64,000 nucleotides of DNA from Favolaschia claudopus (taxonomy: Eukaryota; Basidiomycota; Agaricomycetes; Agaricales; Mycenaceae): assembly GCA_037176885.1 (NCBI GenBank), contig JAWWNJ010000134.1, positions 372,001 through 436,000 on the forward strand, in the 5' to 3' direction. This document shows positions 1 through 64,000 of the stretch, one piece after another. Positions within the stretch are counted from its first letter, which is position 1, and every line of letters starts with the position of its first letter. Under the pieces are notes generated by a model. That model did no database searches. It was not told the origin of the DNA and saw nothing but the letters and a program-made list of their open reading frames with translations. The position numbers and the translations under genes were made by a program.

Positions 1-1287
1 TGCTCTGCTTACATATGCGGTGGGAACGTGCGGAAATGAAGGAGCCGAAGTATTTTGCGGAGACTTCCCAAGATGGATACATATGAGGCGTGCCATTCAT
101 TCGAAAGATATGTAGGTGTCGCAAAGTGTAGACGTAAAGACAGCTACCCAGGACAGCCAGACAGCAAGAATTGACACTAAGCTCGCGAGGGACAGAGGTG
201 AAGTCCTTCGCAACTCCGTTTTCCAGGTATGTGAACGATGACCGCTATAGAGGTCGCTGACTGAGCGAGGAAGTAGAAGTAGTCAGCCACTAGTCAGCCA
301 CAGAATTGACGAATTTTGTTTGCGGAAGTTGCGAAGTGACCGAAGCGATAGAAGCGGGCAACGGTTCTCAGGCGCCTCGCCGGCTAGGTGCGCTTGAGAG
401 ACGAACCGAGGAGATATGTTCTGAGCCAAGGAACAGGTGAGCAAGTGTTGAGTAGAGGCAGACCAGGCATGCCAGCGCCAAAGTCCAAGCATTCGAGAGT
501 CAAGACGACCTTGGGGGGTCGAGGAGCCGTAGGAAGACGGGTGAACTCATTAACCGGGGTGATATATCTGTCTCGAAGTACTGGAGCGTGAAGGTTGTCT
601 GTGGCTTGATGGGTAGAGGAGACAAGAGGTGTGCCAGTACTTCAAGACGATTAGTCTTACTGGATGCCCGCCGGGGTAGAGCTACTGAGTGCGCCAGAGA
701 TATTCTATACATACTTGCTTTGACGGCCGAAACGATATGGAGAAGGCGGCTGGGAAACCTTATTTCCCGAAATTCAGAATAGCTCTCCTACTGAGAGAAA
801 TACTCACCCCGATGTCTGGTACAGTAGATTCCATAACGACGGCTCATTTCGCGTACATTCCGGTCTCCCCGACACCACCGACGCAAATTAAGGGTCGGTA
901 GTGAGCCAGAAAGCGCACATCTTGCCCAGGGTTTCCTTGCTACGAGCAGACAGCGAGAGAGTCAGGCAGGGCAGCGACAAAAGTGAGACGGAGTCTCGAA
1001 GCCGTCAGGCTCCCGTTCAGGAAGGAGAATGACACGCGGAGTCTAGGCACGGAGATCGGTTGAGCACGTGGCCACTGATTTCCACCAAATTTTTGGACAT
1101 TGACCGATATTTCTCCGCTCACCGCACAATTAAATCCAGCACATTTGCAGTGTTTCCGTGGTTTTTGCCTCGATTTGGCCGTCGAGGACCCGCTTTGATG
1201 CTTGTATTCTCCATTTTACGGGAAAAAGTCATGAAATTTGGCAGACTTCTTGATGCGTGGGATGATTGATCCTGGTTTGATCTTCTT
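1..1287. other. Intergenic edge, no gene recognised
   Basis: Only short overlapping frames on both strands, without a recognisable motif or a convincing exon chain. I see no RNA gene. The stretch ends at the left target duplication of the element that starts at 1298. Confidence 0.5.
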
Positions 1288-1299
1288 CCATAGCCGGAG

Positions 1300-2300
1300 A
1301 CCGCAAAAAGTAACTTGAGGGTGGTTACTTGTACTTTGATGGCCGGTTATTTTGGCTGGGCGTACGTTGCGTTACTTTACTTTACTTTGATGTACTTTTC
1401 CCACGCGTGGCTAAAGTTACTTTAAGTTACTTGTACTTCTAGGCTTACAATATGACCGCAAAAAAAGACTTTGTAGGTCGCATATACGGTATTAGTAGGC
1501 CCTATCAATGAATATAACACGTCTTCAAGACTTCGTGCTCACTCTTTATGGCTAATCCTACACCACTTATCCTCCTGTCCTACACCCCCTTGGCAGTGAG
1601 TATTTGACTCAATGTGTGGGATCAGTGCTAAGGATCTACCTCTGGGAAGCAATGGAGCCTCTATTTATCTTGTTCAATTGCTTTTTGTGTCGAACTGAAC
1701 TCATACGAGTTCAACCAGTCTGACTTCTACGCGCCAAGTATTACTTCGCAACCTTTTGAAGTGCTTCTTACAGTTAAATAGTGCGCTGGGGTACTTTTAT
1801 TCGGTGCATTAGCGCAAAGTGGTCTTAACTTGCCTTACTTTACTTCACGTTACTTGTACTTGACTTTACTTACCCGCCCAAGTCCATCAACGAAAGTTAC
1901 TTTTGCCATCAGATGGCATCAATTACAGCCAAGTAGGCAAGTAAACGCAAGTAACTGTGACTTTTCACTTATACTTCACTCTGAAGTCATGGGGAGTATA
2001 CTATATAGTCTCTTATATTGTTCTGATTACTTCCGTGACCGTTACTGGCAGCAGCAAAGCATGTCAAGTGTTCCTCAAGGCTCATGTATTGATGTGCAAC
2101 CGTTTGAAGCACTGTTTGCAGTCAAGAAGTAGCTGGGGGCACTTAAAGTGAAGGTAGAAACAGTATACTTACCTTACCTTGCTCTACTTTACTTGTACTT
2201 TGCTTTACGTGCCGCCCAAGTACCCGGGCAAATGTTACTTTTGCCATCAGATGGCATCAATTCCCGCCAAGTAAGCAAGTAAACGCGCCATTTGAGCAAG
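1300..2300. repeat. Left subterminal array of TTACTTGTACTTT-type motifs
   Basis: Dozens of near copies of TTACTT, ACTTGTACTTT and the complement AAGTAAC are scattered here, including two long related blocks around 1830-1950 and 2150-2290 that share the words GCCATCAGATGGCATCAATT and GCAAGTAAACGC. The mirror-image array lies at 5240-5410, at the other end of the same element. Confidence 0.7.
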
Positions 2301-2506
2301 TAACAGTGATTAACGACTTGTAATTAGTGCGCCTGCATTGCTGAGTCTAATATATTGATTATTAGCTCACTTCTAGCGTTTTCCTGACTCCCTTGGCAAA
2401 AGTGTGCCGAATTTAATTTCGCTATCTCACGGTTCAATTCGGTCATGTATGAATTTCAGTGCCAAAAAACTGGAACTATAGTGCCAGAACGAAGATCAAA
2501 TGCATT

Positions 2507-4980
2507 CTATAATGGAGAGTTAGTACTTTGGGTTGGTTCTTGAATTAATGTGTATCTTGGTGAACTTGTCAAATAGTCTGGGTAATTCTGACGATTGCCA
2601 GACATAATCATGGCCATTTCCATTGAAGGCACTTGCCAAGTCAAAGGTAGAGGGAATATGACCCTGTGCAGCGTGCGAATACTGACAAGCAAAGCTTCAT
2701 CTCAGTGAAATCATCGAAAATACTCTCCTCCGGTTGCTTGTGTTCCGGTGTGTTCAAAGCAATTTCAGGAGTGGTGATATTCCGAACTGTATTCCCACTG
2801 CCCAGCCTTTGCGTTGCAAGGGTCTTTGAGGGGCAGAGCGCGCAGCTCTTCGTCGGAGGTAAAGCAACGAGAGAGGAAGTATATCAGGGTATCATTGCTT
2901 GGCCGCCGACGCAAATAAACGAGTAAGATGACGAGTTGAAAAAGTACTAGGCAACAGTTTGAAACCAGCGACGTGATTTCATCGTGTTGGGGGTTTTCGA
3001 GTCCCCCGCAAAGCCATCTTCGTGTTAATTGGAGCGCATCCATCCAAGCATCATAATCAAGGCTGAATTGAATGATGGATAATGGATAGTAACAATATCC
3101 GATATTGACTGGCAAGCATGAAGAAGAACGTCTGACATTTCATGATTTTAATATCCACGAGCCGATATGGCCACTTGATCGTCCCAACCTTTTTCTGCAT
3201 ACCACAATTACAGCGGCTCATAATTCCGGAAGGTAATCACTTGCCTTTGAGTATCTCAAATCCACATGTGCACCCACTGCCTTTGCGCGTTCGTCTTTCA
3301 CGAGAACAAACTCACTCTCCAGGTGGTGATCAACTTTGCGGAAAATATTATCCTTATGCCATTCGACGCGAACAAGACTATCTCCTGTGACGGCAGCGAT
3401 ACGACCCGGATACTGGTCCGCCCAGGAGGGTTCTGGTTCCAAAATCATGGTACAGCACGAAGATTCTCAGCTGTCTTGAAACCAGCAATGGAATTAACGG
3501 GGAAGGAGTGTCCTCAATTTCGATTAGGGGTGTTTTAGGACGCCAATTTTCGCGATCAAGAGCTTCCGCATGGGTAGAGACAGCGTCTTGATACGATCTC
3601 ATGGTCTAGCGTAGTTAAATAATTGTGTTCCACTCAGTCTACAGACGAACATACCTTCGAGAATGTGATATTCTCAATCAAGAATTTAGATGTCCAGTGT
3701 TTCCGTCCCGCGTCAATGGAAATGGTACCAATTTATTAATATTGAACAAGATTACCGCTCCGTCACTGATTTGAATGCTTGAGCCAACGATCGCAAGTTT
3801 TGAGGTTTCTGGTATGAGATGCACGATCCCTGGCCAATAAAGCTTCCAACGATTGAAAACAAATCGTCTTGCCTTTGCTTGACTGAGCCCAAGTTTCTGG
3901 TTAAGGTGACGCTCGTGTTCTGCTTCTGTTAATTTCCGGCTCGTTATGTATCTGATACGGTGGTTGAAACGATGGAAGAAGCAAGAAAGTGCGGGGGCAG
4001 TTGGAAGTTGCAAGCGAAACTCTTCGCGCTCGGGACTTCGCCATCGTAAAAATGCTTGGTACCACATTTTCATCGTGCATCCCATGGGTATGACTTGAGT
4101 GAGACACATGAGCGCGAAGTCAATTATCGGGTTCGGGTTCAATACGACGATTTTATCAAGAACTTACTGTACATCAGCGAGGGCTTCAAGTTCAATGGTG
4201 TCGGGAGCGCGTCCATCATTGAATTGAAAAAGCACGGGGCTTTGGTGGACGAGGATTCCTTGGATCACTCGCGTTAAAGTGCCCGTCTATTTAACCTAGT
4301 AAGATTTTGGAATCAGTAATAATTCGGTGACCACTGGCCTTTACAGTAATTCAATTACCCGATTCTTCTTTTCCATCTCGCGAACATGCAAGTATAATTT
4401 TCGATCCCTGAACAAGTTTTTGATCTTTTCCTACTCCGTGATGCAAGATGGAACGTTACTGTTCAATAGGATTCGTCGTAGAGATAATCTTTGCAGCAAG
4501 CTCCCGAAAAATCATCGCAGGAATAGGAACGCGCTCCCACCACGAAAACCTGCTTTTAGTCTGGAGATACGTCAATTTAAGATCTCGCACAAATTGATCG
4601 AATCGTTCTGCGGTGGTACTCCCAGATAAGAGCTCATGAGCTCCCACCTCAAAGATACAGTGCTTCTGCTTGGGAGGAACAAGCGAATGTGAAAGTTGAA
4701 ATTGTGGCTGTAGAGGCGGAAGATAATATAGCGCTGAGGATAGCCACGGCGATAGTTCTGATTGTATGAGTTAATATTATTGTGTGTACCCGCTTCTCGC
4801 TGAGAGCAGAGATGGGATGACTTAGACTCTAAAGTGCGCGGGTATTCTTTTGGGTATTTTTGTGGATGTTGATGGGGTATGGATTCCTGTGGCGGCAAGG
4901 GAGGGAGGAAGAAGCCCCATATAGCCTTAAGAATAATGGATAGACCACTCTTTGGCGTGTGGGAGAGACAAAGAGAATGC
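2507..4980 (-). CDS. Unrecognised multi-exon gene inside the 4.1-kb element
   Basis: Several minus-strand frames read like one interrupted protein. From 5' to 3' they are a segment near 4640-4460 (AERFDQFVRDLKLTYLQTK), one near 4260-4170 ending in ELEALADVQ before a GTAAGT donor, a basic stretch near 4060-3690 (KLTEAEHERHLNQKLGL), one near 3590-3480, and one near 3460-3220 containing YPGRIAAVTGD and VRVEWHKDNIF, which resembles a small beta-barrel reader-type fold. Another possible piece is at 3115-2765. I do not recognise the family. It could be the element's own protein or captured host sequence. In-frame stops between pieces mean that either introns or decay must be assumed; exon limits are not resolved. 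Confidence 0.35.
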
Positions 4981-5522
4981 AGAAAACAAGAAACAAGAGA
5001 AGACGAGATGGTCGGATGTCCCAAGTTTATGTTTCACGTGACCGCGGAGCGGCGGCGAGGCGAGTTTTCAGCTAGTTTGCTTGCTGCACTTCCTGCGTAA
5101 AGAGGAAGAATTGTTAGCTTGAATAAAGGCTAAAACTCAGCTCCTCCGATGCGTGGCGGCCGTTTTTTACAGCAGAATGCACCTATTTCTTGCCTATTTC
5201 TTAGCCATTCCCGCCGCACGGGCCGCAAATACGACTAAATACGACGCTACTTGGTGTTGCTTCAAGTAACTTTATGTAACTTGAAGTTGCTTAACGCTGC
5301 TTAAATTTACTTTACTTGTACTTTTACTTTCAAAGTTTGCTTTCCCAGCCAAACGTAACGTAACGTACATTTTGGCAGGCGAAGTAACATTTGACAAGTT
5401 ACTTTCGTAACCGTCCATAGCCGGGCTCGGAGGTTGTATAACTATCATGCTCGCGTGGCATTTGTGCGGAGACCACGCCCCAGAGCAAGTCTATACCGCC
5501 CAACTCTCTTCCTTCCCCTTCA

Positions 5523-8500
5523 ATGGGGCGCAGCAATCGCGACAATTACCCGTCCCAAAGTCTACCCCGCACCGCTATTCCATATCAGCCGCCCTCGCAG
5601 TATAACAGCGATAGCGACCTGGATTCTCCAGTTTTTGACCCAGATGACGGGAACGGGAACAGTAGTCGATGTAAGTTTTGTTGTGCTGTGTTACCATCGC
5701 AGCTCGCATCCTTTTTCCCTCCGCCCGACGCGTTCTCACTGGAAAAACCGTCGTCCGTAGTTCGTTTTCAAGACGACAGGAACACTCTGTATGCGGCGGT
5801 CGCAGCGGCACAGTACCAGTATCCCACGTCAATATATGGCGCGCACAGTGTTGCTACTCGACACGACGACCACAGAATTCAAGATGCACAAGTACCGAGT
5901 CCAACGAGCGCAACTTCTGGATCAGAACACGGTGCAGAACTGGGTGTCGGGGCTCATCCTTCGTTTGGGCGTAACCATGTATATTTCGCAATGGACCCAG
6001 CTGACCAGTCAGGTTCTCGTCTGCCGATGCCGCTGTCGCATTCTGCGGGCATGCAGATCCCACAACCCTTTCAAGCAGAATATTCGGCGTACGACGACTC
6101 TTATCGCACAAACATGCCGGCGGGCGGCAGCAGGACGCTCAATTCATCCTCTTCCCCATTGGCCGACAATCCCCCCGCCTCCAAAGCAAGGGTATCAAAA
6201 GAGATATCGGTTGTCATTGCGTGCCGTCCCTGGTACGTTTGTCCTGTCTTGACGTCGCAAACGGAACATCTACTCACTTTTCATTTAACCATATATCCCT
6301 CTCATCACCAACGCTCGAACTTCCGCCCAATTTTCTTCCGCCTTCCGTTAATTAACGTCTCGGCGTTGCGTTGATTAACCACTAAACCCTACCAACACTT
6401 ACCATAGCCGTGGGCGGAAAATCCGCTGCGACTCGAATCGGCCGTCCTGCAACAACTGCGTCCGGCGGAAGAACGAATGCATATATGATGCAGTCCCCAA
6501 ACGCAGAGGTCCTGACAAGCGACCGGGGACCCGTCAGCGTTCGTGTAAGAAACGACCACCTGCGGACGGGACCTCGCCTCCTCCTGCGAAGCGCAAACGA
6601 AAGTCTGCGCCTTCGTCGAGTAGTGCTGCTGGAATTGACGACGACCAGCAACGGTTGTCCTCAACGGATCCCATCTCAGTCTCTGCATCAGACCGATCCA
6701 GTGCGATGAGGGACCCACAGGAGCCCAGCCCACCTCTGCGGAAGCGGTCGTCTACATCCGCGGCATCCTACAGTCACAGTCAACCGCGGCCCATTCAGCC
6801 TCATCCTCATCCCTCTTCCTCCACTTCCATATCGGCTCCCCTCCTGCGCATAAACACCGATTTCAAAGTAGGTACATTTCAAACTTCTTCTGATCGTAAC
6901 TCTGATGAAAATGATATATTTTAGTATTCCCAGCAATCGCGCAGCCCTCGTTCGGAAAACACTAGTGCATATCAGCCGTTCACCGCTTCAACTCAGAGCC
7001 CATACGTTCAGGTCAAACAACAGCCGCATTCGCCGTTCCTCCAACCAGCCTCAGCTGCTTCGCCCAGCCTACAACACCGGAAGTTTCCTCTTCCTTCGAC
7101 TCCGGCGGTCGAGTCGAATCAAAGGAATTGGTGGAATCAGTTTCTGGATCAGTATCCGTTCGTATTATCGAAACCCTCATATCTTCATAGAATTCACTCG
7201 ACTCGCAGGTTGAACGACGTCGTCGCCGACTTGTCTTATTTGTGCGTTTTATGCCTTAATATTCAGATTCTTTTTCGATAAACTGGATTTATTTTCTACT
7301 CAGATTCTCCGATACCGGCCACTGGCTCTCATTCCTTAACCTCCCTTTCTTCCTCGACATGTTGTGGAATCCTGAAGAACGCCTCAAGATTCAGCCCGCG
7401 TTTGTTCTGGCCGGACTCGCGATGGCAGAACTCATGCGGTCAAGCGATTCGGAGCGGGGTGCCGCTGGGAGAGCGCGTGCGTCGTGGCTCCGTGATAACG
7501 CTCAGACTGCGTTGACGATCGCGATGTCGGGTGGAAATGGGGACTGGGTGAGTTTGTTGACCTCTTATCATACTCGAATTATCTTATCTGCGATTATAGA
7601 TCGACGCATCATTGGCTGAAGCCGCTTTGGTAAGCCTCATATGATCATTATGCCACTAAGATAATTGTTTAAGTGATTTAGATTCTGGTCCTGTACGAAA
7701 CCTCCGCGCATCCGCAATACCACCACGATCGCGTCGCTGCCGCTCTCCGCGTTCTCGACCAAATCCTCAAGGCCATCTCGGTCTCGACGATTGATGCGAG
7801 CGATCAAGATGTTCCGCGGTTCAGAAACGGGGACGTTCCCATCGTACGCGTGCCATATCGCCCTCCTACTTCCCCCCATCACCAATACGACTACAACGAT
7901 CGCGAAGGCAGTCGCAAATGCACGTGCATGCCGCCCGGTTCGCCACCACCGGATACCACGCAGACTTGGACACTGCCGTTGCGATGGGATCCGTCGTGGA
8001 GCGCGATTGAAGTGCGAAATGAGGAGTGTCGAAGGCTGTCGTGGAGCGCATTAAGTTTGGCGACGAGCTACTTGATCCAGTGTGTAGCGTTTGATAGGGA
8101 GATGCCTGTGCTCGAGTTGAGCAACCCCGCGAACGTACGTATCTTTATCCGATTCATGTTCTACAGATATTGAGCAGTTCGCAGTACGCCATTCTCTTCC
8201 CCGGAGAAGTCAGCGATCGCGTATCCCCTGCTTATTGCTCCCAGAATTCTCCCTCGCCGAAGGAATCCGTTTGGGCTTTGTACTGCCGCAGCCTCCTCCT
8301 CTGGAATTTCTGCAATCGGCTACTCACCGCGGACTCTGGACCACGATCTCCACATCGCGTCGAGATCGAGACCGATGCGCTTCAGGAATCATGGAATGAA
8401 GCGCAGGCGATCCAGGACTCGCTTGAGATCCATGTGTGCAACTACGAGACGGGGGTAACTTACCTTTGTCAGGAATACATCTACAAGTGAGTACTCTATT

Positions 8501-9169
8501 CCATGCCTCTGCTCTATCGTGCTAAAGCATATGGTCGCGTTTTCAGCACGCGAATGAGTATCACTCAGGCTTTGCGAAAGTAAGTTCGTTTCCATACATA
8601 CGAAGTGTGATCTCTGCCATTGACTTGATTTTACAGGATGCAAGGTCTCAGCCGCGAGATATCCACGACGCCGGGACCGCTCTTCAATCGTAAGCAGACT
8701 CATCAATGGAGTGAGTTATTCGTCCCTCTTTCTACTGAGAACTCTGATTGTCGGGATGCAGTCGACTATCAGGCGCGCGTCATGAAACGCGTCAAACTCG
8801 CGACGTACCAGCTCGGCGGCCCGCAGGGATATCAGCTCACCCGCAGGCCCTTCCAAGTCAACTGGTTCTTGAATCAGTTCTCCGTCTGCATGCAGATTTG
8901 GACACACGATACCGGGCTCGCGGAGGCGGTTGAGCTGGGGAAGGATTTTTTGTCTGTCGTGGATGTGTTGAATGCGCTTTGGCCTTCGAAGTGTTCGTGC
9001 ATGCATCTCGCATTTCTCCGTTTTTTTTTTTTTGACTTATTCTTTTGGATGAACAGCGAATCAAAATCACACTGATCTCCTGCGCAAGCAGCTCCTTGAT
9101 GCTTGCGCCGTCGTTGGAATACCACCTCCCCTTCCACCAACCTACGCAACCTCGCTCATACGCAACTAA
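5523..9169 (+). CDS. Zn2Cys6 (fungal binuclear cluster) transcription factor
   Basis: This is a DNA-binding regulator expected to act in the nucleus. Joining exons 5523-5670, 5761-6232 and 6408-6867 puts the whole N-terminus in frame and creates the motif ACRPCRGRKIRCD followed by SCNNCVRRKNEC, a perfect C-x2-C-x6-C-x6-C-x2-C-x6-C zinc cluster at about residues 204-231. The intron at 6233-6407 interrupts the second Cys codon. A basic, Pro/Ser-rich linker follows. From about 7314 a helical region begins (WNPEERLKIQPAFVLAGLAMAEL), typical of the middle homology region of this family, continuing in small exons (7374-8130, 8175-8490, 8640-8990) to ALWPSK and a final exon that ends at the TAA at 9167-9169. 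The frame stays open across about ten introns, so the gene looks intact. Its target genes cannot be told from the sequence. Confidence 0.85.
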
Positions 9170-10930
9170 CTCTCTTTGAATATTTATGACCATCGCCGCA
9201 GTCGTTACTTGCACACCCCAATACGGACGTTGAATATCTGGATACCCTGTACTACCGTGTATAGTTTCTTGCTGGACTCGTTCGCTTTTGTAATATTGTA
9301 TGTACATGTAACGATACCCCCAACAAACTAATGTACTTCGAACTGTACTTTTAAATTATGAAATCAGATATATACCCCGTTTTCGTTGTTCTGCATTCTC
9401 GCACAGCTGTTCATATATTTGATCCGCAATAACGTTTTACCGAGGGGAAATTAGAGTTCTGGAGCAAAAATGCAATCTTCCTCGGCCGTCGATCGATATA
9501 GGTAGCCAGGGAAATGGGAGGAGATTCTATTCTGAGTCAGCCAATGGAAAATAGAGCCAATGCTTCAAACGAACTCACTCCTCGATTGGCATGCACACAA
9601 TCAATGGTGAGTAGCTCCGGTTCAGGTAGTGGTATAGAAAAAACCGAGGAGGAAGGAGACTGCGGCATACAGTGAGATCGTAGACTCACAGAGGTACTCT
9701 GAACAATGCCAAACGCACAAATTCGACACTAAAACAAGGGATTAGCAATGAGAATGTTTGTTTTCCCCGTAACTTGCCTTGGAAACTGAAGTTCTTCGAT
9801 TCTACGAACGTATGAACTCGTGTTCGTGGCCGAAGCCTATGGGAGTGGGGTGTGAAGATAAAAACGTGGATAGAGCGTGGACGGTCAACCAAGAGAGGGA
9901 TATAGATAGATAGATCGAGTCTGAAAGCCGTCCGAAGCTCGGTGTGCCGCGATTTGAATTTGAGCAAGAGACCGCCACTACCGACAAGCGGCTTGACGAG
10001 GGCCCCTCACTGCGATCGATTGAAAATATCGACGAGGGAGAAAAAGCCCGCGATCAAGCGCTTGCGGTAAGTGGCGGTTCCCAGACAAATAAAGACGGGT
10101 CGGCCGTAGCTCGTCGGGCAATCTGGAGAGCAGATGATCATGAGAAAGTGAGGGGAGGGAAGGGAAGGGAAGGGAGCAGAGAGCTTCAGAACATAGGCAC
10201 TCTGCGTGGCTTTTATGTTGAGTTTGTTTTCGGCTTCGGTTAGAAATTCGCGATGCGATGGTGACATTTGATTTGGACGGGTGGGGAGAGGGACGGGGGT
10301 GAAACTGCGCCGAGTTGATCATGGCACGGAGACTCTTAAGCACCGACGTGATGACGACGCGCGATTGAAGCGGGAGTGGTGACCAAGTCGGGTATGTACC
10401 CGACGCGCGGGAAACTACATACCGACAATTTGAGCAGCAATAGACGCCCAAAATTCGCGCCGGGAGTTGAGAAAATTGGAAATCGAGGTTGCTGAATAGT
10501 GAGAACTCTGGAATCAGGAGGTGAGTCAGGAGAGAACACCTTCTATGTCATGCTGCTTCGACGCCACCAACACACGGGGCTCCGGATGTAAGAACATTTC
10601 TGATGCTTGAAACTTGCTTGAAACGCGCAATTGGACGATTATCCCTCGGGTAATCTCGTGTTAAAACCCTGATTTGACCACAAGATTATGTGAAGCGGCA
10701 TGGCGCGATGTCAATAGCCATGGAGAAGCATGGCCGTTGCAGGACCTGAGAGATTTTTGCATGGAGTGGATTGGATTGGGTGGACAGGGTCTAGGCGGAG
10801 AGACGAATTCCGGAATTCTGGATGGAGCGTCGCAAATGGCGGCCGAAGAGACGCAATAGACCGATCATTTCTAAATAAGTTGCGCACTTGCGCGCAGAAT
10901 TCCAAACGCGAATCCGCAGTCAGCTGAAAT
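9170..10930. other. Intergenic, no gene recognised
   Basis: This stretch holds only short frames that overlap on both strands. None carries a recognisable motif or a convincing exon chain. A purine tract GGGAAGGGAAGGGAAGGGAG lies at about 10158. Confidence 0.5.
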
Positions 10931-10932
10931 AT

Positions 10933-11234
10933 CTAGCCTGGCCGGGACATGCGTCCCGATCCCATGATCGTGACGCCGCCATCATGTTCCCTTCCCAGGT
11001 AGCAATGACGAATCTTCCGAATAGTTAGGTACAGAGCCTAGGGAAGGAAACGCTAAACGAATTACTTACCTGGTCCTCATCAAATTCTGGTTTCTGCCTC
11101 TTTCTCGCAATCAAAACCCGCAAAACAGGATAGCCGTTCACAGTCCAATTGAAGAATGTCTCGTCTATATAACGAGTATATGTATCAAGTGGGACAGCAG
11201 GGATTTGTGCTCGCTGACTGCATGAGTCTTCCAT
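10933..11234 (-). CDS. Small hypothetical protein, two exons
   Basis: The first exon (11070-11234, 55 codons, beginning MEDSCSQRAQIPAV) ends exactly at a GTAAGT donor. The best second exon starts after an AAG acceptor 56 bases on, preceded by a CTAAC branch-like word, and reads to the TAG at 10933-10935, giving about 81 residues with RHCYLGREHDGGVTI. A nearer TAG acceptor would give an intron of only 32 bases, too short for this kind of genome. No family is recognised. It could be one end of a larger gene. Confidence 0.35.
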
Positions 11235-11969
11235 GACGCCTTCGGCGAAAGTTCAAGGGTTTGGGGAATTCCGGTTACCAACCAGTTACACAAGTTCGAC
11301 AAACAGGGTCGAACACTGGCACGAGGCTTGGCGTACATAACATCTGAAATTTCTCCTTGTTTATGCCAAAGTCCTACCACGTGTAATCACAGTCGAATGA
11401 TTCTCGGAGTTGGCGTCGATTGTCGACAAAAATGCGAGGAGATTTGGAGGGTGGAGTTCACCAAGAGATTCTCCGTATTATCTTGCGAACAACCACACTA
11501 TGCACTTGAAAGCAATCGCAACCCCTGGTCGACCGAGCTTGTCGCCTGAAGTACGGCGAGACAGCGAGACTCGGAGAGGCGGCGCAGGTGGCAGGTGGCA
11601 GAAGGCGAAGATCAACCAGTTGCTTGGCTATGCTTGACCAGACCTTTGATCCACGGTGATTACCGAGCATAGCCACAATTCAGGGTTTGTCCTCTGCTTT
11701 CATGATCATCCCTGCCGATTTACTTATCTCGCGCAATCGAACAGACTTTCCGCATCTCTTCTGCCCCCGCACCGCTGGTCACTCTAAACAAGAAGCTGCG
11801 CACACGGTTCCAGACACTTGTCACTCGCTCGCCGTGTCTTACCCGTGCACACCGTGTCAAGCCGCTGCCGTGTCCACTATAATAAACCACTGCGCTTCTC
11901 CTGAGATGTTCTTCTTTTTTCCCTCCTTTTTCTTTGCTTAATTGGCTCCGTTACTTCTCCTTTTTGACG

Positions 11970-13362
11970 ATGCCTGAAGCTTCACTCGCACCGTCGCCCA
12001 ACACACCTCTGGGTCTTTGGATCAATGTTCTCCAAATATTGGTAGGATCATTCGTCTGATTTGTTCGTGGGGGGACTGATTCGGCCACAGGTATCCGCCC
12101 TATTCTACGGTGAGTTTCCCCTGACTTCCCCACACTATCTCTCTCGTTTATTATTCTCCGAACTTCCAGGCATTTACACCCTCCTCTTCGCCCGTTCCAT
12201 CCAAATCCTCCTCCGACGAATGAAAGAGCTCGAACGCCAAGCGATGCTCCTCTTTGCCATGATCCTGCTATTCACGCTCTCCACCTTTCAAATATTTACC
12301 TTGGCGTTGGAGGCTGCTATAATCGTTGGCGAAGCGCGGATGCCTCTGAATTCGGTGTTGACTGCGTCGCTTTTGATCTATGTCTCAAGTTGGTGCGTGT
12401 TTTAATTTCAATTCAGTTGAGACTCATCGGCTCATATTGGGTGTGAAGCATCTGCTCCGACGCTCTGCTTGTGAGTTGGGAATTATCCGCATATTTACGA
12501 GAATTTGAACCAGTGCTAGATATACCGCTGCTATGTGATCTGGAACAACTGGATCGTCGTTGTCGCCCCAATACTGCTCCTCATCACTGCCTCAGGTAAA
12601 TCTACCTCGGGTTCCGGCTTTTCCTTCTTCTCTTTCCCTGATCGTACTTTTCACCCATCTCCAGTCTTCGGCTACATGCGCAACGCCCGGTTCTTTCAAA
12701 TCCTTTCACTAACAACGGCCGTCTTCGTGACGCTTCTCACAAGTATGCCACGCATTCCACCCGTGTTGACCTTCAAACCAACCACGTCATCCACGCTCAC
12801 TTAGTCTCGAAAGTCGCCTGGTCCGCCTACGAACGGCGCTCCCTCCTCACAAGTGCGACACGAAGAAGGTATATCAGCGCTGGGTCGGCCATGTGCGTCT
12901 TTCTTCCGCTTTCTTTCCCTCAACCGCATTTCGTATTGATCATATTTCATAACATCCAGCCTCGAATCCGGCTTCATCTACGCCCTGTTCGTCTCCATCC
13001 ACTTTACAATATTCGAGCGTGGGTCCTCCGCCGCACCTGTGCGTCATCCTCTCCCCCATCCCCCAATTAGTTTCAGCGCCTGACTCGTTATGTTTATGCA
13101 GGTCCTCTTCGCAGCTGTGGGTCAAATCGTCGTACGTTCCTCTGCTTGTGCTCCCAAATCCCAATTCGAACTGATCAATGCTTCTTATCTCTCACTTCGA
13201 ACTGATCAATGCCTCTTACTTCTCTAACAAAAGGGAATCGCACCAACCTTGATAATCGTCCGTCCAGGACTGCCGCAATCGAGCTCGAGTTCACAGGGGT
13301 ATACGATGGCGAAGACGGAGAGCGCGACGAGGTTTGCGGCGTTGGCGTCGCCTGGGGTTTGA
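11970..13362 (+). CDS. Seven-helix membrane protein of unknown function (Agaricomycete type)
   Basis: The start is the ATG at 11970 (MPEASLAPSPNTPLGLWI). Exons read as a chain of hydrophobic segments: LWINVLQI, then VSALFYGIYTLLFARSIQ, then MLLFAMILLFTLSTFQIF, then the segment ending ASLLIYVSS, then IYRCYVIWNNWIVVVAPILL, a short exon FGYMRNARFFQILSL, then SGFIYALFVSIHFTIF, then VLFAAVGQIVGIAPTLIIV, and a Ser-rich tail ending in TGA at 13360-13362. The order and the YRCYVIW element match a large family of uncharacterised seven-helix proteins common in mushroom genomes; its ligand or role is unknown. A second member lies on the opposite strand at 16346-17788. The intron near 13165-13225 contains a small direct duplication. 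Confidence 0.75.
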
Positions 13363-15007
13363 TTTAATCTCGTTTTGTGGGTACTGTATCATTATGGAGC
13401 CCGGGTGTGGTCTGGCGATTGATTTGAGCTTTCAAATAACCCAAATTGTACGCCCATCTACAAAAATAATCGATACTTCACCGAATTCTTTGCAATATTC
13501 CCGCAAAACATTGCTTCGATGACTCCCACCAACCTCTTTGTCGCGCAGCTCTAGGTTTGACAGGTGAGTATACCTACAAGCAATTTGGTACACTACAATA
13601 AACAGTCCCAATATTATCAACGAGTCACCGTCTCGGTGAATCGGTGAATCTTGATAAAATTCCTCCAATCACAGTACTGTGAAGATTTCATGCTTCACTG
13701 TGTTGTTTTTCTCCGCCGCTCCTATCCTATGCGCTTTTATGTAATCCAACCTTCGTCCTGCTCGTCGTGTTGACATAGCGCTCTGAGCATGCCTAGCGGG
13801 GCATTCTTGAGTCGCTTCACGCCCACTCTACCCATATTGGGACTCCGGATTTATCCTGCTCTTCTCCTTTGAATTCGTTTTGGTGCAGATCATCTACCGC
13901 CCCATCGCCACCCAAATCTGTGTCGGCCGCAACCCCGAATTAATACCCCCCTCCCACTCCCTAGCTCAGGGCTCAGCATCGCGATCGCGATACCCACTGC
14001 TGTCTCTGCATTGGCCATATGCATATCGCGATCGATGTCTGCGATGCGCATGCACCGCGTTGAATTCTTCTCGGTCCCGAAGGAGGAGGAGCGGAGGGCC
14101 GGGAGCCAGAGCCCGACGTCGGGTTGTTGGTTTTGCCCATTTCGTCAACGTTAACGCTGGAGAATCGAGTTGGTTATAGCTAAGCGTAGGAAGGCAGGGG
14201 GAGGATGTGTATGTATGAAGGTAGAAGACAGGTATATCCTCCCTCGCTGCTGCATCGTCTCGTCTTTTAACCAAGCACTGGCATCTGGCGTCTACTACCG
14301 TCTAACGTCTCCTCGTCTGCGCAGTGCTCATTCAATGGTCCTTGTCTCCTAGGTTGTTCTGAATCTCGTCTCGTCGGCCCCGGAGAGAGTCGCCCCCTTG
14401 ACTCGAATACGCAGATGTTCGTCGTCTCCTACTGTACCATCTCGTTAGGTGTGGCTTGCCAAATTCGCCTCACTTCAGCTCGTTTCGTCTGATGGCCTAA
14501 ATTTAGGTGCGGCGACGCCTCGTCTCGTCTCTGATGTTTATTGTTTGAAATTTAGGTGCGGGCTCGTCTGGGGAGAGTCTAAGCAGAGCGCGTCTCGTTG
14601 ACGCATCCCGCCCTCATGAATCACGGTCCACTGCGTCAAATTCAACTGGTAAGTGAGATGTTGCCGTAGAACGCTCGGCACGAGTGAGGCAAGAGCGCCA
14701 ATACTCGTACGCTGATCGAGGCGGAGGTCACGGTTGGATAAAGCACAGCTCAAGGCAAAGAATCCACCGAGTCATCGTACTGTCATCGTTGTAATGGAAG
14801 AGAGAAACATCACAGATCGCGGAATGCCGGCATCACGCGTACATGAGCGTCAACAATGGCGTCTGAACTTCGGTGAAGTCCGAGTCGGACCAATCGAATT
14901 CAAAGTCTCAACGTTGCAACCTGGAGTGGGATCTCAAACGCGTGAGCACGAAGGCACGACTAAATGCACAATACATAATTCTTTGATTATTTTTTTCCCG
15001 AATTAAC
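13363..15007. other. Intergenic with CGTCTC-rich repeat
   Basis: The part 13363-14180 holds weak frames only. A possible exon after the CAG at about 13890 reads IYRPIATQICVGRNPELIPP but has no clear partner. From 14270 to 14620 the sequence is rich in CGTCTC and CTCGTCTCGTC, with the words CGTCTGATG and AAATTTAGGTGCGG. The same words recur in reverse orientation near 58960-59000. Confidence 0.45.
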
Positions 15008-15013
15008 GTTTAC

Positions 15014-15504
15014 CTGTGAAACGCCGTGATGAGCGCCGTTCTGTTCTCGGGCTTCACGATATTGAATTCGTGAAGGTCGGTTCCTTCGGGATTTACGGCA
15101 GATACATTCATAACGACCTCATAGTTCGAGTTCATCATGATAACCGTCCCGAAGCCCATCTGCCCTCCGGCGGCCGCGGAACCCGCACCAACCCAAAATG
15201 TGAGGAAATCTTCCCCGTCGAATGTTTGCAAGTTGAGGTCGTTGCAGGCCCCGAATGTCGAGTTGGCCCAGACGAGTTCGCCGTTGGATTTGTATATCGC
15301 GGCGCCAGGATCCGCAACTGCTCCGCCGGTGGGACATACTAGGTATAAGTTGATATTGTCCGGATCGTATTTGGGAGACCGTTCGAGGATTGTGAACGGT
15401 TGGACGGCGAGAGGGAAAGAGTGGAAGGTCTGTTCAAATAATGCGTTCACCTGAAGATGCAATCCTCCAAATATGATAGACAGTGATCCAAGTAGACGCC
15501 TCAT
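15014..15504 (-). pseudogene. N-terminal part of an arylsulfotransferase (ASST)-like protein
   Basis: The frame starts MRRLLGSLSIIFGG, a likely secretion signal, and runs into segments typical of fungal ASST-like proteins: GAAIYKSNGELVWANSTFG, CNDLNLQTFDGEDFLTFWVG, GTVIMMNSNYEVV and DLHEFNIVKPENRTALITA. It ends at a GTAAAC donor at 15013. Downstream on the minus strand I find no exon continuing the beta-propeller, which in full-length family members is several hundred residues longer. The sequence there is the CGTCTC-rich repeat instead. I infer a 5' fragment, cut off by repeat insertion or rearrangement. Confidence 0.6.
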
Positions 15505-15539
15505 CCTGCCAGTGTGGGGAGTGGGCAGACAGAACAACG

Positions 15540-16345
15540 TACGGCCTTCAGGTGAGTCTCGAGATATTTATATTCGTCCGCACCTGGGATGGTGCAGTAA
15601 GAGGATGGAATTAAAGGGGCGAGAATAACGGAACTGAGCCGCACCAATTGTGTGCCGCAGGTTTCAAAATATGACGTGCGAAGCGCTAAAACGGACTTCG
15701 CCGCGGCGAAGGAGCCGAATATACTTAATTGGTGTGACTAGAGTCTATTTTCACTGCTGACTTGCTGCTGACAGTTGAACAAATTGAATTGAGTATGGGG
15801 CCAGGTATGAAAGCCCGGCTTTGTAGTCCCATGCACAGTTCTACCGTAGTGCAAGCAAGGAATCTCCAACGATGAGTTAATGACTTCAATTCAGCTGTGC
15901 TTCTCCTGCCTTCGGCACTGCACATAAACCTTGGTGGCAGAGCTCGCTTCAGTTAGTGCCTAGTAGATTTGGACTCACCGGTGCTATCGACAGATGTGCC
16001 GTTCTTCGGTAGCTACCCGCAATTTTGATCGAGAAACTTTGTGTTGCAAGGCTTCTGCCGGAAGGAGCCGCAGGTCCCAAAAGTAAGTCGGAACTACATG
16101 GCACACAGTGCCGGACTTGCCAAGCGTCAGCGTTTGATGGTGCATCAAAGGATCATATCCTCAATCTACTGCCGCTCACGGCCGGCTGTGCTCGGCAAGT
16201 GCCTTTTGGGCCGAAACAGTCGCTGTCACCGTTACCGGAAATTGTTCAGTTCACGAGCAGGCCCCAGGCATAACGTGAACAGTACTTTCTCGTGTGTAGG
16301 CTAATACGGCACAGATACAGAATCCCTCGGACATAGTAACTCTTG
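15540..16345. other. Intergenic, nothing recognised
   Basis: Short unconvincing frames only. The C-terminal end of the seven-helix protein gene on the minus strand begins at 16346. Confidence 0.5.
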
Positions 16346-17788
16346 TCAATGCTCCAGCTTCCCATCTTCGACGCTCGCCACATCCGACCTGGAACCCTTA
16401 GATTTCAGTACGACATTTGAATAAGTCGCGCCAGACAATCCCAAAGCGGAGGGCGCGACCGTTATCCCGGAGCTCGGCGTGGTTGAATTCGTTCGACGGG
16501 TTCGGATATCAGTGTCCGCATCGTGATAGCTCTTGAACTGGTTTTCCACCTGCGATTTTCGGAGGGCGACCAGAACGACGAGGACAGTAGGATACATCCC
16601 CGTAACTTGATACATCACAACATTAGCATAGTTGGTATATGCTGTCGGCTCCACCTGTGGAATGATGATGATATTTTTGAGGATCTGGAGGTAAGTAATT
16701 TTAAACGATTAACACTCATGGCAGTGGGAAGGAAGGAAGAAGCGGGATTGAACATACCCAAAGCACCGTATAAATAACACCCGACTCAATGAACAACGTC
16801 ATCATACCCTCTGCGAACGTCTTTTTGTTTGCATCGGCAAAGTGACGGCGGATATTCCGACGGCAGCGCCTAATAGGTAGCATGCAAAAAATTCAATGTC
16901 TACGAGTTCTTGAAAATGAGAAGATCTCCGTACCAGGCTTGATACCCAATCATGATTGTCGCCCACAAGTTGATCAAAGCAGATAGCGCGAGTGCTAAAA
17001 CATCGATGGCGAGCTGTGAAGGGACGAGGCGATGTAGGGTAGTCACTCCGGGAAAATCTTCGCCGATCTGCGTCAAGTTGCAGAGGAAGATTGCCGCTGG
17101 AATTACATCAGTATGCACCCGAAAAAAAAGACAATGTTAAACGCACAAGCCAGCAGAATGAGGAAAGAAATAGCTATAAGCATAACTCGTCTGTTCCTCC
17201 CATATACAACCCACACACGCCAGCACACGACCATGTCGCTCAAAATCACCTTTATTAGATTCCTCTATTTTGTAACTCGAATATCATTAGACATAAAGGA
17301 AACGTACGTTGATATCATTCGTGATGCCTTGTGCGATATGTAACGCAGTGTTGACTTGGATGCGTCTCGTGTGATCAGGGGGAGGTTGGATGAGATCCGC
17401 AGGAAGGAACACTTTCAAATCGTCGCGGAGGAAGTGAATGTCGAGCGCCCACTCCCAAGTGGAGAACAGATACATAGTCAGTGTGATAGCTAGCATCCAT
17501 TTATTTGCGCGAGAACGGAGACCTCTGGAGCTTGATAAATGGCGAACATAAGTACCAGGTTGAGCAATGAAGCAATATTTTAGTTACAGCAACAGGTAGC
17601 TGGAAGCGGAGATCAACACTGTAAAAATTGCTGCCAAAATTGTAAGTACGACTGAATATGTTTTGATGATTGGCCGACGTACCATACAACACAGTCTCCA
17701 CAAGAACAGGGAAGACGCGAAAATTCGTCGTGCTAGCCAGATTTGCACGATGTATCTCAACTTGATCTTGTATGCGTGTACTAGCCAT
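16346..17788 (-). CDS. Second seven-helix membrane protein of unknown function
   Basis: The start is the ATG at 17788 (MASTRIQDQVEIHRANLAST); an upstream in-frame ATG at 17842 is less likely. Exon 1 ends at a GTACGT donor at 17682. Later exons give VLISASSYLLL, then RGLRSRANKWMLAITLTMYL followed by STWEWALDIHFL, then LAIDVLALALSALINLW and IMIGYQAWYG, then FAEGMMTLFIESGVIYTVLW, and finally PTAYTNYANVVMYQVTGMYP with a polar tail. This is the same mushroom-expanded family as the gene at 11970, in opposite orientation; the two may be relics of local duplication. Function is unknown. Confidence 0.72.
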
Positions 17789-17871
17789 AGTTCGTGCTGG
17801 GCAGAAGGGGATAGCAAGGGGGGAGGTACGAGGGCATAGCATGCTTTGTACTGGATGTCACGGCAAATAAT

Positions 17872-18230
17872 AGCTCACAGCGCAGGTTGACAGGCTCCCA
17901 ATCTCATGTTCGATACTAGGGTTCTGGATGTTAACGGGACCACAAGAGAAGCCGAGAGCGCGATTCAGTATGTGTTTCCCAGCGATACAGCCTCGTGGTG
18001 AAATGTCTCCTGTGATAGTCAATAAAGCGGGACAGAAGTTCTGTTGGGCGATGGTGCGGACGATCAGCAGGATCATTGATACTGGATGGAATAATTGTAC
18101 GCACAATCCGATTGCAAGTCGGATTGGGACCTGGACAGGCCGCCATCACAGCTAACTGCTGTAATATGCTCACGTTCTGAATCTTCTCATTCCGTACTGG
18201 GGAAGTAATTGGGCACCCTGTAGGTCGCTG
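17872..18230 (-). CDS. Short cysteine-containing exon pair, unrecognised
   Basis: Two open pieces can be joined over a GTGCGT...CAG intron: one reading CPITSPVRNEKIQNVSILQQ and ACPGPNPTCNRI, the other NFCPALLTITGDISPRGC and GFSCGPVNIQNP, ending in a stop near 17874. The seven spaced cysteines suggest a secreted protein, but the CC doublets of a hydrophobin are missing. No start was found, so this may be a fragment. Confidence 0.25.
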
Positions 18231-18639
18231 TGCGCCCAGTAAGTCCTATATGCCAACTATATGGTTTGGAGACCGAACATAATTCGGAGTCGCGCCGTCA
18301 AACCCCACCACTAGCTTCAGGCACATGGTGGTCAAAAGCAAGGAGAAGGCGGAGGTTGGGACCAAACACACAACAATAATACCAAGGGCCTAGAACCGGA
18401 GCACAGGGCCGACATTCCGGCGGTCTCAAGACGAACACATTTTCTGGTGCCCTCGGATAATAATGCCTTGGGCCAATCAGAAATTGGCCTACGGAAGGGC
18501 CAACATAGAGACATTTCTTTTTCGTTCGAATATGAATTCACCACCGCGCAAGAACACATGAGAGAATATCCAATAAAAATCAACCAACTTTCGAATAATA
18601 GCCACCCACCCTAATGGAACTCGCCCGGGCCCTAGATTG

Positions 18640-21600
18640 TTAACTCGGTCGATGACTCGTAGAAAGAGAAAAAGACGCAGCACTCACCGGACCGAAAAAT
18701 CCTTTGTCTGGAATCGGTAGTCGGGGGCATCCATCAGCATCGCAGCCTTCAAATGGTCGGTTATTTCCGATCCAGTCTATGGAGACATTCGTCCATTCAA
18801 CTCCGAAAAATATCACCACAGCGCAGATCGCGATTGAAGCTGAGAACGCGGTCGTGGTAATGCTGGGATTATACGCCATCAATCGCGACATAGAGAGTGA
18901 AACAAATTCGCAACTCGACTCACTAGTTATATTTACTCCACCACGCCAGATACCGCTTCTTAATGAACACATTGAAAACCCATGCCACGGGAACCGCTGT
19001 CAAAGATGTCAGGAACACAGTATGGAGGTCTGTGGGGAGTATTCACCCGGCCACAGATTAGCCAAGTTATACGGGGCCCAAGACAGGCCACCGGCAATGA
19101 TCACCGGAAGATGCACGTATTCGAAAGACTTGACTCTCTTCCGCAAGATGTAGAATGGGATTGGGATGAGCGCGCCGATGAGGAAGCAGTAGAGAAGACT
19201 GTTGTAGATCCCACCAGCGCCGAACATACGCTTCGGTCCAAGTGTGCCCTGCGGAAACGGTCAGACAGGCTATACTATCTAAACAAAGGAATATTTGATA
19301 CCCAGAGAACACTGCAATTTGTCAGTTAAGACATTGAGAATTGAAGTAAAGCAGACCTCGCGGTGAAAAAAGTATTGATGCCGGGACAGGTGAAGTGATC
19401 TGCTTGCGTTGGGGTACATACACCGTCGATCTTCGTCATCTGGAAGTTGAGGATGGCGATGCAGACAAAGGATGAGACGATAGTCGCATATATTTGAGCC
19501 CAGAACGTATGCACTTGTTCCGCTGAGTATGTAACTTACAGTCGCGAAAATGAGGGCTTCTTACCTGGCGGAATGTGCATGTAGTGCGCCAACTTGAGAT
19601 CTTGTGCGAAGTTCAAGGTATGCGCTGTCGTGACGTATCCATAGGACTATTCAAATTGAATATCACAACATGGGCATGCTAGCTTGTTTTGATGCTAACC
19701 TTGAAGTAATTCATTGCAACAGCGTTTCCAGGAAACCAAAGACCGCCTGAAGAAGAAAAAATTATTCATCCGAACTATCAGCATTCGAGAACGTACCGAA
19801 GAGCTCAGCGAGGACGTTCAGCGTGATTTGTACATTAGTTATAGCCTGAAAGGCTCAATTCGAAGTAATTATAATCAGAGTTCTGCATACCAAGATAATT
19901 CCGATCTTGAAAACATGTTAGAAGTATGTAATACACTGTAACAAGATATACTTACCGGGATTACAAAGATGGCAGCGAGAAAGACTGTCCAAACTAATGT
20001 CAGGCGATGTGAAGATAGCGTCGAATCCTGCTTACCGCCGTACAAGACCACGGCCGGACTGGTTTCCGTCGGGTACGCGCCTATACCCGCAGCACCCAGC
20101 GCGATGGCTGCAATCAAAATTCTAGGTGAACAACAGAACCTTCAACCGCCGTTACGAATTAAAATATGAAACCCAGACGCACACCAGATACTGCCACTCC
20201 GGCACCTCCGTATACGCCATCATCAGCCGAACGTGCACATCCTTGTGTACCTCCGAAGTTTTCTTTCGACTTAAGATACTCTTAAACCCATGGGCAATTT
20301 CATGTCGGTGGTACAAAAAGGCGTGCGTCAAAGTCGCCGTGTATACGGCGAAAAAGACGCCGTAGATTAGAATGTTGCCGGCGGCCAAACTTCGAGATGT
20401 GAGAATTCGAGTGGGGTGAAATGAATAGAGAACTCACTAGGCTGGGGAGTAGTTCTCGTACAGAGTCTGATTGAACAGGGTATTACTTCCGACCGCATTC
20501 GACACATTATAGAAGTTTCCCGTATTGTCGAAGACTCGCTAGAATAAATGTTATATAAACTGAATATCTATATAGAGACGCGAGGTCAACAAGAACGCAC
20601 ATTAGAATTGATGGGAAGATAGGCTAGACGATCGCAGAGATATTAACCGGATAATACCCGAGAATTACTAGCAAGACCTACCCGTGTTCCAAGTGTTCGT
20701 GTACCACAGCGCCGCTATCATAGGCAGCGTGATGAATGCGCCGATGAAGGAGTTGAGAGTGCTCTGGAATCCACGTATCAGAAACGAATCGGCAACGCAA
20801 AACCAATCCAGAAAAACGCATACGAAAAACGGATTGATCAAAGGATCCACGAAGACAGTGAGTTGAACCCAATCGAAGGTCGGGATCGGGTTGAGTCCCA
20901 GTCCACCAATACTACCGGTGATCGCGGCCAGATGAACATCTACAACCGATTTTGAGAGGTGTAGGGCTAAGCGCATAATATGGAAAACAAACTGTTTGGT
21001 GCGATCCACGTCATCCAGTTGAAGTAGGAGAGTGCCTGGAAGATGAAGCTGCACGAACCGCATCGGCGAGAGGAGTGCGAAAGAAAGGTGTTGACGCACT
21101 CGGGGAACCAGAAATACACAAACATTCCGCAGAAACAGTACAAGAACCAGCGCATCTACGAGTCTCATTATTGAGCGCGAGATCTTCGGTTGAACGAGTG
21201 GGGCGGCGCACCTTCGAAATTCTCCATCCATTAGCCACGGTCTCCTTCTCAGCATGGAAAGCTCGCTGCCCAACGCCACAATCAGTAGGTGTCTAAAAAC
21301 AAACGAAGAATGTTTCTTACGTTCAAGGCAATCATCTGTCAATTCACCTTCAGTCAGTATTCGTAGTATCGACTGATGTACTCACGGCGAGATTTGTCGG
21401 CCTAGTCGGCGTGAACTAAGTTCCGGGCAACAAAGGAATGAGATAATAAATGAATAAATCAACGCACCAAATCGCATGCGCGGGGTACACCAAAAATCGC
21501 CGAGTCAGCCAGCCAATCCATACCCAATAAAATTCGTCGAAAGCGCAATCATGATCTGATACCCAAAGTTTGTTGCCCATGCTGAGTTGAAATACAAGGG

Positions 21601-24284
21601 TAGGTATTGGACCCAGATGATCTATGCAGCGTAGTGAGTATGGAAGATACGACACAAGCCAAGAACTCTCACATTATTCCTGTGCCACGCCGAAAGATGA
21701 GTAAGTAGCGGTAAAGCGGAAGTATACGCACGTATAAGGGGTGTTGAATCCCACGTTAGCCATGATCTAGGTAGGAAGCCGGGGCGCGTCAAGAACACTC
21801 CATCCAACAGATAAGGATAAGCACGCCATCGCGGCCGAGTACTCACCGTAATCAACATATGTTCCTTTGGGTTAAACTTTCCCCTGCCATGCAATCATCA
21901 GCTATCTATACTCTGGAACCACCACCGACGGAGATGTACAAGGGAACTCACGGGTTCAGACTCCATGTGTAGCCGAAGGTCGTATACGTTGTGGTCGGGA
22001 GGAGTTCCATGAGTTTAGCAGCGGGGAAAGCGAGGACTTGTGCGCAGTTGGAGTAGACGGTGATCGTTGGCTGGCTGAAGTGGGAAAGAATGAAGTGTTT
22101 GAGTGAATTGAATGCGTTGCCGGAGAAGAGGAGGGGGGGAGAGAGACTCGTACCGGATGCTGAAGAATTGGTTGATGAAGCCACTGAGAAAAATCGGGAG
22201 TGAGAATTCAAGTAAAGAGGAAAGGGCTCGGTGAAAGTGCCGCCATTGCCGCCATACGACCGCCAATTGCCGCCCTTTGCCGCCGAGGCGCCAAATAAAT
22301 TGCCGCCCTAAAGGGAACATTGCCGCCAACACGCTTGTCACGCTCAAGTCACGCTGCCGCCCAATTCTGGATTGTCAACTTGGATTGAACTACCGGCCTA
22401 CTATCAACTTCTACTTCGTTAGCAATGCAACAATGTCAAGTCATACACTGAGATCTTGAGCTGCATAAATCTGAGACCCCCAAGTTCACCGTCCCTCCGA
22501 GTTCAACAGCAATACTTCAACGTGAAGTTTCCCTCTTACTTTCACAGCTGGTCGTGATTCACAAGCCCGCCTCCCCTCGGCAATGCAGGTTCAAACAGCA
22601 CGGAATTCTGTGGGACTCTTATTAGGAAGACTATGTATGGTACGTCACGGTGAAAGCAAAGCATATTTTTCTGGAAGCTGATAAGCTGGCAGGGGGCCGC
22701 CGATTATCATTGTTGAAGTTTTGAAGCGGCATAATGGAACGACCAATTCGTTGGAGACTGACAGAATTGGTACAGTGTAGATATAGTACACGGTATGTCA
22801 TTTCCAACGAAATTACTCGCGTGTGTCGTATATTGGGTGTGTGTCCAAAAATTCAACATTATGACTAAATCGGGCAGTTTTCATTGGCACTGGCAATGAG
22901 ATCTATTCTGACATTGGATACGTATTCAAAGCGGCTTTCTGTATCTTTACAGATACTAATTAGCATATCATAAGTTGCGGCCCTGGGGGCGGCAATTTCA
23001 CCTTTTGCGCCAGATGTCACACTTGGGTCACAAAATGCCGCCCCCCACAACAGCGAATTTGCCGCCCCTGGAAATTTTTGCCGCCACATGGAGATTTGGT
23101 GCCGCCAAACTGCCGCCCCCTCTGCCGCCCTACTTGCCGCCTTTTACCGCCCTCAAGTGCTACTGCCGCCCACTTTGCCGCCCCCAAGAACAACTTTACC
23201 GCCTCTCATGAGAACTTCAACGGCCGACTCCACCATAAAAATACAGTGATTATTTTGCAACATATACATACTTTTGCCTACTATTCCAAGTAGAACACGC
23301 CGTCGTACTTGAACAATGCACAGAGGCCGCTGTTTCCGACCTCGACGTTGTACAAGAATTTATTGCCGCCCTACTGCCGCCAGGGCGGCAATTTGGCGGT
23401 AATGGCGGCAATTTCACTTTGCCCAAGAGGAAAGACAGAACGAAAACGCACCCAGCCCCAACGAAAATAGTCCCAATAACCAAAGTGCGGAACGTTGCTC
23501 CAGAGATACTAGGATCGTCGTGATTGTCAACGACCGCACGGACCTCGGCGTAAGGTGAGTTCTTGTCGTGTGAGTCAAGTATTAGCCTCAAAACAGCCGA
23601 CGAGAGCATCCCGACGACTGCTCACGATGATGATCATAGCCGCCTCGACTTTCAGCTCCTCGTACACTTGTTGATACTCGATTGGATCTTGTCTCAGTGT
23701 CTCGTCGAAGAGGTACCGTCTTGCGATGGCTAATCAGACGCGGAGAACGAAGACCGGAGGGAGACGCACTTGGCTGCAGAGAGCACTCCAGGAGGGAAAT
23801 TCTTGGAAGGAGATTAGTAGGAGAACACTTCAAGGCATGCATTCGTACAGGATCGTCACCGTGCTACGGAAAGGCAGTTAATTTGAGCCTCAGCAAAGGT
23901 AGGAAGTATATCTCGCTGCCTACGCACCTCATCCACAATCCGCTGAATCGTATCTTCAATCTCCTCCGCCTACATACATTCCGCAGTGAGCGGCGCTACA
24001 CGGGAAGAACGAGACAGCGGAAGGAAATGTAACTTACAGTCATAGTCTTAGCATATTCGGCAGCCTCCAACAAGTCCTCAGGGATAGCTTGGATGTCCGC
24101 GCCCAGGACGTCCTGGACAGAAAAGGGGAGGAGGAGAGTGAGGCACGGAACGTCGAGCACGAGGAAGACAAAGAACAAGACCCACAATATCAGCCAACCC
24201 AACCCCGCCCTTCTCGTCAATGATAGACGACGCGGAGTGCGTCGACGCCTTGTCTTTCTCCAGCAACGCTACGTCTTTCTCCAT
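18640..24284 (-). CDS. OPT-family oligopeptide transporter
   Basis: This is a plasma-membrane carrier that imports small peptides, or related substrates, with protons. The start is the ATG at 24284 (MEKDVALLEKDKASTH). Exons follow the family order: SPYAEVRAVVDNHDDPSIS, GFINQFFSIR, TITVYSNCAQVLAFPAAKL, NPKEHMLITV, IWVQYLPLYF-like pieces near 21600, the segment ITGSIGGLGLNPIPTFDW, LAHYMHIPP, FWAQIYATIVSSFV, FTCPGINTFFTARS, the segment around IYNSLLYCFLIGALIPIPF and, near the end, SIAICAVVIFFGVEW and GCPRLPIPDKGFFGP. The exact last exon is uncertain: a GTGAGT donor follows GFFGP, and read-through reaches a stop at 18640. The intron at 22184-23451 contains a 1.2-kb mobile element, but the coding frame is otherwise open, so the gene is probably functional. 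Confidence 0.85.
22225..23424. mobile_element. 1,200-bp GCCGCC-rich TIR element inside a transporter intron
   Basis: AAGAGGAAAG is present at 22215-22224 and at 23425-23434, flanking a unit of exactly 1,200 bp. Its ends are inverted repeats that share GTGAAA, one differing base and then TGCCGCCATT, one differing base and CCGCCA. Both ends (22235-22335 and 22978-23410) hold runs of GCCGCC and GGCGGC separated by short AT-rich bits. No coding frame is convincing, so it is probably non-autonomous. Removing the unit and one duplication would leave an ordinary intron of about 58 bases, which supports the boundaries. Confidence 0.75.
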
Positions 24285-27200
24285 GTCAGATGCTTGAGTT
24301 CACAGCAAGTAGAAAGACTGCGTGGTGGGTCGACCAGGGGTGGGCGATAAGAAAAAAGCGAAACCCCGATACGCCGCTCTATTATATCTATCTCTTCCCT
24401 TTCCGCCAGCTGGGGATGAATCCCGAGGGCCCAAAATATGATAGTCCATACCCATCTCTGTCTGTCAGTTCGGAGATTCCGATCTTCTCCCCTTCGTCTG
24501 CTACACCGACACCGATAAGCCTGAATGGAGCCACTCGCTGCTAAATTCAGACATACGGATGCCACGATAAGTTCCCGCCGCGCGAGCCACATGCAGCGGG
24601 TAGATGGATTTGGATATGTTTAGGTCATGGAGGGCGATAATCTCCGATGTCTGGATGGGATTGGAAGGAATGTCGGCCATTGAGCTCTCGTCTCGGGACA
24701 AGATCTTTGAAACTCGTTAGAAAAGAGCTATCCTGAGCTTATTTGTATATTCACCTGAGATTCAGCTCGACTCCCATCCGGAACAGTTCCACTCCAAATG
24801 CTGGGCTAGTTATGATACTTACCTCGATAACTGCCCCACTTCAGAAGGTCCTCAGTGTGAAAATAGAATGATACTTCTAAATTCTGTGCCTGTCCAGACT
24901 GATACAGTCGTGTGCTTCGTTTCTCCAAGATATGTTGCCCGCAGTATTCTCCAGCGTTTTGGGCCGCGTTACGGTATCCTCACAGAGATGTAGTCCGACC
25001 AAGAATCGGATGCCTCAGTCCAGACTGTGACTCGGACGTCGAAACTCAGAGCTAAAGCGGGGGTCTGGTCCCGATACGCCTAGCCCAGGGTAACCCATAG
25101 CGCCAATAAAGGCTCAACGTTGAACGGCCTCGGTGACGATACCGGTCAGGGGGGTGTGCAAAGTGGGAGGGAGGAGACGAAAGGCCGTGTTTGCCCGTGT
25201 ACTGATCGAGTGATCGATGGCCGCGTCATGCCGAAGGTTTTTCAACTATAGCGGGCAAGTTGAACCGCAGTCAAGAAATTCACTCAAAAAACGAGATAAA
25301 CTTGAGATAAACACGCAAGATTTTTTGTTAGAGAATAGTGAGTATCTTTATTCACGCCACTATGTATGTGGAATCTGCTCCCAAGGTAATTGTCGGGAGG
25401 GAAGAACAACTTGATATCTCGGATCGGTGATTCATAGGTAAGTTATTTATGCTTCGAATTAGACTTCTTCGTTATTCCGAATTCGAAGCTTGAACCACAT
25501 GCCTCTTGAATTATACGTGCGATGGCACCATCATGTCTCTCAATGCTCTTATACCGACTCGGATTTCAAGAGGGGAAGCGAGCTTTCATGGAGATTGCAT
25601 TGAGACTCACTTGGCTCAAGGCTGTGACGAGTATTATGAGATGAAGCTGGAACCCGGTCCACATATTTCGAAACCCAACAGGAAGGGGTGAACGGAAGAA
25701 TTTGGTGTGCTTCGCTTTGACATCAAATGGTGCCGCCGTTCGGCAATGATGACCTCACCCGCAGAATACTGGCGCGCAGACAGTCCTTCACACCAGGAGA
25801 AGTCGAATGCTGAGCGGGTTCTGCAACGGTCATGCGAGTGTACTGTGTGCGAAGTCAGAAGGCCGTGTTGACGCGGCATTGATCGATTGGATTCATTATG
25901 GCCGGATGATGCCGAACATTTTGAACCGCAGCACTGGGCAAATCGAACCGCAGTCGGAGGTTTGTGTTTAGGAATTTTCTGAGTCATATTTCCTAAGGCC
26001 TAATGCGCCGGGAAGAGTCCGCCGAGCCGTCTCCAAAAGACTGGTCTCAAAGACCCCACTCGCTAAATGATCTTGTGAGTCGAAAACCGACTCTTTTGGA
26101 GTAGTAGGTTCAGTGATACTTTACTTGTTCATTTTTGGAGGATATCTTTGCACGAACTACGCAATGTTCTTTCAACGTGGCTGAAAGACTAATCGCCTCT
26201 CGCCAAGCGTTGACGCATCTTGGTTACCTATGGTAGCACGGGTTCGATTCCCGACGGATGCATAGTTCGGGTATATCCAAATTTTTACACCGTTTAAGTT
26301 CTTCGACGTTCAACTACTTCTATCAAAGCACTCATTCTTCAGGAAGCCGAGTTCCGAAACAACTACTTATAATAATTGCAGACTTTTTCTTCGGCCCTTT
26401 TTCAACCGAAGCTCGTCATATGTCTTTGACAACCTTCCGAAGCGGGCTGGAACGAACCTTTGTTTGCTTATAATTAAGTAGAACCCAGGCCTAGGCATGA
26501 ATCAACAATGGCGACGCCGGAAACAGCTCTCGATGCCAAATGAAAGAGACATTCATTTGTCGTGCAATTCCGACGATGGATTTGGAAACGATATGAAGTC
26601 GAAACGAGCTCCAAATAGGTCGCTGTGAACAAGTCTAGATATTCCCAAAGGTTCTCTCGCACGAGTTGAATCCTTGAAACACAACATCAACGGCCGCATC
26701 TACTCTACTCGAGCATATCGATATCTCGGTCGGCCCGAGTTCTTTCGTTTCGTTTCGTTGGTAGATCCCTGAAAAGATCGTATTGGAAGTAAGCTCAGTA
26801 GTACCAGTGGAAGTTGGTAATGGCACAATTATCGCTCACTCAATTATGCTGTGATTGAATTCTATTGATCCTCGGCCCGTGCTCGATAATTCAACCCAAA
26901 AGAAAGAAATTCAAAGAAAAACTCAAGCTTGATCTCATGTAAGTAATTTGAATACTAGTCAGTCTCATGGGTACCGTCGTCCGAATTCAAATCCTCGAGC
27001 ACCCAGCGTCGAGTACGAATTCAACGAAAGCCCAAGACTCAGCCAAGGCGAACCTGAACCCGAACCCAAACTGCCGCTCACTTACCAGGGGTACGGTGCG
27101 TTCACTCGATTTTTTTTCTGGCTGCATCCCGATTCCCCACAATGGGACCCGAAACCTCCTATCGGACCTATCCAACTTCACTTCACCCCAATGACAAATT

Positions 27201-27544
27201 ACAATTTGATGACAATGCATTCACCCCGCCTCCAACGCGAACCTCATCTCAACTTACTGCATTCCTAGTGCGAGTGTATTCTCCAGGTAAGGCACAGTAA
27301 AAAATGAAAGGTTGCCGCTCCACGGGATTAGGTCCATAAATTCAGGAGAAGTCGAGTTTCGGCCTGTTTCGGCATTGAAGGAACACGGGTGTTCGGAAGA
27401 TGCCGACTCATCACCAGCCCAGTGAGACACATACAAACACAACCTCCCTTCCTCTCTACCTTCATCATCTACACCTCCTCGTCGTACCCCACGCTCGTTG
27501 AACCCTCCGCTCCTTTATTATATTAACACGCTGGCATTCCCACC
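24285..27544. other. Gene-poor stretch with degenerate repeats
   Basis: A minus-strand frame at 24677-24501 (MADIPSNPIQTSEIIALHDL) looks coding-like but has no clear partner exons. Two diverged copies of a segment carrying CCGTGTT...GATCGA...GGCCG...ATGCCGAA...GAACCGCAGTC lie at about 25185-25272 and 25860-25962. A plus-strand frame near 26948-27268 is low-complexity (EPEPEPKL) and not convincing. Confidence 0.4.
26175..26265 (+). other. tRNA-like segment with a perfect B box
   Basis: GGTTCGATTCC, the consensus RNA polymerase III B box, lies at 26240-26250 inside CGGGTTCGATTCCCG, which forms a T-arm-like stem-loop. A GGCTGAAAGACTAATCGCC D-arm-like stretch lies about 60 bases upstream, reminiscent of class II (Ser/Leu) tRNAs. 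The acceptor halves do not pair across that distance; GCATC at 26214 pairs with GATGC at 26257 over only 48 bases. I infer a decayed tRNA or a tRNA-derived SINE head, not a working tRNA. Confidence 0.3.
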
Positions 27545-29050
27545 ATGCCCTCTACACACAATCTCCCTTCTCCCGCTCAAGTTATAACTGTTACAAGACG
27601 CGACATAATGACCGCCACCTCCTCAACCAGAGCCACGCTCGTGTGTCTCTGCATTGTCTTCGGCTGTATCATTACTCTGGCTGGTCTGGCAAAGATTCTT
27701 GAGATGTTACGCGCGCGGCGAGGTGTAGAGTGTGCCGAGGAGGTGTGTCATCATCTTTTTATTCATCGCGGTCTCTTATGTAAATTCAATTAACAGTCCG
27801 CAACGCCGAAAGACTCTCTCCTCTACCACCCTCCCTCCTCGCTGTACACCCTCCCTAACGCAAGACTCCCCGCCCCAAGTCTCCTCAGCGTGCACTATGG
27901 CACCGTCACCGCGTTCTTCGCGCACGCTCCCTTCGCTTTCGCCTCCCCTGGAAAATACCGCCCGCTGTACCCCGGTACTACCGTCATACAATACACCAAA
28001 AGCGCACCCCACCTCCAACACATCAGCGCTCCACGTCTATACGCGAATCGCCACAAACGGAGGATGTGCGCTAGGATTCTTGGGCCGACTCCGTTGCGTT
28101 TCTGTGTTAGTGTTAGTTTCTGTGGCGAGATCGTGGAGGCGAAGGCGAGCGTCAAGCGGTTGCCGAAGATTATGCAGCACCAGCAAAGACAGAAGACGCA
28201 CCACACGCACACCCCGCTCGAACGCCCGGCGTCCTTCCCTCCTGCATCGTCTCCGTATCTCAATACTCGATCGGATATCCCTGTAATCCAGATCCCCGAC
28301 CTTGAATCGACTTGTTCTGCATTTTTGGCTGCTGGCTCTTCCTACGACGACGACAATCCTACTCCCATCAATCCTACTTGGCCCTCCTTCACCTCCTTCT
28401 CCCCCAACAAGACCCAATGCATAGAAGACGAAGACGCCGGTGATGTGCACCCTAGACCTAGACGAGTACCAGCCAGTGTCTTCAAAAATCTCGCGCTCTA
28501 TAATAACGATAATCATAACGCTGGGCATCCGCGAGAGGTCGGGCATGTGCGGCAGTCGGCGGCGAGGAGCGGGATGAAGAAGGAGATTTCGACTCTGGCG
28601 GATTTGACTTCGACTACGAGTTTGTCTGCTGTGTGGGCTTCAGCTTCGTCGACTTCGACTGCAACTTCGATGGCTCATATGAACGGTTCCACTTGTCCTT
28701 CAAGTCCGATTCTAAACTCGATTGCTTTAATTTCAAACGCGTCGACTTCTCCAGACTCGACCTCTCGTCCGACCACCTCGACTGTGACCTGGACTGTTGC
28801 ATCGACTTCTCCAAGCGACATGAAGATACGCGCGCGCTTAGGCTGTGGATCGGGGTCGGGGAAACGGGAGAGCCGAGGTGGGAATGAGTTTGGGGGATGT
28901 GACTGCGAATGGGAATGTGGGCTTGGCGAGGAGGGGGAGCCGGAAGGCGAAGGAGAATCTAAAGGAGAATATGGGGGTGCCGGTGTCGGTGGTGGGGTGA
29001 TGGGTGTCGTTCTTCGAATCTTCATCCGTTTGTTCGTATGTATTGTTTGA
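27545..29050 (+). CDS. Single-pass membrane protein, unknown function
   Basis: Exon 1 (27545-27742) begins MPSTHNLPSPAQVITVTRR and contains one hydrophobic helix (LVCLCIVFGCIITLAGLAKI) followed by basic residues. An in-frame 54-base intron (27743-27796, GTGTGT...ACAG) leads to exon 2, which stays open to the TGA at 29050. Exon 2 encodes a basic region, an acidic/proline region, a long Ser/Thr tract at about 28590-28820 and a Gly/Glu-rich tail near 28900-28990. The helix-then-basic pattern suggests an N-out anchor with a long cytosolic tail. No domain is recognised; the end of the coding frame is strongly compositionally biased. Confidence 0.55.
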
Positions 29051-29337
29051 GTGCATATGGGGCGTCTACATAATGTGTTTTGCTGCGTCGAGTCTTGAAT
29101 GATTTAAGTGGCTGCGCTCGGTGTTTTTTGATTTTCGAGTACGCCCATCGTTCGCGCTGGTGCATTGGAGGTCAAACAGTCTTTCAATAGAAGTGTCCAT
29201 GCATGTAAGATTTGCGCTGCCACATCCCAAACGATCCTTTCTTTCGATGGGTTTGCGAATGGTCATTATATATATTACATTTTACAGCATTATTCACATC
29301 TTCTTCTACGAACCACCATACTTATTTTCGAAGCAGC
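29051..29337. other. Convergent 3' spacer
   Basis: Separates the 3' ends of the membrane-protein gene (+) and HMG-CoA synthase (-). No feature seen. Confidence 0.5.
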
Positions 29338-31076
29338 TATGTCGAATCTGCATCTTGCTCTTCAGCCGCCTTCCTCAAATACTTCCTCCTATACTTCTCA
29401 TCGATGCCCGCCAAATAGAACGCCCCTGGCCTGATATTCTCCAACGACCCCTCCGGCTCGATACCTGCCTTGCCGTGATTCCTCTCCCTCATCTACACAG
29501 AACCATCGTCATCAAAAAGCATGCACTCAATCCAACAAGAAAACAAAAACCGAACACCCACCTCAAGCGCCTGCTCAAACTCTTCACACCCTACAACCCT
29601 CATCCCCTCTTCAAGCCTCGCCACCAACCCCATCCGCCCCCTCATCCCCTCCGTATCACCCTTAAACCGCACCACAAAAAAGCTCCCCGCGCACCCCCCG
29701 CCAAACGCATACATCCCCCCTCTCTTCCCCACCAGCTCCGCACCGGGTACGTTGGCGATGAGCGACGCGAGACACGCGTAGAGGGACGCGGTGTACATGT
29801 TCCCCAGGCGTTTGGAGCAGAGGAGCGTGGGGCGGACTTTGTTGTGGAAGCTCGCTTGGGTGTGGGGGAGGGGGAGAAAGAGGTGTGAGGTGGATTTGTA
29901 GTTTGTGGGGGTGGTGGAAGCGAGGATCGCTGCGCGCTCGGGAAGTGGGATGCCTGCGAATTGCGGGGAGGCGGGTGAAGCGAGGAAGTCGTTGTAGAGC
30001 AGCCGCGCGTGCGCTTTCTGCACGAGTTTGTTGTAGGGGCTGTGGAAGAGCGCGTAGTCGAGATCTTCGAGCGAGAAAGGGGATTGTTGTATCGCTTCGG
30101 CGGATGTATTAATATTATCGTGAGTCTTCCTTCTTGCGATGGCCTTGACAGTCTTCGCTTTGAACGCCTTGTACGATTCGTCCAACGCATGCAGGTACGT
30201 CGTAATCGACTCCGGGCCATCCACCTCCGGGTATTCCGACGCCATTTCGGGTTTATAGAAGTCGTAGGTGTCGGCCATGTACGTCCCGTGCACGGCTGAA
30301 TGTTTTCAAATTTTTCGTCAGTTAGGCTCGCTAAGGTGTAAAACCCCAGAAGGACACACGCACGCTCAACAACAACCCCCGCCCCGGGCCCAACCAACAT
30401 TGCCACCGCCCCCGCGCCCCCCACAGGCCGTGCGTTTCCCTCCTTGTACACAGCGATGTCCACCGCTACGACTATGGCGTTGCGCCCGTCCCAGGAGCGC
30501 GACTCGATCCAGTTGATGGCGTTGAAGAGCGCGGCGGTGGAGCCGTAGCACGCGTTGATCGAGTCGACGCCTTCGATGTCGGTGTTGTTTGCAGGTGCGA
30601 AGAGATCCATGAGTGTGGTTTTGATGGACTTTGATTTGTCTAGCAGTGATTCGGTGCCGACGTCGATGCGGCCGATGGTGCGGGGGTCGATGGTGTATTT
30701 CGTGAGGAGGGAGGATACCGCTGGGTTACAGGGAGTCAGTAGTACATGAGGCGGAATTAGAATTGATTCGAGTGGAATTAGTTTCATATGTGCGCACCGT
30801 TCAAAGCGAAGGAAGCGGTATCTTCCCTGTCGTCCGCAAACGCCATGTATTCCTGCCCCAGCCCGATGGTGTATTTCCCGCGCGAGGCGTGTGAGTAGGA
30901 CTCCAAGTCCGATTCGGAGACGCACTGCCCGGGAGAATTGGGGTAAGTACAGATAATTTGTTTGAAATAAAGATGCGCACGCGGAGAGGGAAGTACATGT
31001 CCATTGCGAGGATCCCGACGTCCTTGGGGCGACAGTCGCAGGTGGGGTGGGTTTCGGTGGGATAATCCTGAGTCAT
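29338..31076 (-). CDS. Hydroxymethylglutaryl-CoA synthase
   Basis: This enzyme condenses acetyl-CoA with acetoacetyl-CoA to HMG-CoA, the committed substrate supply of the mevalonate/ergosterol pathway, in the cytosol. The start at 31076 gives [28 protein letters not shown]. Exon 1 (30981-31076) ends at a GTGCGC donor; exon 2 has [14 protein letters not shown]; exon 3 has [15 protein letters not shown] and [18 protein letters not shown], where the Cys of NACYG is the catalytic nucleophile. Exon 4 contains [48 protein letters not shown] and [10 protein letters not shown]; the last exon reads [20 protein letters not shown] to the TAG at 29338-29340. All family blocks are present and in order. 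Long antisense frames over this gene are artefacts of its GC-rich third positions. Confidence 0.93.
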
Positions 31077-31464
31077 TGGTGAATGATTTAGAGCGTGGAT
31101 GAAGACGAGTTTCGCTGAGATACTACTTCAAGCGCTGCTTATATATTCTCGGTGAAACAAAGATGCCTTGGCTTCATGGTATGCTGGGACTCGGCGACTC
31201 GAATAACCTAGATTGAACTGGAAAATAGTCCTTGCTGGTGGCTCGTGGGGTCTAGGCCCGGCGAATTGGTTGGTCCGAGTCAGAAGAGCTTGAAGGGCGG
31301 CATTCGACATAGTAGCTTCAACGATGGCCCGTATAATGACGGGAAAAGTTCCGGCAAGGGAAGCTGTTGAAGAGGTAGCAAAATTTGAAAACAATAATGT
31401 AACTCATTCGCAAACTCACCGGTAGAAAATCTTTGGACGCTTAATCGTCACAGCGTAAATGATT

Positions 31465-31915
31465 CTAAGACTGTTTAGCCTGGGTATTACCCTCCGCACC
31501 AGCACGAAGCTCAGCCAGCAAATCTCTAAGCCGTTGCCGGAGTTTCTTCACCAATTCGTCGTCATCCGCTGAGGGAGGTGGCTGTCAAATCGAGGTGTCA
31601 AGCTCAACATAAGAATTCACAGAAGATCCACATACCATTTGATCCAACAAGTACTGTACATCACAGCATGGGCAACCGTATGATTCGTAAAAATGAAGAA
31701 ATGTTCCGCACCTCAGCCTCATCGATTGTCTGCGTCCAACGAATCAGTGGAGAAGCAGCAGCAGACGAGAGTGACAGTCATACGAGTACTATAGGGCCGC
31801 TACAATCGAGTCGTAAGTCAGGTGAAGCAAAATGAGACTCAAGTGAAGCGCTCACCGATTCATGGTGGTGGTTAAGCACAGAGGTGTCCGGGAGATACCG
31901 GGTCACAGTTGGCAT
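31465..31915 (-). CDS. 70-residue acidic/coiled protein with two 18-nt microexons
   Basis: Four exons join in phase 0. Exon 1 (31856-31915) reads MPTVTRYLPDTSVLNHHHES up to a GTGAGC donor. Microexon TIDEAE follows a GCAG acceptor, microexon YLLDQM follows ACAG, and the last exon reads PPPSADDDELVKKLRQ and a heptad-like run RLRDLLAELRAG to the TAG at 31465-31467. The intervening introns are about 126, 57 and 54 bases with proper GT/AG ends. An upstream in-frame TGA prevents the first microexon from being longer. The C-terminal helix suggests a small subunit of a larger complex; no family is recognised. Confidence 0.5.
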
Positions 31916-32213
31916 CATAGATCAGAAACTCTGCCGGCATAGAGTTTTTCTTGGATGCCGACTTGATCCCGACTGCCACGTCGGCGTCGGTCTGCTGGAT
32001 GAATCCACTATGAATCCTCTCTGTATTCTGCTGGCTTAACAGGCTCAACAGGCTACGGGTTTAGCTTTTCCTCCTCCTTCTCCACTCCCTCCTCCCTCGT
32101 TCCGTACCCATTGCCACCAACAATGTCTACCACGCGCCGATCCACCGAACACGACTCGGAGGATTTACAAGGAAAAGCATTACATTCTTAGCAATCGACA
32201 AAACAATCTCTGG

Positions 32214-32729
32214 CTAAAACTTGCAAATTTCATGATAGTCGACATCAAATTTCCCCTCCTCCTCGAGCTTCTTCAACGTCGCCTTCAACCTCTTGGTCAC
32301 AAACGGCGCATATTCGGCCGGGTCCGTTGGATGCGGTATACTGCTGTCGACGCGCAACCACGGGATACGCTTGACACCCTCTGTTTGCGCCGCTACGGCC
32401 TTCTGCACGGCTTCGATCATCTCGTCTGTATACCCTCCACCGAAAACCAACGCTTTGGGGAAGACATCCCAGTTCCCGGAGCCAAGATCGCTGCTCGGAT
32501 CCTTTGGGGCTTGTCCTTTGAGCAGGAGCGGAATTTCTTTAGTTGCTGCAGGCGCCAGTGTGAAATGGACGACTGCACATGGATTCAACATCATACGCGG
32601 AACTTGGTAGAACATGGCAATGGAGGGCTCACCGTCATATTCCGGCTTCACAGCCTCTATAACGCGCGATCCGACCGCAACCGCCACACCCGTTACGAGG
32701 ATCGGAATGGGCTTGACTGTTGTCGACAT
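32214..32729 (-). CDS. Conserved small hypothetical protein, about 151 residues
   Basis: The start at 32729 reads MSTTVKPIPILVTGVAVAVG. A 60-base in-frame intron (32573-32632, GTGAGC...GCAG) joins PEYD to VVHFTLAPAATKEIPLLLKG. Further blocks are FPKALVFGGGYTDEMIEAV, RIPWLRVDSS, EYAPFVTKRLKATLKKL, and the stop is at 32214. The N-terminal beta-strand plus glycine turn resembles a Rossmann-like beginning, but no catalytic motif is seen. Proteins of this layout are widespread in fungi as uncharacterised entries, as far as I recall. The gene looks intact. Confidence 0.65.
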   Translation of the reverse strand: MSTTVKPIPILVTGVAVAVGSRVIEAVKPEYDGEPSIAMFYQVPRMMLNPCAVVHFTLAPAATKEIPLLLKGQAPKDPSSDLGSGNWDVFPKALVFGGGYTDEMIEAVQKAVAAQTEGVKRIPWLRVDSSIPHPTDPAEYAPFVTKRLKATLKKLEEEGKFDVDYHEICKF

Positions 32730-32822
32730 TCTGAATCTTTGGGTATGAAACGTTTGAGACGGAAATGCCAGGAATTTGTTGAAGATAAGTCTTCGACTTG
32801 CTAGCGGCCAGCTCATCGACGC

Positions 32823-33592
32823 GTATTTAAAAGCTGGGAAGCGTCTCAGCTGCCGCCGCGCAAGACATCTTTGTAATCCGGCAGAAAGGGTAAATGACGT
32901 GGGTGAAGTTGACTCAGGCGATCCGTTTCTCAAAAGTTTCGCATACGGTGTTTCAACCCGGCGCCAGTTCGTCGTAAAAGAGACGATTTGGGATTTCTTG
33001 AGGCGAGAAGCAAGTCAGTCAGCTATTCCGTTCTTGCGGAAAACAAACTCAGATCGAATTGACACGACGCGTACATAGATGTCAACAACGCGCTCATCAG
33101 CCGGATCGAGCGGCCCGAGCGTGTGAAGCGTATCATCACACTGTGACGCTGCGTGACGAGTCCCCCCCCACAAAGCACGATGCCTGTACCACAGTAGCTC
33201 TGGCCCCCATGTAGCTGCTCTTCTTGGTGTGTCCAAAGTTTCTGTATCTTTGATTGTTCAAACTAAGTACTCAAACGGGCCTTAAGTTTGCTCTTGTTTA
33301 GTCATTCTCCATGACTTGCGACCTGGGCACTGCCAGTGGCAGCCTGGCTGCCTGAGGTTGTAACTTCCGACCTGTAAAGCAAAGCCCGTGACCCTAGACG
33401 CCAATTTCTGTGATCATTTTCTTTGCAAAAGTGTGTCTTATTCTATATCAGAGCTTATCCTTCGGCAGGCTTTGCGTCGTTGCGACCTATGAAACTTCGT
33501 CTGTCCTGCCGATTTTTATCTCGGGCCGTTTGTCTACCGGTACATCGCCGACTACGACGGTCCCCGCTCTGTTCACTGCCTAGCGCCTGCGG
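32823..33592. repeat. Duplicated block, first copy, left half
   Basis: The sequence from TATTTAAAAGCTGGGAAGCG onward matches 39025-39655 with scattered differences, including the shared TTTGTAATCCGGCAGAAAGG and the minus-strand peptide TLHTLGPLDP. The copies differ by small indels, so any coding frame has drifted; copy 1 keeps ERVVDIYVRVVSIRSEFVF open where copy 2 is shifted. Confidence 0.7.
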
Positions 33593-33600
33593 TCAAAATA

Positions 33601-36600
33601 GGCTCATGACCCATGCCAGTTGAGCCCAAGTCACTTGGGTCCATTGCATCCGAGTGACAGGCACGGATCGCTGATGTAAATCAACTCCGAGTATTCCGAA
33701 CCAAATCCGAACCACACAACACGTCAACAACGCGTCGCGCTACGCTGAATGTAAAACTACTTAAAGCCTTCAAGAGAGGCTGCGTGGTCTTGTAGGCAAC
33801 TGTAGATAGGCTTGATTTGCATAACAGCCGATTCGCGGGCGAGCGGAGCGAGCCCGTGCGAACAGCGAGCGAAGCGAGCTGTCTAGGTAGGTTGATATAC
33901 AGAAAGTCTGGTTTTGAAACGGGGGCGGGGGACCTGATCTTGATTTGTTCTGGGCCGAAGTTGAGGAGAGTGTTCAACTTCTCGGAGAATCAGACGAGTT
34001 GATGTGACTGAGCGCAAAGTTCTGACCATTGTACATGTTGCATCTCGTGTAGGGTCCATAGTATTAAGCATGGTTGTCAGTGATTATAAATTTGTCAACT
34101 TGAAGCTTAGAATGAAACAGTCTCCCCAGTCACAATTTGAGTAGATAGAAATTCCACCACTTACCAGTCTTTTGACGCGTATGGAGAAAATTTTATGCGT
34201 GATTGTTGAAGTATTTACGAAGGTGATTGACTTTATGTGACTCGGGAGTTGGAGTGCCAGTTGATTTGAATTTTTTGAGTCTGAGTTTTGCCGAAGCATG
34301 CCTCGCCCTGGCTATTCAGCAAGAAATTGCAGTAGACCCGTGTAGTTATTGGTGATTGGCTACTGCATACATCTGCGTCGTCGAAGCTTCAATTTAGGCT
34401 TGATAGGTTGAAGATTGAATTAATGCGCGGCTTGGCCGCGAGCGGCAGATTCAGACTCAATCTCAGTAGAAATAAGACAGAACAGCCATGAGCATTGTTG
34501 CTTTATAAATTGGATCATACAGAAGTCGAGGATCGAGATATCTCAGAGAGAATACCCAAGAACGCCGGAAGATTCTGAGAATGTTTGGTTGGGCCTGAAG
34601 GTTTCATCATTTCGATGGTTTGACCGGAAGAGAAACTGGCTGAGGGCAGTGATAGAGCTTTAGTTCCATGTTATCCTGTTGCGAGAACAATCGCCGCAGT
34701 GACCGAGGAGCCAGCGCAAGAACTGAGTGTCGATGTTGAGTTGAAGAGGAGCAAAGTGTCAAAGTGATGGCGCCGCGGGATTGGACCGGGAACACGTGTC
34801 AGCAGCGTGATGTGTGGAAGATAAAGATAAGATGAATCGTTTGATTTTCATTCGCTGGACCCTAGTCTATCTGAGGCGATTCCTTTAGTTGGTCTTGGGC
34901 CTTGCAATCAATCACCGTCAACGTAGCCGAGACTTGGGCTTCAAAACTTGATCTGCCTTTGCGTTGTATTCAAGAACATATCTTAGCCCGGAAATTGACG
35001 GAACAGCTGCCAGGTAAGTTACTGAAATCCCTCCCTTTTTCCCCCTCTTTTTCTCTTTTTTCCTTCCTTTTCTTTTTGATTTTTTCGCTCGTCTCCACCG
35101 ACATGGGACATGGGCCAAAATAGGCTCATGACCCATGCCAGTTGAGCCCAAGTCACTTGGGTCCATTGCATCCGAGTGACAGGCACGGATCGCTGATGTA
35201 AATCAACTCCGAGTATTCCGAACCAAATCCGAACCACACAACACGTCAACAACGCGTCGCGCTACGCTGAATGTAAAACTACTTAAAGCCTTCAAGAGAG
35301 GCTGCGTGGTCTTGTAGGCAACTGTAGATAGGCTTGATTTGCATAACAGCCGATTCGCGGGCGAGCGGAGCGAGCCCGTGCGAACAGCGAGCGAAGCGAG
35401 CTGTCTAGGTAGGTTGATATACAGAAAGTCTGGTTTTGAAACGGGGGCGGGGGACCTGATCTTGATTTGTTCTGGGCCGAAGTTGAGGAGAGTGTTCAAC
35501 TTCTCGGAGAATCAGACGAGTTGATGTGACTGAGCGCAAAGTTCTGACCATTGTACATGTTGCATCTCGTGTAGGGTCCATAGTATTAAGCATGGTTGTC
35601 AGTGATTATAAATTTGTCAACTTGAAGCTTAGAATGAAACAGTCTCCCCAGTCACAATTTGAGTAGATAGAAATTCCACCACTTACCAGTCTTTTGACGC
35701 GTATGGAGAAAATTTTATGCGTGATTGTTGAAGTATTTACGAAGGTGATTGACTTTATGTGACTCGGGAGTTGGAGTGCCAGTTGATTTGAATTTTTTGA
35801 GTCTGAGTTTTGCCGAAGCATGCCTCGCCCTGGCTATTCAGCAAGAAATTGCAGTAGACCCGTGTAGTTATTGGTGATTGGCTACTGCATACATCTGCGT
35901 CGTCGAAGCTTCAATTTAGGCTTGATAGGTTGAAGATTGAATTAATGCGCGGCTTGGCCGCGAGCGGCAGATTCAGACTCAATCTCAGTAGAAATAAGAC
36001 AGAACAGCCATGAGCATTGTTGCTTTATAAATTGGATCATACAGAAGTCGAGGATCGAGATATCTCAGAGAGAATACCCAAGAACGCCGGAAGATTCTGA
36101 GAATGTTTGGTTGGGCCTGAAGGTTTCATCATTTCGATGGTTTGACCGGAAGAGAAACTGGCTGAGGGCAGTGATAGAGCTTTAGTTCCATGTTATCCTG
36201 TTGCGAGAACAATCGCCGCAGTGACCGAGGAGCCAGCGCAAGAACTGAGTGTCGATGTTGAGTTGAAGAGGAGCAAAGTGTCAAAGTGATGGCGCCGCGG
36301 GATTGGACCGGGAACACGTGTCAGCAGCGTGATGTGTGGAAGATAAAGATAAGATGAATCGTTTGATTTTCATTCGCTGGACCCTAGTCTATCTGAGGCG
36401 ATTCCTTTAGTTGGTCTTGGGCCTTGCAATCAATCACCGTCAACGTAGCCGAGACTTGGGCTTCAAAACTTGATCTGCCTTTGCGTTGTATTCAAGAACA
36501 TATCTTAGCCCGGAAATTGACGGAACAGCTGCCAGGTAAGTTACTGAAATCCCTCCCTTTTTCCCCCTCTTTTTCTCTTTTTTCCTTCCTTTTCTTTTTG

Positions 36601-36638
36601 ATTTTTTCGCTCGTCTCCACCGACATGGGACATGGGCC
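33601..36638. mobile_element. Head-to-tail dimer of a 1.5-kb hAT-like TIR element
   Basis: Two essentially identical 1,516-bp copies (33601-35116 and 35123-36638) are separated by AAAATA, and the pair is flanked by TCAAAATA at 33593-33600 and 36639-36646. Each copy begins GGCTCATGACCCATG and ends CATGGGACATGGGCC, giving imperfect inverted ends of about 24 bp (GGCTCATGACCCATGCC against GGCCCATGTCCCATGTC). Eight-base duplications and short inverted ends fit hAT elements. No transposase is encoded, so the units are non-autonomous. The dimer splits a block that is uninterrupted in the other copy at 39025-40465. Confidence 0.72.
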
Positions 36639-37455
36639 TCAAAATACCCCGAAACCTCCCGCAATGATAGCTCAATCTCTCCGTCGATATTTATCTGAAG
36701 TACGATAACCTTCAATTCGAGAGGGCGCGATTGGGCTTCACCCAAGTCTCGGTGTACATGTCCGTGGTAACCGTGACAATGAAGCGGCCAGAGACTCGCC
36801 TTCTGGTGTGGAATTGACGGATTTGCAAAGCATCTGGATCGACATACGTATGCGACGACTGTACCTCTTGCTCTAGCTTTTTCACAAATTTATCTTTCAA
36901 CAGAATGTTCCTTCCGGTCTGATTTAGACTTCTGCGCATCCGCCTCTGATAATATATGACCCGAAACCTCCCGCGTTCGAGGGTTTCAAACTTGTTTCAG
37001 TTCAACAAGACGTGGCAAATCCGCACCGAACAACAGCAGCTCTAGTTGACGAGGTGGTTTGTTTTCGTTACACTACATTACAAAACTTGTGTGAGTCCGT
37101 GCTGACCGTTCACAGCAATGTCAACTGCGGAGCCGTCACTCTCCTGGTCAATCACAGTCCATGCATTTCAACAAATCCGCCATTGAAACCGTCCCAATGT
37201 CAACGTCGTGCGAACAACCTCCAAATAGACCTCCCGTTTTGCTCCCGCGGAAACCAGGCATCACTCTTTTCAGGGTCATGACCTCCCGCTCCGAACTGAT
37301 TCAAAGCACAGGAATCTTACCTGTCTCCGGCGGACACCAATTTTGTCAAGGGACCCATATTCAAAACACCAACTCCTCGCCCCGGATTGGCTCTCGGTGT
37401 GTCGGATATGAATCCGATTGCAAGTTAATTGCCTCAGGTTTACCTGAACGCGGTC
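36639..37455. repeat. Duplicated block, first copy, right half
   Basis: Matches 39655-40465 closely until the copies diverge after GCGGTCTT. On the minus strand both copies retain a peptide with the blocks YVDPDALQIRQFHTRRRVSG and FIVTVTTDMYTETWVKPNR, which looks protein-derived but ends in a stop and is not assignable. Confidence 0.7.
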
Positions 37456-39024
37456 TTCCTGAAAGAAGCACGGGAAATTAAGCACACACCTCGCAGTCGC
37501 CCGCAACGGATGCCTGACAAAGACGATCCACCGCCAAATTGGACAAGTAGATTGTCCGGTAGGCCAAACAAGAGAATCTTCGAGCGAGGCAAAGAAGACC
37601 GAAACGAAACCTCACAACGGCAACGAATGGAAAGAGAAAGAGACCCACGAATTGGCCTCACATGTGGCAACAAATAATTGTAGTGCCGCAGTGCATGAGC
37701 AGGAAATGAGAAGGTATAACAATGCTACCCGCAAAGACTCACGAGAAATTTGGTGTACAGGACGCCGGAATAGTGAGCACTACAGCACAGCGGCGTACAG
37801 GGAGAGTAATACTGCACCCAGAAAATCCGGCATACAGGCTGCAGCGGCTCGCAAGGAGCATGCAAACAGAGTAATAGGCACTGCAGCATGCAAATTGCAG
37901 CATACAGGCCGAAATAATACTGCAGAGGCACGGAAATTCCGGCGTGCAGGCCGCAGCGGCTCACTGCGGAGCATGCGGACGAAATAGTGGGCACTGCAGC
38001 ATGCAAATTGCAGCATACAGGCCGAAATAATACTGCAGAGGCACGGAAATTCCGGCGTGCAGGCCGCAGCGGCTCACTGCGGAGCATGCGAACGAAATCA
38101 CAGGCACTGTAGCATGCAAATTGCAGCATACAGGCCTAAGTTTTTCGCAATCTTGACCTGGAGAACAGACCACAGCAAACAAAAGTTCTGAAGTGATAGA
38201 TAACGTACCAAATGACACCGAATTGTGGGCAGAAAGGCACAGGATTACAGCGGCGCGGAGGCACAATATAATTTGGTGAAAAGGCACATACAGCAAGTGG
38301 CGCACATGCGCACGAAATAAATTGGCACAAATGCGCACGAAGGAATTTGGCATAAAGGCATGGGATATGGGGCCCGAAAGCACGACATGATGCAAGAAGG
38401 AACCCAAGACAGTAGACAGTCGAATGCTCGAGGCAATCTGTGGAGACTGACAGTACTACGAAACAAAGAAGGACCAGGAATTACGCACATTGTTTGCTAT
38501 GTTAGCCGGCATACCACAAAGCTTTCATTTCCGAGATGTGAATGTTGAGAGGGTAGGTTGACCCCACGCGCAGGCCGGTCAAGATGTCGGGACTCGGGAG
38601 AGGAAAACCTTGAATGATATGCTTGTTTGCGATCGAGCGAGCGAGAAATGGGAATTGAGGATGGCCAAAAGGCATAATGGCAAAGGCCAGATAAATATCG
38701 CAATGCCAAGTAGCATGCATGCTGAAACCGGTTGGACGAAAGCCTCAGAGAGTGCGAGTCTTGACGGAATAGGGGTAGGAGCAGCATCGGGTCGTTGAGA
38801 CTAGCTGGAACCAGGTAACAAGGAAAGGCATTGTATCAGAGCCGCATGAAATGCTAAGGTGAGAGACAAGAAGGCCCAGAAGCCCCCAGACAACGCAGTT
38901 CCAAAACCGAGAAAGCCTTGATGAGAGCGAGAGGAAAGAAGAGAGACGATCATCGATCAATGATCGGCATCTTTCCTTCTCGCTCTCTTAGCTAGCCGGC
39001 TAACGCTTTGAGCACCCGAGAAGC
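37456..39024. other. Spacer between duplicated blocks with tandem repeats
   Basis: Holds the 113-bp tandem repeat and, at 38220-38370, a run of loosely repeated GGCACA/GCGCAC words. No gene recognised; minus-strand cysteine-rich frames here come from translating the repeat. Confidence 0.5.
37777..38139. repeat. 113-bp tandem repeat
   Basis: The word GCACTGCAGCATGCAAATTG starts at 37878 and 37991, and a near copy (GCACTGTAGCATGC) starts at 38104, giving a constant spacing of 113 bases. Copies 1 and 2 are almost identical, copy 3 is partial, and a degraded version precedes them from about 37777. The repeat is rich in GCATGC and CTGCAG. Confidence 0.8.
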
Positions 39025-40465
39025 ATTTAAAAGATGAGAAGCGGCTCAGCTGCGGCCGCGCAAGACATGTTTGTAATCCGGCAGAAAGGGTAAATGACGT
39101 GGGTGAAGTTGACTCAGGAGATCCGTTTCTCAACCCAGCGCCAGCTCATCGTACAAGGCACGATTGGGGGGAATCCCTTGAGTCGAGAAGTAAGTCTGCT
39201 ATCCCGTTCTTGCGGAAAATGAAAGAGTTTGAATTTGATGCGACGCGTACATAGACGTCAACAACGCGTTCATAGTGCCGGGATCGAGCGGCCCGAGCGT
39301 GTGAAGTGTTATCATCACACTGTGACGCTGCGTGACCAGTCCCTTCAAGTCCTCCTCAATGTCTGTGTACCACAGTGGCCATGACTCCGGGGAGGCTGCT
39401 CGCTCTTGTGCGCCGCGGAAATTTGTATCATCGATCATATGAACAACTTGCTTTGGTGCGGTGTGCAGTAAGCACATAACTAGACTGAGGCAAGATTGAG
39501 GTCGATTTCTTCAATTTTCAGTATTTGTGCAAGGACCCAAGTTATCTTGAAACTTTCTGCACACCCAAATTCTATCTTGCACCGTTGGCCTACCGGTACT
39601 TGATTGCTCCTTGCCGACTACGATGGTCCTGACTCGTCGCACCTGCGGTCAAAACATCCCGATCCCTCGCAATGATAGCGTCGATATTCATCTGAAGTGC
39701 GGTAACCTTCAATTCGAGAGAGTGCGATTGGGCTTCACCCAAGTCTCGGTGTATATGTCCGTGATAACCGTGACAATGAAGCGGCCAGAGACTCGCCTTC
39801 TGGTGTGGAATTGACGGATTTGCAAAGCATCTGGATCGACATACGTATACGGCGATCGTCTGTACCTCTTGCTCTGCCTTTTTTCAGAGATTTATTTTGC
39901 AACAGAATGTTCCTTCCGGCCTGGTTTAGACTTCTATGTACCCGCCGCTGATAATATATGAGCCGAAACCTCCCGCATTCGAGTCTCGACTCTGGTGTCA
40001 AACTTGTTTCAGTCCAACAAGACGCGGCAAATCCGCACCGAACAACAGCAGTTCTAGTTGACGAGGTGGTTTGTTTTCATCAGACTACATTCCAAAGCTC
40101 CTGTGAGTTCGTGCTGACCGTTCACAGCAACGTCAACTGCGGAGCCGTCACTCTCCTGGTCAATCACAGTCCATGCATTTCAACAAATCCGCCATTGAAA
40201 CCGTCCCAATGTCAACGTCGTGCGAACAACCTCCAAATAGACCTCCCGTTTTGCTCCCGCGGAAACCAGGCATCACTCTTTTCAGGGTCATGACCTCCCG
40301 CTCCGAACTGATTCAAAGCACAGGAATCTTACCTGTCTCCGGCGGACACCAATTTTGTCAAGGGACCCATATTCAAAACACCAACTCCTCGCCCTGGATT
40401 GGCTCTCGGTGTGTCGGATATGAATCCGATTGCAAGTTAATTGCCTCAGGTTTACCTGAACGCGG
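39025..40465. repeat. Duplicated block, second copy, directly upstream of laccase
   Basis: An uninterrupted copy of the block that is split at 32823-37455. It ends about 85 bases before the laccase start codon, so it includes the presumed laccase promoter region. The other copy lacks a laccase. Confidence 0.7.
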
Positions 40466-40549
40466 TCTTGGCCAGCCGAAGTCGGAAGGGATCGAGTACA
40501 AAATGCGCTGGAAACACAAGCTCCTTTCCCAGACGCACGAGACAGCATC

Positions 40550-43500
40550 ATGTGGGGTGCTCAGCTTGCGACTTTGGCTATACTGCCAGTATCTTTCGCC
40601 GCTCAAGTTGTGTTCAACCTCGATATGGTCAATGTAGTACTGTCCCCAGACGGTTATCCTCGCGAGTGAGTGAACATTTCGATGTAGGCTGGAGGCCTGA
40701 CGAGCGGCCTTTAGCACGGTTGTTCCCAACGGAACCTTTCCTGGTCCGACGTTCAAGGTCAACAAGGGGGACTCGGTGGTCATTCACACTCACAATAAAC
40801 TGTATCTTTCAACTCTTGTCATTTATTGAAGTGTGGTCTAATTACTTTCGACAGGACGTCGCCAGACATGCGGCGCAGTACCAGTATTGTACGTTTCTTT
40901 GAGTTCACGACCGATCATCCTCACTGATGATGTCTAGCACTGGCACGGCTTCTTCCAAGCGCGCACATCGTCTATGGATGGGCCATCGTAAGTTGATTTT
41001 CATTTTAGCATACATAGCCTGTAATCAATTGCTACCAGATTTGTGAGCCAATGTCCAATCGCTCCTCAAGCGTCATTCGTCTATGTATGTTTCGTCTTTG
41101 CATCCAGTGACAACTATCGGTCCCATAACAAATATAGGTGTTTGATACTGCGGGCCAAACGGGAAACTATTGGTATCATTCACACCTGAGTACTCAATAC
41201 TGCGATGGGGCGAGGTACGTGATTTGAATCCTTGCCCCTACAGACCTGCAACTAACATCTCTGCAGAGGAGCTTTTATTGTATACGGTTCGGGAATCTTT
41301 GCAATACGAATTAAGACATTCCTCGACTCATGACACCAGATCCCGATGATCCCCTCGCGCATCTCTAGTAAGAATCTGAAACGCCTCTGTCGGAGATTTG
41401 ACTCATCTGTTACATTCCAGCGACGTCGACGACGGCAAGTACTCATCAAGCACGTTCCCTTGCACTGCCGAACTGACGCGAATTCCGGATTGGTGCAACA
41501 GACTCTACAATTATAACACTCGCCGAATGGTACCGTGAGTCTCCTCCAGCTCTATCGGAAGTGCATGACCCGACCTGTTGGTGTTTCTCTGCAGATGTTT
41601 TGGCTCCCGCGGGGACAACGAGCTTCTTCAAGACTGGAGTGATCCCGTGGGTTAAATTCTATTGTCCTGAATATATGTAACCATTTATCATGTTGAATTC
41701 AGCGTTCAAGACTCCGGACTGATCAACGGCAAAGGGTAAAGCAATTTCCTTCAATCTAATCAATTCAAAAAACTAAACAATACCCGTTTCCGTTGGATAG
41801 TCGCTTTGCTGGCGGCCCGCTGGGTTCGTGGACAGAAATATGTCGTTATAGAATATTTCTAATTTGGACTAACTAGTTGACTACGCGGTAATCACCGTTA
41901 CGAAGGGCCTGCGATACAGGTGTGTCTGTACATTTGCGACTCGGAAAGAGCTGCCCTGTTGATCGGAATATGTCTTCAGATTCCGTGTTATTTCACTCTC
42001 GTGCCGGCCATTCATGACACTCTCGTTCGACAACCATACTTTCGGTGCGCGTCGCGGTCGCAGATGAGGGGGTAAACGCTCATCCTGAATGTTCAGACGT
42101 GATTGAACTGGACGGAGTTGAACATGATCCGGTGCCATTCCAGAGAGCAGATGTTTATGCCGGTGAGGAAACTCCCGAACTATTCATGTCATTTTACTTT
42201 CCCGTTCAATGGAATTGGGTTTGGATATGTGTTGAGCTGATTTACTTATTCTCATTTGCATACAGGTCAGCGGCTTTCGGTCGTCTTGCATGCCAATCAG
42301 AGTGTGGACAACTATTGGGTGCGTTGCGTTTATATCACGGCTTCATCATGAGGACTCATTTCTCATCCCGATAGATCCGTGCACCGTAAATGTTTCCTTT
42401 TCGTTTCAAGATCTTTTCACTCCAACAAATTCCAGGCCGACCGGAGGCAGCCCCAAGAACAATCCTAACTGTGAGCAGTGTCGGATCACGACTCCAGCTT
42501 TGCATTGTGACAATTTTGCAGTCCAAGCCAATCTTACCCTCGCCATTCTCCGCTACGTTGGTGCTCCCGAGGTCGAGCCTAAAACTGTTGATGTTCCCGG
42601 CACCAAGTTGAACGACAGCCTGATGCACCCCATTGCGTCCGAAGGTTGCATTTCTGTCGCTCTGTTGGTAGATAACTGACTCGCATTTTCAAGGACCTGG
42701 AAACCTCGGTTCGAAGCCGCCTGACTTCGCAAAGGTCCTGACAATCACGCAGCAGCCGAATTCCCCGTTCTTCGATATCAATGGAATCGTTCGTCCCCGT
42801 CCATTCAACTTTTATTGTTATTTGATCATTGTTAATGGTTACAGTCCTACCTCTCTCCTTCGCTTCCTGTGTTGTTGCAACTGCTCAGTGGGGCTGGCAA
42901 GGTATGAATAGCCAGGGGGAATGACTGCAATCCAGTCTAATTCATCGATAGCCGAACGATTTTCTTCCTTCAGAACAAGTGTATGCTTAATTGATCTGAA
43001 TATGTATACGGAAAATGACATATCCATATTCAGGATCATATTACCCACCAACTCGATCATAGAGATCACTATTCCCGGCAACGGATGTTCGTGCTTCGAT
43101 TCCTCTGAGTTGATTTACATATTCATTCTCCTCAACAGCCCATCCATTCCATCGTTCGTTCATTCGCTTGTTTACCATGCGACCTATCCCTAACATCCAT
43201 CTCGGAACGCAGTACACGGACACAACTTTGACATTGTGCAGGGAGGAACCGATACAGAGCCCAACTACGTTAACCCACCCCGACGCGATGTCGTACCTAG
43301 TCAGTAGTTCTCTTTCGGATGTCGTCGCACTTGACCTCATTCTTGTTTAGTCCTTGGCCCTAACGCTACGACCTTCCGCTTTTTCAGCGGGAATCCTGGC
43401 GCATGGTTCCTCCACTGGTACGTCGTCCGCTTGTGTTCCCTTACTCGGAATCTGATGAACATTCTCCTCCAGCCACATCGGTACTTGAATTCCTTCCTTC

Positions 43501-43749
43501 ATCTCATTGATCGTCACTGAATCTCGCCCGTGCGCGTACTCCGTAGACTACCATCTGGAAGCAGGCTTGGGTAATGATTCTCTCTCCACGTTAATCGCGT
43601 TTGAACACTAACCTGTAATGTTATTCCCAGCCGTCGTGTTCGGCGAATCCCCACCAGATAATATTTCCGGCCCACAATCGCAGATTATTACGCCCGATTG
43701 GGAGCAGCTGTGCCCAAATTACGACGCTCTGGACCCGGAATTCCAGTGA
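40550..43749 (+). CDS. Laccase (multicopper oxidase)
   Basis: This secreted blue copper enzyme oxidises phenols with reduction of O2 to water, for example in lignin or melanin chemistry. The start at 40550 gives a signal peptide MWGAQLATLAILPVSFAAQ. Conceptual splicing of about 20 short introns gives roughly 520 residues with all four copper signatures: HWHGFFQ (about residue 80), WYHSHLSTQYCDG (about 123), HPFHLHGHNFDIV (about 415) and HCHIDYHLEAGLAVVF (about 470). The residue ten positions after the type 1 Cys is Leu, the medium-to-high potential class. The HPFHL codons come from a tiny exon framed by two GTTCGT donors. One intron after DVDD uses a GCAAGT (GC-AG) donor near 41439. The protein ends PNYDALDPEFQ, TGA at 43747-43749. 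No disabling change was seen. Confidence 0.92.
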
Positions 43750-44123
43750 AGCGAGAGATGATTAGTTTCAGACGAACGGTTTGATTTTTGTGGTCTTTAT
43801 AGATTCAGATGCCGACTATTAATGATGTGATATATTATAAACTTTCAGTTTCAGTGCGACTTTGCAGGAAACATCGGTATACATGTGGTGTACACTTCGC
43901 CCGGCGTCCATCTTCGATTCTCCCAAGTGAACTTTAAGATAAGGCAAAGCAAGCATCCCCTGTAATTGCGAAAATCGAGCAAAAAGAGATTTACAATGAA
44001 AACACTTCGAATTTTGACGAAACTGGAAGATGGAAAATCGGAACAGGGAATTATTGATTGAAAAATTCTGTCACCGCACAAGAGCTGCTTTGTTGTGGGA
44101 AAGAATGACAATAGACCCAAAGA
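43750..44123. other. Spacer between laccase and the palindromic element
   Basis: No gene seen. It ends with CAAAGA at 44118-44123, the left target duplication of the palindromic element. Confidence 0.5.
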
Positions 44124-44154
44124 TATGGCGGTCAAAATGCACATTTAAGTTTCC

Positions 44155-44420
44155 GACACATATACCGAGTTCGCGACACATATATTGACCAAAATTCGAT
44201 TTTTCGACACATATGTGCAGTTTGAGGCGGTGAGTAAAAGTGTCGCGATTTCGTCGGATTCGCGACACTTTTACACTCGCAATTCGAGATCGCGACACAT
44301 TTATGCAGTCAAAGTTGAGTGGCCGACACTTTTAGTTGCCAGCCCTTTCCGCGACACTTATTTACTCACGCGCAACTTTCGCGACACTTTTATTTGCGCA
44401 AACTGAAACCCCGACACTTT
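44155..44420. repeat. Subterminal CGACAC array, left
   Basis: Nine direct copies of CGACAC, usually followed by TTTTA or ATAT, plus one inverted copy (AGTGTCGCG), are spaced by roughly 20-40 bases. The same array occurs inverted at 55075-55340. Arrays of this sort near element ends often serve as transposase binding sites; that role is inferred. Confidence 0.7.
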
Positions 44421-44491
44421 TCTTTGCAGAGACCAATAATGATTAAATTGCGAGGTAAGGTAAAGTGAAACAAGCTAAGAGCATCTAGATT

Positions 44492-45305
44492 TTAGAGAGG
44501 AATTTCAATTTTCACACCCGCAACACTATCCCTCAGCGCAGCCCGAATTGGTTCATCTCGCTGAACTTTCATCAACTCCGCAATCGCCTGTTCCACGAAT
44601 CGCTCCTCGTCTGTGAACAAACTCTTCCCCCAAAGCCACGTAACCGTCAAGTCCTGGCACCCGTAACACAGCCCTGCGATATGCGAATTACGCAACTGAT
44701 CCAGCAAGTCGACGCAGCTGATGGGCTGCTCGGGGTGATGGAGTAGCTGGCGGACACTGTATTCCCACTCACACTTCCAAGCCTCCATGCACCTCTCCAC
44801 AGTACGGCACCCCTCTGCATTGACAAGTGGTGGGACATTGAAAGCAATCGTATTGCGCGCCGACTGTATGCGAGCCTTGGTCCGAGCAAGCCAGAAGAAG
44901 CCGGTGAGGCCAATTTGAGAGACCTCATTGAGGGTGAGGGAGGACAGGTCGTCCTTCATCAAGCGATAGAATGCGCGCTCGACCCAGGCCTCGATCCCAT
45001 AGCATCGGCCAAGCTCGAACTGGAGGGCAGCAGGGCTGAGGGAAAAGATTTCCGCGACGGGTAAACTCGGACTTGACGTATTTCATTCCGTCTTCGATAT
45101 CAAACAATGCCGACATCGCCATGACGGAAACAAGAAAGTCGACGGAAACAAGAGTGACTGTGTCTTCCTCGGAGGTGGGATATGAGCTGGCCAACAAAGC
45201 AGAGAGTGAATGAAAGTAAAGAGAAAAGAGGATATAGGTGACACACCTCGGCCCCCAGTAGAGATAAATGAGCAGGTTATCAAAGTCGAATTTCTTGATG
45301 CACAT
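44492..45305 (-). pseudogene. BTB-type protein remnant, left arm copy
   Basis: The minus strand reads CIKKFDFDNLLIYLYWG, a GTGTGT...CCAG intron, then SYPTSEEDTVTLVSVDFLVS and MSALFDIEDGMKYV, then after a frame change AALQFELGRCYGIEAWVERA, LMKDDLSSLTLNEVSQIGL and IQSARNTIAFNVPPL, ending VAGVKIEIPL. This order resembles the second half of mushroom BTB/POZ-type proteins (end of the BTB fold, then the helical extension with a Cys/Trp-rich end). The N-terminal half is missing: upstream the sequence runs into a passenger element at 45361. A frame step near 45055 could be a short intron or a lesion. Confidence 0.55.
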
Positions 45306-45360
45306 CGGAAGCCAGATGGGGTTGCTGTCGAGCCTTCCTTCCGTTAAGATGGAAGATGGT

Positions 45361-46112
45361 CATCAGCAAACAGGTTTTTCCCGGGTAGCTGCAGGCCAGT
45401 GCTATGTATTGCCGGTAGCTCTGGTAGCTCCTCACCTGCAGCACAGTATCCGTTGGTAGCTCCAGTAGCTGTTGGCTTGGAGCACGGTAGCTGCAGTAGC
45501 TATTCGCTTGAAGCACAGTAGCCGTGAGAGCTTTCAGCGTGCAGATTGGTAGCGTCGGTAGTAGCCATAGTACAACCTGCATGAATGATAGCGTAAAAAT
45601 TTTCCGTATGCCTGATAAACGGCTAACTCACCGCGCTTCAACTCCTTGTTATGCCGTACAGCCCATACACGTCCGTTTACTAATATCTTGTGAATGGGGC
45701 TCTTCGTGGATTTTGCTGTAGAGGCTATATATCATTCAAACGAGTACTATGAACAAATATTAGCTCTCTCACAAACCGGAATCAAGATTGAAATTAGTTA
45801 TCGAGGTTTTGTCGAGGGTCACCCTGTGTCACAGTGTCACGTTTGCGAACGCAACCGAGGACGAGAGAATGGGGGGTCTTAATTTCTCGGCAGATAGATA
45901 TAGAGATCAACAAGAACAATCGATTACTCGCCTGTGAATCCATTTTGAAATGGTCTGAATCAGAAAACAATCCAAATTATTCAATTCTACAGACAAAAGA
46001 AGTCAATTGCACGGTTGCGAGTGAGATATAATTACAGATGATATCAGAACCGCCCCGCCCTGCCAAGCGATCTCATTCGTACTCTCCGCTGCTCCTCTTC
46101 CTGCTTCTGATG
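45361..46112. mobile_element. Putative 752-bp passenger element, left arm
   Basis: Begins CATCAGCAAACAGG and ends CCTGCTTCTGATG, with GT directly outside each end (45359-45360 and 46113-46114). The left terminus matches the right end of the 3.1-kb insertion (CATCAGCAATCCCTGG on its minus strand) including the following GTTTTT. Its left part (45390-45550) is rich in GGTAGCT and GCTGCAG words. It interrupts the BTB-type gene. The other terminus matches only loosely, so the limit at 46112 is tentative. Confidence 0.4.
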
Positions 46113-46159
46113 GTACATATCAACAAGATACCGGAATAAATACACCTATATAGCCCAAC

Positions 46160-46219
46160 AAACCCGCCTAATTAGGCTGGGAGACATATAGGGTATCCCA
46201 GCCTAGTTAGGCAGGGTTT
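46160..46219. repeat. Nested palindromic hairpin
   Basis: Arms 46160-46182 and 46196-46219 are inverted repeats with only a few mismatches around a 13-base loop. Each arm itself contains a palindrome, GCCTAATTAGGC and GCCTAGTTAGGC. The mirror copy is at about 50174-50233. Confidence 0.8.
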
Positions 46220-46418
46220 TAAGCGATTCAGGGTGGGCGCGATAATTGCGCTCTAATTCGCTATTTAACAGGGCGCAATAAATATAAAGTCGTTAAAGGT
46301 TTGACAGCGTGTAGAACACCGCGCCGCCATCAGTCCACTTGTCACCGCTTGATGTTCATCAAAGATGCGGGCGGCGATGACACGTCCCGACTCTGCTATC
46401 ATCATTCCCGCCGCCCGC

Positions 46419-49400
46419 CATTTTCAACTATCTTCAGCCCGAACCAAGGGAGTTTCAGCTCTGAGAACATGTACTTATTCAAGGTGCAGTGCTTATATGT
46501 TTATTTCACGGTCTCGCAGCCATCCACATTGAATACAAGATAGGTTGAGTCCAAGTTGAGTCCTGAACACCACTCCCTTGTCAGCACCAACACAACAGGT
46601 TGCAATTAAGCCACCCTCCTTGATATATATGCTCCCTGCTCCCTGAAATTCATTTTTTTATGGCACAGAATCACCGGCAGAGCGCGAGCGCCAGGTATGA
46701 GATCCACTGTCATACTACTCTAGTTAAGTTAGCAAAGTATCCGCAATCTATTAAAGTCAAGCTATGCTCAGTAGAATATTAACAGTGCAAGGCGGCCCAG
46801 CAGCACCGAGAAAAATGCAGAAAAGCTGCACATCATCAATCGAGGTCCGGTCCGAAGAGCCGATACTCAACGCCTTTGACCGGATTTGGCAATTCCTACT
46901 TCGAGAGAGCCGGATTTGCAGTGGACTCATCCCAGAGAGAATTGCATGGTTTAAATAGCTTAAACAGTCCCCTTTAGCTTTCTTGCCTATAGGATTGAGC
47001 CACAGGTTACATGACTTTTGAATTCGGCAAGTATATTTGGTTTGCAATTTATATTGTCAGTTCGGGATAGAAAAGCAGGGGAAGGCAATATTGATTTTGC
47101 ATAGGATAGTTTTTACTTTGAATGAGTGGTTACAATAGCCGTGTAACATGTGTGGAGCTATCAACCGGGTTTGGTGTGCAAATACACACATATAAGGCCA
47201 ACATATGTGGAAGCAAAAAATACCAGATCCAGTCAATAGAATGGCACAGTGAGCCATTCCTTGCGCTTCGAAGGTCTCGATTACCCCCAATGAAATGTGG
47301 TAATTTTCTAGCATGCAACCTCCAGTTTCCGAGACTTAAACCTCTTTGACCTTTTGTGGCGCCTAGTACCTACTTATACTACGCCATGTCAGTGCAGTTG
47401 CACTCTCAGCAAGGAGGTGAACTACACTGGTAGTCCAGCTAGCTTTGCAAGTAGTAAAAATGATTGAATACAATACTTGTTATAATCAGCTCTATACTGC
47501 TCGGTATTTCAGCGCTACTACTAAGTGCGAAATATTTGGCTCTCAACTATGTTCGAGAATCAGTTCGCGACAATAATTGAATTTTCGACATTTGGCCAGA
47601 CCAATGCTTCTTATTTTGACTCATTGAGCATTCTAGACATCTAGTGACCCTGTTTAAATATTACCAGACTTTTCTGACCTCCGAAATCAACGATTCGAAA
47701 GAAAAAAAGGATTAAGCGCCGAACTCTTCAAATTAGGTGCCTATCCCGGGCCGCGCTTCCAGCCAATGGGAGGCTGCTCCGATAAAGCCGACATATGTTG
47801 AATTCGCGCTGAACTATGGTTTCTCGTCGATTTCTCGCTTGTTTTGACTTCAGTTTAACAGAATTCAGTCAAGGAATGGTAGTTGATATAGCATCTTGAA
47901 TATTTCACAATCTCAGCGGCCATAAACATCGAGAATGAAAAAAAATAAAATGTCACCAAGGCGGCAGAGCCTTGCGAAATCAACAGCAACGACTACTTGA
48001 AGCCAAAGTAAAGGAAAATAAAACTGAGGTAGGCTGGCCGGGTCAGGTACAAATGTCTCTTACCTGGACAAGAAGGCATTTACAAGGCGGTAAATATGAG
48101 GTATAGTCAAAGTATAGCTTCGGTTTTGTGAGTTGACATTCATTGTGGTATGAGATTGATGAAACAAGGGTCAGAGAGCAACAAGGCAAGCGAGTATAGA
48201 AATATGTACCGTGACGCAACACGGATTGTATAAGACGAGTCCGAGAACAGGAGGGCTCGGGGTAGAATTGTCGGAGCACTCACTTCTTGCTTCCCTTGAG
48301 AACTTACCCCGAGCAATGATACTGCTTAGCGCTTAAAGAATTCTTACTTTTGAAGATTGTAACTGTGTCGAGTGAGTGCGCTGGTAGGATAGGTATTCAA
48401 GGAAGTGTATTTACATGTGTATCTCCTACACAAATGTGCATGGTCCTGTGAGCCGTTGATAGGCCTGGGATGAAAACACCCCGTGTTTTCTCAATTTTTG
48501 AACATGTTTAACATTATATAACGCGTGTTTGAACTAAGAGGAATAAAGGGACATCTCTAGGATATATCTCAGAGGGTTAAAGCGTACCCGCGCTGTTAAC
48601 TAAATGATGCAAGGGAAAGCTAGACTTGTCTACGACTTATGATTATCCAGAAATGGATACTCATACACGGTAGTCGAGGATAACAATCCCTCTTCTAAGT
48701 CCAACCATTCTACCAATTGAATTGGGACCTAAGGGGACATCAAGGAACATGGGATAACATTGAAGGAATACTTAGGCAGCGCGTCTAGACCACTATCAAG
48801 GGATTCGAGTCGCGGAACGACGAACCAAGGGAAACCGAGTAGCGGCATAAGGATTGCCGAAGATGCCGAAGAGCGGATCATCATAGGATCAATGATCTTG
48901 AGGAGATTTCTCTACTCAAAGACGAATTAGAAGTTCTGGCAAGAGCCGGAAGGACCTTACCTCGAGGCGAGGCATGAAGCAGGAACATTCGTATCCTCGA
49001 AAGGCTAGCCGCGATGAGTGGGATAGAAGCCAGTATCAAGTCAAGGATCGGGAGGATCCATCACGCACACGTGACCATCACGAGGGATCGACGCGATAGA
49101 TGCGATAATGACTCCTCGTGTGTTTACACGTTACTCGCGCGTGCAACCACAACACACAGGCGTGACTTAACAGCCTCGTCTGCTAAATAAGGACAATACA
49201 CGTACCAGGACACGTAGGTAGATACCCAATTAAGATGTAAATATTTATTCGAGCGTAGTATATAAAGCCTGTAAATTATTAGCTGGGCTCCAGTGGATTG
49301 CTCCCTCCTTGATTGTCCGTGTAAGCTATCAGCCGCACGTTCAGTAAAGAGTGTTCACATCCAGCGGGACAACCCAGGGAACTTACTTAGTTTTCTGTTT

Positions 49401-49974
49401 TGTTTTCAATCTATAAATTGGACTTGTGATTTGATCAGAGAATTGTTAAACGCGTGAAATAAGTGAACTTGAACGGGAATCAGACGCGTGAAACGGAATT
49501 CTGAGATAAGAGAAACGCGAGTACAAGGGATTAAGCGCGACTTAACAGTCTAGTGCCATATTCCATCGGATTGAAAGGAAACTTGAACAAGATAAATTAC
49601 CTAGACTCCTACAACCAACCGACATTGCGAAAAACTAAGTCCTGAGTTCGAAAGGCTCAAATAGGATCGAGTCGCGCCAACTCAAAGCAAGTTTTATCGA
49701 GTCAAGACACCTCGAATTGTATAACATATATCCTCGGATTGGGGAATATAGTCAGATTGCCACAGTAGATACGTTACTGGAACCCCGACTCGCACGCGAA
49801 GCTGAAGTTGTGGATTTTGTTTGAAGGGATTTATTATCTCAACGAATAAAGTTATACAATAAACATATAGCAAGCGTTTCACCGTGATAATAATATCAGA
49901 ACTGTGGCCTGAGTGAGTACATTATCCAAGTGCTTCATTTATGTACCTGCTGAGTTTGAGCTGAACGTCTTTCA
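46419..49974. other. Unique centre of the palindromic element
   Basis: Only short frames are seen, none with a recognisable domain. The part 46419-48300 is AT-rich and apparently non-coding; 48560-49620 has the flavour of a decayed retroelement (see next entry). Confidence 0.45.
48560..49620 (+). mobile_element. Possible LTR-retrotransposon remnant
   Basis: From about 49095 to 49400 the sequence resembles a fungal LTR: CGTGTGTTTACACG, GGACAATACACG, a TATATAAAGCC promoter-like box at 49258 and a GT-rich stretch after it. The upstream part (48790-49090) has the purine-rich character of decayed gag coding sequence. No paired LTR, primer-binding site or intact frame was found, so this is a weak call. 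Confidence 0.25.
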
Positions 49975-51868
49975 GCGGGCGGCGGGAATGTTGATGGCAG
50001 AGTCGGGACGTGTCATCGCCGCCCGCATCTTTGATGAACATCAAGCGGTGACAAGTGGACTGATGGCGGCGCGGTGTTCTACACGCTGTCAAACCTTTAA
50101 CGACTTTATATTGATTGCGCCCTGTTAAATAGCGAATTAGAGCGCAATTATCGCGCCCACCCTGAATCGCTTAAAACCCTGCCTAACTAGGCTGGGATAC
50201 CCTATATGTCTCCCAGCCTAATTAGGCGGGTTTGTTGGGCTATATAGGTGTATTTATTCCGGTATCTTGTTGATATGTACCATCAGAAGCAGGAAGAGGA
50301 GCAGCGGAGAGTACGAATGAGATCGCTTGGCAGGGCGGGGCGGTTCTGATATCATCTGTAATTATATCTCACTCGCAACCGTGCAATTGACTTCTTTTGT
50401 CTGTAGAATTGAATAATTTGGATTGTTTTCTGATTCAGACCATTTCAAAATGGATTCACAGGCGAGTAATCGATTGTTCTTGTTGATCTCTATATCTATC
50501 TGCCGAGAAATTAAGACCCCCCATTCTCTCGTCCTCGGTTGCGTTCGCAAACGTGACACTGTGACACAGGGTGACCCTCGACAAAACCTCGATAACTAAT
50601 TTCAATCTTGATTCCGGTTTGTGAGAGAGCTAATATTTGTTCATAGTACTCGTTTGAATGATATATAGCCTCTACAGCAAAATCCACGAAGAGCCCCATT
50701 CACAAGATATTAGTAAACGGACGTGTATGGGCTGTACGGCATAACAAGGAGTTGAAGCGCGGTGAGTTAGCCGTTTATCAGGCATACGGAAAATTTTTAC
50801 GCTATCATTCATGCAGGTTGTACTATGGCTACTACCGACGCTACCAATCTGCACGCTGAAAGCTCTCACGGCTACTGTGCTTCAAGCGAATAGCTACTGC
50901 AGCTACCGTGCTCCAAGCCAACAGCTACTGGAGCTACCAACGGATACTGTGCTGCAGGTGAGGAGCTACCAGAGCTACCGGCAATACATAGCACTGGCCT
51001 GCAGCTACCCGGGAAAAACCTGTTTGCTGATGACCATCTTCCATCTTAACGGAAGGAAGGCTCGACAGCAACCCCATCTGGCTTCCGATGTGCATCAAGA
51101 AATTCGACTTTGATAACCTGCTCATTTATCTCTACTGGGGGCCGAGGTGTGTCACCTATATCCTCTTTTCTCTTTACTTTCATTCACTCTCTGCTTTGTT
51201 GGCCAGCTCATATCCCACCTCCGAGGAAGACACAGTCACTCTTGTTTCCGTCGACTTTCTTGTTTCCGTCATGGCGATGTCGGCATTGTTTGATATCGAA
51301 GACGGAATGAAATACGTCAAGTCCGAGTTTACCCGTCGCGGAAATCTTTTCCCTCAGCCCTGCTGCCCTCCAGTTCGAGCTTGGCCGATGCTATGGGATC
51401 GAGGCCTGGGTCGAGCGCGCATTCTATCGCTTGATGAAGGACGACCTGTCCTCCCTCACCCTCAATGAGGTCTCTCAAATTGGCCTCACCGGCTTCTTCT
51501 GGCTTGCTCGGACCAAGGCTCGCATACAGTCGGCGCGCAATACGATTGCTTTCAATGTCCCACCACTTGTCAATGCAGAGGGGTGCCGTACTGTGGAGAG
51601 GTGCATGGAGGCTTGGAAGTGTGAGTGGGAATACAGTGTCCGCCAGCTACTCCATCACCCCGAGCAGCCCATCAGCTGCGTCGACTTGCTGGATCAGTTG
51701 CGTAATTCGCATATCGCAGGGCTGTGTTACGGGTGCCAGGACTTGACGGTTACGTGGCTTTGGGGGAAGAGTTTGTTCACAGACGAGGAGCGATTCGTGG
51801 AACAGGCGATTGCGGAGTTGATGAAAGTTCAGCGAGATGAACCAATTCGGGCTGCGCTGAGGGATAGT
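49975..51868 (-). repeat. Right arm of the palindromic element, inner part
   Basis: Inverted copy of 44525-46418. It is separated from the outer 401 bases (54970-55370) by the 3.1-kb insertion. Confidence 0.8.
50281..51032. mobile_element. Putative 752-bp passenger element, right arm
   Basis: Mirror copy of 45361-46112, from CATCAGAAGCAGG to CTGTTTGCTGATG. Being in both arms, it was present before the arm was copied. Confidence 0.4.
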
Positions 51869-51907
51869 CATCAGCAATACCTGAGCCCCCTATGGAGTCC
51901 TATGTAG
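51088..51907 (+). pseudogene. BTB-type protein remnant, right arm copy
   Basis: Same peptide blocks as the left-arm copy, in plus orientation. The frame runs through ELMKVQRDEPIRAALRDS and is then broken at 51869 by the 3.1-kb insertion, which adds a foreign tail and a stop at 51907. The two copies are therefore head to head across the centre. Confidence 0.55.
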
Positions 51908-52869
51908 CGCACTGTAGCACCTGTAGTTGTTGTAGTAACTGTAGAAAGGCCCCCGTGTTGATAGGCGTGTGTAGAAACGGCTAAATTTACGTAGGCCTCC
52001 ATAGAAACCCTGTAGGACACTGTAGTTTTGCTGTAGCTTCCTGTAGTTTTTGCGCTGCCGCCATACTAGAAAAAAAAAGAATTTTCCACAGCTCAATTGC
52101 GGGGCAGAAATATGCGGGAGAAAGTGAATATATTACTACTACGCTGTACAGATACATGGTATTCAACGGGAACAAGAACACTTGACTAGGTGATCTGCGG
52201 GGCAAAGAAAACAATTGATAAGTATGGTGTCGGAACGAAGTAATGCACCAGCACATACATACCTAGGCGACTTGATACCAGCGGACAACGGCCCGACAAA
52301 ACGACCCATCCCAGATCCCGTTGAGACGGGGCAGGCGGAGCCTGCGCGGGAATCGGCTGTGGCGCGTCCGTTAGAGCCGCAAGGGGATGGTGGCGGCACC
52401 CGAACGAGAGATGCGGCTCTTGAGCTGAGCAAACGGAGCTTCCACAGTACAAGGGCTGGGTATTTACAATTACTATAAAATGAAAATACAGCGCAAATGG
52501 GACGCACCGTGGTAACCTTGAGCCTAACACCAGTATATGATGCTCACTGCAGACGTGCGACATATTCAGCTAAATGTAGGTAAACAAACAAAGCTATAGA
52601 CATACCAGAATAGGTTGTACTGAGATCTATGAAGTTGAAATAAGCAACATAGGTGGTCAGAAATTGTAGCTGGAATCCCCATGCAGCGAAGGAGCTTACC
52701 GGTTTTGAGCGGCCTATCGTTTAGACCACCACACGGCGAGGAGACTACGTGAGAAGATGGAGAAAGAATGGAATATTACAGAAACGCACCGTCTGAAGCT
52801 TTGTCCAGAGGAAACCCGAGACGATTCACGCCTACTAGCCTACTAGTAAGCCACACGAAGAACCTGAGG

Positions 52870-53110
52870 GGATTTCAGAAAACGTAGACGATAGATCAAA
52901 GAGATAACTACTCATAGAGAGTGACGCAGCCACCCACTCTGACCCCTGCCAATGAATTGTTCACAGCCGATGCGTCGGATTGAGATAGCGAGCGCGACGA
53001 TGCCGAGGAAGTAGTCGACAATGATAGGAGACCATATAGAGAGGAGGACTTGTAGGGACCAAGTCAACGGGAATACTGAGCAGCGAGGAGGACGACATTG
53101 AGTGGGGATG
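52870..53110 (-). CDS. Possible exon inside the nested element
   Basis: A minus-strand stretch reads WSLQVLLSIWSPIIVDYFLG then IVALAISIRRIGCEQF, a hydrophobic run like a membrane segment. No adjoining exon is certain. It may be captured host sequence. Confidence 0.2.
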
Positions 53111-53233
53111 GTGGAAGGAGAAGAGAAGGAGTGCAAATATTTGTTCCGAACCAAAGTGACCAAGTCATGTGGTTGTGACTTGTCACTGATCTGCGGACTT
53201 CGACAAATTTTCTTCAAGTCTCCCACTCGGCAA

Positions 53234-54190
53234 TGCGCACCGACTCTCGTCTCGGCACCTTCAAGTTCTCCCATCCACCCGCGCTCTCCTCCTCCTCGTC
53301 GACACCGCCTTAAGACGATTCCAAAGCCCTCTCTTCACTCACTCGACGCCGACCCGCTTGCGTCCAGCGCTTGGCGTCACCACCACCTCGACTCTCTCCC
53401 TCTCGCCCTCCTTTCCGTGCGTGCCGACCATTCCATCCTCAACATCCTCAAGAGTATCTCCCACACCGACAACCCCACCCGCCGACGCTCCTTCCCATTC
53501 ACCTGTTTCCGCCGCCTTCACTCCCACCCGCCTCAATCCGCTGTTTTGCTCGCAACCCCGCCGCCACGCATCATTCTCACCTTACCACCACCACTTGCAC
53601 TCGCCGGTACCGGCCTCATGGACAACAAAAGTGCGTCCCCGCCCACGTCTTGATTCTCTCCGCTAACAACATCTTTTAGCGGATACGCATCACCTCCACA
53701 CTCTCTCCGCCTTTCCGAAAGATCACACCTTCTCCGCCACACCACGCCGTCTCTCCTGCACCCGTCAGCCCCGCGGCCGCCGCCCTCATTTCGCCGCTGA
53801 CGCCGACGCCTATCCCATTCACATAGGTGCGTGCCGTCCTTCCTTCATCCTTCCGCGCTTCACTAACAATACTCCCCCCCCGTGTCCCTCCCGTCCCCTT
53901 CCCGATTTGTCGAATGACTCTCCTCCCCGCCTCTCCTCACCTGCGCTGCCGCCCGAACCCTCTGCCACCCCGCATCCCGAGGACGTCGATTTCCCCGACA
54001 CGCACGCACGCTGCGTCGAAATGGCGGCGCCTAATCTTTTCCGGGAGCTCCACCGACGCTGTCATAGCAAGACCCTTGTATCGTCTCGTCCCGCCGCCTC
54101 GTTGCCCTCCCGCACCGGCATCCCGCACTCCCAGAATTCGCCGCCTAATTTCAGCGCCGTTGGCTCCATCTTGCTCGTTTCGACGTGACC
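53234..54190 (+). CDS. Possible Pro/Ser-rich gene carried by the nested element
   Basis: A C-rich, pyrimidine-rich stretch holds several plus-strand frames with plausible GTGCGT...TTTTAG introns (for example about 53631-53680). After that intron one frame reads GYASPPHSPPFRKITPSPP and HHAVSPAPVSPAAAALISPL up to a GTGCGT donor near 53826. The correct upstream frame cannot be chosen, and three overlapping frames are open because of base composition. It has no recognised domain. Confidence 0.25.
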
Positions 54191-54969
54191 GCTTGGTATG
54201 GTAAGGTTTCCGGTCACAACGAATCAAAAAAACTCCCTCTTTAAATCAGTGACCGCGCCGCCGGCGCCGGACGTCTCCTCGACCGCGAAGGCAGAACTGC
54301 GCAAGGTCAGTTCTTTTTTTGCTCGAAGCGATGAAAATGAATACTCACCTTGACAACAAATTAGACCTAAATGTGCTGCCGACTGTGCCTGGATCCGTCT
54401 GAACGTGTCCCCGGAACCGCAAGATGAAGTTAGGCTGGGGAACGAGGTAAGTACATCGGATATACGCGCCGTTGTTTTGTAGTTTCCTTGAAATAAACCA
54501 ACGTCTTGTACTGAGTAAAATGGAAAGTTTGTGTTTGTGTTTGAATGAAACAAATGAAGGCGACGGATAAAACTTGGATAAAACTTACTATTAACTGGCT
54601 AAAAAGCATGCACTGAGTTGAACTGAGCAGGAATGAACATGCGTTTGGAGACCGTCGCATGAGATGAACTTGAAAAAACAGACTCACAAACTGAGACTTG
54701 GGACTTTGGTACAGGTCCTTGCCGCTTTTGCCGCTGTTGGATGCCGCTAGAGTATCAGTCACGGAAGAGCGGAGCCATGAAGCCGCCAGCATCCTACAGA
54801 CCGCTACATATTCCGGCGATTCCTACGGAGAGCTACACGGCCGCCCCATTTCTACAGACTTCTACAGAGACCTACGCAAAAGCCGCGGAACTACACACAG
54901 CTACGTAACTCGGCCTGGATCTACAGCCGCTACCGGCTCCTACGGCAAAAACCAGGGATTGCTGATGGT

Positions 54970-55370
54970 GTTGCGGGTGTGAAAATTGAAATTCCTCTCT
55001 AAAATCTAGATGCTCTTAGCTTGTTTCACTTTACCTTACCTCGCAATTTAATCATTATTGGTCTCTGCAAAGAAAAGTGTCGGGGTTTCAGTTTGCGCAA
55101 ATAAAAGTGTCGCGAAAGTTGCGCGTGAGTAAATAAGTGTCGCGGAAAGGGCCGGCAACTAAAAGTGTCGGCCACTCAACTTTGACTGCATAAATGTGTC
55201 GCGATCTCGAATTGCGAGTGTAAAAGTGTCGCGAATCCGACGAAATCGCGACACTTTTACTCACCGCCTCAAACTGCACATATGTGTCGAAAAATCGAAT
55301 TTTGGTCAATATATGTGTCGCGAACTCGGTATATGTGTCGGAAACTTAAATGTGCATTTTGACCGCCATA
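54970..55370 (-). repeat. Right arm of the palindromic element, outer part
   Basis: Inverted copy of 44124-44524 with the CGACAC array. It ends at the 55370/55371 junction followed by the CAAAGA duplication. Confidence 0.8.
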
Positions 55371-55532
55371 CAAAGACGGTACCCACGGGTATACGGTTCA
55401 CTTAAAGACTCTTGATCAAATCCTAACGCTGTGTATCAACAAAGATTTGCCGCAAGACCAGCGACGGCTTACCGTACGCCACTTATGAGTCGTCTCCAAT
55501 GAACGATATACCATTCGAAACTAGTGAAGAGG

Positions 55533-56680
55533 TCACTCATGGGTGTCAGAAAGGAAATTCAGCCCACTACTCACTCTTTGGTGCTTGACTACTGTAGGTA
55601 GAACTTTCCCGATCGATTCCGCCATCTCTTTCGCGCTCGGCGAGACTTCGAATTCGACAATAAGCGCCGATGAAGCCACCAGGAGTGCCGACAAAGCACG
55701 ATCCAGTGCCGCATGTTGTGGCTCATCGTAATCTGAGCCTACGTTGACCACGATGGTGTGAATTCGATGCGCCGGCGAGATGGTTGCGAGAGTATCAACG
55801 ACGCTGCGCCAGCTATTCGTGACGACAGCGAGGCGTACAATACGAAGATTCTTGAAACGCGTTAGATCGAGACCTGCAGTTGGCTGTTGTGAAAGGGGTG
55901 AGAAAGATTTAAACTGCTCAGAAACTGGCTCACCGATAATTCGAGGTCCAAGAACTCAATTGATTTCTCAGCGGCAAGCGGTAAATTGCCCCAGTGATTC
56001 GATCCCATACTGTAATAGACAAGAGCTTTCAAATTCGACAGATCGAGTGGGTGGATATCCTTTTGTGGGAACGAGAGATCGAAGGCCAGGGATGTGAGAT
56101 GGATCGCCGGCAATTTCGCGAGACGTTTTTTAGACTTCTCATCTTCGTCGTCCTCCTCTGGACCGGCATCCTCATCATCTCCGTCGAACGACTCGCATGT
56201 CACAGAAAGATGTCGGAGGGTGGGACAGAGCGCGATGAACGGAACACAAGAGGAAAAGGTGTCGTCCGTTATGAGCGACAGTGTACGCATGGTGGGTATC
56301 GACAGTAGGGGTTCGTACTGTTTTGCCGATTCCTTGGGATCCTCGACGTCCACCGTGAGTGTATCGAGATTCGGAAAAGGAACGTTACAAAGACGGTCGA
56401 TTACAGACTCCTCGAGCTCGGCCTCATCAATATAGAGCTCGCGGACGTGGTGCAGTAGATGAGGAGAGTCCGTTAATACGTTGCAGAATTGTAGTGCCAC
56501 TCCATCGGCGTAAGAAAACGACCCCGTTGTTTCGTGCGGGATGCGGAAAAGACGTGATTGTGCCGGGTCCACCCACGAGCGAGCTACGAGGGCGCAGCTG
56601 AGGAGGTCTTTCGTGGTGGGTAGAGAACCAATGCAAAGGTCGAGTAGCTCCTGTATCAGCAGAGGGTTTCTATGGTCCAT
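55533..56680 (-). CDS. F-box-like protein with leucine-rich C-terminal region
   Basis: The start at 56680 reads MDHRNPLLIQELLDLCIGSL, then TTKDLLSCALVARSWVDPAQ, which fits an F-box-like helix set (substrate-adaptor type, binding Skp1). Leucine-rich segments follow (HHVRELYIDEAELEE, FPNLDTLTVDVED, CPTLRHLSVTCES), then an acidic insert (DDEDAGPEEDDEDEKSKK), then HLTSLAFDL and LEFLDLE-like blocks. A 50-base intron (55884-55933, GTGAGC...ACAG) joins LDLELS to PTAGLDLTRFKNLRIVRL. It stops at 55533, about 365 residues. F-box-like proteins of this kind are strongly expanded in mushrooms. The gene looks intact and begins next to its own decayed relatives at 57.5 kb. Confidence 0.7.
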
Positions 56681-57220
56681 CCAGTGAGATCCGGAGGGAC
56701 TCCAGTCGAGAGCAACGATGCACAGTGACACATCATGCACTGGCACATTGCACAGCCTTCTTGATGGGAACGTGATGGGAACATGTCTTGGCGGCGCTTG
56801 TCTTGGCCGTTTTTCAACTGATGGCGGCGAGAGCACCGCCGAATCGCCGGCATACTTTCTGTAGGCTCACAGCAGTTGAAAAAACAAAGAGCGACAGTGG
56901 AAGGTCACTAATTCAAAACTGATTCTTTTCTACCTAGAAAAACAATACTTAGTTCATGTTCGATGGAAACTGTTAGCGCCGGCCGTGATGCCGAAACTGC
57001 CTCTTGAAGTGCGCAACTTGGCTCTCCACAAAGAAGGATCTTAAAGGCTTCATTTATGATCTCTCGAAACTTGAGCAAAGATTGATTCTCAACCCATAGC
57101 TGCACTTTTATGCTCAGCATACTCACACCACCCTTGTTGTGCTCTTCCCGAGCGCTCGAGCGTGATCAGATCAACATCTGATGCGCGGCATTGTTCTGCA
57201 AGCTCAGTAAACACCACAAA

Positions 57221-57315
57221 TGGCGCCATCCAAGTAGAACGCGAAGTCTGTGGACGTGTACGAGAGGCGGAGCACAAAATTGGTGATCGTGGTGGTGTCG
57301 GTGGCTGTAACTGGA
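57221..57315 (-). pseudogene. Fragment of a copy of the 57955 gene
   Basis: The minus strand reads PVTATDTTTITNFVL and SYTSTDFAFYLDGA, matching PVAATDTTTVTNFVLGFSYT and FTDFAFYWDGA of the intact gene at 57955. Only this middle part is recognisable, in opposite orientation. Confidence 0.65.
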
Positions 57316-57483
57316 GCGATGGAGCGAGTGACATTTTTGGTGGCCAATCTAACCTTCAGGTCTGAATTGCAGAGGCTGCCATTGTTAATTTGTTATCATC
57401 GGCAAAACCGAATATTAGCGATTGTAGCACAATCCAATTATCACGTCTCGCAGGTATGGCGCCATAATCCGCTACCATTCACG

Positions 57484-57825
57484 TTACAGAAGTGCGCCGC
57501 TCAACACATCGAGGTACGAGATCAATGTGTTGAACTGTCTGGCTATGAAAGTATTCGCATGATGGGTATCAACAGCAGGGGTCGGTACCGTTTTGGCGAT
57601 TCCTTGAGGTCCATTACGTCCAGCACGAGTGTCTAAGCTCGTAAAGGGGATATTGCAAAGACGGTTCAATTGACCCATCACGTCCAGCATGAGAGTATCT
57701 AAGCTCGTAGAGGGAATATTGCAACGGCGGTCAGTTACAGATTCCCCAAAGTCGCCCTCCGCAATCGGGATTACACAGACGCGGCGCACATAGCACATCT
57801 GGACAACGCGGCACATCAACTTCAA
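57484..57825 (-). pseudogene. Decayed copy of the F-box-like gene
   Basis: The blocks RRCNIPSTSLDTLMLDV and RLCNIPFTSLDT match ESVIDRLCNVPFPNLDTL of the gene at 55533-56680. The block appears twice in tandem, about 70 bases apart, and the following segment is frame-shifted. This is a fragment with an internal duplication, not a gene. Confidence 0.65.
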
Positions 57826-57954
57826 ATCGCTATAAAACAGAGCAGCGATTCACAGAATGGTTCAAGCGACCAGCTCGTCTTCCGCGGCACGGTAGGCTCT
57901 CATTCTTCATCGAATCTACATCTCGACACTCGCAATTCATCAGTTGAAACAGAC

Positions 57955-58359
57955 ATGTCCACATACGTCAACGGACTCGCACCTATCGTCACCGTGCACG
58001 GTGCAGGAACTCTGCATCATCTCGCATACGCCTCCAACAGCATGGTGCAGAACACCGTCGGCACCATGCCCGCCCCAGTTGCAGCCACCGACACCACCAC
58101 CGTGACCAATTTCGTGCTCGGATTCTCTTACACGTTCACCGACTTCGCGTTCTACTGGGACGGCGCGGCGCCTGCGACGGGATCCGTGGCGAAGTCGGGG
58201 GTCACCTGGCCTGTTGGAACCAGCTGGACGAATGCGACGCGCACGCCGTGGGGCACGAGTGAGATCATTCTGGGGCAGAATGTTGAGAGCCAGGTTGCTA
58301 CTGCGCTGGTCCGTCCTAACGAAGTGGTTGTTTATGTCATTCCCGGAGGTTTGGATTAA
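57955..58359 (+). CDS. 134-residue hypothetical protein
   Basis: A single open frame: MSTYVNGLAPIVTVHGAGTL, then TDTTTVTNFVLGFSYT, then DFAFYWDGAAPATGSVAKSG, VTWPVGTSWTNATRTPWG, SEIILGQNVESQVATALVRP and VVVYVIPGGLD with TAA at 58357-58359. It is beta-rich and soluble, with no cysteines and no signal peptide. I do not recognise the family. A broken relative 600 bases upstream shows that it belongs to a locally duplicated family; conserved residues between the two support it as a real coding sequence. Confidence 0.6.
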   Translation: MSTYVNGLAPIVTVHGAGTLHHLAYASNSMVQNTVGTMPAPVAATDTTTVTNFVLGFSYTFTDFAFYWDGAAPATGSVAKSGVTWPVGTSWTNATRTPWGTSEIILGQNVESQVATALVRPNEVVVYVIPGGLD

Positions 58360-60253
58360 GTAGTGCAGAGCAGGTTGAAGGGCAAGGCTTAGCTAGTGAT
58401 GCGAAAGTCAGATTTAGGATTGTCACTCAGCTTGTACTATGTCCGCAAGTTTCGTCTAACAAGTGTTTTTCTGTGTTGTGACCAACGCTAGTTCTGGAAA
58501 GCCTGGCTGCGAAGGAACCTCCGGATACAGAGTGGACATTGTCGCTGCAAGCTGAGTTAAACTCCGATCCTGCTAGTAGCCCCCAGCGTTATTTCTCTTT
58601 CGGACCGATACCTACTACACACATTCAACCCAAGTATCGCGATTCTTCTGAAGACCCAAACACCGAAGCCATTGATGAGAGCTAAACCACAAATCACTGC
58701 TATCTGCCACGAGATGCTTGCGCCGGGTTATCGCACTATTGCATCACTGGCGAAAATAATGGATTGCCGCACTCATGACTTTCGGCATCAGTCCGAATTT
58801 CAGTATCAGAGACGAGATGCTTACTTGAAGAAGACCCAGAAGCCCATTTGCGAGACGAGACCGGGGACGGAGAGAGATGGTCTATCGCACGGAGATGGAC
58901 TAAGACGACAAACTAGGGCGACCTGCCCGAATTGAGACCGAAGGAGACGACATGTCAACGAACCTAAATTTAGATCATCAGACGAGACGAGACGAAATTG
59001 GCATCAGATAAACACCGTTGCATAGACACGGTCTGCTTGAGACGGGACGAAACGCGAAAGACCAGACGAGGTATGAAAGACGGAAGACGAAGTGGAATGA
59101 GGTTGGTGCGGAGACGAAAGACGAGAGCCAGTCGATAGACGCTGTCTGAAGGAAGCGTGGTTATAAGACGAGATGACTCGAGCGAAAGGTATCTCACTCT
59201 TGCCACCCACCACATACCCCCGCGAGTCCTGCCGATTGTGGCCCTCCAAACGCTGCCCTCCGCCCGCTCGCAACGAGACAACACAATTCGCCGCCGCTTT
59301 CCAAATCATCCGCCCTGCCTCCTTTCACATAGCCATCAATTTCGTGATTTCCCCTCGCGAAACAGATCTCATTTCGGGCGATGGGTAGGACGAACAACCC
59401 AACCTCGGGCGTATTCCGACCTGGAGTAGGACCAGGAGTATCGAGGCCGTCAAGAAAACACAGTCCTTCGGATTCGCACACATCGCTACCACGACCTCAG
59501 CCCAAGACACCGGGCAGTTTCGTAGAAGTATGCGCGAGGGGAGCGCAGACACGGGTTGTGGTGGGACGATGAAGACATGCAGGACCACAGACACAGATTT
59601 ATGACCATGGAGACTCCAAGAGGCCTAGGCAGGGAAAAATCCGCCTAATTCAGCATGGACGAAGAACTCTCGGTTCGGTCTTTGAGTTTGACCAAAAACC
59701 GATCTATGAAAGGAGGCACAATGCAGTCGGCGTCAGGGATACTACCTGAATCCAGCCATATGACATTCAAACTGTCGCCAGAGGGGTGGAATGCTGCAGG
59801 CGGAAAGACGATCGGTATGCTAGCAGAAGGGAATTTATACTATCGTGCAGCAGCTGGTTTTTGAGGCCGTCGACGAGGTCACAGATTGTTGCCGAGCTAG
59901 AAAGAGCACTTTCAAAAGTACTACCGTACTAGCCGCCGGAGTCTGTCGAAACTTGCAATTACATTTACTTGAGTGATTCCGAGAATACTCGAGGACGCGT
60001 CGAAGTCGAGACGAGAGCAAGCTGCAAGACCGCCTAGGGGAAGATACGGAAGTGCGATCTTTAGTGGAACGTGGCCGCATCTGTGAGTCTCCGCAAACTC
60101 CAGTGAGGGTGAGAGGAGAACGCCGTGTGACTTTTCCTCGGGCTGCAGCGATACAGAAGCAAGCAAGACGTGTCTTGTCACACTGTGACATATCGCGTCT
60201 TTGTCCCTTACCACCGCAATCCACCTACCTTCGCATCCCGCTCTCCCAAAACA
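58360..60253. other. Repeat-rich intergenic stretch
   Basis: From 58840 to 59170 the sequence is dense in AGACGAGACGA words, including CCTAAATTTAGATCATCAGA, the reverse complement of words found at 14460-14560. The remainder has short frames only. Confidence 0.5.
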
Positions 60254-60856
60254 ATGCCCGCCTATCGCTCCAAGATGTGCTGCGCGTACTTGAATGACGA
60301 CATCCTCACGAAACGCTCTCGAGCCCCTCGCCCAAAGAAAATTCTGACAGAGGAAGAAAAAGAGGAAGCCAAGGTCAAACGCGCGGCGAACAAGGCCCTT
60401 AAGGCACGACGCGTCGCTTGGGAAGCTACCTTATCCGCCCCACTGAAAGAGGATCCCAATTTCCGTCACCGTGAAGGCACGCTCGTGCGTGTTTATATCG
60501 TCTTGTCTCTAAATGTCACCCGCTCAATTTTTATTTTCATCAAGCTCACGTTCAAAAAAGACGCCATGAAATGCTTTGGTCTCACGGAGCGCGAAGTAGC
60601 GACCGTGCGCTACGAGCCTGCCCGATACTCCATTAAACAGTACTACGCGCTGGCCGACGTCCAGGCGTTGCATCAGCGCAAGTTCGCTGCGGGCGCCTTG
60701 CTGTCGGCTGAGCTCAAGGGTACGCTTCGTGTACTAGAATGCTTGAGCAGTGGTGGCCATCGAGGGAAATCAAATTGGGACTACATATACGACGGAGATG
60801 CTCGTCTGTGGAAGGGTCCGAAAAAGGCGAAGGCTAGTTTGCGCTATGTTATCTGA
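60254..60856 (+). CDS. XPA-C-like protein, about 180 residues
   Basis: The start ATG at 60254 follows AAAACA. The frame reads MPAYRSKMCCAYL, a basic helix (KEEAKVKRAANKALKARR), then, across a 60-base in-frame intron (60485-60544), LTFKKDAMKCFGLTEREVAT and YEPARYSIKQYYALADVQAL. This second part resembles the C-terminal fold shared by the DNA-repair protein XPA and related fungal proteins (substrate-to-beta hairpin, basic helix). A zinc finger is absent. It ends KASLRYVI, TGA at 60854-60856. DNA binding is inferred from the resemblance only. Confidence 0.5.
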   Translation: MPAYRSKMCCAYLNDDILTKRSRAPRPKKILTEEEKEEAKVKRAANKALKARRVAWEATLSAPLKEDPNFRHREGTLVRVYIVLSLNVTRSIFIFIKLTFKKDAMKCFGLTEREVATVRYEPARYSIKQYYALADVQALHQRKFAAGALLSAELKGTLRVLECLSSGGHRGKSNWDYIYDGDARLWKGPKKAKASLRYVI

Positions 60857-61352
60857 GATCGCGGTAGCAAGGTGCGTATCATATTCCGCTCATATCTATT
60901 CAGTTTCTCATTTTATTTTTTTTCCCCTCTTCCAGCCAGCTACATCCCTATAATTATGAGTACATCGTATACCAACATTGTCAATATCCTCGCATAATTA
61001 TCTTGCACCTTCTTGTATAGGCCTATTCAATACACTGATCATTCTTGAGTATACTTTTCAATCGGAATCAAATTCAAGCGACGAACGAACTCAAAATTCA
61101 TTCAGAACTCGACTGCGAGTCTGTCCACGCAACCGGCCCACGCTTCCGGAGCGTCAGTTGTATTTGATGTAACGTGTTTTTGAGAGACGCAAATTCGTTT
61201 TCCAGATTTCTCAACCGATCGCAATCTGTAGATTGTGTCTTCTGGTCGGTTTCTGAGAGAAGAGGCACTGCGGACATCCAGTTTCTCGCCCTCAATATCA
61301 ACGCCACTCACTATCCATGCATACTTCCCCCACCGAAAGGTCCTCCTGCTTC
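60857..61352. other. Spacer, nothing recognised
   Basis: Short frames on both strands without support. Confidence 0.45.
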
Positions 61353-62799
61353 TCAGGATCTGGGACGGCTTGGCTCTTGCGATCTGAGTAAAATTTCCCC
61401 GTCGTTCGCACCTTCACAACGAGGATCGGACAACTGACCAGAATACATCTTTGCTAGCGCCCCCGCGACTAGCGAGAAAATGGTCCATATCGACGAAAGC
61501 ATCGCAAATGTCGCGACAAAGACGCTAGTGATGGCGGAACCGAGTGGCTTCAGCCTCGGTACGGTGCGGGAGTATTCCATGACTGGAACTCGGTCTGTGG
61601 TATTGTAATAATCGACCATATCCTTCCATTGAGCGAGAACAGTTTGGTTCGTGGTGGAGGCGCGGGCGTTTGTGATTGTATCGAAGCTCATTGCAACGGA
61701 CTTGAAAGCAGCTGGCTTGAATATCGAGAGAATGCTGTCATTGAACATCTGCGGAGAGGCGAATATCTGATTTGGAAGAATGACCAGTGAAATCAGTGGA
61801 TAGGATTAATCTACTTTGGTAATTGACAAAAGTTGAGGTTAATCTCTGTTGCTCGTTGGCAAATTACAATGTACACGATAATCTCCCATACAAGATTTAA
61901 TCTCCACACAAATAATCCCAACCTTGAATGATCTCAAGCCGCGAGATAAATCACCAGGATTGTCCCGTATTTAATCCTGCTCCCCCACGCAAGATAATCC
62001 TGGCGAGATTGATCACCACGATTAAAACCGATTTTAATGCCTGTCGGATTGATCTGACCGTTGGATTAAATCTGAGCTAAGCAGGAAAATCTTACCATGT
62101 CGTTGCGATTGTATCCTACGGTACCGCCCTATTTTCTAATGCTGGGATCGGACGCAAAGAAAACAGCCGGTGGCGAAAATAATCTGGCCTTAGGATTATG
62201 AATCCGACCTTGGAATCTGACTGTGGCCTTGTTTATTTCATTCTTGCTGCCACCGATGCGATAACTGAGAGGGGATTAATCAATTGAATCTGCCGAAAAG
62301 AATGATCTCACCGGGTAATGCAAATTCATCCTCATTTCAATTGACATGAATCCATTCAAAAATCTCTGTGTCGAAAATGTGAGCATTAGTACGAATTCGG
62401 AGCAATAGAGATTCGGACACACCAGCAGCATCACAGGTAGGTAGAGTGACGAGGTAGAAGTAGAGTAGCACTTCAACGTAAGCCGAGTTCACAGCAGTGA
62501 AAGGAACAGAGCGGGTCGTGAAACATATTTTGAGGAGAGGCGTGTCAGTATGGTCCATGGAGAGGAATTGAAAGGTAAAGTCGACGCACCATCTGTGCCC
62601 ATTAAACGAGGTGAAAGTATGTTGAACAGGGCAGTGAATAGGATTACCAGACAGGTAGAAGCTGGAGATAGAACATAGGTGGCATGCCACCCAAAAGCCG
62701 ATTTGGAGTCCCCAACTCGAGAGTTGACTCACCGTTCAACTTGACTGACTCGGAGAAGGAAACTTCTGATTGAAATTCACGAGTCAACGACTCAGACAT
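61353..62799 (-). CDS. Putative membrane protein gene, exons partly resolved
   Basis: The last exon, after a CGCAG acceptor at about 61752, is well supported: MFNDSILSIFKPAAFKSVAM, TNARASTTNQTVLAQW, YNTTDRVPVMEYSRTVPRLK and a hydrophobic segment FVATFAMLSSIWTIFSLVAG with a polar tail to the stop at 61353. A plausible first exon starts at the ATG at 62799 (MSESLTREFQSEVSFSES) and ends at a GTGAGT donor. Small exons between 62735 and 62290 are open in more than one frame. A GATTAAT-rich repeat stretch (61795-62290) lies between them, probably in an intron. Family unknown. Confidence 0.4.
61795..62290. repeat. GATTAAT/GATAATC-rich repeat stretch
   Basis: Many copies of ATTAATC, GATTAAA, ATAATCC and GAGAT..., in both orientations, lie between AAGAATGA at 61776-61783 and the same eight bases at 62298-62305. 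The flanking repeats could be a target duplication, but convincing inverted ends were not found. The same words recur at 63875-64000. Confidence 0.4.
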
Positions 62800-63082
62800 C
62801 GACCGGAAGAATACTGATGTATGTATAGAACCGTTCAGGGAGGTATCGTGCTGCCATAACTGCAGTGGTGCGAGTCAGCGAATTCGACGGTGCAGGGGGA
62901 AGACAAAGAGGGAATCAGTAAATAAAGCCACTGGCAAAGTATCGTGCCGCCTTGGTGCCGTCAGGCCGAAAGCGTGCGTCACTGCCAGTCACGCGTGACG
63001 ATTAAGCTTGCCACCCACCACGAACATCCTCAAAGGACGACTAATCCACCACGCACAAAACTGACCGAGTCAATCTTACCCA

Positions 63083-63720
63083 TTGATGCTACCTCTGGCC
63101 CCACTCCGCCTGCGCCCCGCTGCTCCGCAAATCGCCCACGAACATACAAGAATCCAAGTCCGTCGTTTCACTGGCATTCTCCAAGTCCTCCTTCGACTCA
63201 GTCAAGCATTTCCCAAGCAATTCTCAAGTCACTTAGAATTCCGAGCTCGTCGCGCAACGCCCGTGTCTCCAAAGATCCCTCTGAGCCTCAACCTCGACGT
63301 CCCAATTCCACGCCGGCTCTCCGCCGCTCGCTCGCTTACACTGCACGTTTCCGAATTGGCTACTCACACACAACGACGCCTCGATCGCAAGACTTTCTCG
63401 GCACCCCTTCCCAACCCTCCACCTGTATCATCCTTCAAGATCACTCCAAGCTCTCCCGTGGTTCCTATGCTCCGCGGATCCGAGTAAGTACTGTATGTTC
63501 CTGCTCCAAGTTTACAGTTCGTTTCAATTTTCACACAGGCTGGCAGCCGCCATAACGGTAGGCTGGTGACGATACGGGCCTGTCTTGCAGCTCAGGACAA
63601 CTTCTGAACTTCAATCTCCCGCAACCACAGGAACTATGGGTGAAGCAGTACAACGGCCTCCGACCGGGTGTGCATTCCATTGGTGTGTTATATTCTGTTT
63701 GTATTTACAATTATAACGAC
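63083..63720 (+). CDS. 5' part of an unrecognised gene, probably running off the window
   Basis: The frame from 63083 reads a basic Pro/Ser/Arg-rich region (SFKITPSSPVVPMLRGSE) up to a GTAAGT donor at 63488. A later exon near 63595-63682 reads SGQLLNFNLPQPQELWVKQY and NGLRPGVHSI before a GTGTGT donor. The small piece around 63540 that would link them is unresolved. Competing frames are open over the first part, so the N-terminus is uncertain. Confidence 0.35.
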
Positions 63721-63874
63721 TTGACGATTTCTTGGGTTCTTTCTTTAGCTTACACGGGTGCGTTGTTGAGCTAACGATACCTTCTTATTGATTTAACACA
63801 ACTACAGGAAACGGGCTAAGTAACAGGATGAACGGTGCGTAAGATCATATTTACCCGGAATCATTTTTTTCGCT

Positions 63875-64000
63875 GAGATTAATCTGCACAACATTAATCT
63901 TGGGCTAGCTGGACCATGCGGTGGCGCAGGGCACGGGATTATTTCGACGGAGGATTATATTGGATGCAGGATTATTTCGACGCAGGATTATGTTGGGTGT
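63875..64000. repeat. GGATTAT tandem words at window end
   Basis: GGATTATTTCGACG alternates with GGATTATATTGGATG and GGATTATGTTGGGTG, about 35 bases per pair, cut by the window edge. Words match the stretch at 61795-62290. Confidence 0.6.

Follow-up and report, generated by a model that had tools for sequence, protein, structure and literature searches.

A palindromic unit in the genome of Favolaschia claudopus, located at positions 44124-55370 of the window (the whole stretch of 64,000 nucleotides that was analysed), is probably (at a probability of about 0.6) a non-autonomous derivative of an IS3EU-like transposon with a BTB-like gene and an integrase gene, and would consist of two inverted copies of the BTB-side half. 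As to its formation, we favour, with a similar reservation, fold-back repair templated by the repeats of a nested transposon (B), followed by transposition of the resulting unit with two left ends.

Anatomy of the palindrome

Self-comparison of the window revealed two inverted matches: 44525-46418 against 51868-49975 (1,894 bp, 3 mismatches) and 44124-44530 against 55370-54964 (407 bp, 2 mismatches). The unit is flanked by its 6-bp target duplication, the direct repeat CAAAGA at 44118-44123 and 55371-55376. Once the nested insert D (51869-54967) is set aside, the arms measure 2,019 bp outside B on the left and on the right, and together with 276 bp of the B terminal repeat they form inverted arms of 2,295 bp. 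These extents and the duplication agree with a preliminary description of this DNA made from the sequence alone. The true differences between the arms are one in 2,019 bp (44341) and three in the 276 bp of the B repeat (46280, 46397 and 46402); the apparent mismatch at 44527, which sits in the end of D, was left out.

The left arm begins on the plus strand with a terminus assigned to the IS3EU-like family (TATGGCGGTCAAAATGCAC..., 44124-44307), matching MITEs of about 0.8 kb at 79-92% over about 180 bp, followed by a subterminal region with many CGACACTTTT-type motifs (44308-44491, plus strand). Next comes the 3' part of a BTB-like accessory gene on the minus strand (44492-45360), whose 5' end is missing where the gene meets C, a Plavaka-like element inserted in the gene and represented by one end (CATCA..., 45361-46142, plus strand). 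The pivot of the palindrome is transposon B (46143-50250), bounded by a left terminal inverted repeat (CACCTATATAGCCC..., 46143-46418, plus strand) and a right one (49975-50250, minus strand). It contains a solo LTR of 1,425 bp on the plus strand (48457-49881, TGATAGG..TTTCA) with CCGT on either side. The right arm carries the inverted copy of C (50251-51032, minus strand) and the inverted copy of the BTB-like remnant (51033-51868, plus strand), which resumes past D at 54970-55002. The outer part of this arm (54970-55370, minus strand), comprising the BTB 3' end, the subterminal region and the right terminus, duplicates the left, BTB-side end, from which it differs at one position in 401 bp. 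The second transposon in the middle, with its own inverted repeats and solo LTR, and the Plavaka-like remnant in each arm extend the preliminary description.

A genome search with the subterminal stretch 44290-44524, which skips very common words, gave two matches, namely both arms of the palindrome. The subterminal region shares short motifs with the MITEs. No RNA families were detected in the window at gathering scores.

Outer termini and the mobile family

The first 301 bp of the unit gave at least 79 matches in the genome, all confined to the first 184 bp; this number takes in the window's own and short internal matches, and most of the strong ones begin at base 1. A 25-base end pattern, allowing up to two mismatches, was found 278 times genome-wide (142 + 136), compared with 0 + 0 when the pattern was reversed as a control. 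Of 19 paired family ends, 15 are flanked by a direct repeat of 6 bp or more that varies from site to site; they represent 14 distinct sites because L054 and L055 have the same flanks. Two proper end pairs are without a duplication (L041 at 960 and L053 at 225), and the other two are mispairings (L041 at 168, and L053 at 1060 with an uncounted 7-bp repeat). The preliminary description had proposed a non-autonomous mobile unit, to be abandoned if its termini were single-copy; the search that it suggested, with the first 300 bp, instead yields many copies ending at the same base and flanked by different 6-bp duplications.

In the cited part of PMC12730594, IS3EU elements are defined by (i) termini TAYGG..CCRTA; (ii) terminal inverted repeats (TIRs) longer than 30 bp; (iii) a 6-bp target duplication. 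The palindrome ends in TATGGCGGTC..GACCGCCATA, within this consensus, with a TIR of more than 30 bp. Besides CAAAGA and the 15 of 19 family pairs, the duplication is present in the C16 element (CGGCTC) and in three of five complete BTB elements. Placed by termini and duplication length, the outer ends belong to a mobile IS3EU-like family; the same two features ruled out a Plavaka identity for it (family A).

The two ends of the unit are 100% identical over 184 bp. End-to-end identity in relatives is 69.1-97.3% in 15 MITE copies and 74.6% in the C16 element, while three complete BTB elements reach 89.8-91.2% over 260 bp, the BTB-side and the other end carrying distinct sequence. None of the 19 other copies compared has two identical ends; the outer ends of the palindrome are the same end twice.

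The 14 open frames scanned inside the unit gave no Pfam match, though short or spliced transposase remnants could escape such a scan; the palindrome is thus non-autonomous, in line with the earlier remark that no transposase is visible. A separate Pfam scan took ten ORFs chosen from more, including one each of C338 and C16. The 5.4-kb C16 element was considered as autonomous partner and rejected: it has family ends and the CGGCTC duplication, but its 406-aa ORF is without a Pfam match at E 0.01. No transposase was found in the ORFs scanned from the C100, C24 and C56 stretches, which have family ends in one orientation only; they gave an F-box-like match below threshold (C100) and a copia gag containing a zinc knuckle (C56).

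Nested elements B, C and D

Copies of B elsewhere are flanked by an 8-bp duplication at six of seven two-ended copies; the copy at C9 sits in a GGAA repeat, where the duplication length is ambiguous. Judged by this feature, B is an 8-bp-duplication transposon, with Zisupton or hAT considered as candidate superfamilies. Inside the palindrome B has no 8-bp direct duplication, and its flanks AATAAATA and TATTTATT mirror each other. The B repeat in L062 is about 404 bp long, versus 276 bp matching on the right side here, next to which lie the LTR and some other sequence of about 90 bp. For C, an 86% match is present at C202:138160-138943, and the sequence there continues without B, making it a B-free site.

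According to the part of PMC12730594 cited, PlavakaB elements have CATCA..TGATG ends and a 2-3-bp duplication. D, confined to the right arm, has these ends and the duplication GT (51867-51868 and 54968-54969), and may be assigned to PlavakaB by both features. Elsewhere, D is flanked by TA, TA, TT, AA and GGG at five of seven other loci, by 1 bp only at L036, and unreadably at L039; the flanks are identical at L034 and L035.

The BTB-like gene in complete elements

The remnant in the arm begins at about codon 64-76 of a gene of 314-332 codons and has no Pfam match. Among three full-length homologues, P0002 reaches the BTB/POZ cut-off and the other two are without a match at E 0.01; the label "BTB-like" is used because of the P0002 match and the source name of P0006.

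The genome contains complete elements of 6.8-9.2 kb with family-type ends, in which a BTB-like gene is divergent from an integrase gene. Family-type ends are paired around a BTB-like gene at five loci (C145, C198, C222, C88 and C59). Perfect 6-bp duplications flank three of them (C145 TGAATG, C198 GGATCG, C222 AGTACT); C88 and C59 have no matching 6-bp duplication. An integrase-type transposase (PF24764), as IS3EU elements have, lies between the same kind of ends in at least four of the five (C145, C198, C222 and C59), with none in C88 among the matches listed. Among the matches listed, no fewer than 16 of the 45 BTB-like loci that lie outside the window have a divergent integrase within 3 kb, while 25 of the 45 have none within 10 kb. 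The spacing is 1,346-1,498 bp at 15 of the 16 loci and 1,913 bp in C222. The rough chance rate for such a pairing is 0.08% per locus; the loci are not all independent, some being near-copies of one another. The pairing suggests that part of the mushroom's BTB gene repertoire is transposon-borne. No paper linking a BTB gene with an IS3EU transposon was found in the open-licence papers searched, and the literature search found none on F. claudopus or Mycena genome expansion.

Origin of the palindrome

In the proposed sequence of events, the Plavaka-like C would have inserted in the BTB gene of a full element, ordered BTB-side end, BTB, integrase, other end; B would then have entered C, creating an 8-bp duplication. 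If the DNA later broke, or a fork stalled, on the far side of B, the right terminal repeat of B may have folded onto the left one or invaded it. Repair synthesis would have moved outward from there, copying C, what remained of the BTB gene and the terminus on its side, so that the product was palindromic and faced outward with the same end twice. Lost in this step would have been the integrase, the genuine other end and the second duplication of B; the LTR retroelement that left a solo LTR in B could have arrived earlier or later than this step. Integrase from complete copies elsewhere would next have acted on the two identical ends, inserting the palindrome and creating CAAAGA, and D would have entered the right arm last.

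The nesting of the elements, the family ends with their duplications and the identity of the outer ends are read directly from the sequence, as are the BTB-integrase pair in complete relatives and the mirrored flanks of B. An origin by inverted duplication, one of the options raised in the preliminary description, is likewise readable, since an 8-bp duplication would be expected around B and is absent. The B repeats differ more than the arms outside B (3/276 versus 1/2,019; Fisher p = 0.006, post hoc), as expected if their divergence predates the copying of the flanks. That the parent had the BTB-integrase pair, that repair proceeded by fold-back at the B repeats and that transposition came after inverted copying is what we infer from this pattern. 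An unduplicated ancestor of the lineage was not found in the genome. Since no match to the stretch 44290-44524 was found outside the two arms, and protein identity to the remnant is 53% in its nearest BTB relatives within the genome, the parent is known by type and not by copy.

If the palindrome did transpose, an IS3EU-type transposase accepts one end twice, though the complete copies compared have distinguishable ends. The locus records, in readable form, one way in which a fold-back transposon can arise, an unrelated nested transposon supplying the inverted repeats that turn half an element into a palindrome with two usable ends.

Alternative explanations

The same anatomy, with a nearly equal end product, would result if a complete IS3EU-like element with CAAAGA was already resident and its far half, once broken, was rebuilt on the near half as template, with repair beginning in the inverted repeat of B and reconnecting within the outer terminal repeat; the palindrome would then never have transposed. 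Such in-place duplication is possible, but we consider it doubtful. A comparable mechanism (TIR1-F1-F1-TIR2) is put forward for Galileo TIR extension in the cited part of PMC3573991, and ends about 90% alike over 260 bp, as in the three complete BTB elements, are enough for annealing. However, the right terminus equals the left from the last base through position 217, whereas in the three complete copies the ends first differ at base 13, 43 and 44; rejoining would therefore have to lie within a few dozen bases of the extreme end, unless full conversion followed. Near-identical inverted arms are also a known form of assembly artefact, and a palindromic chimeric read or misjoined repeat would produce them. 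This is very improbable here, given that the palindrome stops precisely where a transposon terminus meets its target duplication, that D and its own GT duplication occur in one arm only, and that four true differences separate the arms.

The preliminary description had also suggested a fold-back element that captured a host gene. Its mobile, non-autonomous part stands; host capture of the BTB gene is hardly to be expected, even though remnants lie in both arms and proteins of other Mycena species are closer (56-65%) than the element-borne genes of this genome. Within this genome, the genes closest to it belong to complete transposons and diverge from an integrase gene, the six best all adjoin family ends, and in complete elements the gene has the same position and orientation relative to the end as in the palindrome. 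The remnant is thus probably the transposon's own gene.

A further proposal concerns function: besides being a repair product, the palindrome might act as a natural silencer, read-through giving a hairpin RNA with near-perfect 2-kb stems. We regard this as improbable. Mu killer silences Mutator in maize. Exact 21-mers of the terminal 184 bp of the stem are common to 11 of 14 tested MITE loci, so small RNAs from it could silence the MITE family. With the C145 BTB/integrase stretch (L092) there is no 21-mer in common, and silencing of that element is therefore not predicted.

Comparison with known systems

The comparisons below are limited to the cited parts of each source. Fungal IS3EU elements (PMC12730594) are similar in 6-bp duplications, TATGG..CCATA ends and TIRs longer than 30 bp. 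Their TET+ families combine transposase and alpha-kinase genes in opposite orientations, as the complete relatives here combine integrase with a divergent accessory gene. The differences relate to the accessory gene, which is BTB-like here, and to the palindrome itself, which lacks a transposase and has one end in two copies. Styx of Zymoseptoria (PMC10853768) is IS3EU-related and, as here, shows 6-bp duplications, several genes, solo TIRs and local rearrangements; it is about 7.9 kb long with other accessory genes, and palindromic copies are not mentioned in the part cited.

The long inverted arms filling much of the unit recall Foldback and Galileo. In the "2 recombinant TIR" copies of Galileo in Drosophila mojavensis (PMC3573991), internal sequence is likewise recruited into inverted arms, and repair from the other end is the model, as here. 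In contrast, Galileo belongs to the P superfamily, with 7-8-bp duplications against 6 bp here and longest TIRs of about 1.26 kb against arms of 2,295 bp; here, a foreign transposon nested in the element forms the pivot, and the arm includes a third element besides the remnant of a gene. Multiple-TIR MULEs and Pack-MULEs (PMC3310237) also have elaborated long TIRs, some with gene fragments, but MULE duplications are 9-11 bp and the extra TIRs are tandem or solo, and unlike in Pack-MULEs the gene in the palindrome is probably the transposon's own.

Borders and internal anatomy of the palindrome

In the 264.6-Mb assembly that contains contig C134 (JAWWNJ010000134.1), the palindromic unit at 44124-55370, first proposed in the preliminary description, is real and its borders are exact: self-comparison recovered both arms, and CAAAGA (6 bp) is present on either side. 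The proposed arm length was likewise reproduced; each arm comprises 2,019 bp outside B, the nested transposon at the pivot, together with 276 bp of B terminal repeat. Base-by-base comparison revealed a single difference (at 44341) in the 2,019 bp outside B and three in the 276 bp of the B repeats; a mismatch at 44527 was not counted, its position lying within the end of the nested insert D. The contrast between 3/276 and 1/2,019 (Fisher p = 0.006, in a test picked post hoc with the data already seen) is as would be expected if divergence between the two ends of B came before copying of the outer arms. A minus-strand open frame of 334 codons (55862-56866), some 0.5 kb beyond the unit's right border, has a sub-threshold F-box-like match.

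In the left arm, the BTB homology ends at 45350-45359 and is followed by C, a Plavaka-like remnant (45361-46142) that begins CATCA and matches contig C202 at 86%. The C202 sequence runs uninterrupted past the point equivalent to 46142, thus without B, which starts at 46143 and extends to 50250. Elsewhere, copies of B measure about 2.5-3.1 kb, have CACCTATATAGCC ends and are flanked by 8-bp duplications: CTTGACAC (C19), CCCTCGCC (C168), CCGGGAAA (C43), CCATTGAG (C60), GACGTTTA (C57) and, inside a GGAA repeat, GGAAGGAA (C9); a seventh copy, on C69, has no 8-bp duplication. The window copy has AATAAATA on one side and the reverse complement of AATAAATA on the other, with no direct repeat beyond a 2-bp TA, itself produced by the mirror symmetry. 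An insertion does not leave mirrored flanks of this kind; they are what results once an inverted copy of one flank has taken the place of the opposite flank. Insert D (51869-54967), with PlavakaB-type ends, is found in the right arm only, so that it either arrived later than the duplication or was left out of the copying.

A solo LTR with CCGT on both sides (48457-49881) is located inside B. Its family (loci L022-L032) has LTRs of about 1.43 kb, 96-99% identical to the solo LTR, which occur on nine contigs as same-strand pairs 15.6-15.9 kb apart; this spacing implies an element of about 17.3 kb, very long for an LTR element of a fungus. Self-comparison of the window also revealed a head-to-tail duplication (33591-35122 and 35113-36646; 99.8% identity over 1,534 bp) and a second repeat pair (36682-37457 and 39679-40469; 93% identity). 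A tandem repeat at 37821-38136 has a 113-bp period, 2.8 copies and 89% matches.

The terminus family

The ends of the unit belong to a mobile family. The preliminary description had named multiple copies ending at the same base with differing 6-bp duplications as support for such a family, and both features were observed. A genome-wide search with the first 301 bp returned many other matches; none extends beyond base 184, and the stronger matches mostly begin at base 1. Duplications of 6 bp, varying from site to site, flank 15 of 19 end pairs, at 14 distinct sites. The fetched and paired copies are mostly 0.79-0.82 kb long with terminal inverted repeats (TIRs) of about 180 bp, the exception being two longer nested pairs on C12. 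A 25-base terminus pattern with up to two mismatches gave 142 forward and 136 reverse matches in the genome, its reversed control none at the same threshold. Three main subtypes were distinguished among the matches listed: TCAAA, TCCAAATG and TTAAAGTG.

The family agrees in termini and duplication length with the fungal IS3EU elements as described in PMC12730594. Its putative assignment to IS3EU rests on these two features and on the integrase-core gene of its relatives.

At loci L043 (C12:1256546-1258657) and L041 (C126), short copies of the family (MITEs) are inserted into or adjoin one another; those on C12 form a nested pair with a separate 6-bp duplication for each. A MITE copy with shared flanks occurs on C338 and C28 (L054/L055), as a result of either segmental duplication or haplotypes left uncollapsed in the assembly.

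The BTB-like gene and its integrase partner

The BTB-like protein of the arm (P0001) matches the genome in at least 49 places, merged into 47 loci, 45 of them outside the window; the integrase core PF24764 has at least 189 matches. A divergent integrase lies within 3 kb of at least 16 of the 45 loci and at 3-10 kb from at least four more, these being lower bounds from 141 PF24764 matches, with some loci near-copies of one another. Fifteen of the 16 close pairs are 1,346-1,498 bp apart; the remaining one, on C222, is separated by 1,913 bp. Among the matches listed, 25 of the 45 loci, including those on C88, C69 and C18, which are among the closest relatives, have no divergent integrase within 10 kb. 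The divergent pair with its 1.35-1.50 kb spacing is repeated genome-wide in diverged lineages, and one such pair adjoins a TTAAAGTG-type end at C26:1341468.

On C145, the order is a TATGGCGG terminus, a BTB-like gene directed toward it and an integrase directed away. This BTB-like gene has six relatives outside the window (93-97%), and paired termini enclose a gene of this type on C145, C88, C198, C222 and C59, spanning 6,847-9,217 bp, with a perfect 6-bp duplication in three of the five. On C69 a terminus adjoins the gene; on C18 none occurs within the 351 bases examined near it, and one lies on its far side, at C18:1840455. The gene in the window arm lies at the same position with respect to the terminus, and points the same way, as in the C145-type elements. 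It is probably part of the transposon, and the recurring pair suggests that a BTB-like gene is an accessory common to these elements in general. A simple reading is complicated by the protein identities: the window protein shares 53% identity with C145-type genes but up to 65% with proteins of other Mycena species. This places the unit in a sister lineage; no complete copy of that lineage was found in this assembly.

Origin of the two identical ends

After exclusion of two mispairings, of the L053 pair at 225 and of L054 as a duplicate, 15 of the 19 end pairs remained for comparison; in these MITE copies, identity between the ends is 69.1-97.3%. The corresponding values are 74.6% for the C16 element and 89.8-91.2% over 260 bp for three complete BTB elements, in which the BTB-side end is marked by its difference from about base 44. 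Both outer ends of the palindrome are this same BTB-side end. The simplest account of two BTB-side ends with a clean 6-bp duplication, to which we give a probability of about 0.6, is that the palindrome formed first and was then transposed: inverted duplication would have created a palindrome with two BTB-side ends, and its transposition would have generated the 6-bp duplication. Conversion in place would yield the same product without any transposition of the palindrome, but it needs rejoining inside the last few dozen bases and is considered less likely. For the duplication itself, we infer a repair mechanism from the anatomy of the palindrome.

Comparison with known systems

Among the open-licence papers searched, a weak basis for negative statements, neither a fold-back element pivoting on a nested foreign transposon that is recognisable by its missing duplication nor a BTB gene within IS3EU elements was found. 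Accessory genes have been described in IS3EU elements of rusts and Tuber (PMC12730594), and Styx has been described in Zymoseptoria (PMC10853768). Extension of TIRs by recruited internal sequence, together with a repair model, is described for Galileo (PMC3573991).
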